46,870 nt of DNA from assembly GCA_009839975.1 (NCBI GenBank), contig VXOP01000281.1, forward strand, positions 1 to 46,870, read 5' to 3'. Within the stretch, counting starts at the first letter, position 1. Each line of letters opens with the position of its first letter. The notes under the pieces are model-generated. The model was given only the letters and a program-made list of their open reading frames with translations, had not been told where the DNA came from and did no database searches. Of this stretch, positions 1 to 46,870 are shown in pieces. Source of the DNA: Candidatus Poribacteria bacterium (GTDB lineage Bacteria; Poribacteria; WGA-4E; WGA-3G). A program made the position numbers and the translations under genes.

Positions 1-19
1 AGAATTTTCCCTAATTTAT

Positions 20-48
20 TTGACATTAGTGAATTTAGCAGGTATAAT
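20..48 (+). promoter_or_regulatory. Perfect-consensus sigma-70 promoter
   Basis: TTGACA at 20-25 and TATAAT at 43-48 are separated by exactly 17 bases, so both hexamers match the sigma-70 consensus at all positions. The predicted start near 55 would give a leader of about 125 bases that runs through the Fur box at 103-121 before the porin-like gene. Whether this or a promoter overlapping the Fur box drives the operon cannot be told from sequence. Confidence 0.7.
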
Positions 49-102
49 TACTGACAACTTAACCATAAATGCTGTGCAAGTTAGTTTTTAAGCATACTTT
101 AG

Positions 103-121
103 GATAATGAGAATCATTATC
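103..121 (+). promoter_or_regulatory. Fur box (iron-responsive operator) 1
   Basis: The 19-base site GATAATGAGAATCATTATC matches the classical Fur consensus at 18 of 19 positions and is an almost perfect inverted repeat. It lies 59 bases before the first gene of an imelysin/TonB-receptor operon. Ferrous Fur would be expected to repress the operon under iron sufficiency. GATAAT at its left end could also serve as a -10 hexamer, though no good -35 precedes it. Confidence 0.9.
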
Positions 122-179
122 AATAACCTAAAATATATCCATGACAATGAACATACAATATATAGGAATGTAAGAGAAT

Positions 180-1433
180 ATGATAATGAGACTAAATATC
201 ATATTAGTTTGCGTAATTAGAGTGAATATAACTGTTTTCACGATTTTCGGTCTGTTATTCTTCTTAAGTTCTCTTAGTGCTTCTGCTGAAAATAATCCTT
301 TTTCAATTTCAGGATATGGGGTAATTAATTACGCGCATTATGACTGGGATATGGACCCAGATAGGCGCGCAGCTGTTGATGTGGAACGTCTCGTTGTCGC
401 ACCAAAATACCGAATCAGCGATAGAATCCACCTTGAAGCGGAAATAGAGTTCGAACACGGTGGTACCGGTAGCACTATGGAATTTGATAGGTTTGAAGAA
501 TTCGGCGAATTTGAAACGGAAATTGAGAAAGGTGGGGAAGTCATAGTTGAAAAACTTGCAGCTGTTTTTTTCATTCAACCTTCCCTCAACTTCAGAGTTG
601 GACACATCATCGTACCCGTAGGACTTGTTGCAAAACGGCATAGACCTCAACACTATTTTACCACAACACGTCCTGAAGCAGAAGCACACATAATCCCTAC
701 AATCTGGCATGAAACAGGGGTTGAAGTATTCGGAACATTCGGCTCTATAAATTATCAAGCGCAAGTTATTAACGGTTTAGATTCAACAGGTTTCAGCTCT
801 CGTCATTGGATAGTTCCCGGACATCAATTACGTTTTGAGACTGCGAACGCTGAAGCACCCGCTTTCGTTGGACGACTTGATTATGCATTTAACGAAAACG
901 CAACCGTTGGGATTTCTGGTTATTTCGGAGACACAGCAGCAAACCGTCCAAAACCGGATGTAGATTTTGATGCCTATGTAGGTATTGCAAGTCTTCACGG
1001 GTTTTATGAAATGAATTCCGTGAAAATCAGGGGATTGCTTCTGTGGGGAACACTACAGAATGCTGAAGAGCTCTCTCGTGTCAACAGAAGTCTCTCCAAT
1101 AATCTCAATGTGAAGCGAACACCGATCGGCAGTTCTGCACTCGGTTTTTACCTTGAACTCGGATACGATATACTATCATTTTTCAGAGAAACCACATCTT
1201 CTTCACAGCAATTGGATGTATTTGCACGTTTAGATTATTATGATACGATGGCGTATGTTGAAAGCACGAGATTCGACAATCCCAGATGGGAGAGAACTGC
1301 ATGGACTTTCGGCATAAACTACCACGTACACCCAAAAATGGTTTTCAAGGGACACTATTCACTGAGACGTTTAGCACAAAAGGAATTAAATCAAGAAAAC
1401 ACCTTATCCATTGGGTTAGGTTTTCAATATTAA
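180..1433 (+). CDS. Outer-membrane porin-like beta-barrel protein
   Basis: The predicted product is a 417-residue outer-membrane barrel. An N-terminal hydrophobic stretch (about residues 18-36, ending in ASA) looks like a Sec signal peptide. The rest has the alternating, aromatic-rich, strand-turn pattern of 16-stranded porins, and the chain ends in an aromatic residue (GLGFQY), the usual Bam-recognition signature. A run rich in Glu/Phe at residues 80-115 is unusually acidic. It is the first gene behind the Fur box, 31 bases before the imelysin gene, so it probably supplies diffusion of an iron-related small solute. The family resembles phosphate-selective porin O/P-like proteins, but the substrate is unknown. 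Two in-frame ATGs (180 and 186) are possible starts. Confidence 0.75.
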   Translation: MIMRLNIILVCVIRVNITVFTIFGLLFFLSSLSASAENNPFSISGYGVINYAHYDWDMDPDRRAAVDVERLVVAPKYRISDRIHLEAEIEFEHGGTGSTMEFDRFEEFGEFETEIEKGGEVIVEKLAAVFFIQPSLNFRVGHIIVPVGLVAKRHRPQHYFTTTRPEAEAHIIPTIWHETGVEVFGTFGSINYQAQVINGLDSTGFSSRHWIVPGHQLRFETANAEAPAFVGRLDYAFNENATVGISGYFGDTAANRPKPDVDFDAYVGIASLHGFYEMNSVKIRGLLLWGTLQNAEELSRVNRSLSNNLNVKRTPIGSSALGFYLELGYDILSFFRETTSSSQQLDVFARLDYYDTMAYVESTRFDNPRWERTAWTFGINYHVHPKMVFKGHYSLRRLAQKELNQENTLSIGLGFQY

Positions 1434-1464
1434 CATCATTACATTTTATTTTATGGAGGATAAA

Positions 1465-2547
1465 ATGAAACTATATAACATTTTGACTGTTTTCAGTTGT
1501 ATCATTATCGCATCTGCCCTGATAGTAGGATGTGAAAGTGGAGATGATGATGAAATTGTTGATGAAACGTACGATGCAGGAGCTATCTTAGATCACTATG
1601 CAAACAATGTCGTTTACGTGATTTATTCTGACCTGGATACCGAAGCGGGTGAACTATTAGATGCAGTAAAAGCACTGCAAGCAGATACTTCACAATCTAA
1701 CCTTGAAGCTGCACAGCAAGCATGGGTGGCTGCAAGAATTCCGTGGGAAAAAAGTGAGGCATTTTTGTTTGGACCTGTTGATACACAAGGATTGGATCCA
1801 GCATTAGATAGTTGGCCCGTCGATCGTACTAATCTTCAAGATGTATTAGATGGTCCAAATGAATTAACTACCGATTATGTCACGAATGAGTTAGATGATA
1901 ACAAGAAAGGTTTTCACACAATAGAGTATTTACTTTTCCGCGAAGGTGATCAACGTCAAGCATCTGATATTACTGACCGAGAATTAGAATATCTTCTTGC
2001 AGCAACAATGAACCTTAAGGATAGTACTGCTCAACTTGCAAACGCGTGGGCACCCGATGGTGAGAACTTTGTTAACACGATTGCATCAGCAGGTGAAGGA
2101 AACAGTGTTTATCGATCACAGAGCGGAGCATTACAAGAAATGGTCGACGGTATGATAACAATTGCTGATGAGGTCGCCAACGGCAAAATCTCTGACCCAT
2201 ACAATGAAGAGGACACAACACTTGTTGAATCCCAATTCAGTTTTAATTCTATTGCCGATTTCCAGAATAATATCAGAGGAATACAATCTGTTTACACAGG
2301 AAATTACAACAGTGATGGTCCTGGGTTAAATGACTTTGTCAGTAGTACTGATAGTGCCTTGGACTCTCGTTTTAAAACTGAGATGCAAGCAGCAATAGAT
2401 GCCATCGGCGCGATTCCGAATCCTTTCCGCGATGCAATTACGAATGATCGTCCGGCTGTTCAAGCGGCTATTGACGCTGTCGGTACTGTCCATATAACAC
2501 TGCAGCAAGATATACTCACGCTTATTAACGAAAACGAGTTTAACTAA
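1465..2547 (+). CDS. Imelysin-family (M75-like) iron-regulated lipoprotein
   Basis: This 360-residue protein belongs to the imelysin/EfeO-C superfamily, iron-regulated periplasmic or surface proteins linked to iron acquisition. It has a lipobox (LIVGC) after a hydrophobic signal and then a run of Asp, indicating a lipoprotein. The imelysin GxHxxE metal-site motif is seen as GFHTIE at residues 149-154, preceded by the conserved IPWEKSEAFLFGP helix. I place the start at 1465 because GGAGG (1455-1459) lies five bases upstream; the ATG at 1453 overlaps that ribosome-binding site. It is followed after only two bases by the di-heme gene, so the two are almost certainly co-translated. Some imelysins were described as peptidases, but a transport or metal-binding role is more likely. 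Confidence 0.92.
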   Translation: MKLYNILTVFSCIIIASALIVGCESGDDDEIVDETYDAGAILDHYANNVVYVIYSDLDTEAGELLDAVKALQADTSQSNLEAAQQAWVAARIPWEKSEAFLFGPVDTQGLDPALDSWPVDRTNLQDVLDGPNELTTDYVTNELDDNKKGFHTIEYLLFREGDQRQASDITDRELEYLLAATMNLKDSTAQLANAWAPDGENFVNTIASAGEGNSVYRSQSGALQEMVDGMITIADEVANGKISDPYNEEDTTLVESQFSFNSIADFQNNIRGIQSVYTGNYNSDGPGLNDFVSSTDSALDSRFKTEMQAAIDAIGAIPNPFRDAITNDRPAVQAAIDAVGTVHITLQQDILTLINENEFN

Positions 2548-2549
2548 AC

Positions 2550-3953
2550 ATGAAGACTTGTCTCACCTTTTTTATCTCTACCCTGATTTTATCTGTCCTA
2601 ATCGGGTGTAATGTGGATCAACCAACGGATGTTATTGATTCCAATACACCCGTAGAATCTACGGGTGCATTATCTGGTGGAGATACGACTATCTTCAGCG
2701 AATCAAGTCATGCATTCTCAACACCAGCACCTAATCTATCCGCTGATGCACTTGAGAAACATCTTGATGGAGACTTAGAATTTGAAGCGGTTTTTGTCAC
2801 TGCGCCTGCTGAGGTAAACCCTGGTTTAGGTCCTATCTACAACAACATTACATGCATCAACTGTCATGTGCGTGATGGGAGAGGGAAACCACCAGCTGTT
2901 GATGAAAAATTTGTTTCCATGCTCTTTAGGTTGAGTCTTCCGAATACTGAGAACGCGGATACTGGACAATCCCCGATTCCAGTCCCGGGTTACGGCACTC
3001 AGTTGAATAACCGCGCAATTTACGGTACACCATCTGAAGGAACAGTCAAAATTGAATATTCTGAGCAAACTTTGACAACAGCAGATGGGACACGAATCCA
3101 TCTCCGCTATCCAGATTATACGATAACAGATACCTATAAACCTATCCCTGAGAATGTGGAAGTTTCACCTCGGGTAGCACCCGTGGTATTTGGACTCGGA
3201 TTGTTAGAAGCAATACCTGAAGAAACTATATTATCTTACGCAGATGAAGCGGATGTAAACGGAGATGGAATCTCTGGGAAACCTAATTATGTTTGGGATG
3301 TTGTAGATAAGAAATACAAACTTGGTCGTTTCGGATGGAAAGCTAACCAGCCGAACCTACTGCAGCAAGTCGCTTCTGCGTATCATGATGATATGGGTCT
3401 GACCACTTCACTGTTCCCCTTAGAAAACTCTCACGGTCAAATACAACTGAAAGAGAATCTTACATCACCTGAAGTGAGTGACGAAATATTAGATGTTGTG
3501 ACGTTCTATGTTCAAACGTTAGCCGTGCCAGCCAGAAGAAATGTGAACGACCCACAGGTGATGCACGGTGAACAACTCTTTGCACAAGCACAGTGTGCAA
3601 ATTGCCATATACCGACATTGAGAACTGGTGTTTTACCCGGCGTGCCTTCTGTCAGTAATCAGACCATTCATGCTTTCACCGATATGTTATTGCACGATAT
3701 GGGACCTGATTTAGCAGATAATCGTCCCGATTTTCGTGCAAGTGGAAGTGAATGGCGAACACCACCTTTATGGGGTATCGGTCTGGTTCAAACGGTTAAT
3801 GGACATACGAATTTTCTACATGATGGCAGAGCACGAGATTTAATGGAAGCAATTCTGTGGCACGGTGGTGAAGCAGAGAAATCCCGACGAATGACAATGC
3901 AAATGACGAATGTAGAAAGAGAAGCACTCATTGCATTCTTAGAGTCCCTTTAG
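2550..3953 (+). CDS. Di-heme DUF1111 (thiol oxidoreductase-like) lipoprotein
   Basis: This is a 467-residue c-type cytochrome of the DUF1111 family, related to MauG and di-heme peroxidases. Two CxxCH heme sites are visible: CINCH at residues 102-106 and CANCH at 349-353. A lipobox (LIGC, Cys20) follows a short signal, so the protein is probably anchored in the periplasm or outer membrane. DUF1111 proteins are commonly encoded beside imelysins in iron-regulated loci, and that pairing is reproduced here. A redox role, such as changing the oxidation state of iron during uptake, is reasonable but inferred. The length is typical for the family and both heme sites are intact. Confidence 0.9.
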   Translation: MKTCLTFFISTLILSVLIGCNVDQPTDVIDSNTPVESTGALSGGDTTIFSESSHAFSTPAPNLSADALEKHLDGDLEFEAVFVTAPAEVNPGLGPIYNNITCINCHVRDGRGKPPAVDEKFVSMLFRLSLPNTENADTGQSPIPVPGYGTQLNNRAIYGTPSEGTVKIEYSEQTLTTADGTRIHLRYPDYTITDTYKPIPENVEVSPRVAPVVFGLGLLEAIPEETILSYADEADVNGDGISGKPNYVWDVVDKKYKLGRFGWKANQPNLLQQVASAYHDDMGLTTSLFPLENSHGQIQLKENLTSPEVSDEILDVVTFYVQTLAVPARRNVNDPQVMHGEQLFAQAQCANCHIPTLRTGVLPGVPSVSNQTIHAFTDMLLHDMGPDLADNRPDFRASGSEWRTPPLWGIGLVQTVNGHTNFLHDGRARDLMEAILWHGGEAEKSRRMTMQMTNVEREALIAFLESL

Positions 3954-3983
3954 TTGGTTTAATATGAAAATAGGAATTACACG

Positions 3984-4226
3984 ATGATACAACATAAGCT
4001 TATTATTAAGATTCTCTTACTTGTACTGATAGTCATTGTCTCAACAACTTTTCTGAGCTGTGAGAGCGATCCGATACTCTCACCACAGGTTGAAGTTGAA
4101 GATGATGGGGGAAGTTATGGAAATACGAATCTTCCCGTTAATACAAGCGGAAATACTGAAAATACCGGAAACGACACGATAAATGAAAAAATACTAAAAC
4201 AGAAAAAGAATCCTAAACTATTTTAG
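3984..4226 (+). CDS. Small lipoprotein of unknown function
   Basis: This 80-residue product has a hydrophobic signal and a lipobox ending at TFLSC (Cys26). The mature part, about 54 residues, is acidic and then Asn/Gly/Thr-rich, ending in a basic tail (KQKKNPKLF). No family is recognised. It sits 30 bases after the di-heme gene and 19 bases before the TonB-dependent receptor, inside the Fur-controlled operon, which suggests an accessory role in the same uptake system. The low-complexity mature chain looks like a flexible tether rather than an enzyme. Confidence 0.7.
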   Translation: MIQHKLIIKILLLVLIVIVSTTFLSCESDPILSPQVEVEDDGGSYGNTNLPVNTSGNTENTGNDTINEKILKQKKNPKLF

Positions 4227-4245
4227 GTCAATAGGAATATAAATT

Positions 4246-6768
4246 ATGAACCCTATACTCCACAGTCTCATCCCAATCCTTAAATCTAAACTTGCATTGA
4301 CAACATTGCAGGTCTTCATAATGCTTTCACTTGTTATTGGATTTGTCAACTATTGTGATAGTTCATCCGATATAAGTGGTATAGTTGTAGAGAAAGGTAC
4401 AGGAGTTCCAATTTCTGATGCAAACGTAAAAATTGAATTAGACGGTCAAGTGCTAAATGAAACGACTACGGAAAAGGATGGAAACTTTCAAGTCTCACTT
4501 AATCTTAGTGAAGACCACGAGATCGTTGTGTCGGCAAAGGGTTATAGAACCTACCGTGAGAAATCGTTAACTGCAAGCAACTCAACCATTCAGATAAAAA
4601 TCGAACTAACAAGAATAAGTTATGAAGTTGCAACTATAGTAATAATAGGAAGATCCCTTCGTAGACATAAGCAGTTAACAGGAACGATGAGTAAGTTAGA
4701 GCCCGATACCGTTGACCTAATTATGCCGGTTGGTACGCAGGAATTACTTGAGATGATCCCCGGTATCAACGGATTTTCAGACGATGGTTTCGGTAATTCA
4801 AGATTGAGTGTCGGTATACGCGGTTTAAATCCGCGGCGGAGTGCAAGAGTACTCATACTTGAAGACGGCGTTCCAATACAACCTGCAGTTTACATATATC
4901 CCAATGCTTATTACAATCCACCTGCTGATCGGATTGCTGCTGTTGAAGTTATAAAGGGAAGTTCAGCACTCCGCTACGGTCCACAGACTATGGGAGGGAT
5001 AATCAACTACACAACGAGGAAACCCGATGGGACAAGTGGTATTGCAAATCAACTCACCGTCGGCAACAACGGATATTACAGCGCGTTTTCTGAATGGAAT
5101 GGTATCGGTAATCCTGAGACCGTACTATCAGACATACAACTTCTATACAAACATGGTGAAGGCTTCAGAGAAAACAATGCATTTGATCAGGTTAACGGAA
5201 CCTTTAAGACCTTTTTCAATCTCAGTGATGAAAAGACCCTTTATCTGAAAGTAAATGTGAACTATGAAAACTCAAACGCCACTTATACAGGGTTAACTGA
5301 ATATTCCTTCCAAACAGACCCGAACTTCAATCCAAAAGAAGACGATAACTTTAAGATTTTACGCACATCACTCGATTTAATCTATACTAACAAGATTAGT
5401 CAGAACATTGAAAGCAATACGACTTTATACACAAGCCTGTTTGACAGAAGATGGTGGCGTGAGGATGATGTTTTTGTTCGGCCAACTGCACTTGAAACGG
5501 GGGAAATACTGCCTGTACCATATTTCCAGACAGGAGACCTTGTTAGAATTGGTAATGATAGCTCCAACTTTGGCATTCTACGCACCTTTTATGTTGGTGG
5601 AATTGAACAAAACTATACATACGAGCACGATATATTTGCTAATACGGGTAGAGCTGAGATAGGAGGTAGACTACATTGGGAACGTTTCATTGATGACAAG
5701 AAGGTTGGAGATGCACCTGATGCCAGAGACGGGGTCTACTACACAGGAACACAAGGTTCTACGGCAGATCCTATAAAGATTGTTGGTCAAAGTCATCACT
5801 ATGAAACTGCTGCTTTAGCACTCTATGTTAAAGAAATGCTTGAACTACAAGACTTGACATTAACTTTAGGAACACGATTTGAAGTGTTTAGGCAGGATAG
5901 AGTAGATAGATTGCGCGGTTCAGTACTGGCGGATAAAGTTTCATCAGTACTATTGCCAGGTATCGGTGTGAACTATGAGCTAGGACAAGTCAATCTGTTT
6001 GGCGGCATCCACAGAGGTTATACAGCTCCTTCAAGTGGGGCACTAAAGATAACCAACTTCGGTCAGAATGCTGAAGTTGGGGGACTTGACCTAAAACCAG
6101 AAAAGAGTTGGAATATGGAGGTCGGATTCAGAACCTGGTTTACCGGACTTAATATCGAAACAGCAGGATTCTTTATAACGGTTGAAGACTTAGTCGCTGC
6201 TGGTCGCGGAACAGCATTCAAGAACTTAGGTAGAGTCAATCTTACGGGTGTGGAAACGGCAATTAAATTCGGCGTATCGGAATTCATTTCACCGTTCCCA
6301 GACCTCAACTTAGCTTATACATACCTTCAGACAGAAATAATTGACGGTATAGTCAAATCCGCAACAATTGCTGGTAATGTTGATGTTGATCTGAAAGGTA
6401 ACGAATTACCCTATGCACCACACCATACATTTAGTGTAGGTTTAGAGAAGTTATTCGGTAATGTTCTACGTATACGTGCTGATATGCGGTTTGTTGACGA
6501 AGTCTTCACTGACTTTGAAAATATACAAGTAACTAAAAACCGTGGAGATACCGGACCGATCCCAAGTTATTATATCGTCAATGCCAGTATGGACTATAAA
6601 CTGGCACGGAATTGGAGACTGTTTTTTTCTGCTAAGAACCTATTTGATAAAGTCTATATTGGATCACGATTACATTCAAATGCAGGACAACCCGAAGCGA
6701 ACTTAAGTTCAGGAATTCTAATTGGACCGAGACGACAGATACTTCTCGGAATTAAGCAAGGTTGGTAA
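4246..6768 (+). CDS. TonB-dependent receptor, FecA-like, with CarboxypepD_reg-like N-terminal domain
   Basis: An 840-residue outer-membrane siderophore-type receptor. After an N-terminal hydrophobic segment, residues about 45-125 form a carboxypeptidase-regulatory-like beta-sandwich. The plug follows (about 140-265), with VGIRGLNPRR, then ILEDGVPIQPAVYIYPNAYY and VEVIKGSSALRYGPQTMGG, wording typical of the ferric-citrate FecA branch. The C-terminal part is a 22-strand barrel with a TonB-receptor end box (NLFDKVYIGSRLHSN, GPRRQILLGIKQGW). It is the last gene of the first Fur-controlled operon. It probably imports a ferric chelate using TonB energy; citrate is a guess from subfamily resemblance. 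No FecIR sigma/anti-sigma pair is adjacent, so Fur is the only regulator visible. Confidence 0.93.
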   Translation: MNPILHSLIPILKSKLALTTLQVFIMLSLVIGFVNYCDSSSDISGIVVEKGTGVPISDANVKIELDGQVLNETTTEKDGNFQVSLNLSEDHEIVVSAKGYRTYREKSLTASNSTIQIKIELTRISYEVATIVIIGRSLRRHKQLTGTMSKLEPDTVDLIMPVGTQELLEMIPGINGFSDDGFGNSRLSVGIRGLNPRRSARVLILEDGVPIQPAVYIYPNAYYNPPADRIAAVEVIKGSSALRYGPQTMGGIINYTTRKPDGTSGIANQLTVGNNGYYSAFSEWNGIGNPETVLSDIQLLYKHGEGFRENNAFDQVNGTFKTFFNLSDEKTLYLKVNVNYENSNATYTGLTEYSFQTDPNFNPKEDDNFKILRTSLDLIYTNKISQNIESNTTLYTSLFDRRWWREDDVFVRPTALETGEILPVPYFQTGDLVRIGNDSSNFGILRTFYVGGIEQNYTYEHDIFANTGRAEIGGRLHWERFIDDKKVGDAPDARDGVYYTGTQGSTADPIKIVGQSHHYETAALALYVKEMLELQDLTLTLGTRFEVFRQDRVDRLRGSVLADKVSSVLLPGIGVNYELGQVNLFGGIHRGYTAPSSGALKITNFGQNAEVGGLDLKPEKSWNMEVGFRTWFTGLNIETAGFFITVEDLVAAGRGTAFKNLGRVNLTGVETAIKFGVSEFISPFPDLNLAYTYLQTEIIDGIVKSATIAGNVDVDLKGNELPYAPHHTFSVGLEKLFGNVLRIRADMRFVDEVFTDFENIQVTKNRGDTGPIPSYYIVNASMDYKLARNWRLFFSAKNLFDKVYIGSRLHSNAGQPEANLSSGILIGPRRQILLGIKQGW

Positions 6769-6807
6769 AAAAATAGTTGAAGTGAGTATGATACTGCTTT
6801 CTTCATC

Positions 6808-6931
6808 TATAGTAAAGTTAATAATTAATGAAACATTTCACCCCATACAACAATGACGAAGATTACCCAGCGTAGGGGCGAGGTGACCTCGCCCGTTGTG
6901 GAGTGTTTCATCTATTTTATAGTTCACTATA
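6808..6931 (+). repeat. Miniature element, family A, copy 1 (MITE-like)
   Basis: A 124-base non-coding element with imperfect terminal inverted repeats of about 32 bases (TATAGT...ACTATA). Its GC-rich core contains the perfect palindrome GGGCGAGGTGACCTCGCCC (around 6876-6894). Two further copies occur in this window (8478-8601 and 11496-11601). TA at both outer ends would fit a TA target duplication of an IS630/Tc1-type mobiliser, which is inferred. The right end stops three bases before the predicted -35 of the next promoter. Confidence 0.75.
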
Positions 6932-6933
6932 AA

Positions 6934-6962
6934 CTAACATGAAAACTATGATATAAGATAAT
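6934..6962 (+). promoter_or_regulatory. Predicted promoter overlapping Fur box 2
   Basis: CTAACA (6934-6939) and GATAAT (6957-6962) are separated by 17 bases; they match the -35 and -10 consensus at four and five positions. The -10 lies inside the Fur box at 6957-6975, the classical geometry for steric repression. It would drive the DUF4856 lipoprotein gene independently of the upstream operon. Confidence 0.55.
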
Positions 6963-6975
6963 GAGACTCATTATC
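6957..6975 (+). promoter_or_regulatory. Fur box 2, perfect 9-1-9 palindrome
   Basis: GATAATGAGACTCATTATC is a perfect inverted repeat around a central A and matches the Fur consensus at 17 of 19 positions. It lies 22 bases before the start of the DUF4856 gene and overlaps the predicted -10. It makes that gene a second Fur-controlled unit. Confidence 0.9.
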
Positions 6976-6997
6976 TTACAATCCATAAGGAGATAGA

Positions 6998-8314
6998 ATG
7001 TTACCCATAACAAATAAACTCAGATACCTATTCTTGTTACTCGCTATTTCAAGTCTATTCCTTTACGCTTGTGGTAGTGACGATGATGACGATAGTGGTA
7101 CGCTTGATGATGAAACTAAGATTGAGGTTCCGCAAGCGTATGTTTTTGACAGCCGTTTTGAAGAGGGAGCAAGTAGTGTTTCATATTCAGGACAGGTCGT
7201 GCGAAACTTACTCTTGCAGGACCTGAAGTCTGTGACCGATAGTGTTGGCAAAGATGGCGCAAGTCCTATATCCGTTGACGATATGCTAAATCTTTATGCT
7301 TATGATGACGGGCTAAACTTAGAGACAAGAACGTCAACGGGTTTCATACCAGCTCTCGAAAATAAATACTCAGCACTCTTTACTGGTAAAAACCTTGTCG
7401 GTAAAATTTCAGATGCGCCCGTCATCGGTTATGATATAACCGCTGATGAATTGGTGCGCGATTGGATAGGTCAAATTGCTGAGAATTCACAGGATTCAAA
7501 CAAACTCGGTACCGCAATGGCATACACGACCGACGATGGTGTTGATTTATCTCAGATGATTAATAAAGTGCTTATCGGTGCAGTACCCTATTACCAGGCA
7601 ACAGGTGTTTACCTGAACGGTTTGCTTGAACGGGATAACAGCGAAGCCCGTGATGGAGAAGACCCCTATACCTCCATGGAGCATGGATGGGATGAAGCTT
7701 TTGGATATTTCGGTGCTGCACGCGATTATGCGCGTTACTCCGATGATCAACTCGCGGGAAGTGTGGACGATTTCACCTTTGATTCTAATGGTGACGGCAG
7801 TATTGACTTCAAATCGGAATACAACTTCGGTCTGTCAAGAAACGCTGCGAAACGCGATAAGGGTGGATCAGGGACTGATTTTACCAAAGATATATTTGAG
7901 GCGTTTTTGGCTGGAAGAACAGCAATAACCAATCAAGGGTCTGTTGAGGAAATAAGTATGTATCGTCAAGCTGCATCCGAAGGTATGGAAAAAGTCATTG
8001 CCGCTACCGTCGTACACTACATCAACGATACACTCAGTGATATGTCCAATTTAGGCACACCAGATGAAAATCGGGCAAATCTAAACAAACATTGGGCAGA
8101 AATGAAAGGATATACTGTTGCACTTCAGTATAATCCTTTCAAGTTGATTACTGATGGACAGTTGCGAGAGTTACATGGTATTATGGGAACAGCACCGAAA
8201 TATGATGAGCCGGGTAGTAGTGCCTATAGTTCACAAGTAGCGAATTATCAACGCGCAAAGGTAGTTCTCCAAACTGCTTACGGGTTTTCTAGTACAAACA
8301 TGGACAACTGGTAA
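6998..8314 (+). CDS. DUF4856-family iron-regulated lipoprotein
   Basis: A 438-residue lipoprotein: hydrophobic signal, lipobox-like LYAC (Cys25), then an Asp-rich linker. The mature chain matches my memory of the DUF4856 family: an early VSYSGQ segment, the HGWDEAFGYFGAARDYA motif near the middle, DIFEAFLAGRTAI, and a helical C-terminus ending with GYTVALQYNP. A small DxDxDG-like loop (DSNGDGSIDF) may bind calcium. DUF4856 genes are repeatedly found beside imelysin genes and the family looks like a distant all-helical imelysin relative. A good ribosome-binding site (AAGGAG) precedes ATG 6998. Its own Fur box suggests independent iron control. The molecular role is not known. Confidence 0.85.
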   Translation: MLPITNKLRYLFLLLAISSLFLYACGSDDDDDSGTLDDETKIEVPQAYVFDSRFEEGASSVSYSGQVVRNLLLQDLKSVTDSVGKDGASPISVDDMLNLYAYDDGLNLETRTSTGFIPALENKYSALFTGKNLVGKISDAPVIGYDITADELVRDWIGQIAENSQDSNKLGTAMAYTTDDGVDLSQMINKVLIGAVPYYQATGVYLNGLLERDNSEARDGEDPYTSMEHGWDEAFGYFGAARDYARYSDDQLAGSVDDFTFDSNGDGSIDFKSEYNFGLSRNAAKRDKGGSGTDFTKDIFEAFLAGRTAITNQGSVEEISMYRQAASEGMEKVIAATVVHYINDTLSDMSNLGTPDENRANLNKHWAEMKGYTVALQYNPFKLITDGQLRELHGIMGTAPKYDEPGSSAYSSQVANYQRAKVVLQTAYGFSSTNMDNW

Positions 8315-8324
8315 ATCTTCTTCT

Positions 8325-8391
8325 AATACCAGATTGACGCGATTCATAGCGGTAGGTGCGATTTCCTTATCGCACCGATTAATGTGGTATA
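8325..8391 (+). repeat. Miniature element, family B, copy 1
   Basis: A 67-base imperfect palindromic element. Its ends are inverted repeats (TAATACCAGATT at the left; the complement of the right end reads TTATACCACATT). The core has a hairpin-forming GGTGCGAT...ATCGCACC pair. A second copy in opposite orientation occurs at 31167-31241, matching along its whole length with point changes. It is non-coding and lies just after the DUF4856 gene. Confidence 0.7.
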
Positions 8392-8432
8392 AAATTTAGT
8401 TTCTATATAGGTTTGAGTAGGGGGAAGAGGTA

Positions 8433-8464
8433 GGAAGATTAGAAAAATCTAATTCTAATCTTCC
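8433..8464 (+). repeat. Perfect 12-bp inverted repeat (hairpin)
   Basis: GGAAGATTAGAA (8433-8444) and its exact complement TTCTAATCTTCC (8453-8464) flank an 8-base loop. There is no T-run, so it is not a classical intrinsic terminator, though it could stabilise the 3' end of the DUF4856 transcript. With the two miniature elements it accounts for most of the 302-base gap 8315-8616. Confidence 0.6.
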
Positions 8465-8477
8465 ATTCTTCCTGTTT

Positions 8478-8601
8478 TAGCTTGTAAAGTTGATAATTAA
8501 TGAGACTTCTCACCCATACAACGATGACGAAAACCACCCAGCGTAGGGGTGAGGTGACCTCGCCCGTTAAGGAGTGTTCATTAATTGTAAATTCCACTAT
8601 A
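8478..8601 (+). repeat. Miniature element, family A, copy 2 (MITE-like)
   Basis: About 124 bases, similar to the copy at 6808-6931. The core reads GGGGTGAGGTGACCTCGCCC, so one stem position is changed to a G-U-compatible pair and the hairpin is kept. The left end has lost the TATAG terminus. The element ends 15 bases before the start of the membrane glycosyltransferase gene, so it lies in that gene's leader or promoter region. Confidence 0.72.
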
Positions 8602-8616
8602 ATTTGGAACTAACAG

Positions 8617-10116
8617 ATGTCTCGTCGGTTATACTTTCCCAGTTTATATGTCTGGGGTATCGTTCTTGTTCTATGCGTTATTTCTCGTCTAATCACTACT
8701 ATATACTATATTGAAGACATAGACAGTCTTCGTTTTGCCTTGAGTATGGTGGCGTATGATATTGGAAAACTACAACCACATTTTCCTGCTTATCCCGTCT
8801 TCTGTTTTCTTGCGAAGATTGTATATGGCGTTACAGGTCGTTATGCAATAACATTTTCACTTCTTGGGGGTATGTCTACATGCTTAGTTATCTTTTTTAT
8901 GTTATCTATAGCGAAAGTTCACTGTACATCACTATTAGGAAAAATCTGCATGTTCGTTGCATTCATGAACCCTCTTCTGTGGTTAATGAGCAATCGGTAT
9001 ATGCCTGATACAATGGGTGTTGCTTGTCTACTGGCAAGTCTTTATTATATCACAATCCCAGAAAAGTACAATCACGGAACGTTATTGTGTCTGAACACAG
9101 TAGGATTTCTACTTGCTGGTATATTGATGGGTATAAAAGCCTCGTATATTCCGTTCTTGTTACCAGCACTGTTTATATGTCTAATACAATATTCAGGTAG
9201 AGTTAAGAAGATTATCGCTGGAATTATCGGGGTATTGGTATGGTTAATACCGTTAATCATGCTAACAGGTTGGACCGACCTGGTCGCTGCTGCGCAGAAA
9301 CAGAGTCATGGACATTTTTCAGATTTCGGAGGTGCCGTTTCTACCAATCCTGAAATCATGATACGCGTGTCAAAGATGCTTGAGAGTATAGTTGCCGACG
9401 GTTTCGGATTATATTGGATCGGTAGACATCCTATAACTGCAGCTTGTACAGTTTTCTTGATTGCTATAATTTTGGTTAATGTTTGGTATGGACTTTCAAG
9501 GATGCAAGACGCAACACTCTATAAAAAATATAAGAGGATGTTACGCAATCCTATTCTTCTTGGAACAGTTACTTATTGTCTCTGGATATTCATCGGACAG
9601 AACATAATCTATAAGAGTAGACATGTATTGCCAATTTTACCCGTAGTTGCGTTGGGAATCGCTTTTTGTTGTTACCAGTTCATCCAAAACAATATGGTAA
9701 TCCTGAACAAGGGTGGAAGAAATCCTATAAAGCATAGACTGTTGAGATGGGGTACTGTTTTTATGTTTCTCACCTGCTATAGTTGTGTGAGTCTAAATAC
9801 TGTCATCCAACATACGCAACCAACAGCAATTGCTCAAGTTCACAGATACTTGCACAACAGACAACTTGAAAGTAGTGACAATCTGACGATTGTATCAGTT
9901 CCATTAATCAAGTACTATTTGGCTTCACAGGACATAACAGCGAATTATATCACCATAAAAGATGAGACTGATCTTTCTCTGCTTGATGATATTAAAACAG
10001 GATTGATTGTTATTGGAAGTCCTCTACCAAACAGAACAGGAAGAAAAACAGAGACTTTTTATCACAATCCTTACGTAAATCGGATGTGGTCTGAATTATC
10101 GGTATATGAATACTGA
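8617..10116 (+). CDS. GT-C fold membrane glycosyltransferase (PMT/ArnT-like)
   Basis: A 499-residue polytopic protein with about ten hydrophobic helices and a soluble C-terminal tail. Near the N-terminus an acidic motif after the first helix (YYIEDIDSLRFALSM, about residues 31-45) resembles the Asp/Glu-containing first loop of GT-C enzymes that use polyprenyl-phosphate sugars. Residues from about 410 form a small alpha/beta domain. It probably transfers a sugar from a lipid carrier outside the cytoplasmic membrane; donor and acceptor are unknown. A flavoprotein gene starts 30 bases downstream, so the pair likely forms an operon. No clear ribosome-binding site is present, and the start sits just after a miniature element, so start and expression are uncertain. 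Confidence 0.7.
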   Translation: MSRRLYFPSLYVWGIVLVLCVISRLITTIYYIEDIDSLRFALSMVAYDIGKLQPHFPAYPVFCFLAKIVYGVTGRYAITFSLLGGMSTCLVIFFMLSIAKVHCTSLLGKICMFVAFMNPLLWLMSNRYMPDTMGVACLLASLYYITIPEKYNHGTLLCLNTVGFLLAGILMGIKASYIPFLLPALFICLIQYSGRVKKIIAGIIGVLVWLIPLIMLTGWTDLVAAAQKQSHGHFSDFGGAVSTNPEIMIRVSKMLESIVADGFGLYWIGRHPITAACTVFLIAIILVNVWYGLSRMQDATLYKKYKRMLRNPILLGTVTYCLWIFIGQNIIYKSRHVLPILPVVALGIAFCCYQFIQNNMVILNKGGRNPIKHRLLRWGTVFMFLTCYSCVSLNTVIQHTQPTAIAQVHRYLHNRQLESSDNLTIVSVPLIKYYLASQDITANYITIKDETDLSLLDDIKTGLIVIGSPLPNRTGRKTETFYHNPYVNRMWSELSVYEY

Positions 10117-10146
10117 ATATAGGTATTATAAACACTAAATCAAAAA

Positions 10147-11484
10147 ATGAATGCTATGGATAATACAAAGGTTCACATTCTCGGTGGTGGTCCCGCAGGA
10201 TTGACTGCTGGCTATTACGCCAAGAAGCAGCATCTAAACTTCATCATATATGAAGCAGGTGCTATGGTTGGTGGGAACTGTCGAACAATCAAATTAGATA
10301 ACTTTCGATTTGATACAGGGGCACACCGTTTCCACGATAAAGACCCAGCTGCTACTGTAGAGGTTAAGCGACTACTTGGTGATGATCTGCTAAGTGTTGA
10401 CGCGCCAAGTGAGATATTCTTTGATGATAAATTCTACCGTTTTCCACTTGAATTGACCGATCTGATTGATAAGCTTGGATATAGCAGCTTGTTAAAAATC
10501 GCATGGGACAAACTGCACAGTAGTGGCATACGAAAAATAGATAATTTTGAAACACTGGCACTCCGAAGATACGGTAAGACATTAGCAGAACAATTTTTGC
10601 TGAATTATTCAAAAAAACTATGGGGTTTACCAACACATGATCTCTCCACCGCGATTTCAGGTAATAGACTCAAGGGATTAGACCTGTGGAGTTTTCTCAG
10701 ATCAACACTATTTGGTACATCAAAGAACCCAGGGCATTTAGACGGGACATTCTTTTACCCAAAATATGGTATTGGTATGATTCCTGAGAACTTGTATGAG
10801 TTTATTGGTAAAGAAAACGTCAAGCTGCAACATGGTGTTAGTCGTATAATACAAAAGAATGGGAGGATAGATCGGATCATCTTGAACGGTGCTATTGAAA
10901 TTCAGACTGACGTAGTAATAAATACATTACCATTGACCCTTTCTCTGCGGATATTAGACCCTCCTCCGCCATCGGCACTTATTTCAATAGTAGACAATAT
11001 AAAATACCGTCATCTCATTCTGTGTGTTTACTGTTTAAAAGGAGGTACATTTTCACAGAACGCATCACTCTATTTCCCAAGTGAAGAATTCCCTTTTACA
11101 CGTCTATATGAACCGAAAAACCGCAGTCCCTATATGGCACCAGAGAATAAAACAGTTGTTGTTCTTGAAATTCCTTGTTTTAAAGACGAAGAAATATGGC
11201 AAAAGTCCGACAGAGACCTAAACAGGACAGTCTGGGAAGGATTGTGCCGTGTAAAATCACTCAAAGAGGATGATATAGTGCATTTTCAAACGTTTAAGTT
11301 ACCTTTTGCATATCCTGTTCTTGAGGTAGGATATGAAGAAAATGTAAAACGACTCGTTGATTATTTCAAGAGGTTTGAAAATCTATATCTGACAGGAAGG
11401 AGTTCGCTTTTCAGATATGTACATTTGCATGATCTGTTTAAAGCAGGTAAGGAAGTGGTAGAACAAATTGTAGATGATTATTAG
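10147..11484 (+). CDS. FAD-dependent oxidoreductase, UGM/protoporphyrinogen-oxidase-like
   Basis: A 445-residue flavoprotein of the amine-oxidase/UDP-galactopyranose-mutase superfamily. The N-terminal dinucleotide-binding motif GGGPAGLTAGYYA (about residues 13-25) is followed by an acidic strand end (IYEAG) and the GGNCRT and FDTGAHRFHDKDP motifs of the family. The C-terminal region contains YLTGRSSLFRYVHLHD, where the flavin-contacting Gly usually lies. Cofactor binding is well supported; the reaction is not. Being paired with a membrane glycosyltransferase suggests sugar-nucleotide or polyprenyl-linked sugar chemistry rather than heme synthesis. ATGs at 10147 and 10156 are both possible starts. 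Confidence 0.8.
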   Translation: MNAMDNTKVHILGGGPAGLTAGYYAKKQHLNFIIYEAGAMVGGNCRTIKLDNFRFDTGAHRFHDKDPAATVEVKRLLGDDLLSVDAPSEIFFDDKFYRFPLELTDLIDKLGYSSLLKIAWDKLHSSGIRKIDNFETLALRRYGKTLAEQFLLNYSKKLWGLPTHDLSTAISGNRLKGLDLWSFLRSTLFGTSKNPGHLDGTFFYPKYGIGMIPENLYEFIGKENVKLQHGVSRIIQKNGRIDRIILNGAIEIQTDVVINTLPLTLSLRILDPPPPSALISIVDNIKYRHLILCVYCLKGGTFSQNASLYFPSEEFPFTRLYEPKNRSPYMAPENKTVVVLEIPCFKDEEIWQKSDRDLNRTVWEGLCRVKSLKEDDIVHFQTFKLPFAYPVLEVGYEENVKRLVDYFKRFENLYLTGRSSLFRYVHLHDLFKAGKEVVEQIVDDY

Positions 11485-11495
11485 GATTACCTACA

Positions 11496-11601
11496 TAATA
11501 AAGTGAATAATTCGTTTCACCGTTTACGAAGAACACCCAGCGTAGGGGCGAGGTCTCCTCGCCCGTTGTGAAGTGTTTCATTAATTCTATAGTTCACTAT
11601 A
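11496..11601 (+). repeat. Miniature element, family A, copy 3 (MITE-like)
   Basis: About 106 bases, a shortened relative of the copies at 6808 and 8478. The stem is conserved (GGGCGAGG/CCTCGCCC) but the loop is TCT instead of TGA, and the right terminus TAGTTCACTATA is identical to copy 1. It fills the space between two convergent genes, where the hairpin could act as a two-way transcription stop. Confidence 0.72.
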
Positions 11602-11618
11602 AAAGTTGTATGAGAAAC

Positions 11619-12062
11619 TCAATACCGCTGTATGTCTTGATCAATTTCACATGCCCATTTGTCTATGCCACCAACAAGACTTAGCGTAGAATTAAAACCG
11701 AGCTGTTGTAGCAGGTATGCTGCATCAAGACTCCGCATCCCTTTGTGACAATAGACGATGATCTCATCTCCAGGTGAAAGTTCTCCGAACCGTCTCGGTA
11801 GTTCCCCGAGCGGTATAGAGACTGCGCCGTCAAGATGAACCACCTGAAATTCCCATTCATCTCTGACATCAAGCAGGATAAAATCCCTACCCATATCCAT
11901 CTTATGCTTTAGTTCATGCGGATAGATCGTGTATTCTTCTGGGTCTATCGGCAGGATTGCTTCATCTGCACTTGGTGCTACTTTTGGGATATAAGCATCT
12001 TCTGGGGTATTTCTGAAATGACCAAGGAGTCTATGTAATGCTTCTATGATACGTCTAAACAT
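11619..12062 (-). CDS. Rhodanese-domain protein
   Basis: A 147-residue protein with one rhodanese domain (about residues 44-140), a fold that carries sulfur as a persulfide. The catalytic Cys is at 105 in the loop CHKGMR, followed by the family's GGIDKWA motif near the end. The LLDVRDEWEF motif marks the start of the domain. The N-terminal 40 residues are basic then acidic and fit no domain; there is no signal peptide, so it is probably cytoplasmic. It follows the reverse-strand TonB-dependent receptor after 32 bases, apparently in one operon. Active-site loop length (six residues) fits sulfurtransferases rather than phosphatases. Confidence 0.9.
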   Translation of the reverse strand: MFRRIIEALHRLLGHFRNTPEDAYIPKVAPSADEAILPIDPEEYTIYPHELKHKMDMGRDFILLDVRDEWEFQVVHLDGAVSIPLGELPRRFGELSPGDEIIVYCHKGMRSLDAAYLLQQLGFNSTLSLVGGIDKWACEIDQDIQRY

Positions 12063-12094
12063 TGTTCGGTATTCGTCTAATTATTTTATTGGTG

Positions 12095-14116
12095 TTAAAA
12101 TGTAATCGTCATACCCAGTGTAGGGATAATTGGTAGTTGTGGTTCTTCCTCAACAGTACAATCAACAAGTTTGCCAGTGACCTCATCCTTTACCTCGGCA
12201 AATGCATATTGGTCTAAATTTGAACGGTTATATAAGTTTAGGATTTGGAAATACCATGAAAGTGTCCAACTCTTGTATGGATTTCGCTTTGTAATTCTAA
12301 AATCAAGACTGTGATAAGGAGGTAAGCGTCCTGAGTGTGTCTCACCAAAGATTCTGTTACAAGTTTTGTCATCTTCAATCAGTCTGTGTTCTAAAGGGGT
12401 TCTGGGATTCCCAGAGTGGAATCGCCAACTGACATATAGATGCCATGTTGATGCGATCTGATGGCTACTACTCAGAAAGAGAGAATGCCGGCGATCAGAT
12501 TCCCGGAATATTGTCCCGATACCTGATGTTTCTTCTGCAATTCCGTAAGCATAGCCGAGCCCCCAAGTCAATCTTGATGAGACAGCATGCGTAGCAAAAA
12601 CATCAAATCCTATCGCCTCTGCTGATTCTGGTGCAGTAAAAATCTGTGTTTGTCGTCCAAACTCTCTAAGTCGACCAACCAGATTATCATATTCTTTGTA
12701 ATATCCTTCAAAACGTATCAAAAAGTTGTTACCTTGAGTATAATCACAGCCGATGATGTAATGTGTTGACTGTTCTGCTCTACCGACTGACTGTTTGTCG
12801 TCTTCAACTGGTACTGTCATCAAATCAACTGGTTGGTGATAAATTCCCCATGCGCCGCGAAAAACAAGATTCTCTTTTGGACGAAATGCAAGCATTACTC
12901 GGGGACCAATCTCATAGCTAAGGACATCTGAATCACGATAATCTTGAACAATATAACGCCCACCGACATTTAAGGCAAGTTTGCTATGAATTTGCCATTC
13001 ATCCTGAAGAAATATCTTTATTTCATTACCACTCTCATTAATCACCGCATCAATTTCACTATAGTTGTTTACACCAGCAATCCGTTCTCGGGCAAAGTAA
13101 TTGTATTCTGCTTTTGACCATCGCCACTCAACACCCGTTCGTATTGTGTGCTGTGAAAAGACATTAGCGGTAAATTCTAACTTTGATCCAAAGTATTGGA
13201 AATCACGATTGTCATAGTCTTCTTCTCCAGAGCTTCTCTCCTGCTGTGAAATGCCACCGTAAATGAACAGATCAGACCAGTGTGAAGAACCAAATACATG
13301 TCTCCACTTTAACCATAGCGTAGCGTTATCATATTGTGAATCTAAGTTATTCTCCACATCGTTAACGCGTATACGGTTTTTGTCCCATCCATATAATCCA
13401 TTGAGTGTAATTGAGTCGGCATCTGTAAGTTGATATACGAATTTGCCATAAACATCAGCGTATTGAGGATTATATTCTTCGTCTAAGTCAATCAGTGCCA
13501 GGATTAAATCTATGTATCCTCTTCGTGCCGATAATAACCAACCCCCTTTTTCTGTTAAAGGACCTTCTAACATGGCTGTTGCATTGATAAAATCTAATCC
13601 GAAATTAGCGGAGACTTTTTCTGTATTTGGTGTTTTTGTTCTTAAGTCAAAGATACCAGACATCTTTTGTCCATATTCAGCAGGGAAACCGCCCATCAAT
13701 AGATCTGCACTCTGAATTAAGTTAAGACCGACTAATGAAATCGCACCACCAAAATCCTGTAAATGATATGGATTGTAAAGTTCTATGCCATCTAATCTGA
13801 CAGCGACACTGTCCTTTTCTCCACCTCTGACGCTGAATCTTGCACTATAATCGTTTGCTATCACACCTGGGAAAATATGGCCTGAACGCATGATATCGTT
13901 GTCTATCAACGGAAACTGTTCTATTTCTTCCTTTGAAATAGAGATTTGAGGTGTTGTTCCTTCATAGATTGTAAATCTGCCTGGTGTTACGACTATTTTG
14001 TCAAGTTTTATCGGTTTTTGGTTTTCCTCTGCAACAACCGGCAGCAGGAAAACAGTATAAAAAACAAGTGCATAGATTAAAATAAAAATGATAATCGTTA
14101 ATCTGGGATTGGGCAT
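12095..14116 (-). CDS. TonB-dependent outer-membrane receptor
   Basis: A 673-residue receptor. A hydrophobic signal (about residues 6-28) precedes a TonB-box-like stretch (KLDKIVVTPG), the plug domain (about 45-150; RFSVRGGEKDSVAVRLDGIELYNPYH, GGFPAEYGQKMSGIFDL) and a barrel ending in TLGMTITF with the terminal Phe. I choose ATG 14116 because AGGAGG (14123-14128) lies six bases before it; GTG 14122 would be directly against that site. A perfect sigma-70 promoter precedes it and no Fur box is visible, so it is probably not part of the iron regulon. The ligand is unknown. A rhodanese gene follows. Confidence 0.92.
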   Translation of the reverse strand: MPNPRLTIIIFILIYALVFYTVFLLPVVAEENQKPIKLDKIVVTPGRFTIYEGTTPQISISKEEIEQFPLIDNDIMRSGHIFPGVIANDYSARFSVRGGEKDSVAVRLDGIELYNPYHLQDFGGAISLVGLNLIQSADLLMGGFPAEYGQKMSGIFDLRTKTPNTEKVSANFGLDFINATAMLEGPLTEKGGWLLSARRGYIDLILALIDLDEEYNPQYADVYGKFVYQLTDADSITLNGLYGWDKNRIRVNDVENNLDSQYDNATLWLKWRHVFGSSHWSDLFIYGGISQQERSSGEEDYDNRDFQYFGSKLEFTANVFSQHTIRTGVEWRWSKAEYNYFARERIAGVNNYSEIDAVINESGNEIKIFLQDEWQIHSKLALNVGGRYIVQDYRDSDVLSYEIGPRVMLAFRPKENLVFRGAWGIYHQPVDLMTVPVEDDKQSVGRAEQSTHYIIGCDYTQGNNFLIRFEGYYKEYDNLVGRLREFGRQTQIFTAPESAEAIGFDVFATHAVSSRLTWGLGYAYGIAEETSGIGTIFRESDRRHSLFLSSSHQIASTWHLYVSWRFHSGNPRTPLEHRLIEDDKTCNRIFGETHSGRLPPYHSLDFRITKRNPYKSWTLSWYFQILNLYNRSNLDQYAFAEVKDEVTGKLVDCTVEEEPQLPIIPTLGMTITF

Positions 14117-14148
14117 TAACACCCTCCTGAACAGACTGAATATTATAC

Positions 14149-14177
14149 ATTATAACATCTAAAGCGGGGTATGTCAA
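14149..14177 (-). promoter_or_regulatory. Perfect-consensus sigma-70 promoter for the TonB receptor
   Basis: On the reverse strand TTGACA (14172-14177) and TATAAT (14149-14154) are separated by exactly 17 bases, matching both hexamers fully. Transcription would begin near 14142 and give a leader of about 26 bases with a strong AGGAGG site. No operator-like palindrome is evident, suggesting constitutive high expression. Confidence 0.8.
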
Positions 14178-14333
14178 GATAAGAAGACTGAGGACTCATA
14201 TTCTTAGTATCTGTATTACGCTTCAGTCACTACCAAATCAATGGTATGAACGAAAAAACCAATGAAAAAATAAAAAATAACATTATATGAAATTATGCTT
14301 GACAAAGACTCAAGGATATGTTATCAAATTCTT

Positions 14334-14376
14334 CGGGCAGGAGACCCCGCTGCTTTAGCTCGGGGAGGAATGCCCG
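14334..14376 (+). repeat. IS left-end hairpin
   Basis: The outer stem CGGGCA/TGCCCG and the inner stem CCCCG/CGGGG are separated by an internal loop (GGAGA opposite AGGAA) and capped by GC-TTTA-GC. This is the position and type of hairpin that TnpA recognises in IS200/IS605 left ends. About 30 bases separate it from the proposed left boundary. Confidence 0.65.
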
Positions 14377-14390
14377 TTCCTATTTTTTTC

Positions 14391-14419
14391 TTGACACAAA
14401 ACGGCCAAAATGTTACACT
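14391..14419 (+). promoter_or_regulatory. tnpB promoter (extended -10)
   Basis: TTGACA (14391-14396) is followed after 17 bases by TACACT (14414-14419), which is preceded by the TGn extension. This would start transcription near 14426, inside the element, ahead of a structured leader and tnpB. Confidence 0.65.
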
Positions 14420-14432
14420 ATCTCTATCAAGG

Positions 14433-14476
14433 TAGGGACACAACCCACAGCGCGTCGTAAGGCGTATCTGTCCCTA
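14433..14476 (+). other. Structured 5' leader of tnpB
   Basis: TAGGGACA (14433-14440) and TGTCCCTA (14469-14476) form a perfect 8-bp stem closing a 28-base loop that itself holds a CGC/GCG pair. It begins a few bases after the predicted transcription start and ends 36 bases before the tnpB start. It could limit translation or shape the transcript; it is not the usual place for the omega-RNA. Confidence 0.5.
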
Positions 14477-14512
14477 ACCCATCTTAGTTAAGCGGTAAAG
14501 TCGTGAAAACCT

Positions 14513-15667
14513 ATGAAAAAGAAACGAAAAAAGAAACAACACCGTCGGGTGTATAAGTATCAGATACGCGAGCATCCTAAGAATGTCCGGCTTGGCAACA
14601 TGCTTGACGACTTGTGTGATGTGCATAATCACTTCATGAAGTTGGAGAACCGCTATTACCGTATCTATGGGAAATATGCGGGACGTTATCGCCTGCAACC
14701 TCACCTGACAAAGTTGCTTGAACGCACAGATCAGTATTGGTCCTGGATACCGCGCGATACCCTGGACGCTGTGATTATCCGTCTGCACCTTGCGTGGGAA
14801 AGATTTTTTGATATTCCCGGCACGGGGCGTCCAAAGTTCAAACGTAAAGGGCGTTATCGTTCTGCGAAGTTCCAATCCGGATACAAACTTGAAGCGGGGC
14901 GTGTGCGTCTCTCTTTCAAGGAATGGGACGCACCTTCGCAATCTTTTAAGTTCAATAAACGCTGGTTCTCTTTTCATCAGCATCGGGAATGGAAAGGAAA
15001 CGTTAAGTATATCCAAATCCTTCGCGACGCTGCTGGCACATATTGGCTTTACGTTGTCACTGATAATACCTCTAAAGAAGTTCTGCCCGCGACGGGTGAA
15101 AGTGTCGGGGCAGACTTCGGTATGGATACCTACTTGACCCTTAGCACTGGTGAAAAGATAGACTCGCCACAATTCTTGAAACACGCCTTGACAGAACTCC
15201 GAAAACGCTACAAAAGCCTTTCTCGTAAGATCAAAGGTTCTAACAATTGGTTGTGGTGTGTTAGACAAATTGCACGTCTCTATAGGCATATCAGTAACCA
15301 ACGCAAAGATTGGCATTGGAAACTTGCGACAGACCTTTGCCGAAGGTTTGATCTTATCGTGATCGAGACGCTGAATCTGGATGGTATGAAACGTCTCTGG
15401 GGGCGCAAGGTTTCTGATCTCTCCTTTGGTCAGTTTGTTGAGATATTGAAGTTCAAGTGTTTCAAACATAATCGTGAGTTCTCTCAAGTTGGACAGTGGA
15501 CACCGACAACGAAACCGTGTTCAGATTGTGGGTATCAGAACAAAGATCTAATGCTTTCAGATAGGCAGTGGAGTTGTCCTGAGTGTGGTTCAGACCATGA
15601 TAGAGACATAAACGCTGCGATAAACATTTTACGGGCTGCTTGCGATCCCGTTGTGGAGCAGATGTAA
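14513..15667 (+). CDS. tnpB: TnpB, RNA-guided nuclease of IS200/IS605
   Basis: A 384-residue TnpB, the RNA-guided DNA endonuclease ancestral to Cas12. The N-terminal part is strongly basic. The split RuvC domain appears intact: Asp201 in GADFGMD (RuvC-I), Glu285 in IVIETLNL (RuvC-II) and Asp365 in DHDRDINAAINIL (RuvC-III). A zinc ribbon lies between the last two, with Cys336, Cys339, Cys355 and Cys358. Length matches active TnpBs. It would cut DNA matching the omega-RNA guide next to its TAM, helping the element to be retained. The gene is somewhat richer in G and C than its neighbours, fitting transfer. No ribosome-binding site is obvious before ATG 14513. A long reverse-strand reading frame over it is a shadow. 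Confidence 0.95.
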   Translation: MKKKRKKKQHRRVYKYQIREHPKNVRLGNMLDDLCDVHNHFMKLENRYYRIYGKYAGRYRLQPHLTKLLERTDQYWSWIPRDTLDAVIIRLHLAWERFFDIPGTGRPKFKRKGRYRSAKFQSGYKLEAGRVRLSFKEWDAPSQSFKFNKRWFSFHQHREWKGNVKYIQILRDAAGTYWLYVVTDNTSKEVLPATGESVGADFGMDTYLTLSTGEKIDSPQFLKHALTELRKRYKSLSRKIKGSNNWLWCVRQIARLYRHISNQRKDWHWKLATDLCRRFDLIVIETLNLDGMKRLWGRKVSDLSFGQFVEILKFKCFKHNREFSQVGQWTPTTKPCSDCGYQNKDLMLSDRQWSCPECGSDHDRDINAAINILRAACDPVVEQM

Positions 15668-15752
15668 GACGTTTTCTCGGAAACGCTAACTGCTACGAAG
15701 CACAAGCCCCACGCTTTAGCGTGTGGGTGCCTTGACAAATAGTATACTTAAT
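15600..15752 (+). ncRNA. Probable omega-RNA scaffold with guide
   Basis: By analogy with characterised TnpB systems, the scaffold should overlap the tnpB 3' end and finish at the right end. The sequence after the stop codon holds a hairpin at 15670-15685 (CGTTT/AAACG) and a strong one at 15707-15727 (CCCCACGC/GCGTG..GGG), then TTGAC at 15732-15736. The guide would be the next 16 or so bases from 15737, starting AAATAGTATACTTAAT. The 5' limit is a guess. This guide points to the sequence downstream of the insertion, ahead of the SDR gene. Confidence 0.5.
15707..15727 (+). repeat. IS right-end hairpin
   Basis: CACGC/GCGTG around a TTTA loop is extended by CCC/GGG with one bulged T. It lies four bases before the TTGAC that I take as the right cleavage site, the arrangement seen in IS200/IS605 right ends, and is shared with the end of the predicted omega-RNA. 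Confidence 0.7.
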
Positions 15753-15814
15753 CAGACACAATAGATTGCACATTCTGAAAGGATAGAGGATATAATCTTC
15801 CTCACAATACATGC

Positions 15815-16606
15815 ATGGAACTTGGTCTTACAAACAAAATAGCAGTAGTCGGTGCATCAAGTAAAGGATTAGGGAAAGCAATAGCACTCGGTTTAGCTTA
15901 TGAAGGCGCGAGAGTCACTATCTGCGCAAGAGACAGCCAAGTGTTAGAACAGACCGCTGACGAAATTCGGGAGAAAACTGATACCGAAGTGTTGGCTGTT
16001 CCAACTGATGTTAGTCAACCAGAACAGGTTGAAAGACTGATAAGCACAACAATTGGACATTTCGGTGGTATTGACATTTTAGTCAATAACGCGGGTGGAC
16101 CGAGAGCAGGAAGATTTGATGACCTGTCAGCAAAAGACTATCAAGATGCTGTGAATCTGAATCTAATGAGTACAATCAACTTATGTAGAGCAGTTGTGCC
16201 ATGGATGCAGAAACGAGGCGGTGGACGTATCATAAACCTTACATCCGTTTCTGTCAAACAACCTGTAGATGGATTGATGCTTTCTAATATGGCACGCACC
16301 GGTGTCATCGGGTTTGCTAAAACACTTGCAACGGAACTGGCACCTGACAAGATATTGGTCAATAATGTTTGTCCAGGGATTATTTTCACTGATAGAATCA
16401 AACAATTAGCAACTGTAAGAGCTGAGGAGTCGGGTATAACCTACGATCAAGCACTTGAAAATATGACCGCTAATATACCACTTGGGAGAATTGGAGACCC
16501 AGAAGAATTTGCAAACTTAGTCGTGTTTCTCGCATCAGAAAAGTCCAGTTATATCACTGGAACAACGATACAAGTAGATGGAGGTATGGTAAGATCGCTA
16601 CTCTGA
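15815..16606 (+). CDS. SDR-family protein with non-canonical catalytic motif
   Basis: A 263-residue short-chain dehydrogenase/reductase-like protein resembling FabG. The cofactor motif GASSKGLG (residues 13-20), the NNAG motif (91-94) and the C-terminal VDGG region are all there. The catalytic YxxxK is replaced by SNMAR (Ser157, Arg161), 13 residues after Ser144. A known 3-oxoacyl-ACP-reductase-like subgroup lacks the normal tetrad in this way, so the gene is not necessarily degenerate, but conventional reductase activity is doubtful. TATAAT at 15791-15796 may be its -10, leaving a leader of about a dozen bases and no clear ribosome-binding site. It is followed by a glycosyltransferase after 44 bases. 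Confidence 0.88.
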   Translation: MELGLTNKIAVVGASSKGLGKAIALGLAYEGARVTICARDSQVLEQTADEIREKTDTEVLAVPTDVSQPEQVERLISTTIGHFGGIDILVNNAGGPRAGRFDDLSAKDYQDAVNLNLMSTINLCRAVVPWMQKRGGGRIINLTSVSVKQPVDGLMLSNMARTGVIGFAKTLATELAPDKILVNNVCPGIIFTDRIKQLATVRAEESGITYDQALENMTANIPLGRIGDPEEFANLVVFLASEKSSYITGTTIQVDGGMVRSLL

Positions 16607-16650
16607 TTTTCACGACTTGCCAATACAATATATATAGAGCGTGATGAATA

Positions 16651-17367
16651 ATGTTAGTATCTGTTATTATACCAGCGTACAACGAGGAACAAACGATTAG
16701 ACAGGTACTTGAATCAGTGCAATCTCTACCTTTTGAGAAACAGATTATCGTTGTCAATGACGGCTCTACTGACAAGACTTACACAATACTGCAAAAGTAT
16801 GCTGACGAATTTGAAATAACATTAGTCAATTGTGAAAAGAATAGTGGGAAAGGTTTTGCCATTCGAAGTGGAATACCTTACGTGAAAGGAAAAATAGTCG
16901 TCATTCAAGATGCAGATATGGAACTCAGTCCAAGTGACATCGTTGAATTGGTTCGTCCCTTAAAGACTGAGACGGCAAAAGTCGTATACGGATCAAGGTT
17001 TCTGAATGGAAGGCAGAACGCAAGTCTTCAGAATTATATCGCGAATCGCATCCTGGCAATCTATACCAACATCCTATACGGCTCTAAAATCACTGATGAA
17101 TCTACAGGGTACAAAGCATTTTCTTCTGATGTAATCCGTAAACTTAACTTGACCTGTGAAGGTTTTGAGTTCTGTCCTGAAGTAACCGCTAAGTTACTAA
17201 GAGCAGGTTTTGATATACACGAAGTACCAGTTTCCTATTTTCCTCGCACGAAAAAGGAAGGTAAAAAGTTGCGTTTTTGGTCTGATGGTATTTTTGCTGC
17301 ATGGACATTGCTAAAATATAGGTTTACAACACAATCTAAGTTATTCAAAGAAACTACCGAAGAATGA
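16651..17367 (+). CDS. Family 2 glycosyltransferase (dolichyl/polyprenyl-phosphate sugar synthase-like)
   Basis: A 238-residue soluble GT-A enzyme of the DPM1/Alg5 type. It starts with VIIPAYNEEQTI, has VVNDGSTDKT (nucleotide binding), the metal-binding DAD in IQDADMELSP, and YGSRFLNG and DESTGYKAF motifs typical of enzymes that put a hexose on polyprenyl phosphate. It lacks the C-terminal membrane helices some relatives have. Its product could be the lipid-linked donor for the GT-C transferases encoded at 8617-10116 and 32036-33652, a connection suggested only by chemistry. It sits in the forward run with the SDR and the dockerin protein. Confidence 0.88.
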   Translation: MLVSVIIPAYNEEQTIRQVLESVQSLPFEKQIIVVNDGSTDKTYTILQKYADEFEITLVNCEKNSGKGFAIRSGIPYVKGKIVVIQDADMELSPSDIVELVRPLKTETAKVVYGSRFLNGRQNASLQNYIANRILAIYTNILYGSKITDESTGYKAFSSDVIRKLNLTCEGFEFCPEVTAKLLRAGFDIHEVPVSYFPRTKKEGKKLRFWSDGIFAAWTLLKYRFTTQSKLFKETTEE

Positions 17368-17401
17368 TCGTATTAAAAAATGGAGGTTAAAACATATCAA
17401 A

Positions 17402-19015
17402 ATGTTCAAAAACATAGTTTTTTCATCACTTCTACTCACCTTAGTCGTGTGTCTGTCTTTTACAGTCTTTGGTCACGAGGCAGATTCTACACTATTAGAA
17501 GATGTCAACAATGATGGAACAGTTGACATAAGAGATCTCGTGTTAGTTGCCACTGTATTAGGACAACCAGGTGATCGTACATCTGATCAAAATCCGGATG
17601 TCAACCGTGATGGTACCGTTGACGTATTGGATCTAAGGAGAGTCGTAAACAGATTTGGTGAAACAGAACAGGGAGATAACTCAACTTATCATGATATACA
17701 AGATAATATATTTGATAAAAGTTGTGCAAATAGTGCTTGCCATGCACCCCCTCAGAATTCAGCGGACCTGAATCTGATTTATGGACAATCCTATGCTGAT
17801 TTGGTTGATCGTGTTCCACGAAATGCTGCCGCCGCTGCGGCTGGTATGAAACTTATCGATCCCGGTAACCCTGACAATAGTTTTCTTTTGACGAAATTGA
17901 TGGGACCTGAGGATCGAAGTTTCGGTGGTCGGATGCCATTCGGAGCGGGACCGCTGCATCAAGCGAAAATTAATGCTATCCGCACCTGGATCGAAGCGGG
18001 AGCACCGCAAACTGGAAAAGTAGCTGGGATTGGGGATCTGGGTGTTCTCCGCGACCCAGAAGAGGTATTTAATCCACCACCCCCACCACCTACCGGAGAA
18101 GGTTACCAACTTGTACTACCACAATTCAAAGTAGAACCTGGCACCGAACGTGAGGTATTCTATACAACACAGATCAGAGATGAAAATGGTGAACTAATTG
18201 AGGATGATATCTATATTAACAGAGTTGAGATTTTCTATCCATCAGGAAGTCATCACTTCATCATATATCGTCTGACTGAAGAGGGTATAGCAAAAGGTAT
18301 TCAGAATATAGGTATTGACACAAATATCGGTGTGAACCCAGAAGACCAATTCAGAGTACTCGATCCAAATGACCCACAAGCTCTCGGCAATTTTGGCAGT
18401 GATCGACTGTTCGTCGTTGGAACCCAAACGGATGATACACTCTTTGAATTTCCAGATGGTGTTGGATTACGACTCCCAGGGGATACAGTCTACGACCTAA
18501 ACTCACATTACATCAATCTGCTCGGGAATGAGGTGTTGATTGGTGAAACCTATGTCAATATCTACACGATTCCAAAAGAAAAAGTAAAGTATGAAGCCTT
18601 AGAGATATTCGTTTCAAATAGATCAATAAACGTTCCCCCCGGTTTAACCCGTGTTGCTAAAATGACCTGGCATGTTGAGTATGAACTTCAGCACCGCGGA
18701 CACGATCCGGATACGGAATTGCATGTCTTCCTGCTCACCTCCCACATGCATAGACACGGTGAATTATTTGAAATATTTCAGAGATCAACAGGAGAATTGT
18801 TACACCGTAGTATCGCTTATGACGATGCACCTATCACACTTTTTCCATCACCTATTATATTGAGTCCAGATGATGGATTGACTTTTCAGTGTACACATAA
18901 TAATTATGATACGAATAAACCGCTTCAATTCGGTTTAACTTCTGAAGACGAGATGTGTATTATCTTCGGTTATTATTACATTCCTGTTGAGAAGGCTGGA
19001 GAAATAATCCAATAA
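17402..19015 (+). CDS. Dockerin - CX4CH cytochrome - copper type II monooxygenase-like fusion
   Basis: A 537-residue secreted protein with three parts. After a signal peptide (to about residue 24) comes a dockerin-like pair of calcium loops (DVNNDGTVDIRDL at 34-46, DVNRDGTVDVLDL at 66-78). Residues about 95-202 form a planctomycete-type cytochrome domain with an unusual CX4CH heme site (Cys108, Cys113, His114) and a possible axial Met178. A Pro-rich linker (225-230) leads to a C-terminal domain whose His284-His285, His369, His448-x-His450 and Met518 line up with the copper ligands of peptidylglycine alpha-hydroxylating monooxygenase. Heme and copper in one chain suggest built-in electron delivery to an oxidative copper site. 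The substrate is unknown. GGAGG lies upstream but is 15 bases from the ATG. Confidence 0.82.
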   Translation: MFKNIVFSSLLLTLVVCLSFTVFGHEADSTLLEDVNNDGTVDIRDLVLVATVLGQPGDRTSDQNPDVNRDGTVDVLDLRRVVNRFGETEQGDNSTYHDIQDNIFDKSCANSACHAPPQNSADLNLIYGQSYADLVDRVPRNAAAAAAGMKLIDPGNPDNSFLLTKLMGPEDRSFGGRMPFGAGPLHQAKINAIRTWIEAGAPQTGKVAGIGDLGVLRDPEEVFNPPPPPPTGEGYQLVLPQFKVEPGTEREVFYTTQIRDENGELIEDDIYINRVEIFYPSGSHHFIIYRLTEEGIAKGIQNIGIDTNIGVNPEDQFRVLDPNDPQALGNFGSDRLFVVGTQTDDTLFEFPDGVGLRLPGDTVYDLNSHYINLLGNEVLIGETYVNIYTIPKEKVKYEALEIFVSNRSINVPPGLTRVAKMTWHVEYELQHRGHDPDTELHVFLLTSHMHRHGELFEIFQRSTGELLHRSIAYDDAPITLFPSPIILSPDDGLTFQCTHNNYDTNKPLQFGLTSEDEMCIIFGYYYIPVEKAGEIIQ

Positions 19016-19065
19016 ATGTCTCATTTAGACATCACATTTTCTATTCTTAACTCAACAGATTATCC

Positions 19066-19090
19066 CCGTGTTTACAAATATAAGCACGGG
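19066..19090 (+). repeat. Hairpin between dockerin gene and methyltransferase gene
   Basis: CCCCGTG and CACGGGG form a 7-bp GC-rich stem around a loop of about 11 bases, in the 113-base gap after the dockerin gene. No T-run follows, so intrinsic termination would be weak. No folate, SAM or cobalamin riboswitch consensus is visible before the methyltransferase gene. Confidence 0.45.
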
Positions 19091-19128
19091 GTGATCCTAT
19101 AGAAGCGATACGTACGGTATCAGACTGA

Positions 19129-21009
19129 ATGAATACAGAATCACCAACGAAAACTAATTTTATTGATGCATTGGCTGAAAGAATCCTTGTGTGTGATGGG
19201 GCGATTGGTACAGAACTTCGTCAACGTATAAAGACACATCTTCACTGCGTAGATGCATGTAATATTTCAAACGAACATGCAGATACAGTCAAAGACATAC
19301 ATCAGGCTTATGTGAATGCTGGTGCAGATGTCATCCAGACGAATACGTATCAAGCAAATCGAAAAGCACTCTCAGTCCACGGTCTTGCTGATAAAGTTGA
19401 TGAGATAAACCGTGCTGGTGTTTTATTAGCACACTCCGTAGTTTCTGACATAGGTTATATCGCAGGTTCAGTTGGTCAGATCCCATTCGGTTCTCAAGAT
19501 ACAAGCAACATAGACGTTGAACCATCAACGAAGACAATCCGTAAACTATTTCAGGAACAGATGGATCCCCTTGTTGATGCGGGTGTTGATCTGCTTATAT
19601 TAGAGACTTTCGTCTCAACAAAACAAGCACAGATTGCGACTGAACAAGCATTGACATATCACATTCCTGTTGTTGTTGAGATTAGCGGTATTTCAGGCGG
19701 TACAGTTGGGGCCGGTATAGATGTTCGCGTGTTCGCTCAAGAATTGGAACAACTGGGAGCAACTGCTGTCGGTGTTAACTGCAGAGGTCCTCACGACCTT
19801 GTTCAAGCCATGGAATTGCTTGCACCCGTGATAAACGTCCCACTTGTCGTGCAACCGAATGCTGGAAATCCAAGAGTTGAACAGGGAGAAATTGCTGTTT
19901 CATACACAGTAAACGCCGATGTCTTTACAGATTATGTTCAAAAGTTGATAAAGCTTGGTGCCAATATGATTGGGGGATGCTGCGGCACCACTCCGGAATT
20001 TACAGCCAAAATCCGTCAAGCCGTCGGCAGAAGTAAACCGATCAGACGTCTCCCTCGTATATTTGTACTGCCGAAAAGCTCACCTACCAGCAAAACACAA
20101 AGAGAGAACCCTATAAAACAGGTATTTGAAACGCGCGAAAGGATTGTAAGTGTTGAAACACGTGCCAATACATTCCCACAATTGCGTGCATTGTTAAAAG
20201 AGGCACGTGTGCTTGCATCTATCGGTGTGGACCTCTTTGATGTAACTGATAATTCAGGGGCGGCAGTTAACATAGGTGCAGTTGGTACCGCATTCCGTCT
20301 ACAGCAAGCAACACACATTCCAACGCTTATCCATTGGACGACACGTTCACGTAATCTTATCAGCATGCAATCGCACCTGTTAGAGGCAGAGGCATTAGGG
20401 ATACGCGGGATTGTCGCACTGTCAGGTGACCATCCCAAAGCCGGACCTTACGAAGCTGCCAGTCTCGTGCCGGATGTGCGCGGAGCAGTGCAATTGATGA
20501 AACTGATAGACCGACTAAATCAAGGTATACTCGCTGATGGATCATCCATCGGAGACCCATGTGGGTTCTACTATGGTGGCGGCTTCACCATCGCTGAGAA
20601 ACTTGATCCTCACATAAAGCACTTAAGCAATAAGGTTGCAGCAGGTGCAAAATTTGCATATACACAACCTGTCTGGACCTTTGAAGATATAGAACGTTCA
20701 CAGAAGGCAATACAACACTTAAACATCAAAGTCCTTTACGGTATTCTTCCGCTGACAAGTTTTCGAAGTGCCTCCTACCTACGGGACAATTTGGGACTGT
20801 ATATTCCCCAGTTCATCGTTGACAAATTTCAAGACTTGGGGGATACGGCTGGAAGTGAACTCGGTATGCAACTGACCTTAGACCTGGTGAAAGAGATACG
20901 AAATCAAGATACAATTCCAATTGATGGCATTTATCTCATCCCACCTGCACGTCTTAATTGGAAAAATAGACGTTCTGTCATCACAGAAATCGTCCAAACC
21001 TACCGTTAA
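19129..21009 (+). CDS. Bifunctional homocysteine S-methyltransferase / methylenetetrahydrofolate reductase
   Basis: A 626-residue two-domain enzyme like Bacillus YitJ. Residues about 10-300 form a homocysteine methyltransferase barrel with zinc ligands Cys218 (GVNCRGP) and Cys284-Cys285 (GGCCGTTPEF), starting with the usual VCDGAIGTEL. Residues about 320-626 form an FAD-dependent methylenetetrahydrofolate reductase barrel, with LSGDHP and AGAKFAYTQPVW motifs. Together it could make 5-methyl-THF and use a methyl donor to form methionine in the cytosol. Whether this folate-lacking N-domain takes methyl from 5-methyl-THF or from S-methylmethionine cannot be decided. The fusion is known in other bacteria. 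It lies 26 bases before the DUF6785 gene. Confidence 0.92.
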   Translation: MNTESPTKTNFIDALAERILVCDGAIGTELRQRIKTHLHCVDACNISNEHADTVKDIHQAYVNAGADVIQTNTYQANRKALSVHGLADKVDEINRAGVLLAHSVVSDIGYIAGSVGQIPFGSQDTSNIDVEPSTKTIRKLFQEQMDPLVDAGVDLLILETFVSTKQAQIATEQALTYHIPVVVEISGISGGTVGAGIDVRVFAQELEQLGATAVGVNCRGPHDLVQAMELLAPVINVPLVVQPNAGNPRVEQGEIAVSYTVNADVFTDYVQKLIKLGANMIGGCCGTTPEFTAKIRQAVGRSKPIRRLPRIFVLPKSSPTSKTQRENPIKQVFETRERIVSVETRANTFPQLRALLKEARVLASIGVDLFDVTDNSGAAVNIGAVGTAFRLQQATHIPTLIHWTTRSRNLISMQSHLLEAEALGIRGIVALSGDHPKAGPYEAASLVPDVRGAVQLMKLIDRLNQGILADGSSIGDPCGFYYGGGFTIAEKLDPHIKHLSNKVAAGAKFAYTQPVWTFEDIERSQKAIQHLNIKVLYGILPLTSFRSASYLRDNLGLYIPQFIVDKFQDLGDTAGSELGMQLTLDLVKEIRNQDTIPIDGIYLIPPARLNWKNRRSVITEIVQTYR

Positions 21010-21035
21010 CGGTAAACAGACCATCCACCATCACT

Positions 21036-22964
21036 ATGAAGACGGATCGAAGCAGAATTAAATCAACAGGTATTACGATCCGTTCCTTAATAATTGGCGT
21101 GTTGCTCATTCCTGTCAATGTCTATTGGATGACAATCGTTGAGGTGAAGTATTATTCACTTGACGGCTCCTGTTTACCGCTCTTCATCCAACCCGTTTTC
21201 ATAATGTTTATGTGTGTCGTAGCGAACTTCGTTATCAAAGGTTTATCACCTAAGCACATGTTGCGACAAGGTGAGTTACTCACGGTATACATCATGGTAG
21301 CGGTTTCCTGTACCTTTGCCGGTCATGATACGATGCAGAATATGTTCGGCAGTATTGCGCATCCTTTCCGTTTTGCAACTGAAGAGAATGAATGGCAAAC
21401 ACTCTTTTTCCGCTATCTTCCATCTTGGTTAACCATCTCTGATCCACAAAGTTTGCAAGGATTCTATGAAGGGGAGTCCAGTTTCTATACAGAGCATAAC
21501 TTTGGTGTCTGGCTAAAACCGTTGTTCTTTTGGGGGCTATTCTTCCTGATTATGATGTTTATGATGTTATGCATCAATACGTTAGTTCGTAAACGGTGGA
21601 CGGAACAGGAGAAGTTAGCATATCCTATCATTCAGCTTCCGCTCCGACTCTCAGAGGAGAGTGGAACGCGTCTGATGAAAAATCGGATGATGTGGATTGG
21701 ATTTAGCATCGCTGTTACCATTGGATTGATAAACGGTATTCACTATCTGTTTCCGCAGTTTCCAGAGGTACCGTATATCAAAAGGACTGCTGTTTTTCAA
21801 AATATCTTCACTGAACGACCTTGGAGTGCCATTCGAGGAACCCGTATCTCTGTCTATCCGTTTGCCGTCGGTTTAGCATTTTTCTTACCATTGGATCTGT
21901 CATTCTCCTGTTGGTTTTTCTTTGTTGTCCGATTAGCTGAGTTTGTCATAGCAGCAGCACTTGGCACACGTTACTTTCCAGCCTTAAATGAACAGGCTTA
22001 TGGTGCATGGGTTGCGTTATTTCTATTGGCGATATGGGTTACGCGTCGTCATCTGAAAGAAGTCTTTAAAAAAGCAATAGGTTTCAAATCGCAACTTGAT
22101 GATAAGGATGAACCCATGTCATATCGAGCGGCATTATTAGGTATTATCGGTTCTCTCATTGCATTGGGTATTTTTGCGAACATAGCGGGAATGACGTTAT
22201 GGATTGCAAGTATTTTTTTCGGTATCTATTTTCTACTCTCTTTCGCCATTACACGGGTGCGCGCGGAACTTGGTACACCCCATGAAATATACTATGTCAA
22301 TCCACATGACATCATGGCAATGGTTGGAGGAACACGTCATTTTGACACCAGTAGTCTCACCATTCTATCGCTTTTCTATTGGTTTAATCGTGGCTATAGA
22401 AATCATCCGATGCCTAATCAGATTGAAGCCTTCAAATTGGCAGAATCGACAGGTATGGGTAACAGACGTCTTTGGTTAGCGATGTTGATAGCCATTATCG
22501 TAGGCATAGTAGCCACATTCTGGGCAAATCTTGACATCACATTTCGAAACGGTGCGGTAGCGAAAGCGGGTGGTTTTAAGGGATGGGTCGGTAGAGAATC
22601 GTTTGGGCGATTGCAGAGATGGTTGCACAATCCTTCAGAACCGAACCTTATCGGCATAGGATTTATGGGTATCGGTGCGTTATTGACTTTTGTCATGATG
22701 TATATGCGGATGCATTTTCTGTGGTGGCCCTTTCATCCTGCAGGTTATGCGCTTGCTATCAGTTTTGCGATGGATTACTTCTGGTTCGCCTTCTTCGTTG
22801 CATGGTTGTTGAAATACTTGATCTTACGTCATGGGGGTTTACGTTTACATCGTCGAGTCGCCCCCTTGTTCTTAGGACTGATATTAGGTGATTATGTGAT
22901 TGGTAGTACCTGGGCGATTATAGGACCGGTATCAGGATTGAGGACATATAAAATTTTCATTTGA
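21036..22964 (+). CDS. DUF6785/DUF6784-type polytopic membrane protein
   Basis: A 642-residue integral membrane protein with roughly 14 hydrophobic helices, resembling uncharacterised DUF6785 (N-terminal) and DUF6784 (C-terminal) proteins that are distantly OPT (oligopeptide-transporter)-like. A WTEQEKLAYPIIQLPL motif follows the first membrane block and is the best family marker; RVRAELGTPHEIYY and the conserved HFD(T)SSL segment lie in the second half. The fold suggests a transporter, but no substrate is known. It closes the forward gene run and is convergent with the TRAP gene. Family naming is from memory. Confidence 0.7.
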   Translation: MKTDRSRIKSTGITIRSLIIGVLLIPVNVYWMTIVEVKYYSLDGSCLPLFIQPVFIMFMCVVANFVIKGLSPKHMLRQGELLTVYIMVAVSCTFAGHDTMQNMFGSIAHPFRFATEENEWQTLFFRYLPSWLTISDPQSLQGFYEGESSFYTEHNFGVWLKPLFFWGLFFLIMMFMMLCINTLVRKRWTEQEKLAYPIIQLPLRLSEESGTRLMKNRMMWIGFSIAVTIGLINGIHYLFPQFPEVPYIKRTAVFQNIFTERPWSAIRGTRISVYPFAVGLAFFLPLDLSFSCWFFFVVRLAEFVIAAALGTRYFPALNEQAYGAWVALFLLAIWVTRRHLKEVFKKAIGFKSQLDDKDEPMSYRAALLGIIGSLIALGIFANIAGMTLWIASIFFGIYFLLSFAITRVRAELGTPHEIYYVNPHDIMAMVGGTRHFDTSSLTILSLFYWFNRGYRNHPMPNQIEAFKLAESTGMGNRRLWLAMLIAIIVGIVATFWANLDITFRNGAVAKAGGFKGWVGRESFGRLQRWLHNPSEPNLIGIGFMGIGALLTFVMMYMRMHFLWWPFHPAGYALAISFAMDYFWFAFFVAWLLKYLILRHGGLRLHRRVAPLFLGLILGDYVIGSTWAIIGPVSGLRTYKIFI

Positions 22965-23007
22965 ATTTATATCCCAGTTGTTGAAGCATTGCAAACAGAA
23001 CGATGGT

Positions 23008-23036
23008 AAAAAAAGCGAGTCCGGATGGACCCGCTT
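23008..23036 (-). terminator. Intrinsic terminator of the dctP operon
   Basis: On the reverse strand AAGCGGGTCC and GGACTCGCTT pair (one mismatch) around a 4-base loop and run straight into seven T residues. It lies 14 bases after the dctP stop codon, ending the reverse-strand operon and insulating it from the convergent DUF6785 gene. Confidence 0.85.
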
Positions 23037-23050
23037 AAATTATCAAATAT

Positions 23051-24094
23051 CTACTGTTTCTCACGATACTCACGCAAGAGTGCATTTATTTTGTCAAGGA
23101 ATTCCTGTGAGTATATCTCTCCGACCAGAGCGTTTTGTGTATCTACGGCAATGGCATCCCACGCCTCTAATGCATCATCTTCAAACTCTACCTGTTGAAT
23201 GCCAGCCTTCTTTACCAATGCTTCAACAGCCTTCTCATTGTCCCGACGAATTTCTATAATCATCTTGTTCTGATATTCCTCACCCATATCCCGTAAGACC
23301 TTCTGCTGCTCAGGAGTCAATTCATCGAATTTTTCCTTTGTGATTAACGTAGCACCAACACCAACATTGATAGGAAGCGTCGTCATATACCTAAATCTAT
23401 CGTGCCATTGAAGTGCAACAGTTACATAGGGTGATGCAGTTAACGCATTGAGCTGTCCAGAATAGAGGGAAGGCAGTACTTGTGTTACTTCCCTTGGAAC
23501 AGTAGCAATTTTCGCTCTTTGATAGAATTCGATTCCTATCTTATCACTTGTGCGTACCCACATCTTTACATTCGTTGATTGGAGGTCTGCTATGTTTCTA
23601 ATCGGGTGGTTGCTGAAAATATAGTAATAACCTATATCACCCATTCCAAGCAATACATAACCTTTGTCCAAAAACACTTTATCTAAGTCTTCCCTCAGAT
23701 AGTTACGGACATAGTCGAGTTCTTGATATGTCTTGAACATACGGGGGAGTTGAAAAATCAGGACTTCCTCGTTTATTTCTCCAAGACCTGTTGCTGTCAT
23801 CGCACCTGCATGTAGCAGTCCAGCACGCATTTTACGGATGACATCTATTTCATCTCCCTGTATCCCGTTTGCATAGAATCTAAACCTTATATCACCATCA
23901 GTCTTAGCGCGAATATCTTTTGCCATAGCTTCAAAACTGTTCATCCATGTAGAACCTTTCGGTGCCAGTGTAGCAAACTTAATTGGGTCAACAGCCTGTA
24001 CAGAAACGGGTAAAGAAAACATTCCAACGACAACGAATACGACACATACCAATGCGGTATAGTGTAATTTACAACATTCGGTTCTATTTCTCAT
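23051..24094 (-). CDS. TRAP transporter solute-binding protein (DctP/TatP family)
   Basis: A 347-residue periplasmic binding protein of the TRAP DctP family. A signal peptide (about residues 12-34, SVQA) precedes KFATLAPKGSTWMNSFE, then RFYANGIQGDEIDVIRKMRAG, and a conserved Arg in KMWVR that usually contacts the carboxylate of the ligand. Ligands are typically organic acids. Its start codon overlaps the stop of the upstream TatT gene (TAATG), so the two are translationally coupled, like the TatP-TatT pair of treponemes. No DctQ/DctM membrane subunits are encoded in the window, so it must use a permease elsewhere or have another role. Confidence 0.92.
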   Translation of the reverse strand: MRNRTECCKLHYTALVCVVFVVVGMFSLPVSVQAVDPIKFATLAPKGSTWMNSFEAMAKDIRAKTDGDIRFRFYANGIQGDEIDVIRKMRAGLLHAGAMTATGLGEINEEVLIFQLPRMFKTYQELDYVRNYLREDLDKVFLDKGYVLLGMGDIGYYYIFSNHPIRNIADLQSTNVKMWVRTSDKIGIEFYQRAKIATVPREVTQVLPSLYSGQLNALTASPYVTVALQWHDRFRYMTTLPINVGVGATLITKEKFDELTPEQQKVLRDMGEEYQNKMIIEIRRDNEKAVEALVKKAGIQQVEFEDDALEAWDAIAVDTQNALVGEIYSQEFLDKINALLREYREKQ

Positions 24095-25002
24095 TAATCA
24101 TTCTCCTCTTCTTCAAATTCTAAATCAAACAACATGTCAGTTTGTCCGAGTAGGCGTTTTGCTCGCGATTTGGCAAGTGAGGTTGCTGCTTGCTCACCCG
24201 GAAAGATGTCTTGCGGTGCATCTAAGATCGCCTGCAATGAATTTTTGAATAAATCAAAATCTTGTTTCGGATAAGCATAGTATCTTGCTAAGTATAACTT
24301 GCTCATTAAAAACTTACCTTCATTGATTTCATCAACTCGATCGATATGTTCCTTTGCTTTCTCAGGATCACCACCGATTGCTGGAGACCTATCACCAAAA
24401 TAGACCGCGTAGAACAGATGTGCGCTACCGTAGTAGATATATTCGTCTAATTCCAGTACGCGTTTCATCATCATTTCTACCCTTGCCAGGTCAATTACTT
24501 GCATAGGGTCATCTTTCTGAAGACTGATACCTCGTGCAATAGCGTAGGCAGCCCAGAATAGGGGTTCAGCATCCTTCTTTTTCAATCTCTTAAGAGAACG
24601 TTCAAAAACCTCGGTAGCAACTGTACGAACGTTTTTAAAGTTCTTATCAGATTTTGACAACGCCTTTAGAGCATACTTTTCAGATATTTTGTAGTGTTCA
24701 ATTGCTTTCATCTGCATTTCCGCTTCTGTCTCCACATCACCGTCAATGCTTGCTTCCTCCATTCTATCTTCAAGGAATCCGCTATAGGATGAATAAGCAC
24801 GTGCAGTCTTGACAATTAGGGACTTATTGCCTAACTTTGAAAGACGTCCAAGTGTCTTTAGGTTTTTTTCAAGTGTCGTTTCAACGACAACTAAATCGCT
24901 CTCCTGTTGAATTTTGGAAAGCTTACTCAAACCACACCCACTTATGAGTGAGATTATAATCAGTAAAGGAACTATCTGAAGACATAACATTTTGTACTTC
25001 AT
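24094..25002 (-). CDS. TatT-like TRAP-associated lipoprotein (TPR fold)
   Basis: A 302-residue lipoprotein: signal, lipobox LISGC (Cys23), then an all-helical chain resembling the TRAP transporter T-component family (TatT), which folds as cryptic TPRs into a trimer that docks TatP. Matching features are the paired helices from residue 40 on and the family-like YYGSAHLFYAVYFGDRSPAIGGDPEKAKEHID segment, where the GGD region lines the pore. It probably hands a hydrophobic or acidic ligand to the co-encoded DctP. It is 25 bases downstream of the YgfZ-like gene. The C-terminus is very acidic (EFEEEEND). Confidence 0.87.
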   Translation of the reverse strand: MKYKMLCLQIVPLLIIISLISGCGLSKLSKIQQESDLVVVETTLEKNLKTLGRLSKLGNKSLIVKTARAYSSYSGFLEDRMEEASIDGDVETEAEMQMKAIEHYKISEKYALKALSKSDKNFKNVRTVATEVFERSLKRLKKKDAEPLFWAAYAIARGISLQKDDPMQVIDLARVEMMMKRVLELDEYIYYGSAHLFYAVYFGDRSPAIGGDPEKAKEHIDRVDEINEGKFLMSKLYLARYYAYPKQDFDLFKNSLQAILDAPQDIFPGEQAATSLAKSRAKRLLGQTDMLFDLEFEEEEND

Positions 25003-25027
25003 GGTTATTTATTTTTCCTCCGCTCAG

Positions 25028-26113
25028 TTAAATAAAGGGTAGTTCTACAACTGTTCCATTTAGGAGTCCATCTGATGAATCAATCTGAACCTGAGAACCT
25101 TCATCAATGACTGCCATTCGGACATAACATAGTGCTATCGGTTTTCCTATTGTTGGTGAGAACGTTGAACTGGTAACCCACCCGACATCTTTCTCACCAT
25201 TCAAAATGCGTGAATTCTGTTGAAGTGGCTGTTCTGATTCAGCTACGATTCCTCGTAATAGTCGGTTCGGGTGTCCCCGATACTTCATTCTCGCCACAAT
25301 TTCTTGTCCAATATAACATCCTTTCTCAAAGTCAATTGCTTCTTCTAATTCTGCTTCCAGTGGAATAACAGAATCTGTTAATTCTGTGCCATATCTTGGC
25401 GTTCCTGCTTCGATTCGGAGAGATTCCAGTGCATCCCATCCAATTGGAAGAACATGAGGTCTGCTTGCTATCAATTCCTTCCAAAGACCTGCTAAAGCAT
25501 TTGTGTTAACATACAGATGAAAACCACATTCTCCTACAATGTGTGATTTCACGCAAACAATCTTTTCACTATTGACTTCACCCACTATTGAATAGTGTTC
25601 TGGCAATGAAGTTAAGTCCTCAACATCGAAAAAAGGTGAAACAAGTTCAGCAGACTTTGGTCCATAGACTGCAATGACACCAATTATATCAGTTTCTATT
25701 GAGAGTTCTACATCATCTGCGATAATATATTTGTCCAATTCAGCGTATGCGGCTTCACAGTTTTCAGGTGCTGTAGAGACAAGAATTTCATCCTTTAGAT
25801 TATATACTCTTAAATCTGCGATGATCTTACCACGGTTTGTCAATAGTGTGGCATAATTGCCTTCACCACCGGAAAGACCTTCAACATCATTTGATATGAG
25901 TCGGTGTAAATATTTTGCTCTATCATCACCTGTCAGTTTTAGTATACCGAGATACGATAGATCTGCGATGCCAACATCACTTCTGACAGCATTGTGTTCT
26001 TCAACAGTATCAGTGTATTGAACAGGCAGCTGCCATCCATTATGCTTTTCAGCAAACGTCGCGCCAAGTTCACGATGTATTTCGTATAGAGGTGTATATT
26101 TCATTTTTTTCAT
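25028..26113 (-). CDS. YgfZ/GcvT-like folate-binding protein
   Basis: A 361-residue protein of the GcvT/YgfZ superfamily. The signature KGCYIGQE at residues 264-271 is the diagnostic YgfZ/IBA57 motif, linked to folate-dependent repair and maturation of Fe-S enzymes rather than glycine cleavage. The N-terminal domain keeps the GcvT-like RSDVGIADLSYLGILKLTGDDR pattern, so these proteins are often annotated as aminomethyltransferase. GcvT-type glycine cleavage genes (H, P) are absent nearby, which supports the YgfZ reading. It lies between the Omp85 fusion (22 bases upstream) and TatT (25 bases downstream) in one reverse run. M1 and M4 are both possible starts. Confidence 0.88.
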   Translation of the reverse strand: MKKMKYTPLYEIHRELGATFAEKHNGWQLPVQYTDTVEEHNAVRSDVGIADLSYLGILKLTGDDRAKYLHRLISNDVEGLSGGEGNYATLLTNRGKIIADLRVYNLKDEILVSTAPENCEAAYAELDKYIIADDVELSIETDIIGVIAVYGPKSAELVSPFFDVEDLTSLPEHYSIVGEVNSEKIVCVKSHIVGECGFHLYVNTNALAGLWKELIASRPHVLPIGWDALESLRIEAGTPRYGTELTDSVIPLEAELEEAIDFEKGCYIGQEIVARMKYRGHPNRLLRGIVAESEQPLQQNSRILNGEKDVGWVTSSTFSPTIGKPIALCYVRMAVIDEGSQVQIDSSDGLLNGTVVELPFI

Positions 26114-26135
26114 ATAAAAGAAGTAAATTAAAAAA

Positions 26136-29100
26136 TCAAAACATGCGTTCCAATCGCCAGATCAATTTCGTTGTTCTAAGGGATTCATCAATGTTTATTG
26201 GTACAGCAAATTCGAATGCAGTCGTTAAGGGTTGAAGACCATCAGGTGGACTAAGAAAAAATGAGATACCAACACCTGCTGAAGTCTTCAACTCGTTGAA
26301 TGCAAATTCAGATATAGGATTTTCATCATGCCACCATACTTGTCCAGTATCCATAAATGTGTAGAGCGCAGTTCCAAGTATTACGTCTGGATTAGTGCTA
26401 ATCTCTGTTTCGACCTGGAACCGGTATTCAACATTGACAAGTATACGTTTATCGCCAGCAAAAGAGTTATAATCATAACCTCGTAACGTTGCAGCACCTC
26501 CAAGATATAATAAACGTTGACTCGGTAAAGGTGCATCAGCAACGTGTCCTGAAACTCGGATATTGAAATGATGTTGTCTGTAAATAGGTGTGTATCTCAC
26601 TAAGTCAAATCTATATAAGTTGTACTTAAAGTCACCCCCAATGAATTTTCCAGCAATATCTATGCCGATATTCCCTCGCCATCCACGTTTTGTTCTATCA
26701 TTCGGCCAAGGGATCAGATTACTTCCCAAAAACTGTGGACGTCTCACTTTTGATTTTTCATCCCGCGTATCAATTGTGTAACCGATTGTTATGGTGTTCA
26801 TTCTTCCTTTATCAATTCTGGCATTTCCACGTTTTATCCGATTGCGTTCATAATAACTCCAATCGGTCGATTTGGACAGATTGCTATGATTCTCCATTGT
26901 TATTTCGGCTCTGAGCATGGAGAAATTTCCGATTGACTGCGCCATCCAATACTGTTGACCGTCGCGCTGATAATAATCTGCTGAATCGATACCATAAGCT
27001 GCAGCAGTAAGATTTGGTTCTACAGGAAAATCACGAAAAGCGTTATTACTAATATCAGACAACTTAAAGAAACCGAGCCCTATGGCTAACGGGTTCCTAT
27101 TGAAGAAACTCTTCTCGATACCAAAAGAATAGTTGAGTATTCTACTTGCAAAGCCACCACTCAACGTTGCAAATACCTGTTCATCTCCAGTGAAGTCAGT
27201 TGATAGATTACCTCCAGCCCCAAGGACAAATCCGTGAATTCTGTTGAAACCAACAATCGGATACCAACCTGGTTTGAAACTCGGTTGCTCTTCAATTTCA
27301 ATGAGCAAGATGTTTTTTCCACCTTCACGTTGTACGTTCCAGTCGAGTATTGACTTGAAATGCTCATTGTTTTTACTGAGTTTATCCGCCATCTTATTTA
27401 TGCTTGTTTCTGCAAGTGTTTCATAAAATACACTCTCTTTGTCTATTCCAATTGCCAGGTTAAGTTCAGTTTCAGGAATGCGACGATTACCAGTAAAACG
27501 TATCTCGTCTAAGTACCCTTCGTTAACATTTATCTGTAATATATCATCCTCAAATTCATAGTTAACTTCTGCAAACAGGTATCCCCGATTGACATAAAAG
27601 TCCGCGATCATTTGCTGTTTCAGTTTTATCTCTGCTTCAGCGATATATCCAACTGTCAAGTCAAACCATTCTCTAATAAATAGTGATGGAAAGCTTTTGT
27701 TCTCTCTGATGAGTATTCGTTCAGCATAGTCTAATGGATTCTCAGTAACCTTTATTTGTAAAGTTACCTTCAAAGGGACGGTGCCAGAGAGATCGGTAAC
27801 AAGTTTTTCATCAGTAATCTCTTGATTTGATTCTGTATGTGTGATGTCTGACACAGAACTAGTTGATGTTTCTGTTTTAGGTGAAGACCCTGGACTTTCA
27901 GAATCTGATACTAATATCTCAATCTGAGCATCCTTAAATTCGTCATAATATTCCAATTCGGTAAGCATCCAAGAGATTTGCTCGTTTGTTATACTATCCC
28001 CTGGCGAAAAGGGTGAAAACTTCTTCATTTCACTGGTTGGGATTTTTAAATTATCAATTATTTTAATATCTTTAACTTCATAGTGTGCCGTTACATCCAA
28101 GCTCCCAGAAACCGTTGGCTGTCCCTTGACTAACTTCAATAATCCCATCCCTTCTTTCCAGTGTGGCCACCAAGGAAATTCATCATCATACATAGGAATC
28201 CAGTAACTGAATTCTCGGATTAATGTCTTATCGAAATCCTTTGACTTGCCAGAGGAACCGATCGCCTTGCGATGCACATTTAAGAGACATTGGTTCTTTG
28301 TGTTACTCTCACCATCATTCAACGGATATGCAATTTCAAAACTCCAATATGTCGCGTAAATTTTCGTAGCGATTCTGGCATTAGAATCCCAGGTACTGTC
28401 ACTCTTAAACTTGTCTGTAGAGTCATCTATCTGCAGGCGTTTAACATCGTCTGGAGCGAATCTGAAGTTTGGGTATCCTTCTTCTCTAACTCTCTGGTCG
28501 AATAAGCCACCGATTGGGTTCAGAACCAAGTGTGCATAGGCTTCTGTTTCTGGATTCATATCAATTAGGATTTCAATACAATCATCTACCCAGATAGGTG
28601 AATCCTGTTGTGTTTGCGACACCCTTGGAATCTTATAGGTTTTAAGGTAAATCCTTCCGCCAATATATAGATGATCAGTATCCCACATCAGATGGACATC
28701 GGTTAAGTTTTCAGCAACATCACTCCCTTGTGGGTTCCTGAAAGTTGAGAGTTTTTCAGCATTAAACCACGCCTTTTCTGTAAGATTACCATCTATTGTT
28801 GGTGGGTATGCTGTGGATGGTATGATAATTTCAGAGCGGTTCTTTGTCACTTCCTGCGGCAACGTCTTTTCAGTATCTGCATTCCTATTCTTAGACCATG
28901 GATTCCGGAGTATTGAGATTGTATCTGTAGCCGTTAGTTTCAACAACGGTCCACCTTCGTTGATAGTTCCTTTGTTGTCGGCAATTTCAGATGGGACATT
29001 TACGATATAGTGTTGTTTTTCACTGTCTAATTCTATATCCGCAGAATAGTTTTCTGGTAAATGAAGCTGTATCGCACCATCTTTTGCTGTTAGGTCAACC

Positions 29101-29909
29101 TGTGCTGCAAGTTCATCCAGTATAGTAAGATTTATTGAACCGTCATTCGTCTTTATTCTGTTTTCTCCAGGCGTAAATAGGATTTTTCCATGAATACGAC
29201 CTTTCTGTGTTTCTATCTGGTAGTTGCCAGATGTCTCATCTAAATGTATGTCTCCTGTCTCAGCATTTATCTCTATTTTTCCCCGAACATGATGAACAAA
29301 CACGTTGCCTTTATTTACATTTAATTGAATAGAAATATCGGGAGGTGTTTTTATAGCATAGTTTAATTGGAGGTGCGTCTCTATTTTAGATTCAGAGACG
29401 TTTTCGAGTGATGACGTTGAAGAATTCGCTGGTAGTTGTGCGTTTATTTTAAGTATCCCATCTTCTTTGACCCCCGATATGGTAATATTCTGAAGATAGG
29501 AATCAGTCACAGATGGATCTTGATCTATGATAAGTTTCTCAAGTGCAACACTAATTGTATCTTTCTTTTCTTCTTCACTATCAATTGCGACAATCTTAAT
29601 ATTGCCTGCTATATTCAAGTTTAGCACCAATGTATATACGTCAGCATAACTGAAAGTACTTGATGTAAAAGATGGTGTGTTTGTATGGGTTTGGATTTCT
29701 GATGTGTCATTCTTGTGTGGTATTGATGCGTCGTCCTCAACCGCAGCTGAATATTGCAAAAACAGAAGAATATTAAACAATAGAATGCCGATTAAGTACT
29801 GGCTTTGAAACCTTTTCAGATGTAAGCGTTTTATAGATGCAATATGAATTTTATCTGCGTAAAAGGACAGGAGCGGACTTGAAAAATAGTTTCTAATTGC
29901 AGACAACAT
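26136..29909 (-). CDS. DUF4097-like / CBM9-like / POTRA / Omp85 barrel fusion protein
   Basis: A very long (1257 residues) outer-membrane protein. A hydrophobic segment at about 38-55 may be a signal anchor. Residues about 90-335 resemble a DUF4097-type beta-solenoid (GNVFVHHVRGKIEINAETGD). Residues about 360-595 look like a family 9 carbohydrate-binding domain (YPPTIDGNLTEKAWFNAE, IWVDDCIEILIDMN). POTRA-like repeats follow (600-730; 795-875, GYLDEIRFTGNRRIPETEL), then a 16-strand Omp85/BamA-type barrel (about 880-1257) with a LRGY lid motif in ATLRGYDYNSF. A second low-complexity Ser/Thr stretch (670-700) splits the POTRA region. Omp85 barrels insert or export proteins; here a sugar-binding face may be presented. 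ATG 29909 has AAGG nearby; GTG 29912 is an alternative. Confidence 0.78.
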   Translation of the reverse strand: MLSAIRNYFSSPLLSFYADKIHIASIKRLHLKRFQSQYLIGILLFNILLFLQYSAAVEDDASIPHKNDTSEIQTHTNTPSFTSSTFSYADVYTLVLNLNIAGNIKIVAIDSEEEKKDTISVALEKLIIDQDPSVTDSYLQNITISGVKEDGILKINAQLPANSSTSSLENVSESKIETHLQLNYAIKTPPDISIQLNVNKGNVFVHHVRGKIEINAETGDIHLDETSGNYQIETQKGRIHGKILFTPGENRIKTNDGSINLTILDELAAQVDLTAKDGAIQLHLPENYSADIELDSEKQHYIVNVPSEIADNKGTINEGGPLLKLTATDTISILRNPWSKNRNADTEKTLPQEVTKNRSEIIIPSTAYPPTIDGNLTEKAWFNAEKLSTFRNPQGSDVAENLTDVHLMWDTDHLYIGGRIYLKTYKIPRVSQTQQDSPIWVDDCIEILIDMNPETEAYAHLVLNPIGGLFDQRVREEGYPNFRFAPDDVKRLQIDDSTDKFKSDSTWDSNARIATKIYATYWSFEIAYPLNDGESNTKNQCLLNVHRKAIGSSGKSKDFDKTLIREFSYWIPMYDDEFPWWPHWKEGMGLLKLVKGQPTVSGSLDVTAHYEVKDIKIIDNLKIPTSEMKKFSPFSPGDSITNEQISWMLTELEYYDEFKDAQIEILVSDSESPGSSPKTETSTSSVSDITHTESNQEITDEKLVTDLSGTVPLKVTLQIKVTENPLDYAERILIRENKSFPSLFIREWFDLTVGYIAEAEIKLKQQMIADFYVNRGYLFAEVNYEFEDDILQINVNEGYLDEIRFTGNRRIPETELNLAIGIDKESVFYETLAETSINKMADKLSKNNEHFKSILDWNVQREGGKNILLIEIEEQPSFKPGWYPIVGFNRIHGFVLGAGGNLSTDFTGDEQVFATLSGGFASRILNYSFGIEKSFFNRNPLAIGLGFFKLSDISNNAFRDFPVEPNLTAAAYGIDSADYYQRDGQQYWMAQSIGNFSMLRAEITMENHSNLSKSTDWSYYERNRIKRGNARIDKGRMNTITIGYTIDTRDEKSKVRRPQFLGSNLIPWPNDRTKRGWRGNIGIDIAGKFIGGDFKYNLYRFDLVRYTPIYRQHHFNIRVSGHVADAPLPSQRLLYLGGAATLRGYDYNSFAGDKRILVNVEYRFQVETEISTNPDVILGTALYTFMDTGQVWWHDENPISEFAFNELKTSAGVGISFFLSPPDGLQPLTTAFEFAVPINIDESLRTTKLIWRLERMF

Positions 29910-29950
29910 CACATTACCTTAACAATCTTAGGGTTGAATTGGAATTTGAC

Positions 29951-29979
29951 TTGACACTATTAAAATAATACTTTATACT
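29951..29979 (+). promoter_or_regulatory. Sigma-70 promoter for the xylose-isomerase-like gene
   Basis: TTGACA (29951-29956) and TATACT (29974-29979) are 17 bases apart. The arms ACTTGAC (29949-29955) and GTCAAGT (29990-29996) form an inverted repeat that brackets the promoter, a possible operator. The predicted leader is about 118 bases. Confidence 0.7.
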
Positions 29980-30103
29980 TATCATTAAAGTCAAGTAGAT
30001 TCATGAAGAGCAGGTAACCTAAACTTGTTTTCAGCGTTAAATTCATGGTATAGTGTTCGTTTGTTTAGGTATCTGTCAATAAATCAACCTGTACAGGAGT
30101 AGT

Positions 30104-31150
30104 TTGATGTCTGATTCTTTAACAGAATATCGTTTTTCCTTTGGTCCTTGGAATATACATGAAGGAGCAGACCCATTTGGACCACCTGTTCGAAAGTCCT
30201 ATCATTTTGATGAAAAAGTAGAACTTTACAGAGACCTCGGTTTTGAAGGTATACAGTTTCATGATGATGACGTTGTTCCTAATATTGACGAATTAACGCA
30301 TTCGCAGATCATGGAACGTGCCAAAGCCGTTAAAGAACAGATTGACAACCACGGCTTAATTGCTGAAGTAATAGCACCCCGGTTATGGGAATCACATCAG
30401 ACAATTGACGGTGCGTTTACATCAAACTCTGAGAAAGAGCGACAATATGCAATTGAGCGTTCAAAACGTTGTGTTGACATCGCTAACGTGATAGACTGCA
30501 AGAATCTTGTATTATGGCTTGCGCGTGAAGGAACATATATTCGAGAGTCAAAGAGTTCATCAGATGCTGTCGGTCATATTTTAGATGCAATCAACGTTTT
30601 ACTTGAATATGATCCTGAGATTCGTATTCTCATTGAACCTAAACCCAACGAACCGATGGATATTGCTTATATCCCAACGATTGGACATGCAATCGGATTA
30701 GCATACACAAGTGATGATCCGAAACGCGTAGGGGGTTTAATCGAAAGTGCACATGCGATTTTGGCAGGATTGGAACCGTCGGACGAAATGGGGTATGCAT
30801 TGTACCACAAAAAGCTCTGGAGTGTACATCTGAATGATCAGAACGGACTAAAATTCGATCAAGACAAAGCGTTTGGGTCGGTAAACATCCGTCGCGCCTT
30901 TAATCAGGTACGCGTATTAGAAGAAAACGGATACGGTATGAATGGAGAATTCGTAGGGTTAGATGTTAAAGTTATGCGTACACAACCGCGTGAAATATCT
31001 ACGAAACACCTGTTAAGCAGCCGAAAAACATTTCTGAATTTGCTTGAAAAAGTAAGAACCTTGGACAAAAAAACGGAGCAGGAATTCATTGAAGCGAGAG
31101 ATTACGAGGGATTGGATTTTTATATACTTCAACATCTTATTGGGGTATAA
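30104..31150 (+). CDS. Xylose-isomerase-like TIM-barrel enzyme
   Basis: A 348-residue protein close to class I (actinobacterial) xylose isomerases. Shared motifs include FGPWNIHEGADPFG at the start, QFHDDDV, LWLAREGTY, and metal-site elements: Glu in IEPKPNEP, HLND and FDQDKAFG with its Asp residues, and GLDVKVMRT. These enzymes convert an aldose to a ketose with two divalent metals. It is a little shorter than the usual 385 residues, with the C-terminal arm reduced. A sigma-70 promoter precedes it and no other sugar catabolic gene is adjacent, so the natural substrate may not be xylose. ATG 30107 (after an initial ATG-overlapping ATG) is less likely. Confidence 0.87.
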   Translation: MMSDSLTEYRFSFGPWNIHEGADPFGPPVRKSYHFDEKVELYRDLGFEGIQFHDDDVVPNIDELTHSQIMERAKAVKEQIDNHGLIAEVIAPRLWESHQTIDGAFTSNSEKERQYAIERSKRCVDIANVIDCKNLVLWLAREGTYIRESKSSSDAVGHILDAINVLLEYDPEIRILIEPKPNEPMDIAYIPTIGHAIGLAYTSDDPKRVGGLIESAHAILAGLEPSDEMGYALYHKKLWSVHLNDQNGLKFDQDKAFGSVNIRRAFNQVRVLEENGYGMNGEFVGLDVKVMRTQPREISTKHLLSSRKTFLNLLEKVRTLDKKTEQEFIEARDYEGLDFYILQHLIGV

Positions 31151-31166
31151 TCGCAAATTAACAGGA

Positions 31167-31241
31167 TTTACCATGTATTATCGGGACAGGTGCGATTAGG
31201 CAATCACACCTACCGTTATGAATCGTGTTGATCTGGTATAA
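31167..31241 (-). repeat. Miniature element, family B, copy 2
   Basis: About 75 bases, matching the copy at 8325-8391 in reverse orientation, with terminal TACC/GGTA inverted ends and the GGTGCGAT/ATCACACC hairpin core. It lies in the 192-base gap between the xylose-isomerase-like and adenylate-kinase-like genes, where it may shape the transcript end. The rest of that gap shows nothing recognisable. Confidence 0.7.
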
Positions 31242-31342
31242 CTTACCGAAACATTTCTACGATACCATATCCTACCAAATTGGATTCAATACTTCTGAAT
31301 TAAGAGACCTGCAAGAATAACACTACTAAGGATTGAGCACGT

Positions 31343-32011
31343 ATGACATTGGATAATAAGTCGCTTTGCCAAGAGAAACCCGTATTACCTAATGAAGAAC
31401 ACCGTTTTAGATCTATTGTACTCGTGGGACCACCAGGTGCCGGTAAAGGGACACAAGGTAAATTATTATCCCATATTCCTGGCATATTTCACATTTCGAG
31501 TGGCGATATGTTCCGGGAGTTAGATGAGGAATCGGAATTAGGTCAACTCTTTCATCAGTACGCTACCCAAGGTGATTTTGTTCCAGACGATATAACAATT
31601 AAAACTTGGCAACACTACATCAAGAACAAGATTGAGATGAACTATTACAAACCTGACTCTGATCTGCTTATTCTTGATGGGATTCCGCGAAGTATTTCTC
31701 AAGCCGAGCTCTTATCCCCTTATGTGCATGTGCTAAAGGTTCTCTTTATGGTTTGTGATGACAGGGAGGTTATGTTCAAACGTATCCGCGGGCGTGCGGT
31801 CAAGGAAAAACGCCGTGATGATGCAAACGAATACGTTGCTCGCTACCGTTGGGATGAGTATAAGAACAAGACTGAGCCGTTGATTGATCATTATCCGCAA
31901 GAGTTGATAAGGATTATAGATGCAGACAACATTCCTGCGGATGTCTTACTTCAGATTTTGTCTGCAATTGTCCCCATCCAGAAGCAGTGTTTTTCACCAC
32001 CACATTTTTAA
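31343..32011 (+). CDS. Adenylate-kinase-like NMP kinase, short LID
   Basis: A 222-residue P-loop kinase with GPPGAGKGT (residues 29-37), SSGDMFR and LDGIPRS in place of the usual LDGFPRT, then RGRAVKEKRRDDAN. These are hallmarks of adenylate kinase, which interconverts ATP, ADP and AMP. The LID segment is short and lacks the Cys4 zinc site of many bacterial Adk. The first 22 residues are an extension. It may not be the main housekeeping adk, which is typically near secY. Convergent with the GT39 gene, whose stop is 25 bases away. The start could be a later ATG. Confidence 0.82.
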   Translation: MTLDNKSLCQEKPVLPNEEHRFRSIVLVGPPGAGKGTQGKLLSHIPGIFHISSGDMFRELDEESELGQLFHQYATQGDFVPDDITIKTWQHYIKNKIEMNYYKPDSDLLILDGIPRSISQAELLSPYVHVLKVLFMVCDDREVMFKRIRGRAVKEKRRDDANEYVARYRWDEYKNKTEPLIDHYPQELIRIIDADNIPADVLLQILSAIVPIQKQCFSPPHF

Positions 32012-32035
32012 GGAAATCTTCACGCTGACATTTCT

Positions 32036-33652
32036 TTACTTTTTGCGTCGATATAGATGTATTGTTGGGTGAAGTAGCGCACGCATCGGAAAAGGTGCAC
32101 CATTATCAGAAATCCTGAAACCGAGAAAATGCGGACTCTGGTTGAAAGTCTTATATAAGTGATAACTGCTATCATTCCCATCAATCGCATCATAGAACAT
32201 CAAATTATCCTCTACTTCAACATTATCAAGGGGATACCAATCCTGGGATTGATATTTTTCAGGGTGACGTTTATACTTCTGAAATACCTCTCTATTCGCT
32301 TCAATGATGATTAACCATGCTGTGTTTTCATCAAAATCTGTCATATCTCTATCTAATTCCGGTAATAGCCAGTCAAATAGTATCTCTGGTGCGTGCGCTA
32401 TTGAACGATCTGCTTCTATATTATCTGAAACCCATTCAGAAACCTGCTTGATTGTCGGCTGCGTTAACATAACGGATGCAAATGCGACTGTATATATAAA
32501 CGAATATATCCATACAAGACTGCCGATTACTGTGCCATACCGTTTACCGATGGTAAATAGAAAAGCTGCTGCTAATATCGTTAGGGCTGGATATAGTATT
32601 AGTAAATGACGCGCAAAGGTGACTTTGAAGGAACCGACAAATATCAGAAATGGAATAGCAAAAGAAATCAGTATCAGTACCATCCTTGATGTCTGATCTG
32701 AAAACAGACACTTTAATCCATCTGTTTTCACAGAAAACACTAAACGTGCGATTGAGAATAGTAATCCAAGACCAACTAACATAGCGAGGGGAAAACCGAC
32801 TCCCCATCTTAGTATATGCAGCAAATGAAGATAGCGATTCACCCATCCTGTGTCTCCCGTAGCGAACAGTCCAAAATGTCCTCTATGGTAGTGCGTGGTT
32901 TCATAACTAAAATCACTAAAGAACTTATTCCAATCACTTGAGAAAATATCGATTAACCAATATGGACAAACGATGGTGAAGGTGATTACTGTAAAGAGTA
33001 TTATCGTTGCGAATTTACGGTATACGTCCGCGGTGCTTATGAAAATCAGTAGAGATAGACAGACAAACAGTGTAGGATACTTAACCGCAAGACCAATTCC
33101 CATGACAATACCTAAGTAGATACAAGTTCTATATCTTAGCTCCGTATCACGTGCTGTTAGCCAAAAAAAAAGGGTAACACACAACGTCGCTGGAATATCC
33201 ACAAGCGCAAACCTTGATTCGTTAGTCGCATGTAGCATTGCTACGGCTAAGAACCCAGCAGCAATCAGTCCAACACGTCTATTGAAACTCTTTGCACCCA
33301 GGCTATAGGTTAACCAGACGGTTAGTGTGGAAAGGCAAACATTTATGCACCGTCCGAGTAAAATGATGCGCGATTCGGTCATACTGATGCCGATGAAATC
33401 CAACAGTTTACCTATCAGCGCGATCAGATGAAACCACGCTGTACCAGGCCAATTAAAGATTTCCGGTAATGCGCTGAAATTGATGAGATTAATTATGTCC
33501 TGGGAGATAAGTGTTTCACGTGGGTCCGGCGTATCAGGTAATCCGACACTTATGCCGATGATACGTAGGATGAAACTTAGTATGAGTATACTTACAATAA
33601 CGAGTGTATTGCGTTTAGTGGTATTACTAAGGAGGGTAGACAGTAGATTCAT
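32036..33652 (-). CDS. GT39 (PMT-type) membrane glycosyltransferase
   Basis: A 538-residue polytopic protein with about eleven hydrophobic helices. The N-terminal loop after helix 1 holds acidic residues (PDTPDPRETLIS) in the position of the GT39 catalytic Asp, followed by FNWPGTAWFH and, further on, FALVDIPAT. The C-terminal soluble part (from about 410) has HAPEILFDWLLPELDRD. It should transfer a sugar from a polyprenyl-phosphate donor to a periplasmic acceptor, possibly protein or lipid. It is the last gene of the reverse unit with the YqiJ/YqiK pair (45 bases separate it), and resembles the GT-C at 8617 only at fold level. Confidence 0.85.
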   Translation of the reverse strand: MNLLSTLLSNTTKRNTLVIVSILILSFILRIIGISVGLPDTPDPRETLISQDIINLINFSALPEIFNWPGTAWFHLIALIGKLLDFIGISMTESRIILLGRCINVCLSTLTVWLTYSLGAKSFNRRVGLIAAGFLAVAMLHATNESRFALVDIPATLCVTLFFWLTARDTELRYRTCIYLGIVMGIGLAVKYPTLFVCLSLLIFISTADVYRKFATIILFTVITFTIVCPYWLIDIFSSDWNKFFSDFSYETTHYHRGHFGLFATGDTGWVNRYLHLLHILRWGVGFPLAMLVGLGLLFSIARLVFSVKTDGLKCLFSDQTSRMVLILISFAIPFLIFVGSFKVTFARHLLILYPALTILAAAFLFTIGKRYGTVIGSLVWIYSFIYTVAFASVMLTQPTIKQVSEWVSDNIEADRSIAHAPEILFDWLLPELDRDMTDFDENTAWLIIIEANREVFQKYKRHPEKYQSQDWYPLDNVEVEDNLMFYDAIDGNDSSYHLYKTFNQSPHFLGFRISDNGAPFPMRALLHPTIHLYRRKK

Positions 33653-33696
33653 TTGTGGGAACGAGTCATACCCTCCGAAGTATCAAACATTATTGA

Positions 33697-35715
33697 TTAT
33701 TCAGAAACAGGTTCTGCTTCAGAAACGGGATCGTGCTCAGAAACAGGTTCTGCATCATCAACAAGCTCAGCATCAACAACAGGTTCTGCATCATCAATAG
33801 ACTCTACATCAGAAACATGAATGGATTCAGAAGCAGGCTCTTCTTCGGAAACAGGTTCTGCATCAGAAACAGGAATGGATTCAGATGCGGAAGCGGGGTT
33901 TCGCTTCAATCCTTTCACAAAATCCTGAATTGTTTGTCCAATCTTTGTTGTATCAATATCGCTAAAGTTAGCAAGTTCCTTGAGGAGTGGCATTGCTGCA
34001 CCAGCATTTATGATAGAGCCAAGAATTCTGTTCATTCCACCTGGACCGCCATTCCCAGCACCATTACCCCCTAAATCAAGTACGCGGATACTTTCTATCC
34101 GTTCAGCGGGTTTCATTAACTCCTTCGTAACTTCAGGCAATGCTTCTACAAGTGCCAGTACTGCATCGCTGACAAGTACTTGCGGCTCAGCCTGATTTTT
34201 AGCAGTAATTAGTGCTTCTTCACCATCTGCCTCAGCTCTTGCTTCAACGAGAAGTGCCTCTGAAAGGATTTTTGTAGCCTCAGCCTTGACTTGCGCTGCT
34301 TCAAATTCTGCCTTTGCAGTTTCAATTATAGTATACGCTTCAGCGTCAGCGGTCTTTTCTTTTGCGATTCTATCCTCGTCCGCTTCCTGCTCGGCACGAA
34401 TCAGTTCTATTTTGCTTTCACGTTCTGCTTTTTCGATTGCTTCCGCTGTTTCAACGGCGGCTTCAGCACGTGCTTTTTCAGCAGAAATCTCCAAAAGTTC
34501 AATCAGAGCAGCCTCACGTTCTTTTTCCTTAACTGACACAAGAATAGCGTTTTGTGCTTCTGCTTCTTTTTCTTCACGTTCTTTGTCTAACAGCACAATT
34601 CTACGTTCAATATCGGTTTCTTTGACAGTAGCCTCTTGTTCAATTTTGGCTTTCTCAATACTAAGGTTTCGCTGAATTTCGGCTTCTTCAACCATCTGCT
34701 GTTGCTGAACTTTTGCAATCTCAATAGCCTGCTGCTGGGAGATTTCGCTTTCTTGAACTAACTTTTCCTGTTCAATGCGTTCCATCTCAATTTTTTGAGT
34801 TTGTGCAATTTCAGCAGATTTCACAGCCAGTTCTTGTTTAATCCGTGCTTCCTCAACTGCTTGGAGCTGCTCGAACTTGTGTGCATCAACCGCGCGTTCC
34901 TGTTCAGCCTTGTTAGTCGCGATCTCCTTGCGCTGTTCTTCTTGTGCAAATTCAAGCCGCTGCTCAACTTCTAATCCTTTTGTTTCTGTTTCCTCTTCCT
35001 TCTGCTTAATTTCGAGTTCCGCGAGGAGACGATCTTCTTCACGTCTGACCTTGTTTTCATGCTCAATCTTCGCCGTTTCTGTCTGCTTTTCTTCCACTTC
35101 CTTTTTTATCGTCTGGATTGCAACAACATCAAATCGGTTGTTTTCATCAAGTGCTTCAAGTGGTGTTTGGTCAAGGTTTGTCACTGCAACAGTTTCAAGC
35201 TTAAAGCCGTTCTGCTCCAAATCCTCAAGACATGCTTCCTGTACCTGGTCAGAAAACTCTTGACGTTTTTCGTGAAGTTCTTGCAAATCCATCGTTGCAG
35301 CCACACTCCGGAGAACACCCACAAGTTTACCCTCCAGCAATGCACTCACTGAGTCTGGGGTTAAGGTTTTTTCACCGAGACTCGCTACTGCCTTAAGCAC
35401 ATCCTGTTCATTGGGCTCAATTTTGACATAGAACTCCGCTTGAATGTCAACACGCAAACTATCCTTAGTAATCAGAGCTGCTTGACCCTCCCGTTCAACA
35501 GGGAGTTGTAACGTATTTAAAGATATAAGCTGCGTCACATTCGTGATTGGATTAACGAGTGTTCCACCAAAAACAACCCGTTTTTTGCTTCCCCCAGAGA
35601 TCACTAACGCTGCATCAGCCGGGGCTTTTTTGTAAAAAGATTTGTAGATTAGTACGAAAATAACAAACAATGCAATAAGACCGCCAACAATGAGCACAAA
35701 AAGTTGTCCTTCCAT
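33697..35715 (-). CDS. Flotillin/YqiK-like SPFH membrane scaffold protein
   Basis: A 672-residue SPFH-domain protein. One N-terminal helix (residues 5-25) anchors it, the SPFH domain covers about 30-205, and a heptad-rich, Glu/Ala/Lys-dense coiled coil spans about 205-540, the part that oligomerises in flotillins. Gly-rich (about 558) and then Glu-rich tail residues follow. The tail (about 600-672) repeats VSEAEP/VDDAEP units. Together with the neighbouring YqiJ homologue 52 bases upstream it matches the E. coli yqiJ-yqiK arrangement, associated with membrane microdomains and envelope stress. A strong AAGGAG site precedes ATG 35715. The acidic repeated tail is unusual for the family. Confidence 0.9.
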   Translation of the reverse strand: MEGQLFVLIVGGLIALFVIFVLIYKSFYKKAPADAALVISGGSKKRVVFGGTLVNPITNVTQLISLNTLQLPVEREGQAALITKDSLRVDIQAEFYVKIEPNEQDVLKAVASLGEKTLTPDSVSALLEGKLVGVLRSVAATMDLQELHEKRQEFSDQVQEACLEDLEQNGFKLETVAVTNLDQTPLEALDENNRFDVVAIQTIKKEVEEKQTETAKIEHENKVRREEDRLLAELEIKQKEEETETKGLEVEQRLEFAQEEQRKEIATNKAEQERAVDAHKFEQLQAVEEARIKQELAVKSAEIAQTQKIEMERIEQEKLVQESEISQQQAIEIAKVQQQQMVEEAEIQRNLSIEKAKIEQEATVKETDIERRIVLLDKEREEKEAEAQNAILVSVKEKEREAALIELLEISAEKARAEAAVETAEAIEKAERESKIELIRAEQEADEDRIAKEKTADAEAYTIIETAKAEFEAAQVKAEATKILSEALLVEARAEADGEEALITAKNQAEPQVLVSDAVLALVEALPEVTKELMKPAERIESIRVLDLGGNGAGNGGPGGMNRILGSIINAGAAMPLLKELANFSDIDTTKIGQTIQDFVKGLKRNPASASESIPVSDAEPVSEEEPASESIHVSDVESIDDAEPVVDAELVDDAEPVSEHDPVSEAEPVSE
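33705..33890 (-). repeat. Tandem coding repeats in the flotillin tail
   Basis: Imperfect repeats of about 18 bases encode units related to VSEAEP and VDDAEP (DAEPVSE, EEPASE, DAEPVVDAEL). The array lies at the end of the flotillin-like gene; unit number is expected to vary between strains. Confidence 0.7.
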
Positions 35716-35767
35716 TTCTCATATCTCCTTTATTTAAAGTATTCGGTTCATATCAACATTTGCGGAT

Positions 35768-36553
35768 TTACGACATCACCGCTTCTATAGATTTCACATC
35801 AAATATTCGTTTCTCAGGATCATAGCCAATTAGAATCACAATATCACCCTTTACTGGGTTGGGATCACCGGGTTTGACGCGACATTTTACCGTTAACGTA
35901 TGACCATCTGGAACTTGAACCCTTGCGGTGCCGAAAGTCGTTGTGATTTGACCGCTAATCACTCTTCCTTGTAGACCGAGTAGGTGAAGATCCTTCGTGG
36001 GAGGATCGCTTTCCGGAAATATCTTTGAGAGTGTAAGTGATAAGTATCGAGTTCCTAAAATACTGCAAACAAGGGCAGCTGAACAAGATATCCCGAAGAA
36101 TAGGCTTGATGCAGAGTTGACATTGAGGATTTCATTGACAATTAAACCTGTGAAACTCCACGTAGTAAAGAGTGTCATCACCACTATCATAAAGGGTACC
36201 CTTCCTATGTTCAGAAACCCCAATACGTCACCAATAAAATTACCACTTCCGCCTGATCCGGCATCTGTACCTACAGCCGTATCTGCATTAATGTCAGCGT
36301 CCACATCAACGTCAGCGTCCACATCCACATCAACGTCAGCGTCTACATCAAAGTCAACGTCAGCGTCTACATCAAAGTCCACGTCTGCATCAACGTCAAA
36401 GTCCACATCCGCATCAACATCTGCATCTACATCAGCATCCCCAAAGTCCAGGCCACCGAGGATCAGCCGAAAAATTGCAAACAGAAACACGACAGCAAGT
36501 GGTGCAGTAAACCATACATTATATGTTACAGTTAGATAATTCCAAAAACCCAT
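35768..36553 (-). CDS. YqiJ-like (DUF1449/OB-fold) inner-membrane protein with alternating-Asp linker
   Basis: A 261-residue NfeD-like partner of flotillin. I choose the ATG at 36553, which has GAGGAA just before it, instead of a longer upstream reading. Residues 18-34 are a membrane helix, 107-170 hold two or three more (LGFLNIGRVPFMIVV is shared with YqiJ), and 190-255 form an OB-fold. Between the first and second membrane blocks, residues 39-92 are a repeated alternation of Asp with Val, Ala or Phe (DVDADVDF units). In a strand this gives one acidic and one hydrophobic face, so it may bind cations or self-associate. E. coli YqiJ lacks it. Co-operonic with the YqiK homologue. Confidence 0.85.
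   Translation of the reverse strand: MGFWNYLTVTYNVWFTAPLAVVFLFAIFRLILGGLDFGDADVDADVDADVDFDVDADVDFDVDADVDFDVDADVDVDVDADVDVDADINADTAVGTDAGSGGSGNFIGDVLGFLNIGRVPFMIVVMTLFTTWSFTGLIVNEILNVNSASSLFFGISCSAALVCSILGTRYLSLTLSKIFPESDPPTKDLHLLGLQGRVISGQITTTFGTARVQVPDGHTLTVKCRVKPGDPNPVKGDIVILIGYDPEKRIFDVKSIEAVMS
36278..36440 (-). repeat. Coding minisatellite (DVDADVDF units)
   Basis: Near-identical 24-base and 12-base units, written in the plus strand as GTCAACGTCAGCGTCTACATC and relatives, encode residues 39-92 of the YqiJ-like protein. The unit count is irregular, as expected of slippage. It was considered as CRISPR and rejected because there are no spacers. Confidence 0.85.
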
Positions 36554-36607
36554 AATTTCCTCAATTGATAATATATCAACCTTCAAAAAGTGACAAGAGA
36601 ATAACAC

Positions 36608-36883
36608 AGATATTATTCAAACGGTTCAGATCATAAGGTTATCAAATCTACAGTTTTTATTCAATTTGAAATATCCAATAACAACTCTACATGTTCCCTG
36701 ATAGGTAGTCCTTTCGTACTCTGATATTGTATCAGAAAATGTAAGAAAAAAGCAACTTAAAAAATTCTGCGTGCGTAAAGATTTGGTTACATTCTGCTGA
36801 CAACTGAAAACTGATTGCTGACAACTGACAAATGGATTTCTACAATAACTCTACACATCCTATTAAAAAGATCTACAAAACCT
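36608..36883. other. Non-coding gap with short repeats
   Basis: This 276-base stretch holds no gene. It contains a CTGATA-TTG-TATCAG palindrome (around 36721) and a tandem repeat of GCTGACAACTGA at about 36797 and 36815. On the reverse strand it lies ahead of the YqiJ-like gene and after the GNAT gene, so it likely holds the YqiJ/YqiK promoter, but I could not place one convincingly. Confidence 0.5.
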
Positions 36884-37480
36884 TTACTGAGAGACCTTCT
36901 CCCATAATTCTGGTGGAAAGGATTCTTTGAGATGTTCTATCTGCTTTGACAATGAGGGAATGTTCATTTTAATGCAGATGTTCTCCCATCTTTCAGATTG
37001 TGTACTGTCAACATAAACCGGTAAGAAACCTAAGTTCAGATAGGTTTTAATAGCAGGGAAACGAAAATCATCAGTATCCAGCATGGCACAGATAAAACCG
37101 TTATCTTGAAAAAAATGAAGAACAGCAAGCGAAACCCATCTACCTAGTTTTTTTCCTGTGTGTTCACCTAATACACCGACCATATGAACATATCCTACTT
37201 GTGTCTCATGAACGGATTGCCGCCATGAACAAGCGGTACCTACGGGTATGTCGTTATATGTCACAAAGAATAGTCCATTTGGATCAAACACATCTCTGTC
37301 AATAATCTCCCGTCGTGTGTCTTGTGCTGTGCGTGCTTTACCGCCAAATGAATCAGTAATAATGTTTGCCCAATGTAACGCATCACCTTTGCAGTATGTC
37401 CGCAAATTGTAATTCTTAGGAAGTTCTATGTCTGGTAGGTCTTTCAGCTCAGGTCTTACCATTCTAAGTTGTCGTGGCAT
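36884..37480 (-). CDS. GNAT-family N-acetyltransferase
   Basis: A 198-residue acetyltransferase-fold protein. The central FVTYNDIPVGTACSW strand pair, followed by QVGYVHMVGVLGEHTGKKLGRWVSLAVLHF, is the GNAT V-shaped acetyl-CoA site (the motif A loop reads EHTGKKLG). A second block (AIKTYLNLGFLPVY) is the usual C-terminal strand and helix. The substrate is unknown. It is transcribed away from aroK, with a 183-base gap between them, and is preceded by an AGGAAAAG ribosome-binding site. It resembles the MSMEG/RimI-type general acetyltransferases, but no closer assignment is justified. Confidence 0.85.
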   Translation of the reverse strand: MPRQLRMVRPELKDLPDIELPKNYNLRTYCKGDALHWANIITDSFGGKARTAQDTRREIIDRDVFDPNGLFFVTYNDIPVGTACSWRQSVHETQVGYVHMVGVLGEHTGKKLGRWVSLAVLHFFQDNGFICAMLDTDDFRFPAIKTYLNLGFLPVYVDSTQSERWENICIKMNIPSLSKQIEHLKESFPPELWEKVSQ

Positions 37481-37577
37481 CTATTCTTTTCCTCTGTTTA
37501 TGTCTCTTTTAGACCACTTGATGTTGCATTATAGCATAAGCAAAAAAAACCTGCAGAACTTTTATTTTAATCTTGGC

Positions 37578-37606
37578 TTTACTTAATTCTTAGAAAATGA
37601 TATAAT
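37578..37606 (+). promoter_or_regulatory. Sigma-70 promoter for aroK-aroB
   Basis: TTTACT (37578-37583) and TATAAT (37601-37606) are 17 bases apart; the -10 is perfect. The predicted start near 37613 leaves a leader of about 50 bases before GTG 37664. It may also drive the downstream membrane genes. Confidence 0.65.
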
Positions 37607-37663
37607 ACAAAATCATGTGATCTCATTTTATGAATTGAATAACACTGAAAGGTTAATGGAAAG

Positions 37664-38227
37664 GTGAAACGTTCGTTTCAAAAGCAACCGAATATAGTTC
37701 TCATCGGTTTTATGGGTACGGGTAAGTCCTCTGTAGGTAAGCGCCTTTCTGCTCAGCTGCGGATGCGCTATGTTGATATTGACACAGTTATTGAACGGCA
37801 AAGCCAACGACCTATCACCGATATTTTTGATGAAGACGGTGAAGAAGTTTTTCGTCAACTTGAAACTGAAGCGGTTAACAAAGTATCAAATTACGCCAAT
37901 TATGTTATTTCTACTGGTGGGGGAGTTGTCCTAAGGGAAACTAATGTATCCAGACTAAAAGAGAATGGCGTGGTTTTCTGTCTGACAGCTACACCAGAAG
38001 AAATCTTCAAACGTGTCAGTCACCATACACACCGTCCCTTACTCCAAACACCCGATGCGATGAATACAATACGAACGATGTTAGCAGAACGAAATCCATA
38101 TTACGCAAAAGCCGATTATATGATAAACACAACAGGTAAATCCTTTGACGAGATAATTTCTCGTATCAAAGGCATTTTCTATAGAGACGCATTACGTCGA
38201 AAATCCCCCAACAAAAAGCGCGCGTGA
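37664..38227 (+). CDS. aroK: Shikimate kinase
   Basis: A 187-residue kinase that phosphorylates shikimate with ATP in aromatic amino-acid biosynthesis. The Walker A GFMGTGKSSVGK (about residues 15-26), the shikimate-binding DIDT, RQLE and STGGGVVLR motifs, and the lid Arg in HRPLL are intact. Usual length. It starts with GTG at 37664, the only start in frame that keeps the N-terminal strand; ATG 37656 is out of frame. aroB follows after seven bases, forming the classical aroKB unit. The extension (about 18 residues) at the C-terminus is basic. Confidence 0.95.
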   Translation: MKRSFQKQPNIVLIGFMGTGKSSVGKRLSAQLRMRYVDIDTVIERQSQRPITDIFDEDGEEVFRQLETEAVNKVSNYANYVISTGGGVVLRETNVSRLKENGVVFCLTATPEEIFKRVSHHTHRPLLQTPDAMNTIRTMLAERNPYYAKADYMINTTGKSFDEIISRIKGIFYRDALRRKSPNKKRA

Positions 38228-38234
38228 TGACAAT

Positions 38235-39323
38235 ATGATGAAGACACTTGAAGTTTCACTAAAAGAAAATAGTTATCCACTTCTCGTCGGAACAGGACTG
38301 ATTGACCGTATCGGTTTTTTTCTGAACAAGTACACAGAAACTGAAAAGGTTTTTATTGTCTGTGATTCTGTTGTTAATCAACATATTACACCCATCGTCA
38401 AACAGAACTTAGTGAGTAACGGATATGATGTTACTGTGCTTGCGATCCCTGGTGGTGAGGAAAGCAAATCAATTGCACAAATAAGTCGGGTTTTAGATGC
38501 ACTCATTGATTCACATCTTGACAGACGTTCGTTGCTTATTGCCATTGGAGGCGGCGTCATCGGGGATCTAAGTGGATTCGCAGCTTCTATCTTCATGCGG
38601 GGTATCGCTTATGTGCAAATTCCAACTACATTACAAGCGCAAGTTGATGCAAGCGTTGGCGGAAAAACTGCTATCAATCATCCTAAAGGCAAGAATCTTA
38701 TCGGAACATTTCATCAACCCAAATTAGTCCTCATTGATATTGATACGTTAGATACCTTACCAGAACGAGATATTAAAGCAGGATTAATTGAAGTCATAAA
38801 AATGGGTGTGATACGCGATACGTATCTGTTTGAGATGGTAGAGGAAAACCTTGATGCTATCCTGAATTTGGACGTTGAGATTCTAATAGAGATGATTTCA
38901 AGCGCATGTGCAAACAAAGCTGATATAGTAGCAAAAGACGAAAAGGAGAGTCACTTACGGATGGTGCTGAACTATGGACATACCTTTGGTCATGCACTTG
39001 AATCACTCACTGAATATAATAGATATAGACACGGTGAAGCCGTCTCTATTGGTATGAACTGTGCAGCAAAGTTAGCAGTCAACTTAGACATGCTTTCCGA
39101 GAAGGACTATCATAGACAAAGGTTACTCTTAGAAAGAGCAGATTTACCCCTGAATTTTCCTTCCGATCTTTCTCCAGAAACAATATGCAAATCCATGTAT
39201 CTTGATAAGAAAACATTCGGAGGAAAACTGCACGTCATCCTGCCTACACGTATTGGAGAAGTTGTTATTCGAGATGATGTTACAGACGAAAAAATTATTC
39301 ATGCCATTTCAGAATGTTATTAG
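38235..39323 (+). CDS. aroB: 3-Dehydroquinate synthase
   Basis: A 362-residue enzyme making 3-dehydroquinate from DAHP, using NAD and a divalent metal, in the shikimate pathway. GGGVIGDLSGFAASIFMRG, PTTLQAQVDASVGGKTAIN, the metal ligand Glu in GLIEVIKMG, the NYGHTFGHALE motif with catalytic His, and the RHGEAVSIGM motif are all present. One residue differs from the more usual PTTLLAQVDSSVGGK. Overlaps nothing; 27 bases separate it from the membrane module, suggesting read-through. Confidence 0.96.
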   Translation: MMKTLEVSLKENSYPLLVGTGLIDRIGFFLNKYTETEKVFIVCDSVVNQHITPIVKQNLVSNGYDVTVLAIPGGEESKSIAQISRVLDALIDSHLDRRSLLIAIGGGVIGDLSGFAASIFMRGIAYVQIPTTLQAQVDASVGGKTAINHPKGKNLIGTFHQPKLVLIDIDTLDTLPERDIKAGLIEVIKMGVIRDTYLFEMVEENLDAILNLDVEILIEMISSACANKADIVAKDEKESHLRMVLNYGHTFGHALESLTEYNRYRHGEAVSIGMNCAAKLAVNLDMLSEKDYHRQRLLLERADLPLNFPSDLSPETICKSMYLDKKTFGGKLHVILPTRIGEVVIRDDVTDEKIIHAISECY

Positions 39324-39350
39324 TTTTTAACTCTTTTAAGAGGATACATA

Positions 39351-40502
39351 ATGATATATAGTAAAACAAACTTTTGGATAGTTGTTTGTTTGGTTCTATT
39401 TCTATGCGGCACCTATGCTTTTAGTCAAGAACCTACCGCACCGTCAAATGTTGTGGCAAAGGACACACCAAATGATGATGGAACAAGTATAACAGTCACA
39501 TGGGATGCTGCTCCTGAAGATAGTGGTATTTTAGGATACGTGATTCTGCGAAATACTGATGAGGGTGAGTTTGAGGTAATAAAAGCTGAATTAAACCCAG
39601 ACCTATCAAAGTATAAAGATGCCGAGATAGAAAAGGGAAAGGCACATGCATACATTGTCCGTGCTGTTTATGACAACGAAACACCTGTGGATTCTGAACA
39701 AACTGCTGCAGTAAAAGCAACTGGACAGTGGTTTCATACAGGTAAAACACCGTTGTTTCTTGCCATGCTCCTTTTTTCTTCTGCGATCGTATGGAATCTC
39801 TATCATGCACGGAGTGGAAAAGAGGTGTTTATTCGAAGGATTCCTGGTTTAGAAGCTGTTGAAGAAGCCATCGGTAGAGCGACAGAAATGGGACGATCAA
39901 TTCTCTATGTTTTAGGGTTAGGTGGCGTAGACAATGTCGCAACAATTGCAAGTATGACTATTTTGGGTCAGGTTGCACGTCGAACAGCAGACTATGAGAC
40001 GGCACTTCGCGTGCCATGCAACGATCCAATTGTGTTAAACGTTGTTCGTGAAATGGTAAAGACATCCTATCTGGATGTAGGGAGACCCGATGCATACAAT
40101 GAGGATGATATCTTCTTCCTTACTAACGATCAATTTGCGTATGCTGCTGGGGTTGATGGCATGATGATACGGGAAAAACCGGCAGCAGTATTTTTACAAG
40201 GACAATTCTACGCTGAATCACTTCTCATGGCTGAAACCGGTAATTCTATCGGTGCTATTCAGATAGCAGGAACTGATTCTGAACATCAACTACCCTTCTT
40301 TATTGCAGCGTGCGACTATACCTTGATCGGAGAGGAACTCTATGCAGCCAGCGCATACCTTTCCAGAGAACCGATGCTCCTTGGAAGTCTAAAGGGACAA
40401 GACTGGGGTAAATTGCTCATTTTTGCTGCGATCATTCTTGGTGTTTCTCTTGAATTTTTCGGTATTAACTGGATTACAACACTCTTACAAACTGTGAGTT
40501 AG
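39351..40502 (+). CDS. FN3 + DUF6754 membrane protein (module component 1)
   Basis: A 383-residue protein. A signal peptide (to about residue 25, AFSQ) is followed by one fibronectin type III domain (about 28-125; TAPSNVVAKD, TVTWDAAPEDSGILGYVILRN), a membrane helix (about 134-151), an alpha/beta segment (about 160-360) that I associate with DUF6754, and a second helix (about 362-380). The FN3 domain is outside; the DUF6754 segment is cytoplasmic. Its function is unknown. It is the first of four genes with gaps of 8, 3 and 4 bases. AGGATAC precedes the ATG. FN3 suggests binding a partner protein or glycan. Confidence 0.78.
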   Translation: MIYSKTNFWIVVCLVLFLCGTYAFSQEPTAPSNVVAKDTPNDDGTSITVTWDAAPEDSGILGYVILRNTDEGEFEVIKAELNPDLSKYKDAEIEKGKAHAYIVRAVYDNETPVDSEQTAAVKATGQWFHTGKTPLFLAMLLFSSAIVWNLYHARSGKEVFIRRIPGLEAVEEAIGRATEMGRSILYVLGLGGVDNVATIASMTILGQVARRTADYETALRVPCNDPIVLNVVREMVKTSYLDVGRPDAYNEDDIFFLTNDQFAYAAGVDGMMIREKPAAVFLQGQFYAESLLMAETGNSIGAIQIAGTDSEHQLPFFIAACDYTLIGEELYAASAYLSREPMLLGSLKGQDWGKLLIFAAIILGVSLEFFGINWITTLLQTVS

Positions 40503-40510
40503 GAGGTTAA

Positions 40511-41161
40511 ATGAAGCGACAAGTACCATTGGCTCTCTGCTTCCTTTTCGGTGTAGCCATGATCTACACACAATTTAGTCCGCATCAATATTCTGATGCG
40601 ATCTATAAGGAGGTAATTAAATGGGGACTCATCATATCACCGTTCGCGTTGGTGTTGGCGGTTGTGACGCTGATCCAGACTCATGCATCAAGAATACGTT
40701 TCCGTGCAGAACATTGGCAATACAGTTTTATTGTCTTCATCGGCATGATAGCCATGGTCCTAGCAGGTGTTCCGTTTGGAGAACAGAACACAGTCTTAGT
40801 CTGGTTATATGACAATGTACAAGTCCCGATGGATGCGACGATGTTTTCTTTGCTCGCCTTCTTTATTGCATCCGCGGCATTTCGTGCTTTCCGTGCACGC
40901 GCGTTTGAAGCAACGTTACTTCTGATTACGGCAATGTTTGTTATGTTGGGGAATATCCCAGTTGGCGACCTTATCTGGGAAACGTTAATGTCTTGGACTC
41001 CTTGGGAAGACGGGGCATCATGGCTTCGGCAGTGGATACTGGATGTTCCAAACACTGCAGCGCGACGGGGAATCATACTCGGTGTCAGTTTAGGTGTCAT
41101 TTCACAATCTATACGAATAATATTAGGCATCGAACGTTCGTATCTTGGCGGAGGAGATTAA
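40511..41161 (+). CDS. Six-helix membrane protein (module component 2)
   Basis: A 216-residue polytopic protein with six predicted hydrophobic segments, near residues 8-21, 37-56, 72-90, 112-128, 135-148 and 185-200. Short soluble loops include a Trp-rich one (ETLMSWTPWEDGASWLRQW) between the fifth and sixth segments. A strong ribosome-binding site (AGGAGG) lies just before the start. No family is recognised. Its tight fit between components 1 and 3 implies an integral subunit of the same membrane assembly. Confidence 0.72.
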   Translation: MKRQVPLALCFLFGVAMIYTQFSPHQYSDAIYKEVIKWGLIISPFALVLAVVTLIQTHASRIRFRAEHWQYSFIVFIGMIAMVLAGVPFGEQNTVLVWLYDNVQVPMDATMFSLLAFFIASAAFRAFRARAFEATLLLITAMFVMLGNIPVGDLIWETLMSWTPWEDGASWLRQWILDVPNTAARRGIILGVSLGVISQSIRIILGIERSYLGGGD

Positions 41162-41164
41162 GCA

Positions 41165-41980
41165 ATGCTTGAAAAATTCATGAATATGGACAGGAGAATC
41201 ATCTTCCTTTTAGTTGCCTTGGTTGTTATAATTCCCACCTTGATACCTGTCAGATTACCCATCACAGTATCAGAACCGACGCAAAAGTTGTATGATTACA
41301 TTGAACAACTTCCATCAGGATCAAATATTATGTTAGCTTTCGATTACGGTCCATCCTCTCTGGCAGAACCAGAGCCGATGGCTAAAGCAGTCATGCAGCA
41401 CTGTTTTAGTAGAGGCATTAAGGTCATAGGTATGACACTTTTTCCAAGTACAGTAACATTAGCAGATAGACTTATGAAAAAGATCGCTGATGAAAACAAC
41501 GCAGTCTATGGACAGGATTACGTGTTCTTAGGTTACCGACCGGGTACGTTACCGGTTATCCTCGGTATGGGTACGAACATAGCGAACGTCTTTGATAAAG
41601 ACTATCAGGATACGCCACTAAGTGAAATTCCAATGATGGCAGATGTTAAGAACTATGACCAGATTTCATTGCTGCTTGATCTGGCTTCCAGTAGTACAAC
41701 AGAAGCATGGATAATTTATGCTAACACAAAATATGATTTGCAGATTGCTGCAGGTGTTACTGCCGTTATTATCGCGCAGATGTATCCATACCTACAGACA
41801 GGTCAGTTGGTAGGTATGATGCCAGGTTATTTGGGGGCTGCTGAATACGAAAAACTGCTAAACGCACCTGGAGACGGTACAGTGGGTCTTAACACAGCAT
41901 CCTTTGCACATCTTCTGATCATCATTTTGGTGATCTTAGGCAATGTTGCATTCTTTATGCAACGTCGAAAGGAGGCGTAA
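41165..41980 (+). CDS. Bitopic alpha/beta membrane protein (module component 3)
   Basis: A 271-residue protein with a helix at each end (about 13-28 and 245-265) and an alpha/beta domain between them. The domain has the strand-loop-helix rhythm of Rossmann-like folds: LPSGSNIMLAFDYGPSSLAEP, KVIGMTLFPSTV, DYVFLGYRPGTLPVILGMG and a late AWIIYANTKYD. Neither a P-loop nor a known catalytic motif is evident. It resembles component 1 in architecture. Starts three bases after component 2 with a GGAGGAG site; unknown function. Confidence 0.7.
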   Translation: MLEKFMNMDRRIIFLLVALVVIIPTLIPVRLPITVSEPTQKLYDYIEQLPSGSNIMLAFDYGPSSLAEPEPMAKAVMQHCFSRGIKVIGMTLFPSTVTLADRLMKKIADENNAVYGQDYVFLGYRPGTLPVILGMGTNIANVFDKDYQDTPLSEIPMMADVKNYDQISLLLDLASSSTTEAWIIYANTKYDLQIAAGVTAVIIAQMYPYLQTGQLVGMMPGYLGAAEYEKLLNAPGDGTVGLNTASFAHLLIIILVILGNVAFFMQRRKEA

Positions 41981-41984
41981 CTTT

Positions 41985-43169
41985 ATGGATGTTTTTGGAT
42001 TTCTGAATGATGTTCTTGGATTTCTAATAGATGTTTTTGGTCCTTGGATGGATGTTTTTGGACTCTGGGTTGCAGCTATCTTGACGTTATGCATCTATAG
42101 TTTTCTCTACAAAGATAATCCGTTTTATCGTTTTGCGGAACACCTTTTTGTAGGTATATCTGTGGGATATGGTATCGTTATCGCTATACACCAAGGTGTC
42201 ATTCCGTTAGCTTGGGAACCCTTAGTTGAAGCATTTGATGGTCTTTGGATAGAAATAACGGGTGATGTAACGCCTGAATCACGACAAGCACTCTGGGGAT
42301 TATTTAGAATAATACCGATATTCATCGGATTGCTATTCTTTGCCCGTCTTTCACCCACTTACACCTGGTTAATTCGGTATCCGATTGCTATCCTCATAGG
42401 ATTTGGTGCGGGTGTTGCGATTCCAAATGTGTTGCAAGCGAACATCTTTAAACAGACACAAGGAACAGTTGCCCCCTTTGATAAAATCGATGAAATTGTT
42501 GACCCAACCACTTTAATAACCGTTCATACATTTGACCCGAGCTTTTTAGGAACTGCAGGTGCTGTTCTAATGGTCATCGGTGTACTATGCACGATCTCGT
42601 ATTTTCTATTTTCTGTTGAACAGAGAGAATCCTACAAATGGTTCTCCATTTTCGGTATAGGTCTCGGTGTAATAGGACTCACTTTACTTTTTGTCGACAA
42701 TATAATCACTGACGGTTTAACGCTGATTGAAATTGTGGGTTTTGTTCTGATGTTTGTAGGTGTTCTTGGTGGTGCTCTATGTACTGTATTGTACTTTCTT
42801 TCCTCAGTTGAACAGAGAAATACATTCAATTGGTTACCCATCATCGGTGTCGGTTTCTTCATTTTATTCATTATAGGTTTTATTGGGATATACGGCAATA
42901 CGATATGGTCAGGAACCCTAACCCCATGGGAAGTCTTCAGTGCTGTTCTAATAGTCGTTGGTGTATTCTGTACACTTACCTATTTCTTCTTTTCTGTTGA
43001 ACATAGTGGTGCTATACGATGGACATCAAAGATCGGTATTGCTTTCTTGATGATCGGGTTCGGTGCTGCATTCGGTAACACCGTTATGGGACGTCTGGCA
43101 CTCATGATTCACCGTGTCGGTTTCCTCATCAACGATTGGATTGGTTCAATCATTGCACTTTTCGGTTAG
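41985..43169 (+). CDS. Multi-repeat membrane protein (module component 4)
   Basis: A 394-residue polytopic protein. I place the start at ATG 41985 (GGAGG nine bases upstream), not at a longer upstream reading that overlaps component 3. The N-terminus has four heptads (DVFGFLN, DVLGFLI, DVFGPWM, DVFGLWV; residues 2-29). A conserved-looking hairpin (about 36-70, FAEHLFVGISVGYG) and two helices follow. Residues about 193-374 are three tandem copies of a two-helix unit marked by YFxFSVE at 206, 270 and 333. Both repeat types point to internal duplication. No family is recognised; a channel or scaffold fits. Confidence 0.72.
   Translation: MDVFGFLNDVLGFLIDVFGPWMDVFGLWVAAILTLCIYSFLYKDNPFYRFAEHLFVGISVGYGIVIAIHQGVIPLAWEPLVEAFDGLWIEITGDVTPESRQALWGLFRIIPIFIGLLFFARLSPTYTWLIRYPIAILIGFGAGVAIPNVLQANIFKQTQGTVAPFDKIDEIVDPTTLITVHTFDPSFLGTAGAVLMVIGVLCTISYFLFSVEQRESYKWFSIFGIGLGVIGLTLLFVDNIITDGLTLIEIVGFVLMFVGVLGGALCTVLYFLSSVEQRNTFNWLPIIGVGFFILFIIGFIGIYGNTIWSGTLTPWEVFSAVLIVVGVFCTLTYFFFSVEHSGAIRWTSKIGIAFLMIGFGAAFGNTVMGRLALMIHRVGFLINDWIGSIIALFG
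41988..42071 (+). repeat. Four 21-base coding repeats
   Basis: Four tandem units of GATGTTTTTGGATTTCTG type encode the amphipathic heptads DVFGFLN/DVLGFLI/DVFGPWM/DVFGLWV at the N-terminus of module component 4. The third and fourth differ from the first two by several bases. Confidence 0.8.
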
Positions 43170-43208
43170 CGGTTTTTAGGAGATATAATCTATATTAGGA
43201 GAAGACAG

Positions 43209-44054
43209 ATGCAACTTGGTTATAGCACATGGGGTATGCCGACTGTTCCAATAGACGTGTCTATCCCACATCTCGCATCCCTCGGTTTTGATGGAATTGA
43301 GTTAACGATCATTCAACGGTTTACAACCGAACTGAGCACATTAGATTCAACTGAACGCAAAAGGATCGCTTCCTTACTTGATGATCACAACTTAGCTTTA
43401 CCTGCAATCGCTGCGCATTCTAATCTTATGGATGTTGATGTTGAATCTCACAAGCGAAATATGTGGCGTTTGAAGGGTGGCGTTGACTTGGCGATTGACC
43501 TTGCACAAGGTGATAATATCGCTGCTGTCAATACGACGACAGGTGGCAAACCGGGTGAATGGGATACAAAGAAGGATTTTTTATGTGAACGTGTCGGTGA
43601 ATTGGTTGATTATGCTGCATCAAAGGGTGTAATTATTGCGATGGAACCACACATCGGTGCAATTATAGATACACCTGCAAAAGTGCTTGAACTGCTTGAA
43701 ATCATAGATTCTCCCTATCTAAAGGTCAATTTTGACATTAGCCATTTTGACATTGTTGGTATGTCTACTGAAGAAACGGTCTCAGTATTAGCACCTGTTT
43801 CCGTCCATACACATGTAAAAGATCAACGCGGTATATCACCAGATTTTGAGTTTCTCATTCCCGGTGAAGGTGAATTTGATTATATGCACTATCTCAAAGC
43901 AATGCAGGAACACGGATATGATGGATTTATCACTGCTGAAGTGAGTTTTATGGTTCAAGCACGTAAGGATTACGATCCGCTCGCAGCAGCAGATTTGACT
44001 TATGAGACTCTATCTAAAGCATTTGATGATGCTGGTATTGCGCGAAATCCATAA
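43209..44054 (+). CDS. Sugar-phosphate isomerase/epimerase-like TIM barrel
   Basis: A 281-residue protein of the AP-endonuclease-2/xylose-isomerase-like superfamily. It begins MQLGYSTWGMPTVPID, has LGFDGIELT, and metal-binding candidates: Glu in MEPHIGAI, His-Asp around NFDISHFD, HTHVKDQ and the late Glu in TAEVSF. These enzymes isomerise or epimerise sugars or inositols with a divalent metal. GGAGAAG precedes the ATG. It starts 40 bases after the module, 11 bases before the sulfatase. It may process sugars released by the adjacent sulfatases. Confidence 0.85.
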   Translation: MQLGYSTWGMPTVPIDVSIPHLASLGFDGIELTIIQRFTTELSTLDSTERKRIASLLDDHNLALPAIAAHSNLMDVDVESHKRNMWRLKGGVDLAIDLAQGDNIAAVNTTTGGKPGEWDTKKDFLCERVGELVDYAASKGVIIAMEPHIGAIIDTPAKVLELLEIIDSPYLKVNFDISHFDIVGMSTEETVSVLAPVSVHTHVKDQRGISPDFEFLIPGEGEFDYMHYLKAMQEHGYDGFITAEVSFMVQARKDYDPLAAADLTYETLSKAFDDAGIARNP

Positions 44055-44064
44055 AGGAAATAAC

Positions 44065-45441
44065 ATGAAACCAAACATACTTCTTCTCATGACAGATCAA
44101 CAGCGATGGGATGCGATGGGTTGTAGTGGTGGATGGGTGCAGACGCCACATCTGGATCGGATAGCAAGTGAAGGTGTCCGTTTCAATAATTGTGTCACGA
44201 CATCTCCTGTCTGCATTCCCACACGACTCAGTTTAGCAACCGGTTTATATCCACACAATACGGGTGTTTGGAACAACATGGGACATACTATGTCCGCTGA
44301 TACACCCACCTGGATGCAAGCTGTGCGTTCAGCAGGTTATCGCACAAGTCTTTTTGGCAAGACTCACCTTCATCCACACCAGGGAGACTTACGTGATCGT
44401 GAAGATTTGATGCATGCCTACGGTTTAGATGATATAGACGAGATAGGTGGTCCTCGTGCAAGTGCGCGTGTAAAATCGTATATGACTGACATGTGGGAAG
44501 AAAAAGGTCTATGGGATGGATACCGAGCAGACTATAGCGAAAGATTCAGCAATAAGCCGTACATCGTGCGTCCATCTCCACTCGGTCTTGAAAACTATGC
44601 TGATGTTTACGTTGGTCAACAGGCAAAACAGTATATCCAAGATTATGATCGCGCTGAACCGTGGTGTTGCTGGGTGAGTTTCGGAGGTCCGCATGAACCG
44701 TGGGATACACCTGAACCTTATGCCAGTATGTATGACCCACATGCTATGCCTCCCCCAATACAACGACCTGAAACTGGTGATCGTCCTCTGGGGAATCTGG
44801 ACAGTAAGATGCGGCAAATGAACCCAAAATTTGAAGAGGGTGAAGTTGGACGACTACGAGCAGACTATGCAGGAAATGTCACACTCATTGATGCACAGAT
44901 CGGTGAAATCCTTGAGGCAATTCATGCACGCGGTGAACTTGATAATACAGTGATTGTTCACAGTTCCGACCACGGAGAGATGAATGGTGACTACGGTCTC
45001 ATCTACAAGAATACCTTCCTAAACGGTGCTGTTAGAGTCCCTTTAATTGTCAGAACGCCTGAAACACTAAGAAACCATACATCAGAAATAACATCTGACA
45101 GTCCTGCTGAATGGATTGATATAGGTCCCACACTTGTTGAATTCGCTGGTGGTGAAATGAAACATCGTCAATTTGGAAAATCCTTATGTCCTGCCCTTGA
45201 TGATCCGAATACAATACATCGAGAATACGCTATATCAGAACTATCAGGAGAAATAATGCTGCTCAATCAGGAGTGGAAAATAGCATTGAATCAGGAAGGA
45301 GAGTGTTATCTCTTGTTTGATGTGAAGAACGATCCAGATGAAATTAACAATCTCGCGGGTTTACCAGAAATGAAAGAATTAGAGACAGCGTTAAGATTGC
45401 AAGTTTTAGAACATCTGTTCAACACACAAACGAAAAAGTAG
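44065..45441 (+). CDS. Formylglycine-type sulfatase without signal peptide
   Basis: A 458-residue type I sulfatase. Cys50 in CIPTR is the residue converted to formylglycine by a maturation enzyme that must be encoded elsewhere. Metal-site residues include Asp11-Gln12 (MTDQQRWD) and the late SSDHGEMNGD. It hydrolyses a sulfate ester, likely on a polysaccharide or sugar. I place the start at 44065, where AAGGAA lies upstream; an upstream in-frame reading would overlap the isomerase gene by 53 bases. No signal peptide is visible, so it would be cytoplasmic, in contrast to its neighbour. Roughly two-thirds of its residues look identical to those of the following sulfatase. Confidence 0.92.
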   Translation: MKPNILLLMTDQQRWDAMGCSGGWVQTPHLDRIASEGVRFNNCVTTSPVCIPTRLSLATGLYPHNTGVWNNMGHTMSADTPTWMQAVRSAGYRTSLFGKTHLHPHQGDLRDREDLMHAYGLDDIDEIGGPRASARVKSYMTDMWEEKGLWDGYRADYSERFSNKPYIVRPSPLGLENYADVYVGQQAKQYIQDYDRAEPWCCWVSFGGPHEPWDTPEPYASMYDPHAMPPPIQRPETGDRPLGNLDSKMRQMNPKFEEGEVGRLRADYAGNVTLIDAQIGEILEAIHARGELDNTVIVHSSDHGEMNGDYGLIYKNTFLNGAVRVPLIVRTPETLRNHTSEITSDSPAEWIDIGPTLVEFAGGEMKHRQFGKSLCPALDDPNTIHREYAISELSGEIMLLNQEWKIALNQEGECYLLFDVKNDPDEINNLAGLPEMKELETALRLQVLEHLFNTQTKK

Positions 45442-45475
45442 CTTCTTAGGATTTAAGAGTCTTGTGAGGTTACCT

Positions 45476-46870
45476 ATGAGAGACAAAAGAATATCCAAAG
45501 AATCTAAAAGAACTGAAACGACAACACATTCTTTGAATGATTGCATCAACCGTAGAACTTTCATTAAAGAGTTAGGTATTGCAGGAGTAGGAACCTATTC
45601 ACTCTTGAATTCAGCAAACACTTTGGCACTGAATAAAGATACAGAGCAGCGGAAACCCAACATTCTCTTTATTATGACAGACCAGCAACGATGGGATGCT
45701 ATGGGTGGCAGTGGTGGTTGGGTGCAAACACCAAACATGGATCGTATTGCAAGCGAGGGAGTCCGTTATACCAACTGTGTTACCACTTCACCTGTCTGCG
45801 TTCCAGCGAGGCTCAGTTTAGCAACAGGTTTGTATGCTCATAATACAGGCGTTTGGAATAATTCCAAACATAAAATGCGTGCTGATACACCGACATGGAT
45901 GCAGGCAATTCGCGATGCTGGCTATCGTACAAGTCTTTTTGGAAAAACACATCTGCACACAAATAATGGTGATCTGCGGAAACGTGAACACTTGATGCAT
46001 GCTTATGGATTGGATGATGTTAATGAGATCGGCGGTCCACGAGCAAGTATGAAATGTTTATCCTACTTAACAGAAATGTGGGAAGAAAAGGGTTTATGGA
46101 AAGCCTACCAGAAAGACTATGATGACCGATTCAAGACGAAACCGCATCTTGTCCGTCCAACACCAGTGGGCCTTGAGAATGATGCTGATGTCTATGTTGG
46201 ACAACAAGCAAAGCGGTATCTGCAAAATTATGATCATGATAAACCTTGGTTCTGTTGGGTGAGTTTCGGTGGTCCCCATGAACCGTGGGATTCACCTGAA
46301 CCTTATGCCAGTATGTATTCACCGAAAGACATGCCATCTCCTGTTTCTCGTCCCGTAAAAGGTGATCGTCCACTTGGACATTTAGATACGTTACTAAAGT
46401 CCAAGAAGAGAAGTCCAAAGTTTGAAAAAGGGGATGTAGAGAGAATGCGTGCAGATTATGCGGGAAATGTCACACTCATAGATGACCAGATTGGCGAAAT
46501 CACTGATGTTATACAAGACCGAGGCGAATTAGAAAATACTGTAATCGTTTTCAGTTCGGATCACGGTGAAATGAATGGTGATTACGGTTTAATTTACAAA
46601 AGCAACTTTCTCAACGGTGCTGTCCGTATCCCACTACTTATGCGAACACCTGAAACACTAAAGAATGATAACCAAAATCGTATTTGTAATAGTCCTGTTG
46701 AATGGATTGATATTGGACCGACACTTGTTGAACTCGCTGACGGTAATTTGAAGCATCGGCAATTTGGCAAAACACTAACCCCTACCTTAAAAAATGTAGA
46801 AGTTCATCACCGAGAATATGCTATCTCCCAATTAGCTAAAGAAACGATGCTGTTAAACAGAGAATGGAAA
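45476..46870 (+). CDS. Formylglycine-type sulfatase with Tat signal (3' truncated by window)
   Basis: At least 465 residues, open to the end of the window. The N-terminus has a Tat twin-arginine motif (NRRTFIK, residues 25-31) and a short hydrophobic stretch, so the folded enzyme should be exported. Formylglycine Cys108 sits in CVPAR. Metal motifs (MTDQQRWD, SSDHGEMNGD) repeat those of the preceding sulfatase, with which it is a tandem duplicate. A GAGGT site sits 7 bases before the ATG. The missing C-terminus should be short, because the preceding paralogue ends about 60 residues after the matching point. Probably acts on sulfated glycans in the periplasm or outside. Confidence 0.93.
   Translation, partial: MRDKRISKESKRTETTTHSLNDCINRRTFIKELGIAGVGTYSLLNSANTLALNKDTEQRKPNILFIMTDQQRWDAMGGSGGWVQTPNMDRIASEGVRYTNCVTTSPVCVPARLSLATGLYAHNTGVWNNSKHKMRADTPTWMQAIRDAGYRTSLFGKTHLHTNNGDLRKREHLMHAYGLDDVNEIGGPRASMKCLSYLTEMWEEKGLWKAYQKDYDDRFKTKPHLVRPTPVGLENDADVYVGQQAKRYLQNYDHDKPWFCWVSFGGPHEPWDSPEPYASMYSPKDMPSPVSRPVKGDRPLGHLDTLLKSKKRSPKFEKGDVERMRADYAGNVTLIDDQIGEITDVIQDRGELENTVIVFSSDHGEMNGDYGLIYKSNFLNGAVRIPLLMRTPETLKNDNQNRICNSPVEWIDIGPTLVELADGNLKHRQFGKTLTPTLKNVEVHHREYAISQLAKETMLLNREWK

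Follow-up and report, generated by a model that had tools for sequence, protein, structure and literature searches.

The window is a 46,870-nt stretch of DNA from a Candidatus Poribacteria genome. It contains four genuine open reading frames, all on the + strand and separated by gaps of 8, 3, and 4 bases, as had been predicted. P1 (39351..40502, 383 aa) begins with a signal peptide, followed by an FN3-like stretch (residues ~28–122), a transmembrane (TM) helix (~133–153), a DUF6754 domain, and a C-terminal TM helix. P2 (40511..41161, 216 aa) has six TM helices and the conserved motif LAFFIASAAFRAFRAR. P3 (41165..41980, 271 aa) carries a Rossmann-like alpha/beta domain flanked by an N-terminal and a C-terminal TM helix, and P4 (41985..43169, 394 aa) is polytopic, its ancestral core of six TM helices (motif SFLYKDNPFYRFAEHLFVG) being joined by two extra TM hairpins. 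The original prediction described a four-gene membrane module downstream of aroKB, with two polytopic and two anchored alpha/beta proteins in one unrecognized complex. The link to aroKB is local: it is present in loci L002–L009 and missing from L010, a locus from another Poribacteria family, and from loci outside the phylum.

P1 is unambiguously a full-length member of DUF6754 (PF20539), matching positions 2–256 of the 257 in the profile with a score of 409.4 bits (cut-off 27, E = 5.9e-123). No function has been described for this family, which is the most conserved part of the cassette. The FN3 assignment that had been made alongside DUF6754 is plausible for the extracytoplasmic stretch. Its Pfam match to FN3 falls below the cut-off (E = 0.077), a sequence search of the PDB paired it with titin FN3 at E = 0.017, and it folds as a beta-sandwich in an AlphaFold2 model (pLDDT 77–88). 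The DUF6754 part of the same model has a pLDDT of ~30, produced from a shallow alignment of 10 rows that are mostly 76%–93% identical. The number of FN3 units differs among P1 homologues, and short forms such as that in L056 (258 aa) have none, so the core of the cassette consists of DUF6754 and P2–P4.

Hydropathy bears out the six helices predicted for P2, and six were also found in 42 of 52 homologues; the motif LAFFIASAAFRAFRAR was taken from a 19-row alignment (A6). P3 was expected to be a bitopic alpha/beta protein, in agreement with two TM helices by hydropathy and a Rossmann-like alpha/beta domain between them in an AlphaFold2 model (pLDDT 64.6). A Foldseek search with this model returned generic Rossmann-like matches only, all of them above E = 1e-3, and no specific PDB fold. 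Membrane orientation was read from flanking charge. K+R per 15 residues around the P1 TM helix is 4.15 on the DUF6754 side and 1.8 on the opposite side (54 homologues), and by the positive-inside rule DUF6754 is cytoplasmic and the FN3 part lies outside. In P3 the outer ends of the two helices have values of 2.88 and 2.56 versus 1.54 and 1.5 (52 homologues). Since the outer ends are the positive sides, the rule puts both P3 termini inside and its alpha/beta domain outside. The architecture of two polytopic and two anchored alpha/beta proteins thus holds, but by this rule the two alpha/beta domains face opposite sides of the membrane.

The repeats in P4 are a feature of the window and its nearest relatives. 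The two added TM hairpins are copies of the last hairpin, spaced 192 and 189 nt apart; three copies of an 87-nt unit fall within these hairpin repeats (42579..43046, + strand), and short 21-nt repeats occur at the 5' end of the gene. Alignment with homologues identified the last hairpin copy as the ancestral one. The repeats are a recent local addition because the duplicated hairpin is confined to the window and to L002 and L003, both closely related to it. In the remaining Poribacteria and all outgroups, P4 is 200–250 aa with a core of ~6 TM helices and the motif SFLYKDNPFYKFAEH. A repeat-rich polytopic protein is therefore a correct description of the window's copy and a lineage-specific one.

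The same four genes, in the same order, recur elsewhere in many phyla. Of 146 genomes sampled around the window, 95 contain PF20539; 61 of the 146 lie outside the window's phylum, and 13 of those 61 are positive. A P3 profile recovered the same 95 genomes and the same 13 (13/13) outside the phylum. A second set of 193 genomes was centered on outgroup G118 and overlaps partly with the first; DUF6754 is present in 51 of these (36 of them new) and P3 in 52, with all 51 shared and one extra weak P3 match. Genomes with DUF6754 span ~43 families. Gene order was P1-P2-P3-P4 in the 39 complete cassettes that were read, from Poribacteria and other phyla. This recurrence is far beyond chance, and P1–P4 probably form a single inner-membrane complex. 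Nine relatives of P3 occur in the named genome collection, all of them in Poribacteria MAGs. No plasmid carriage of the system was found.

Four genes are a recurrent set, as proposed, but they are only half of the system. The order c11-MutL-c8-P1-P2-P3-P4 was found in L010, L041, L042, and L052, joining three further families to the cassette. The first, c11, is a protein of ~106 aa. The second, c8, is ~375 aa long with a KOW-like end (match not significant), and four of seven members weakly match the barrel-sandwich domain of RnfC (best E = 2.2e-5); the match of the c8 member shown in full is below the Pfam cut-off. The third is a long MutL (PF13941) of ~600 aa with a C-terminal extension of ~130 aa, and its usual neighbors are c11 and c8 (33/45 and 32/48, respectively). 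A small membrane protein of ~140 aa, c14, often lies just before c11, and the run in class-level relatives opens with gapA-pgk-tpiA-secG.

MutL and c8 are fused in five uninterrupted open reading frames (862–1015 aa) from G235, G167 (two), G201, and G192. MutL occupies the N-terminal half and a c8-like part the C-terminal half, and the hosts also carry separate copies of c8. Natural fusion of this kind points to joint action of MutL and c8. One fusion, in L097, begins with a segment that by eye resembles an XRE-like helix-turn-helix.

The seven families are co-inherited. In the second set, c8 is present in 49 of 51 genomes with DUF6754 and in 0 of 142 without it (Fisher P value 6e-44), with two matches at E ~7e-4 counted as noise. 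Long MutL is present in 48/51 versus 1/142 (P value 1.5e-40), where the MutL of three negatives was called classical by length alone (469–484 aa), and c11 in 47/51 versus 1/142 (P value 5e-39). The Fisher values ignore shared ancestry, which inflates them, and are to be read as descriptive. The lone exception, G173, has c11 adjoining a long MutL, is negative for DUF6754, and is 85% complete. Outside the window's phylum, the first set gave the same pattern for c8 (12/13 with DUF6754 versus 0/48 without), c11 (11/13 versus 0/48), and MutL above 100 bits (11/13 versus 2/48). The two MutL-positive genomes that lack DUF6754 in that comparison, G115 and G133, carry genuine GlmL/Or-4 by NCBIfam. Two genomes with DUF6754 (G091 and G141) have no MutL and a third (G163) carries P1–P4 only, which means that MutL is either not essential, replaced, or overlooked in them; absence from a MAG may reflect assembly loss.

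Linkage does not explain co-inheritance, because the association with c8 persists when the count is restricted to unlinked genomes (P value = 3e-8, first set). In the single-contig genome G010, from the window's genus, the cassette is at 3.39 Mb, MutL at 2.83 Mb, c8 at 4.40 Mb, and c11 at 4.58 Mb. The window's own genome, an assembly of 454 contigs, has MutL (C76:2178-3620) and c8 (C226:15367-16482) on contigs other than that of the cassette, and c11 was not found in it. All of c11, MutL, c8, and DUF6754 are in one cluster, short steps apart, in 14 of 51 genomes. That the partners are merely housekeeping genes which share ancestry rather than a function could be argued from the several clusters that adjoin gapA-pgk-tpiA-secG and from the non-independence of related genomes. 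The strict absence of c8 from the 142 genomes without DUF6754, its co-occurrence when unlinked, and the existence of MutL-c8 fusions make this very improbable. The four genes are thus the membrane half of a co-inherited seven-gene system found in many bacterial phyla, and P1–P4, c8, MutL, and c11 very likely constitute a functional unit. Omp85 was found in 140 of 146 genomes irrespective of whether they carry the system, and is missing from one genome with DUF6754 (G143), so the system does not mark diderms.

Searches against known families and structures placed P1–P4 in no known complex, consistent with the original prediction. P2, P3, and P4 belong to no Pfam or NCBIfam family, and scans of 16–19 divergent members of each gave no recurrent match. 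Sequence searches of the PDB with P1, P3, c8, and MutL returned nothing significant. Profile–profile comparison (hhalign) among P1, P2, P3, P4, c8, and MutL yielded no significant match and no homology between subunits. PADLOC models for anti-phage defense did not match P1–P4, c8, MutL, or c14, and c11 gave a chance-level match (E = 0.0093 over 18 residues).

Long MutL retains three nucleotide-binding motifs of the ASKHA superfamily (DCGSTTTKA, phosphate-1; DIGGATTD, phosphate-2; GSGGVLSHAP, adenosine) in 18 sequences, a motif content that places it in this superfamily and makes ATP use likely. Its closest named relatives are GlmL and Or-4 (PF13941; TIGR01319, NF040745, NF040744), which share the ASKHA fold family. 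Long MutL differs from GlmL in its ~130-aa C-terminal extension, its ties to c11, c8, and DUF6754, and its scores. Five long MutLs, those of the window's genome (170.1), L041 (192.7), L063, L056, and L067, were compared with the glmL_fam model (TIGR01319), and all scored below the cut-off of 204.05 (192.7, 170.1, 73.8, 175.4, and 189.2), in contrast to 339.7 and 286.3 for the genuine members in G115 and G133. Against NF040745 (cut-off 475), the window's genome scored 227 and L041 scored 242.6. The relationship to GlmL and Or-4 raises the idea that long MutL and c8 tend P1–P4, or an attached cofactor enzyme, as a reactivase or chaperone in the way proposed for GlmL-type proteins and B12 mutases. 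We consider this unlikely given the sub-cut-off scores, the neighbors c11 and c8, and the lack of any identified cofactor-binding family in P1–P4.

A second role that we consider unlikely, if slightly less so, is in signaling or sensing, with FN3 and the alpha/beta domain binding a ligand, DUF6754 relaying the signal, and the MutL-like ASKHA protein and c8 serving as an output switch. Two anchored domains outside and one inside would suit a sensor, as would the helix-turn-helix-like start of the L097 fusion. The two further 6-TM proteins, however, exceed what a sensor usually needs, no recurrent regulator, kinase, or GGDEF protein was seen among the neighbors, and the high conservation of DUF6754 fits a working or interface domain better than a relay.

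We instead propose an inner-membrane complex of P1–P4 that is energized by a shared cytosolic ATPase-adaptor unit, with seven or more proteins in the system as a whole. The cytosolic half would consist of the long MutL/GlmL-like ASKHA ATPase, c8 as a barrel-sandwich adaptor, and the small c11. Binding and hydrolysis of ATP by the MutL-like protein would act via c8 on the cytoplasmic DUF6754 of P1, upon which the 6-TM proteins P2 and P4 would shift conformation and transmit the change to the outer domains. The extracytoplasmic FN3 part of P1 and alpha/beta domain of P3 would then perform work on the outer side of the membrane, with transport or handling of an envelope substrate as its likeliest form. 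Coupling of the system to ATP is somewhat favored on our assessment; transport or handling of envelope material as its purpose is a tentative suggestion. Combined with our judgements that the seven families are one functional unit and that P1–P4 are one complex, these leave the whole model with about an even chance of being right.

An ion-driven energy transducer, in which P2 and P4 form the ion path and the MutL part regulates assembly only, would account for the conserved charges at TM edges (KDN and EH in P4, and the conserved FRAFRAR motif in P2). These charges may sit in loops, however, and the P2 and P4 alignments have no Pfam similarity to MotAB, ExbBD, or the membrane subunits of Nqr and Rnf. 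This reading is improbable. The weak RnfC match gives c8 a likeness to the peripheral subunits RnfC/NqrA, but the system, unlike Rnf and Nqr, lacks redox subunits, and P1–P4 contain none of the Rnf/Nqr membrane families.

Copy number bears on how the two halves of the proposed machine would be combined. Cassettes are duplicated as blocks: L043 and L111, for example, each carry two P1–P4 blocks, and L102 carries three. DUF6754 cassettes number seven in G235 and six each in G188 and G221; each of the three genomes has one full-length c8 and a single copy of c11. In many genomes several paralogous cassettes are accompanied by one full-length c8, so one cytosolic unit is probably shared among cassettes with different partners, and in the model these cassettes would be exchangeable. 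Group II ECF transporters likewise use one shared energizing unit for several membrane modules. The likeness lies in an energizing unit that apparently serves several modules, and the difference in an ASKHA-type energizer, the lack of a P-loop ABC ATPase, and four membrane proteins per module; no ABC_tran match above the Pfam cut-off was found in P1–P4, c8, or MutL. We also considered substrate-driven divergence of the cassettes and rejected it. The ratio of P3 to DUF6754 identity is 0.76 within loci and 0.75 between them (paralogous or tandem cassettes), so P3 shows no extra divergence and substrate-specific cassettes have no support from sequence beyond copy number.

A literature search of open-licence papers for DUF6754 or PF20539 found nothing, though a paper published in a subscription journal could have escaped it, and a search of open-licence papers for related terms found nothing relevant. 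Within that search, the fixed partnership of DUF6754 with P2–P4, c8, c11, and long MutL is apparently undescribed. The arrangement could be a new class of ATP-driven membrane machine, a GlmL-like ASKHA ATPase and barrel-sandwich adaptor with interchangeable four-protein cassettes, a possibility to which we give rather less than even weight. If the model is correct, an ASKHA protein would be the motor that drives work across the inner membrane, an unfamiliar mode of energization, and a role would be available for DUF6754 and for the MutL/GlmL branch now named after helpers of B12 enzymes. Five orphan families are joined into one testable object. The system can be missed because most of its components have no family model. 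The DUF6754 marker is absent from all 14 of the well-known control genomes, yet the seven components are intact in tens of bacterial families, and the system occurs in about a quarter of the broad genome sample.

A candidate eighth component of the system is c14, a ~140-aa protein with two transmembrane helices and perhaps a PH-like domain. Genes for c14 were identified in related loci (L086:5346-5768, L055:6846-7292, and L042:15010-15423) and are regularly located immediately upstream of c11, a co-inherited partner family. Two other partners, the MutL-like ATPase and c8, are fused into a 1015-aa protein in L097 (L097:3878-6925, minus strand). This fusion starts with an XRE-like helix-turn-helix segment, which points to the existence of a regulatory paralogue.

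A divergent P3-like ORF (G179:C20:39791-40534, 93 bits) occurs in a genome with no match to DUF6754, the domain carried by P1, and may represent a distant offshoot of this machinery. In one of the three P1–P4 membrane cassettes of genome G093, an additional 165-aa ORF (L045:4593-5090) sits between P2 and P3. P4 of the window starts with three 21-nt tandem repeats (41985-42062) encoding DVFGFLN-like heptads, and this N-terminal extension is shared with L002, a close relative.

A xylose-isomerase-like TIM barrel (43209-44054) is followed downstream by two neighboring, clearly related sulfatase-like ORFs (44002-45441 and 45464-46870), the second continuing past the window end. On the minus strand, opposite to aroKB and P1–P4, a pair of genes (33697-35715 and 35768-36607, one for each protein) codes for a flotillin-type SPFH protein (PF01145, PF15975) and an adjoining membrane protein that is YqiJ_N/NfeD-like and carries a long acidic (DVDADVDF)n repeat.
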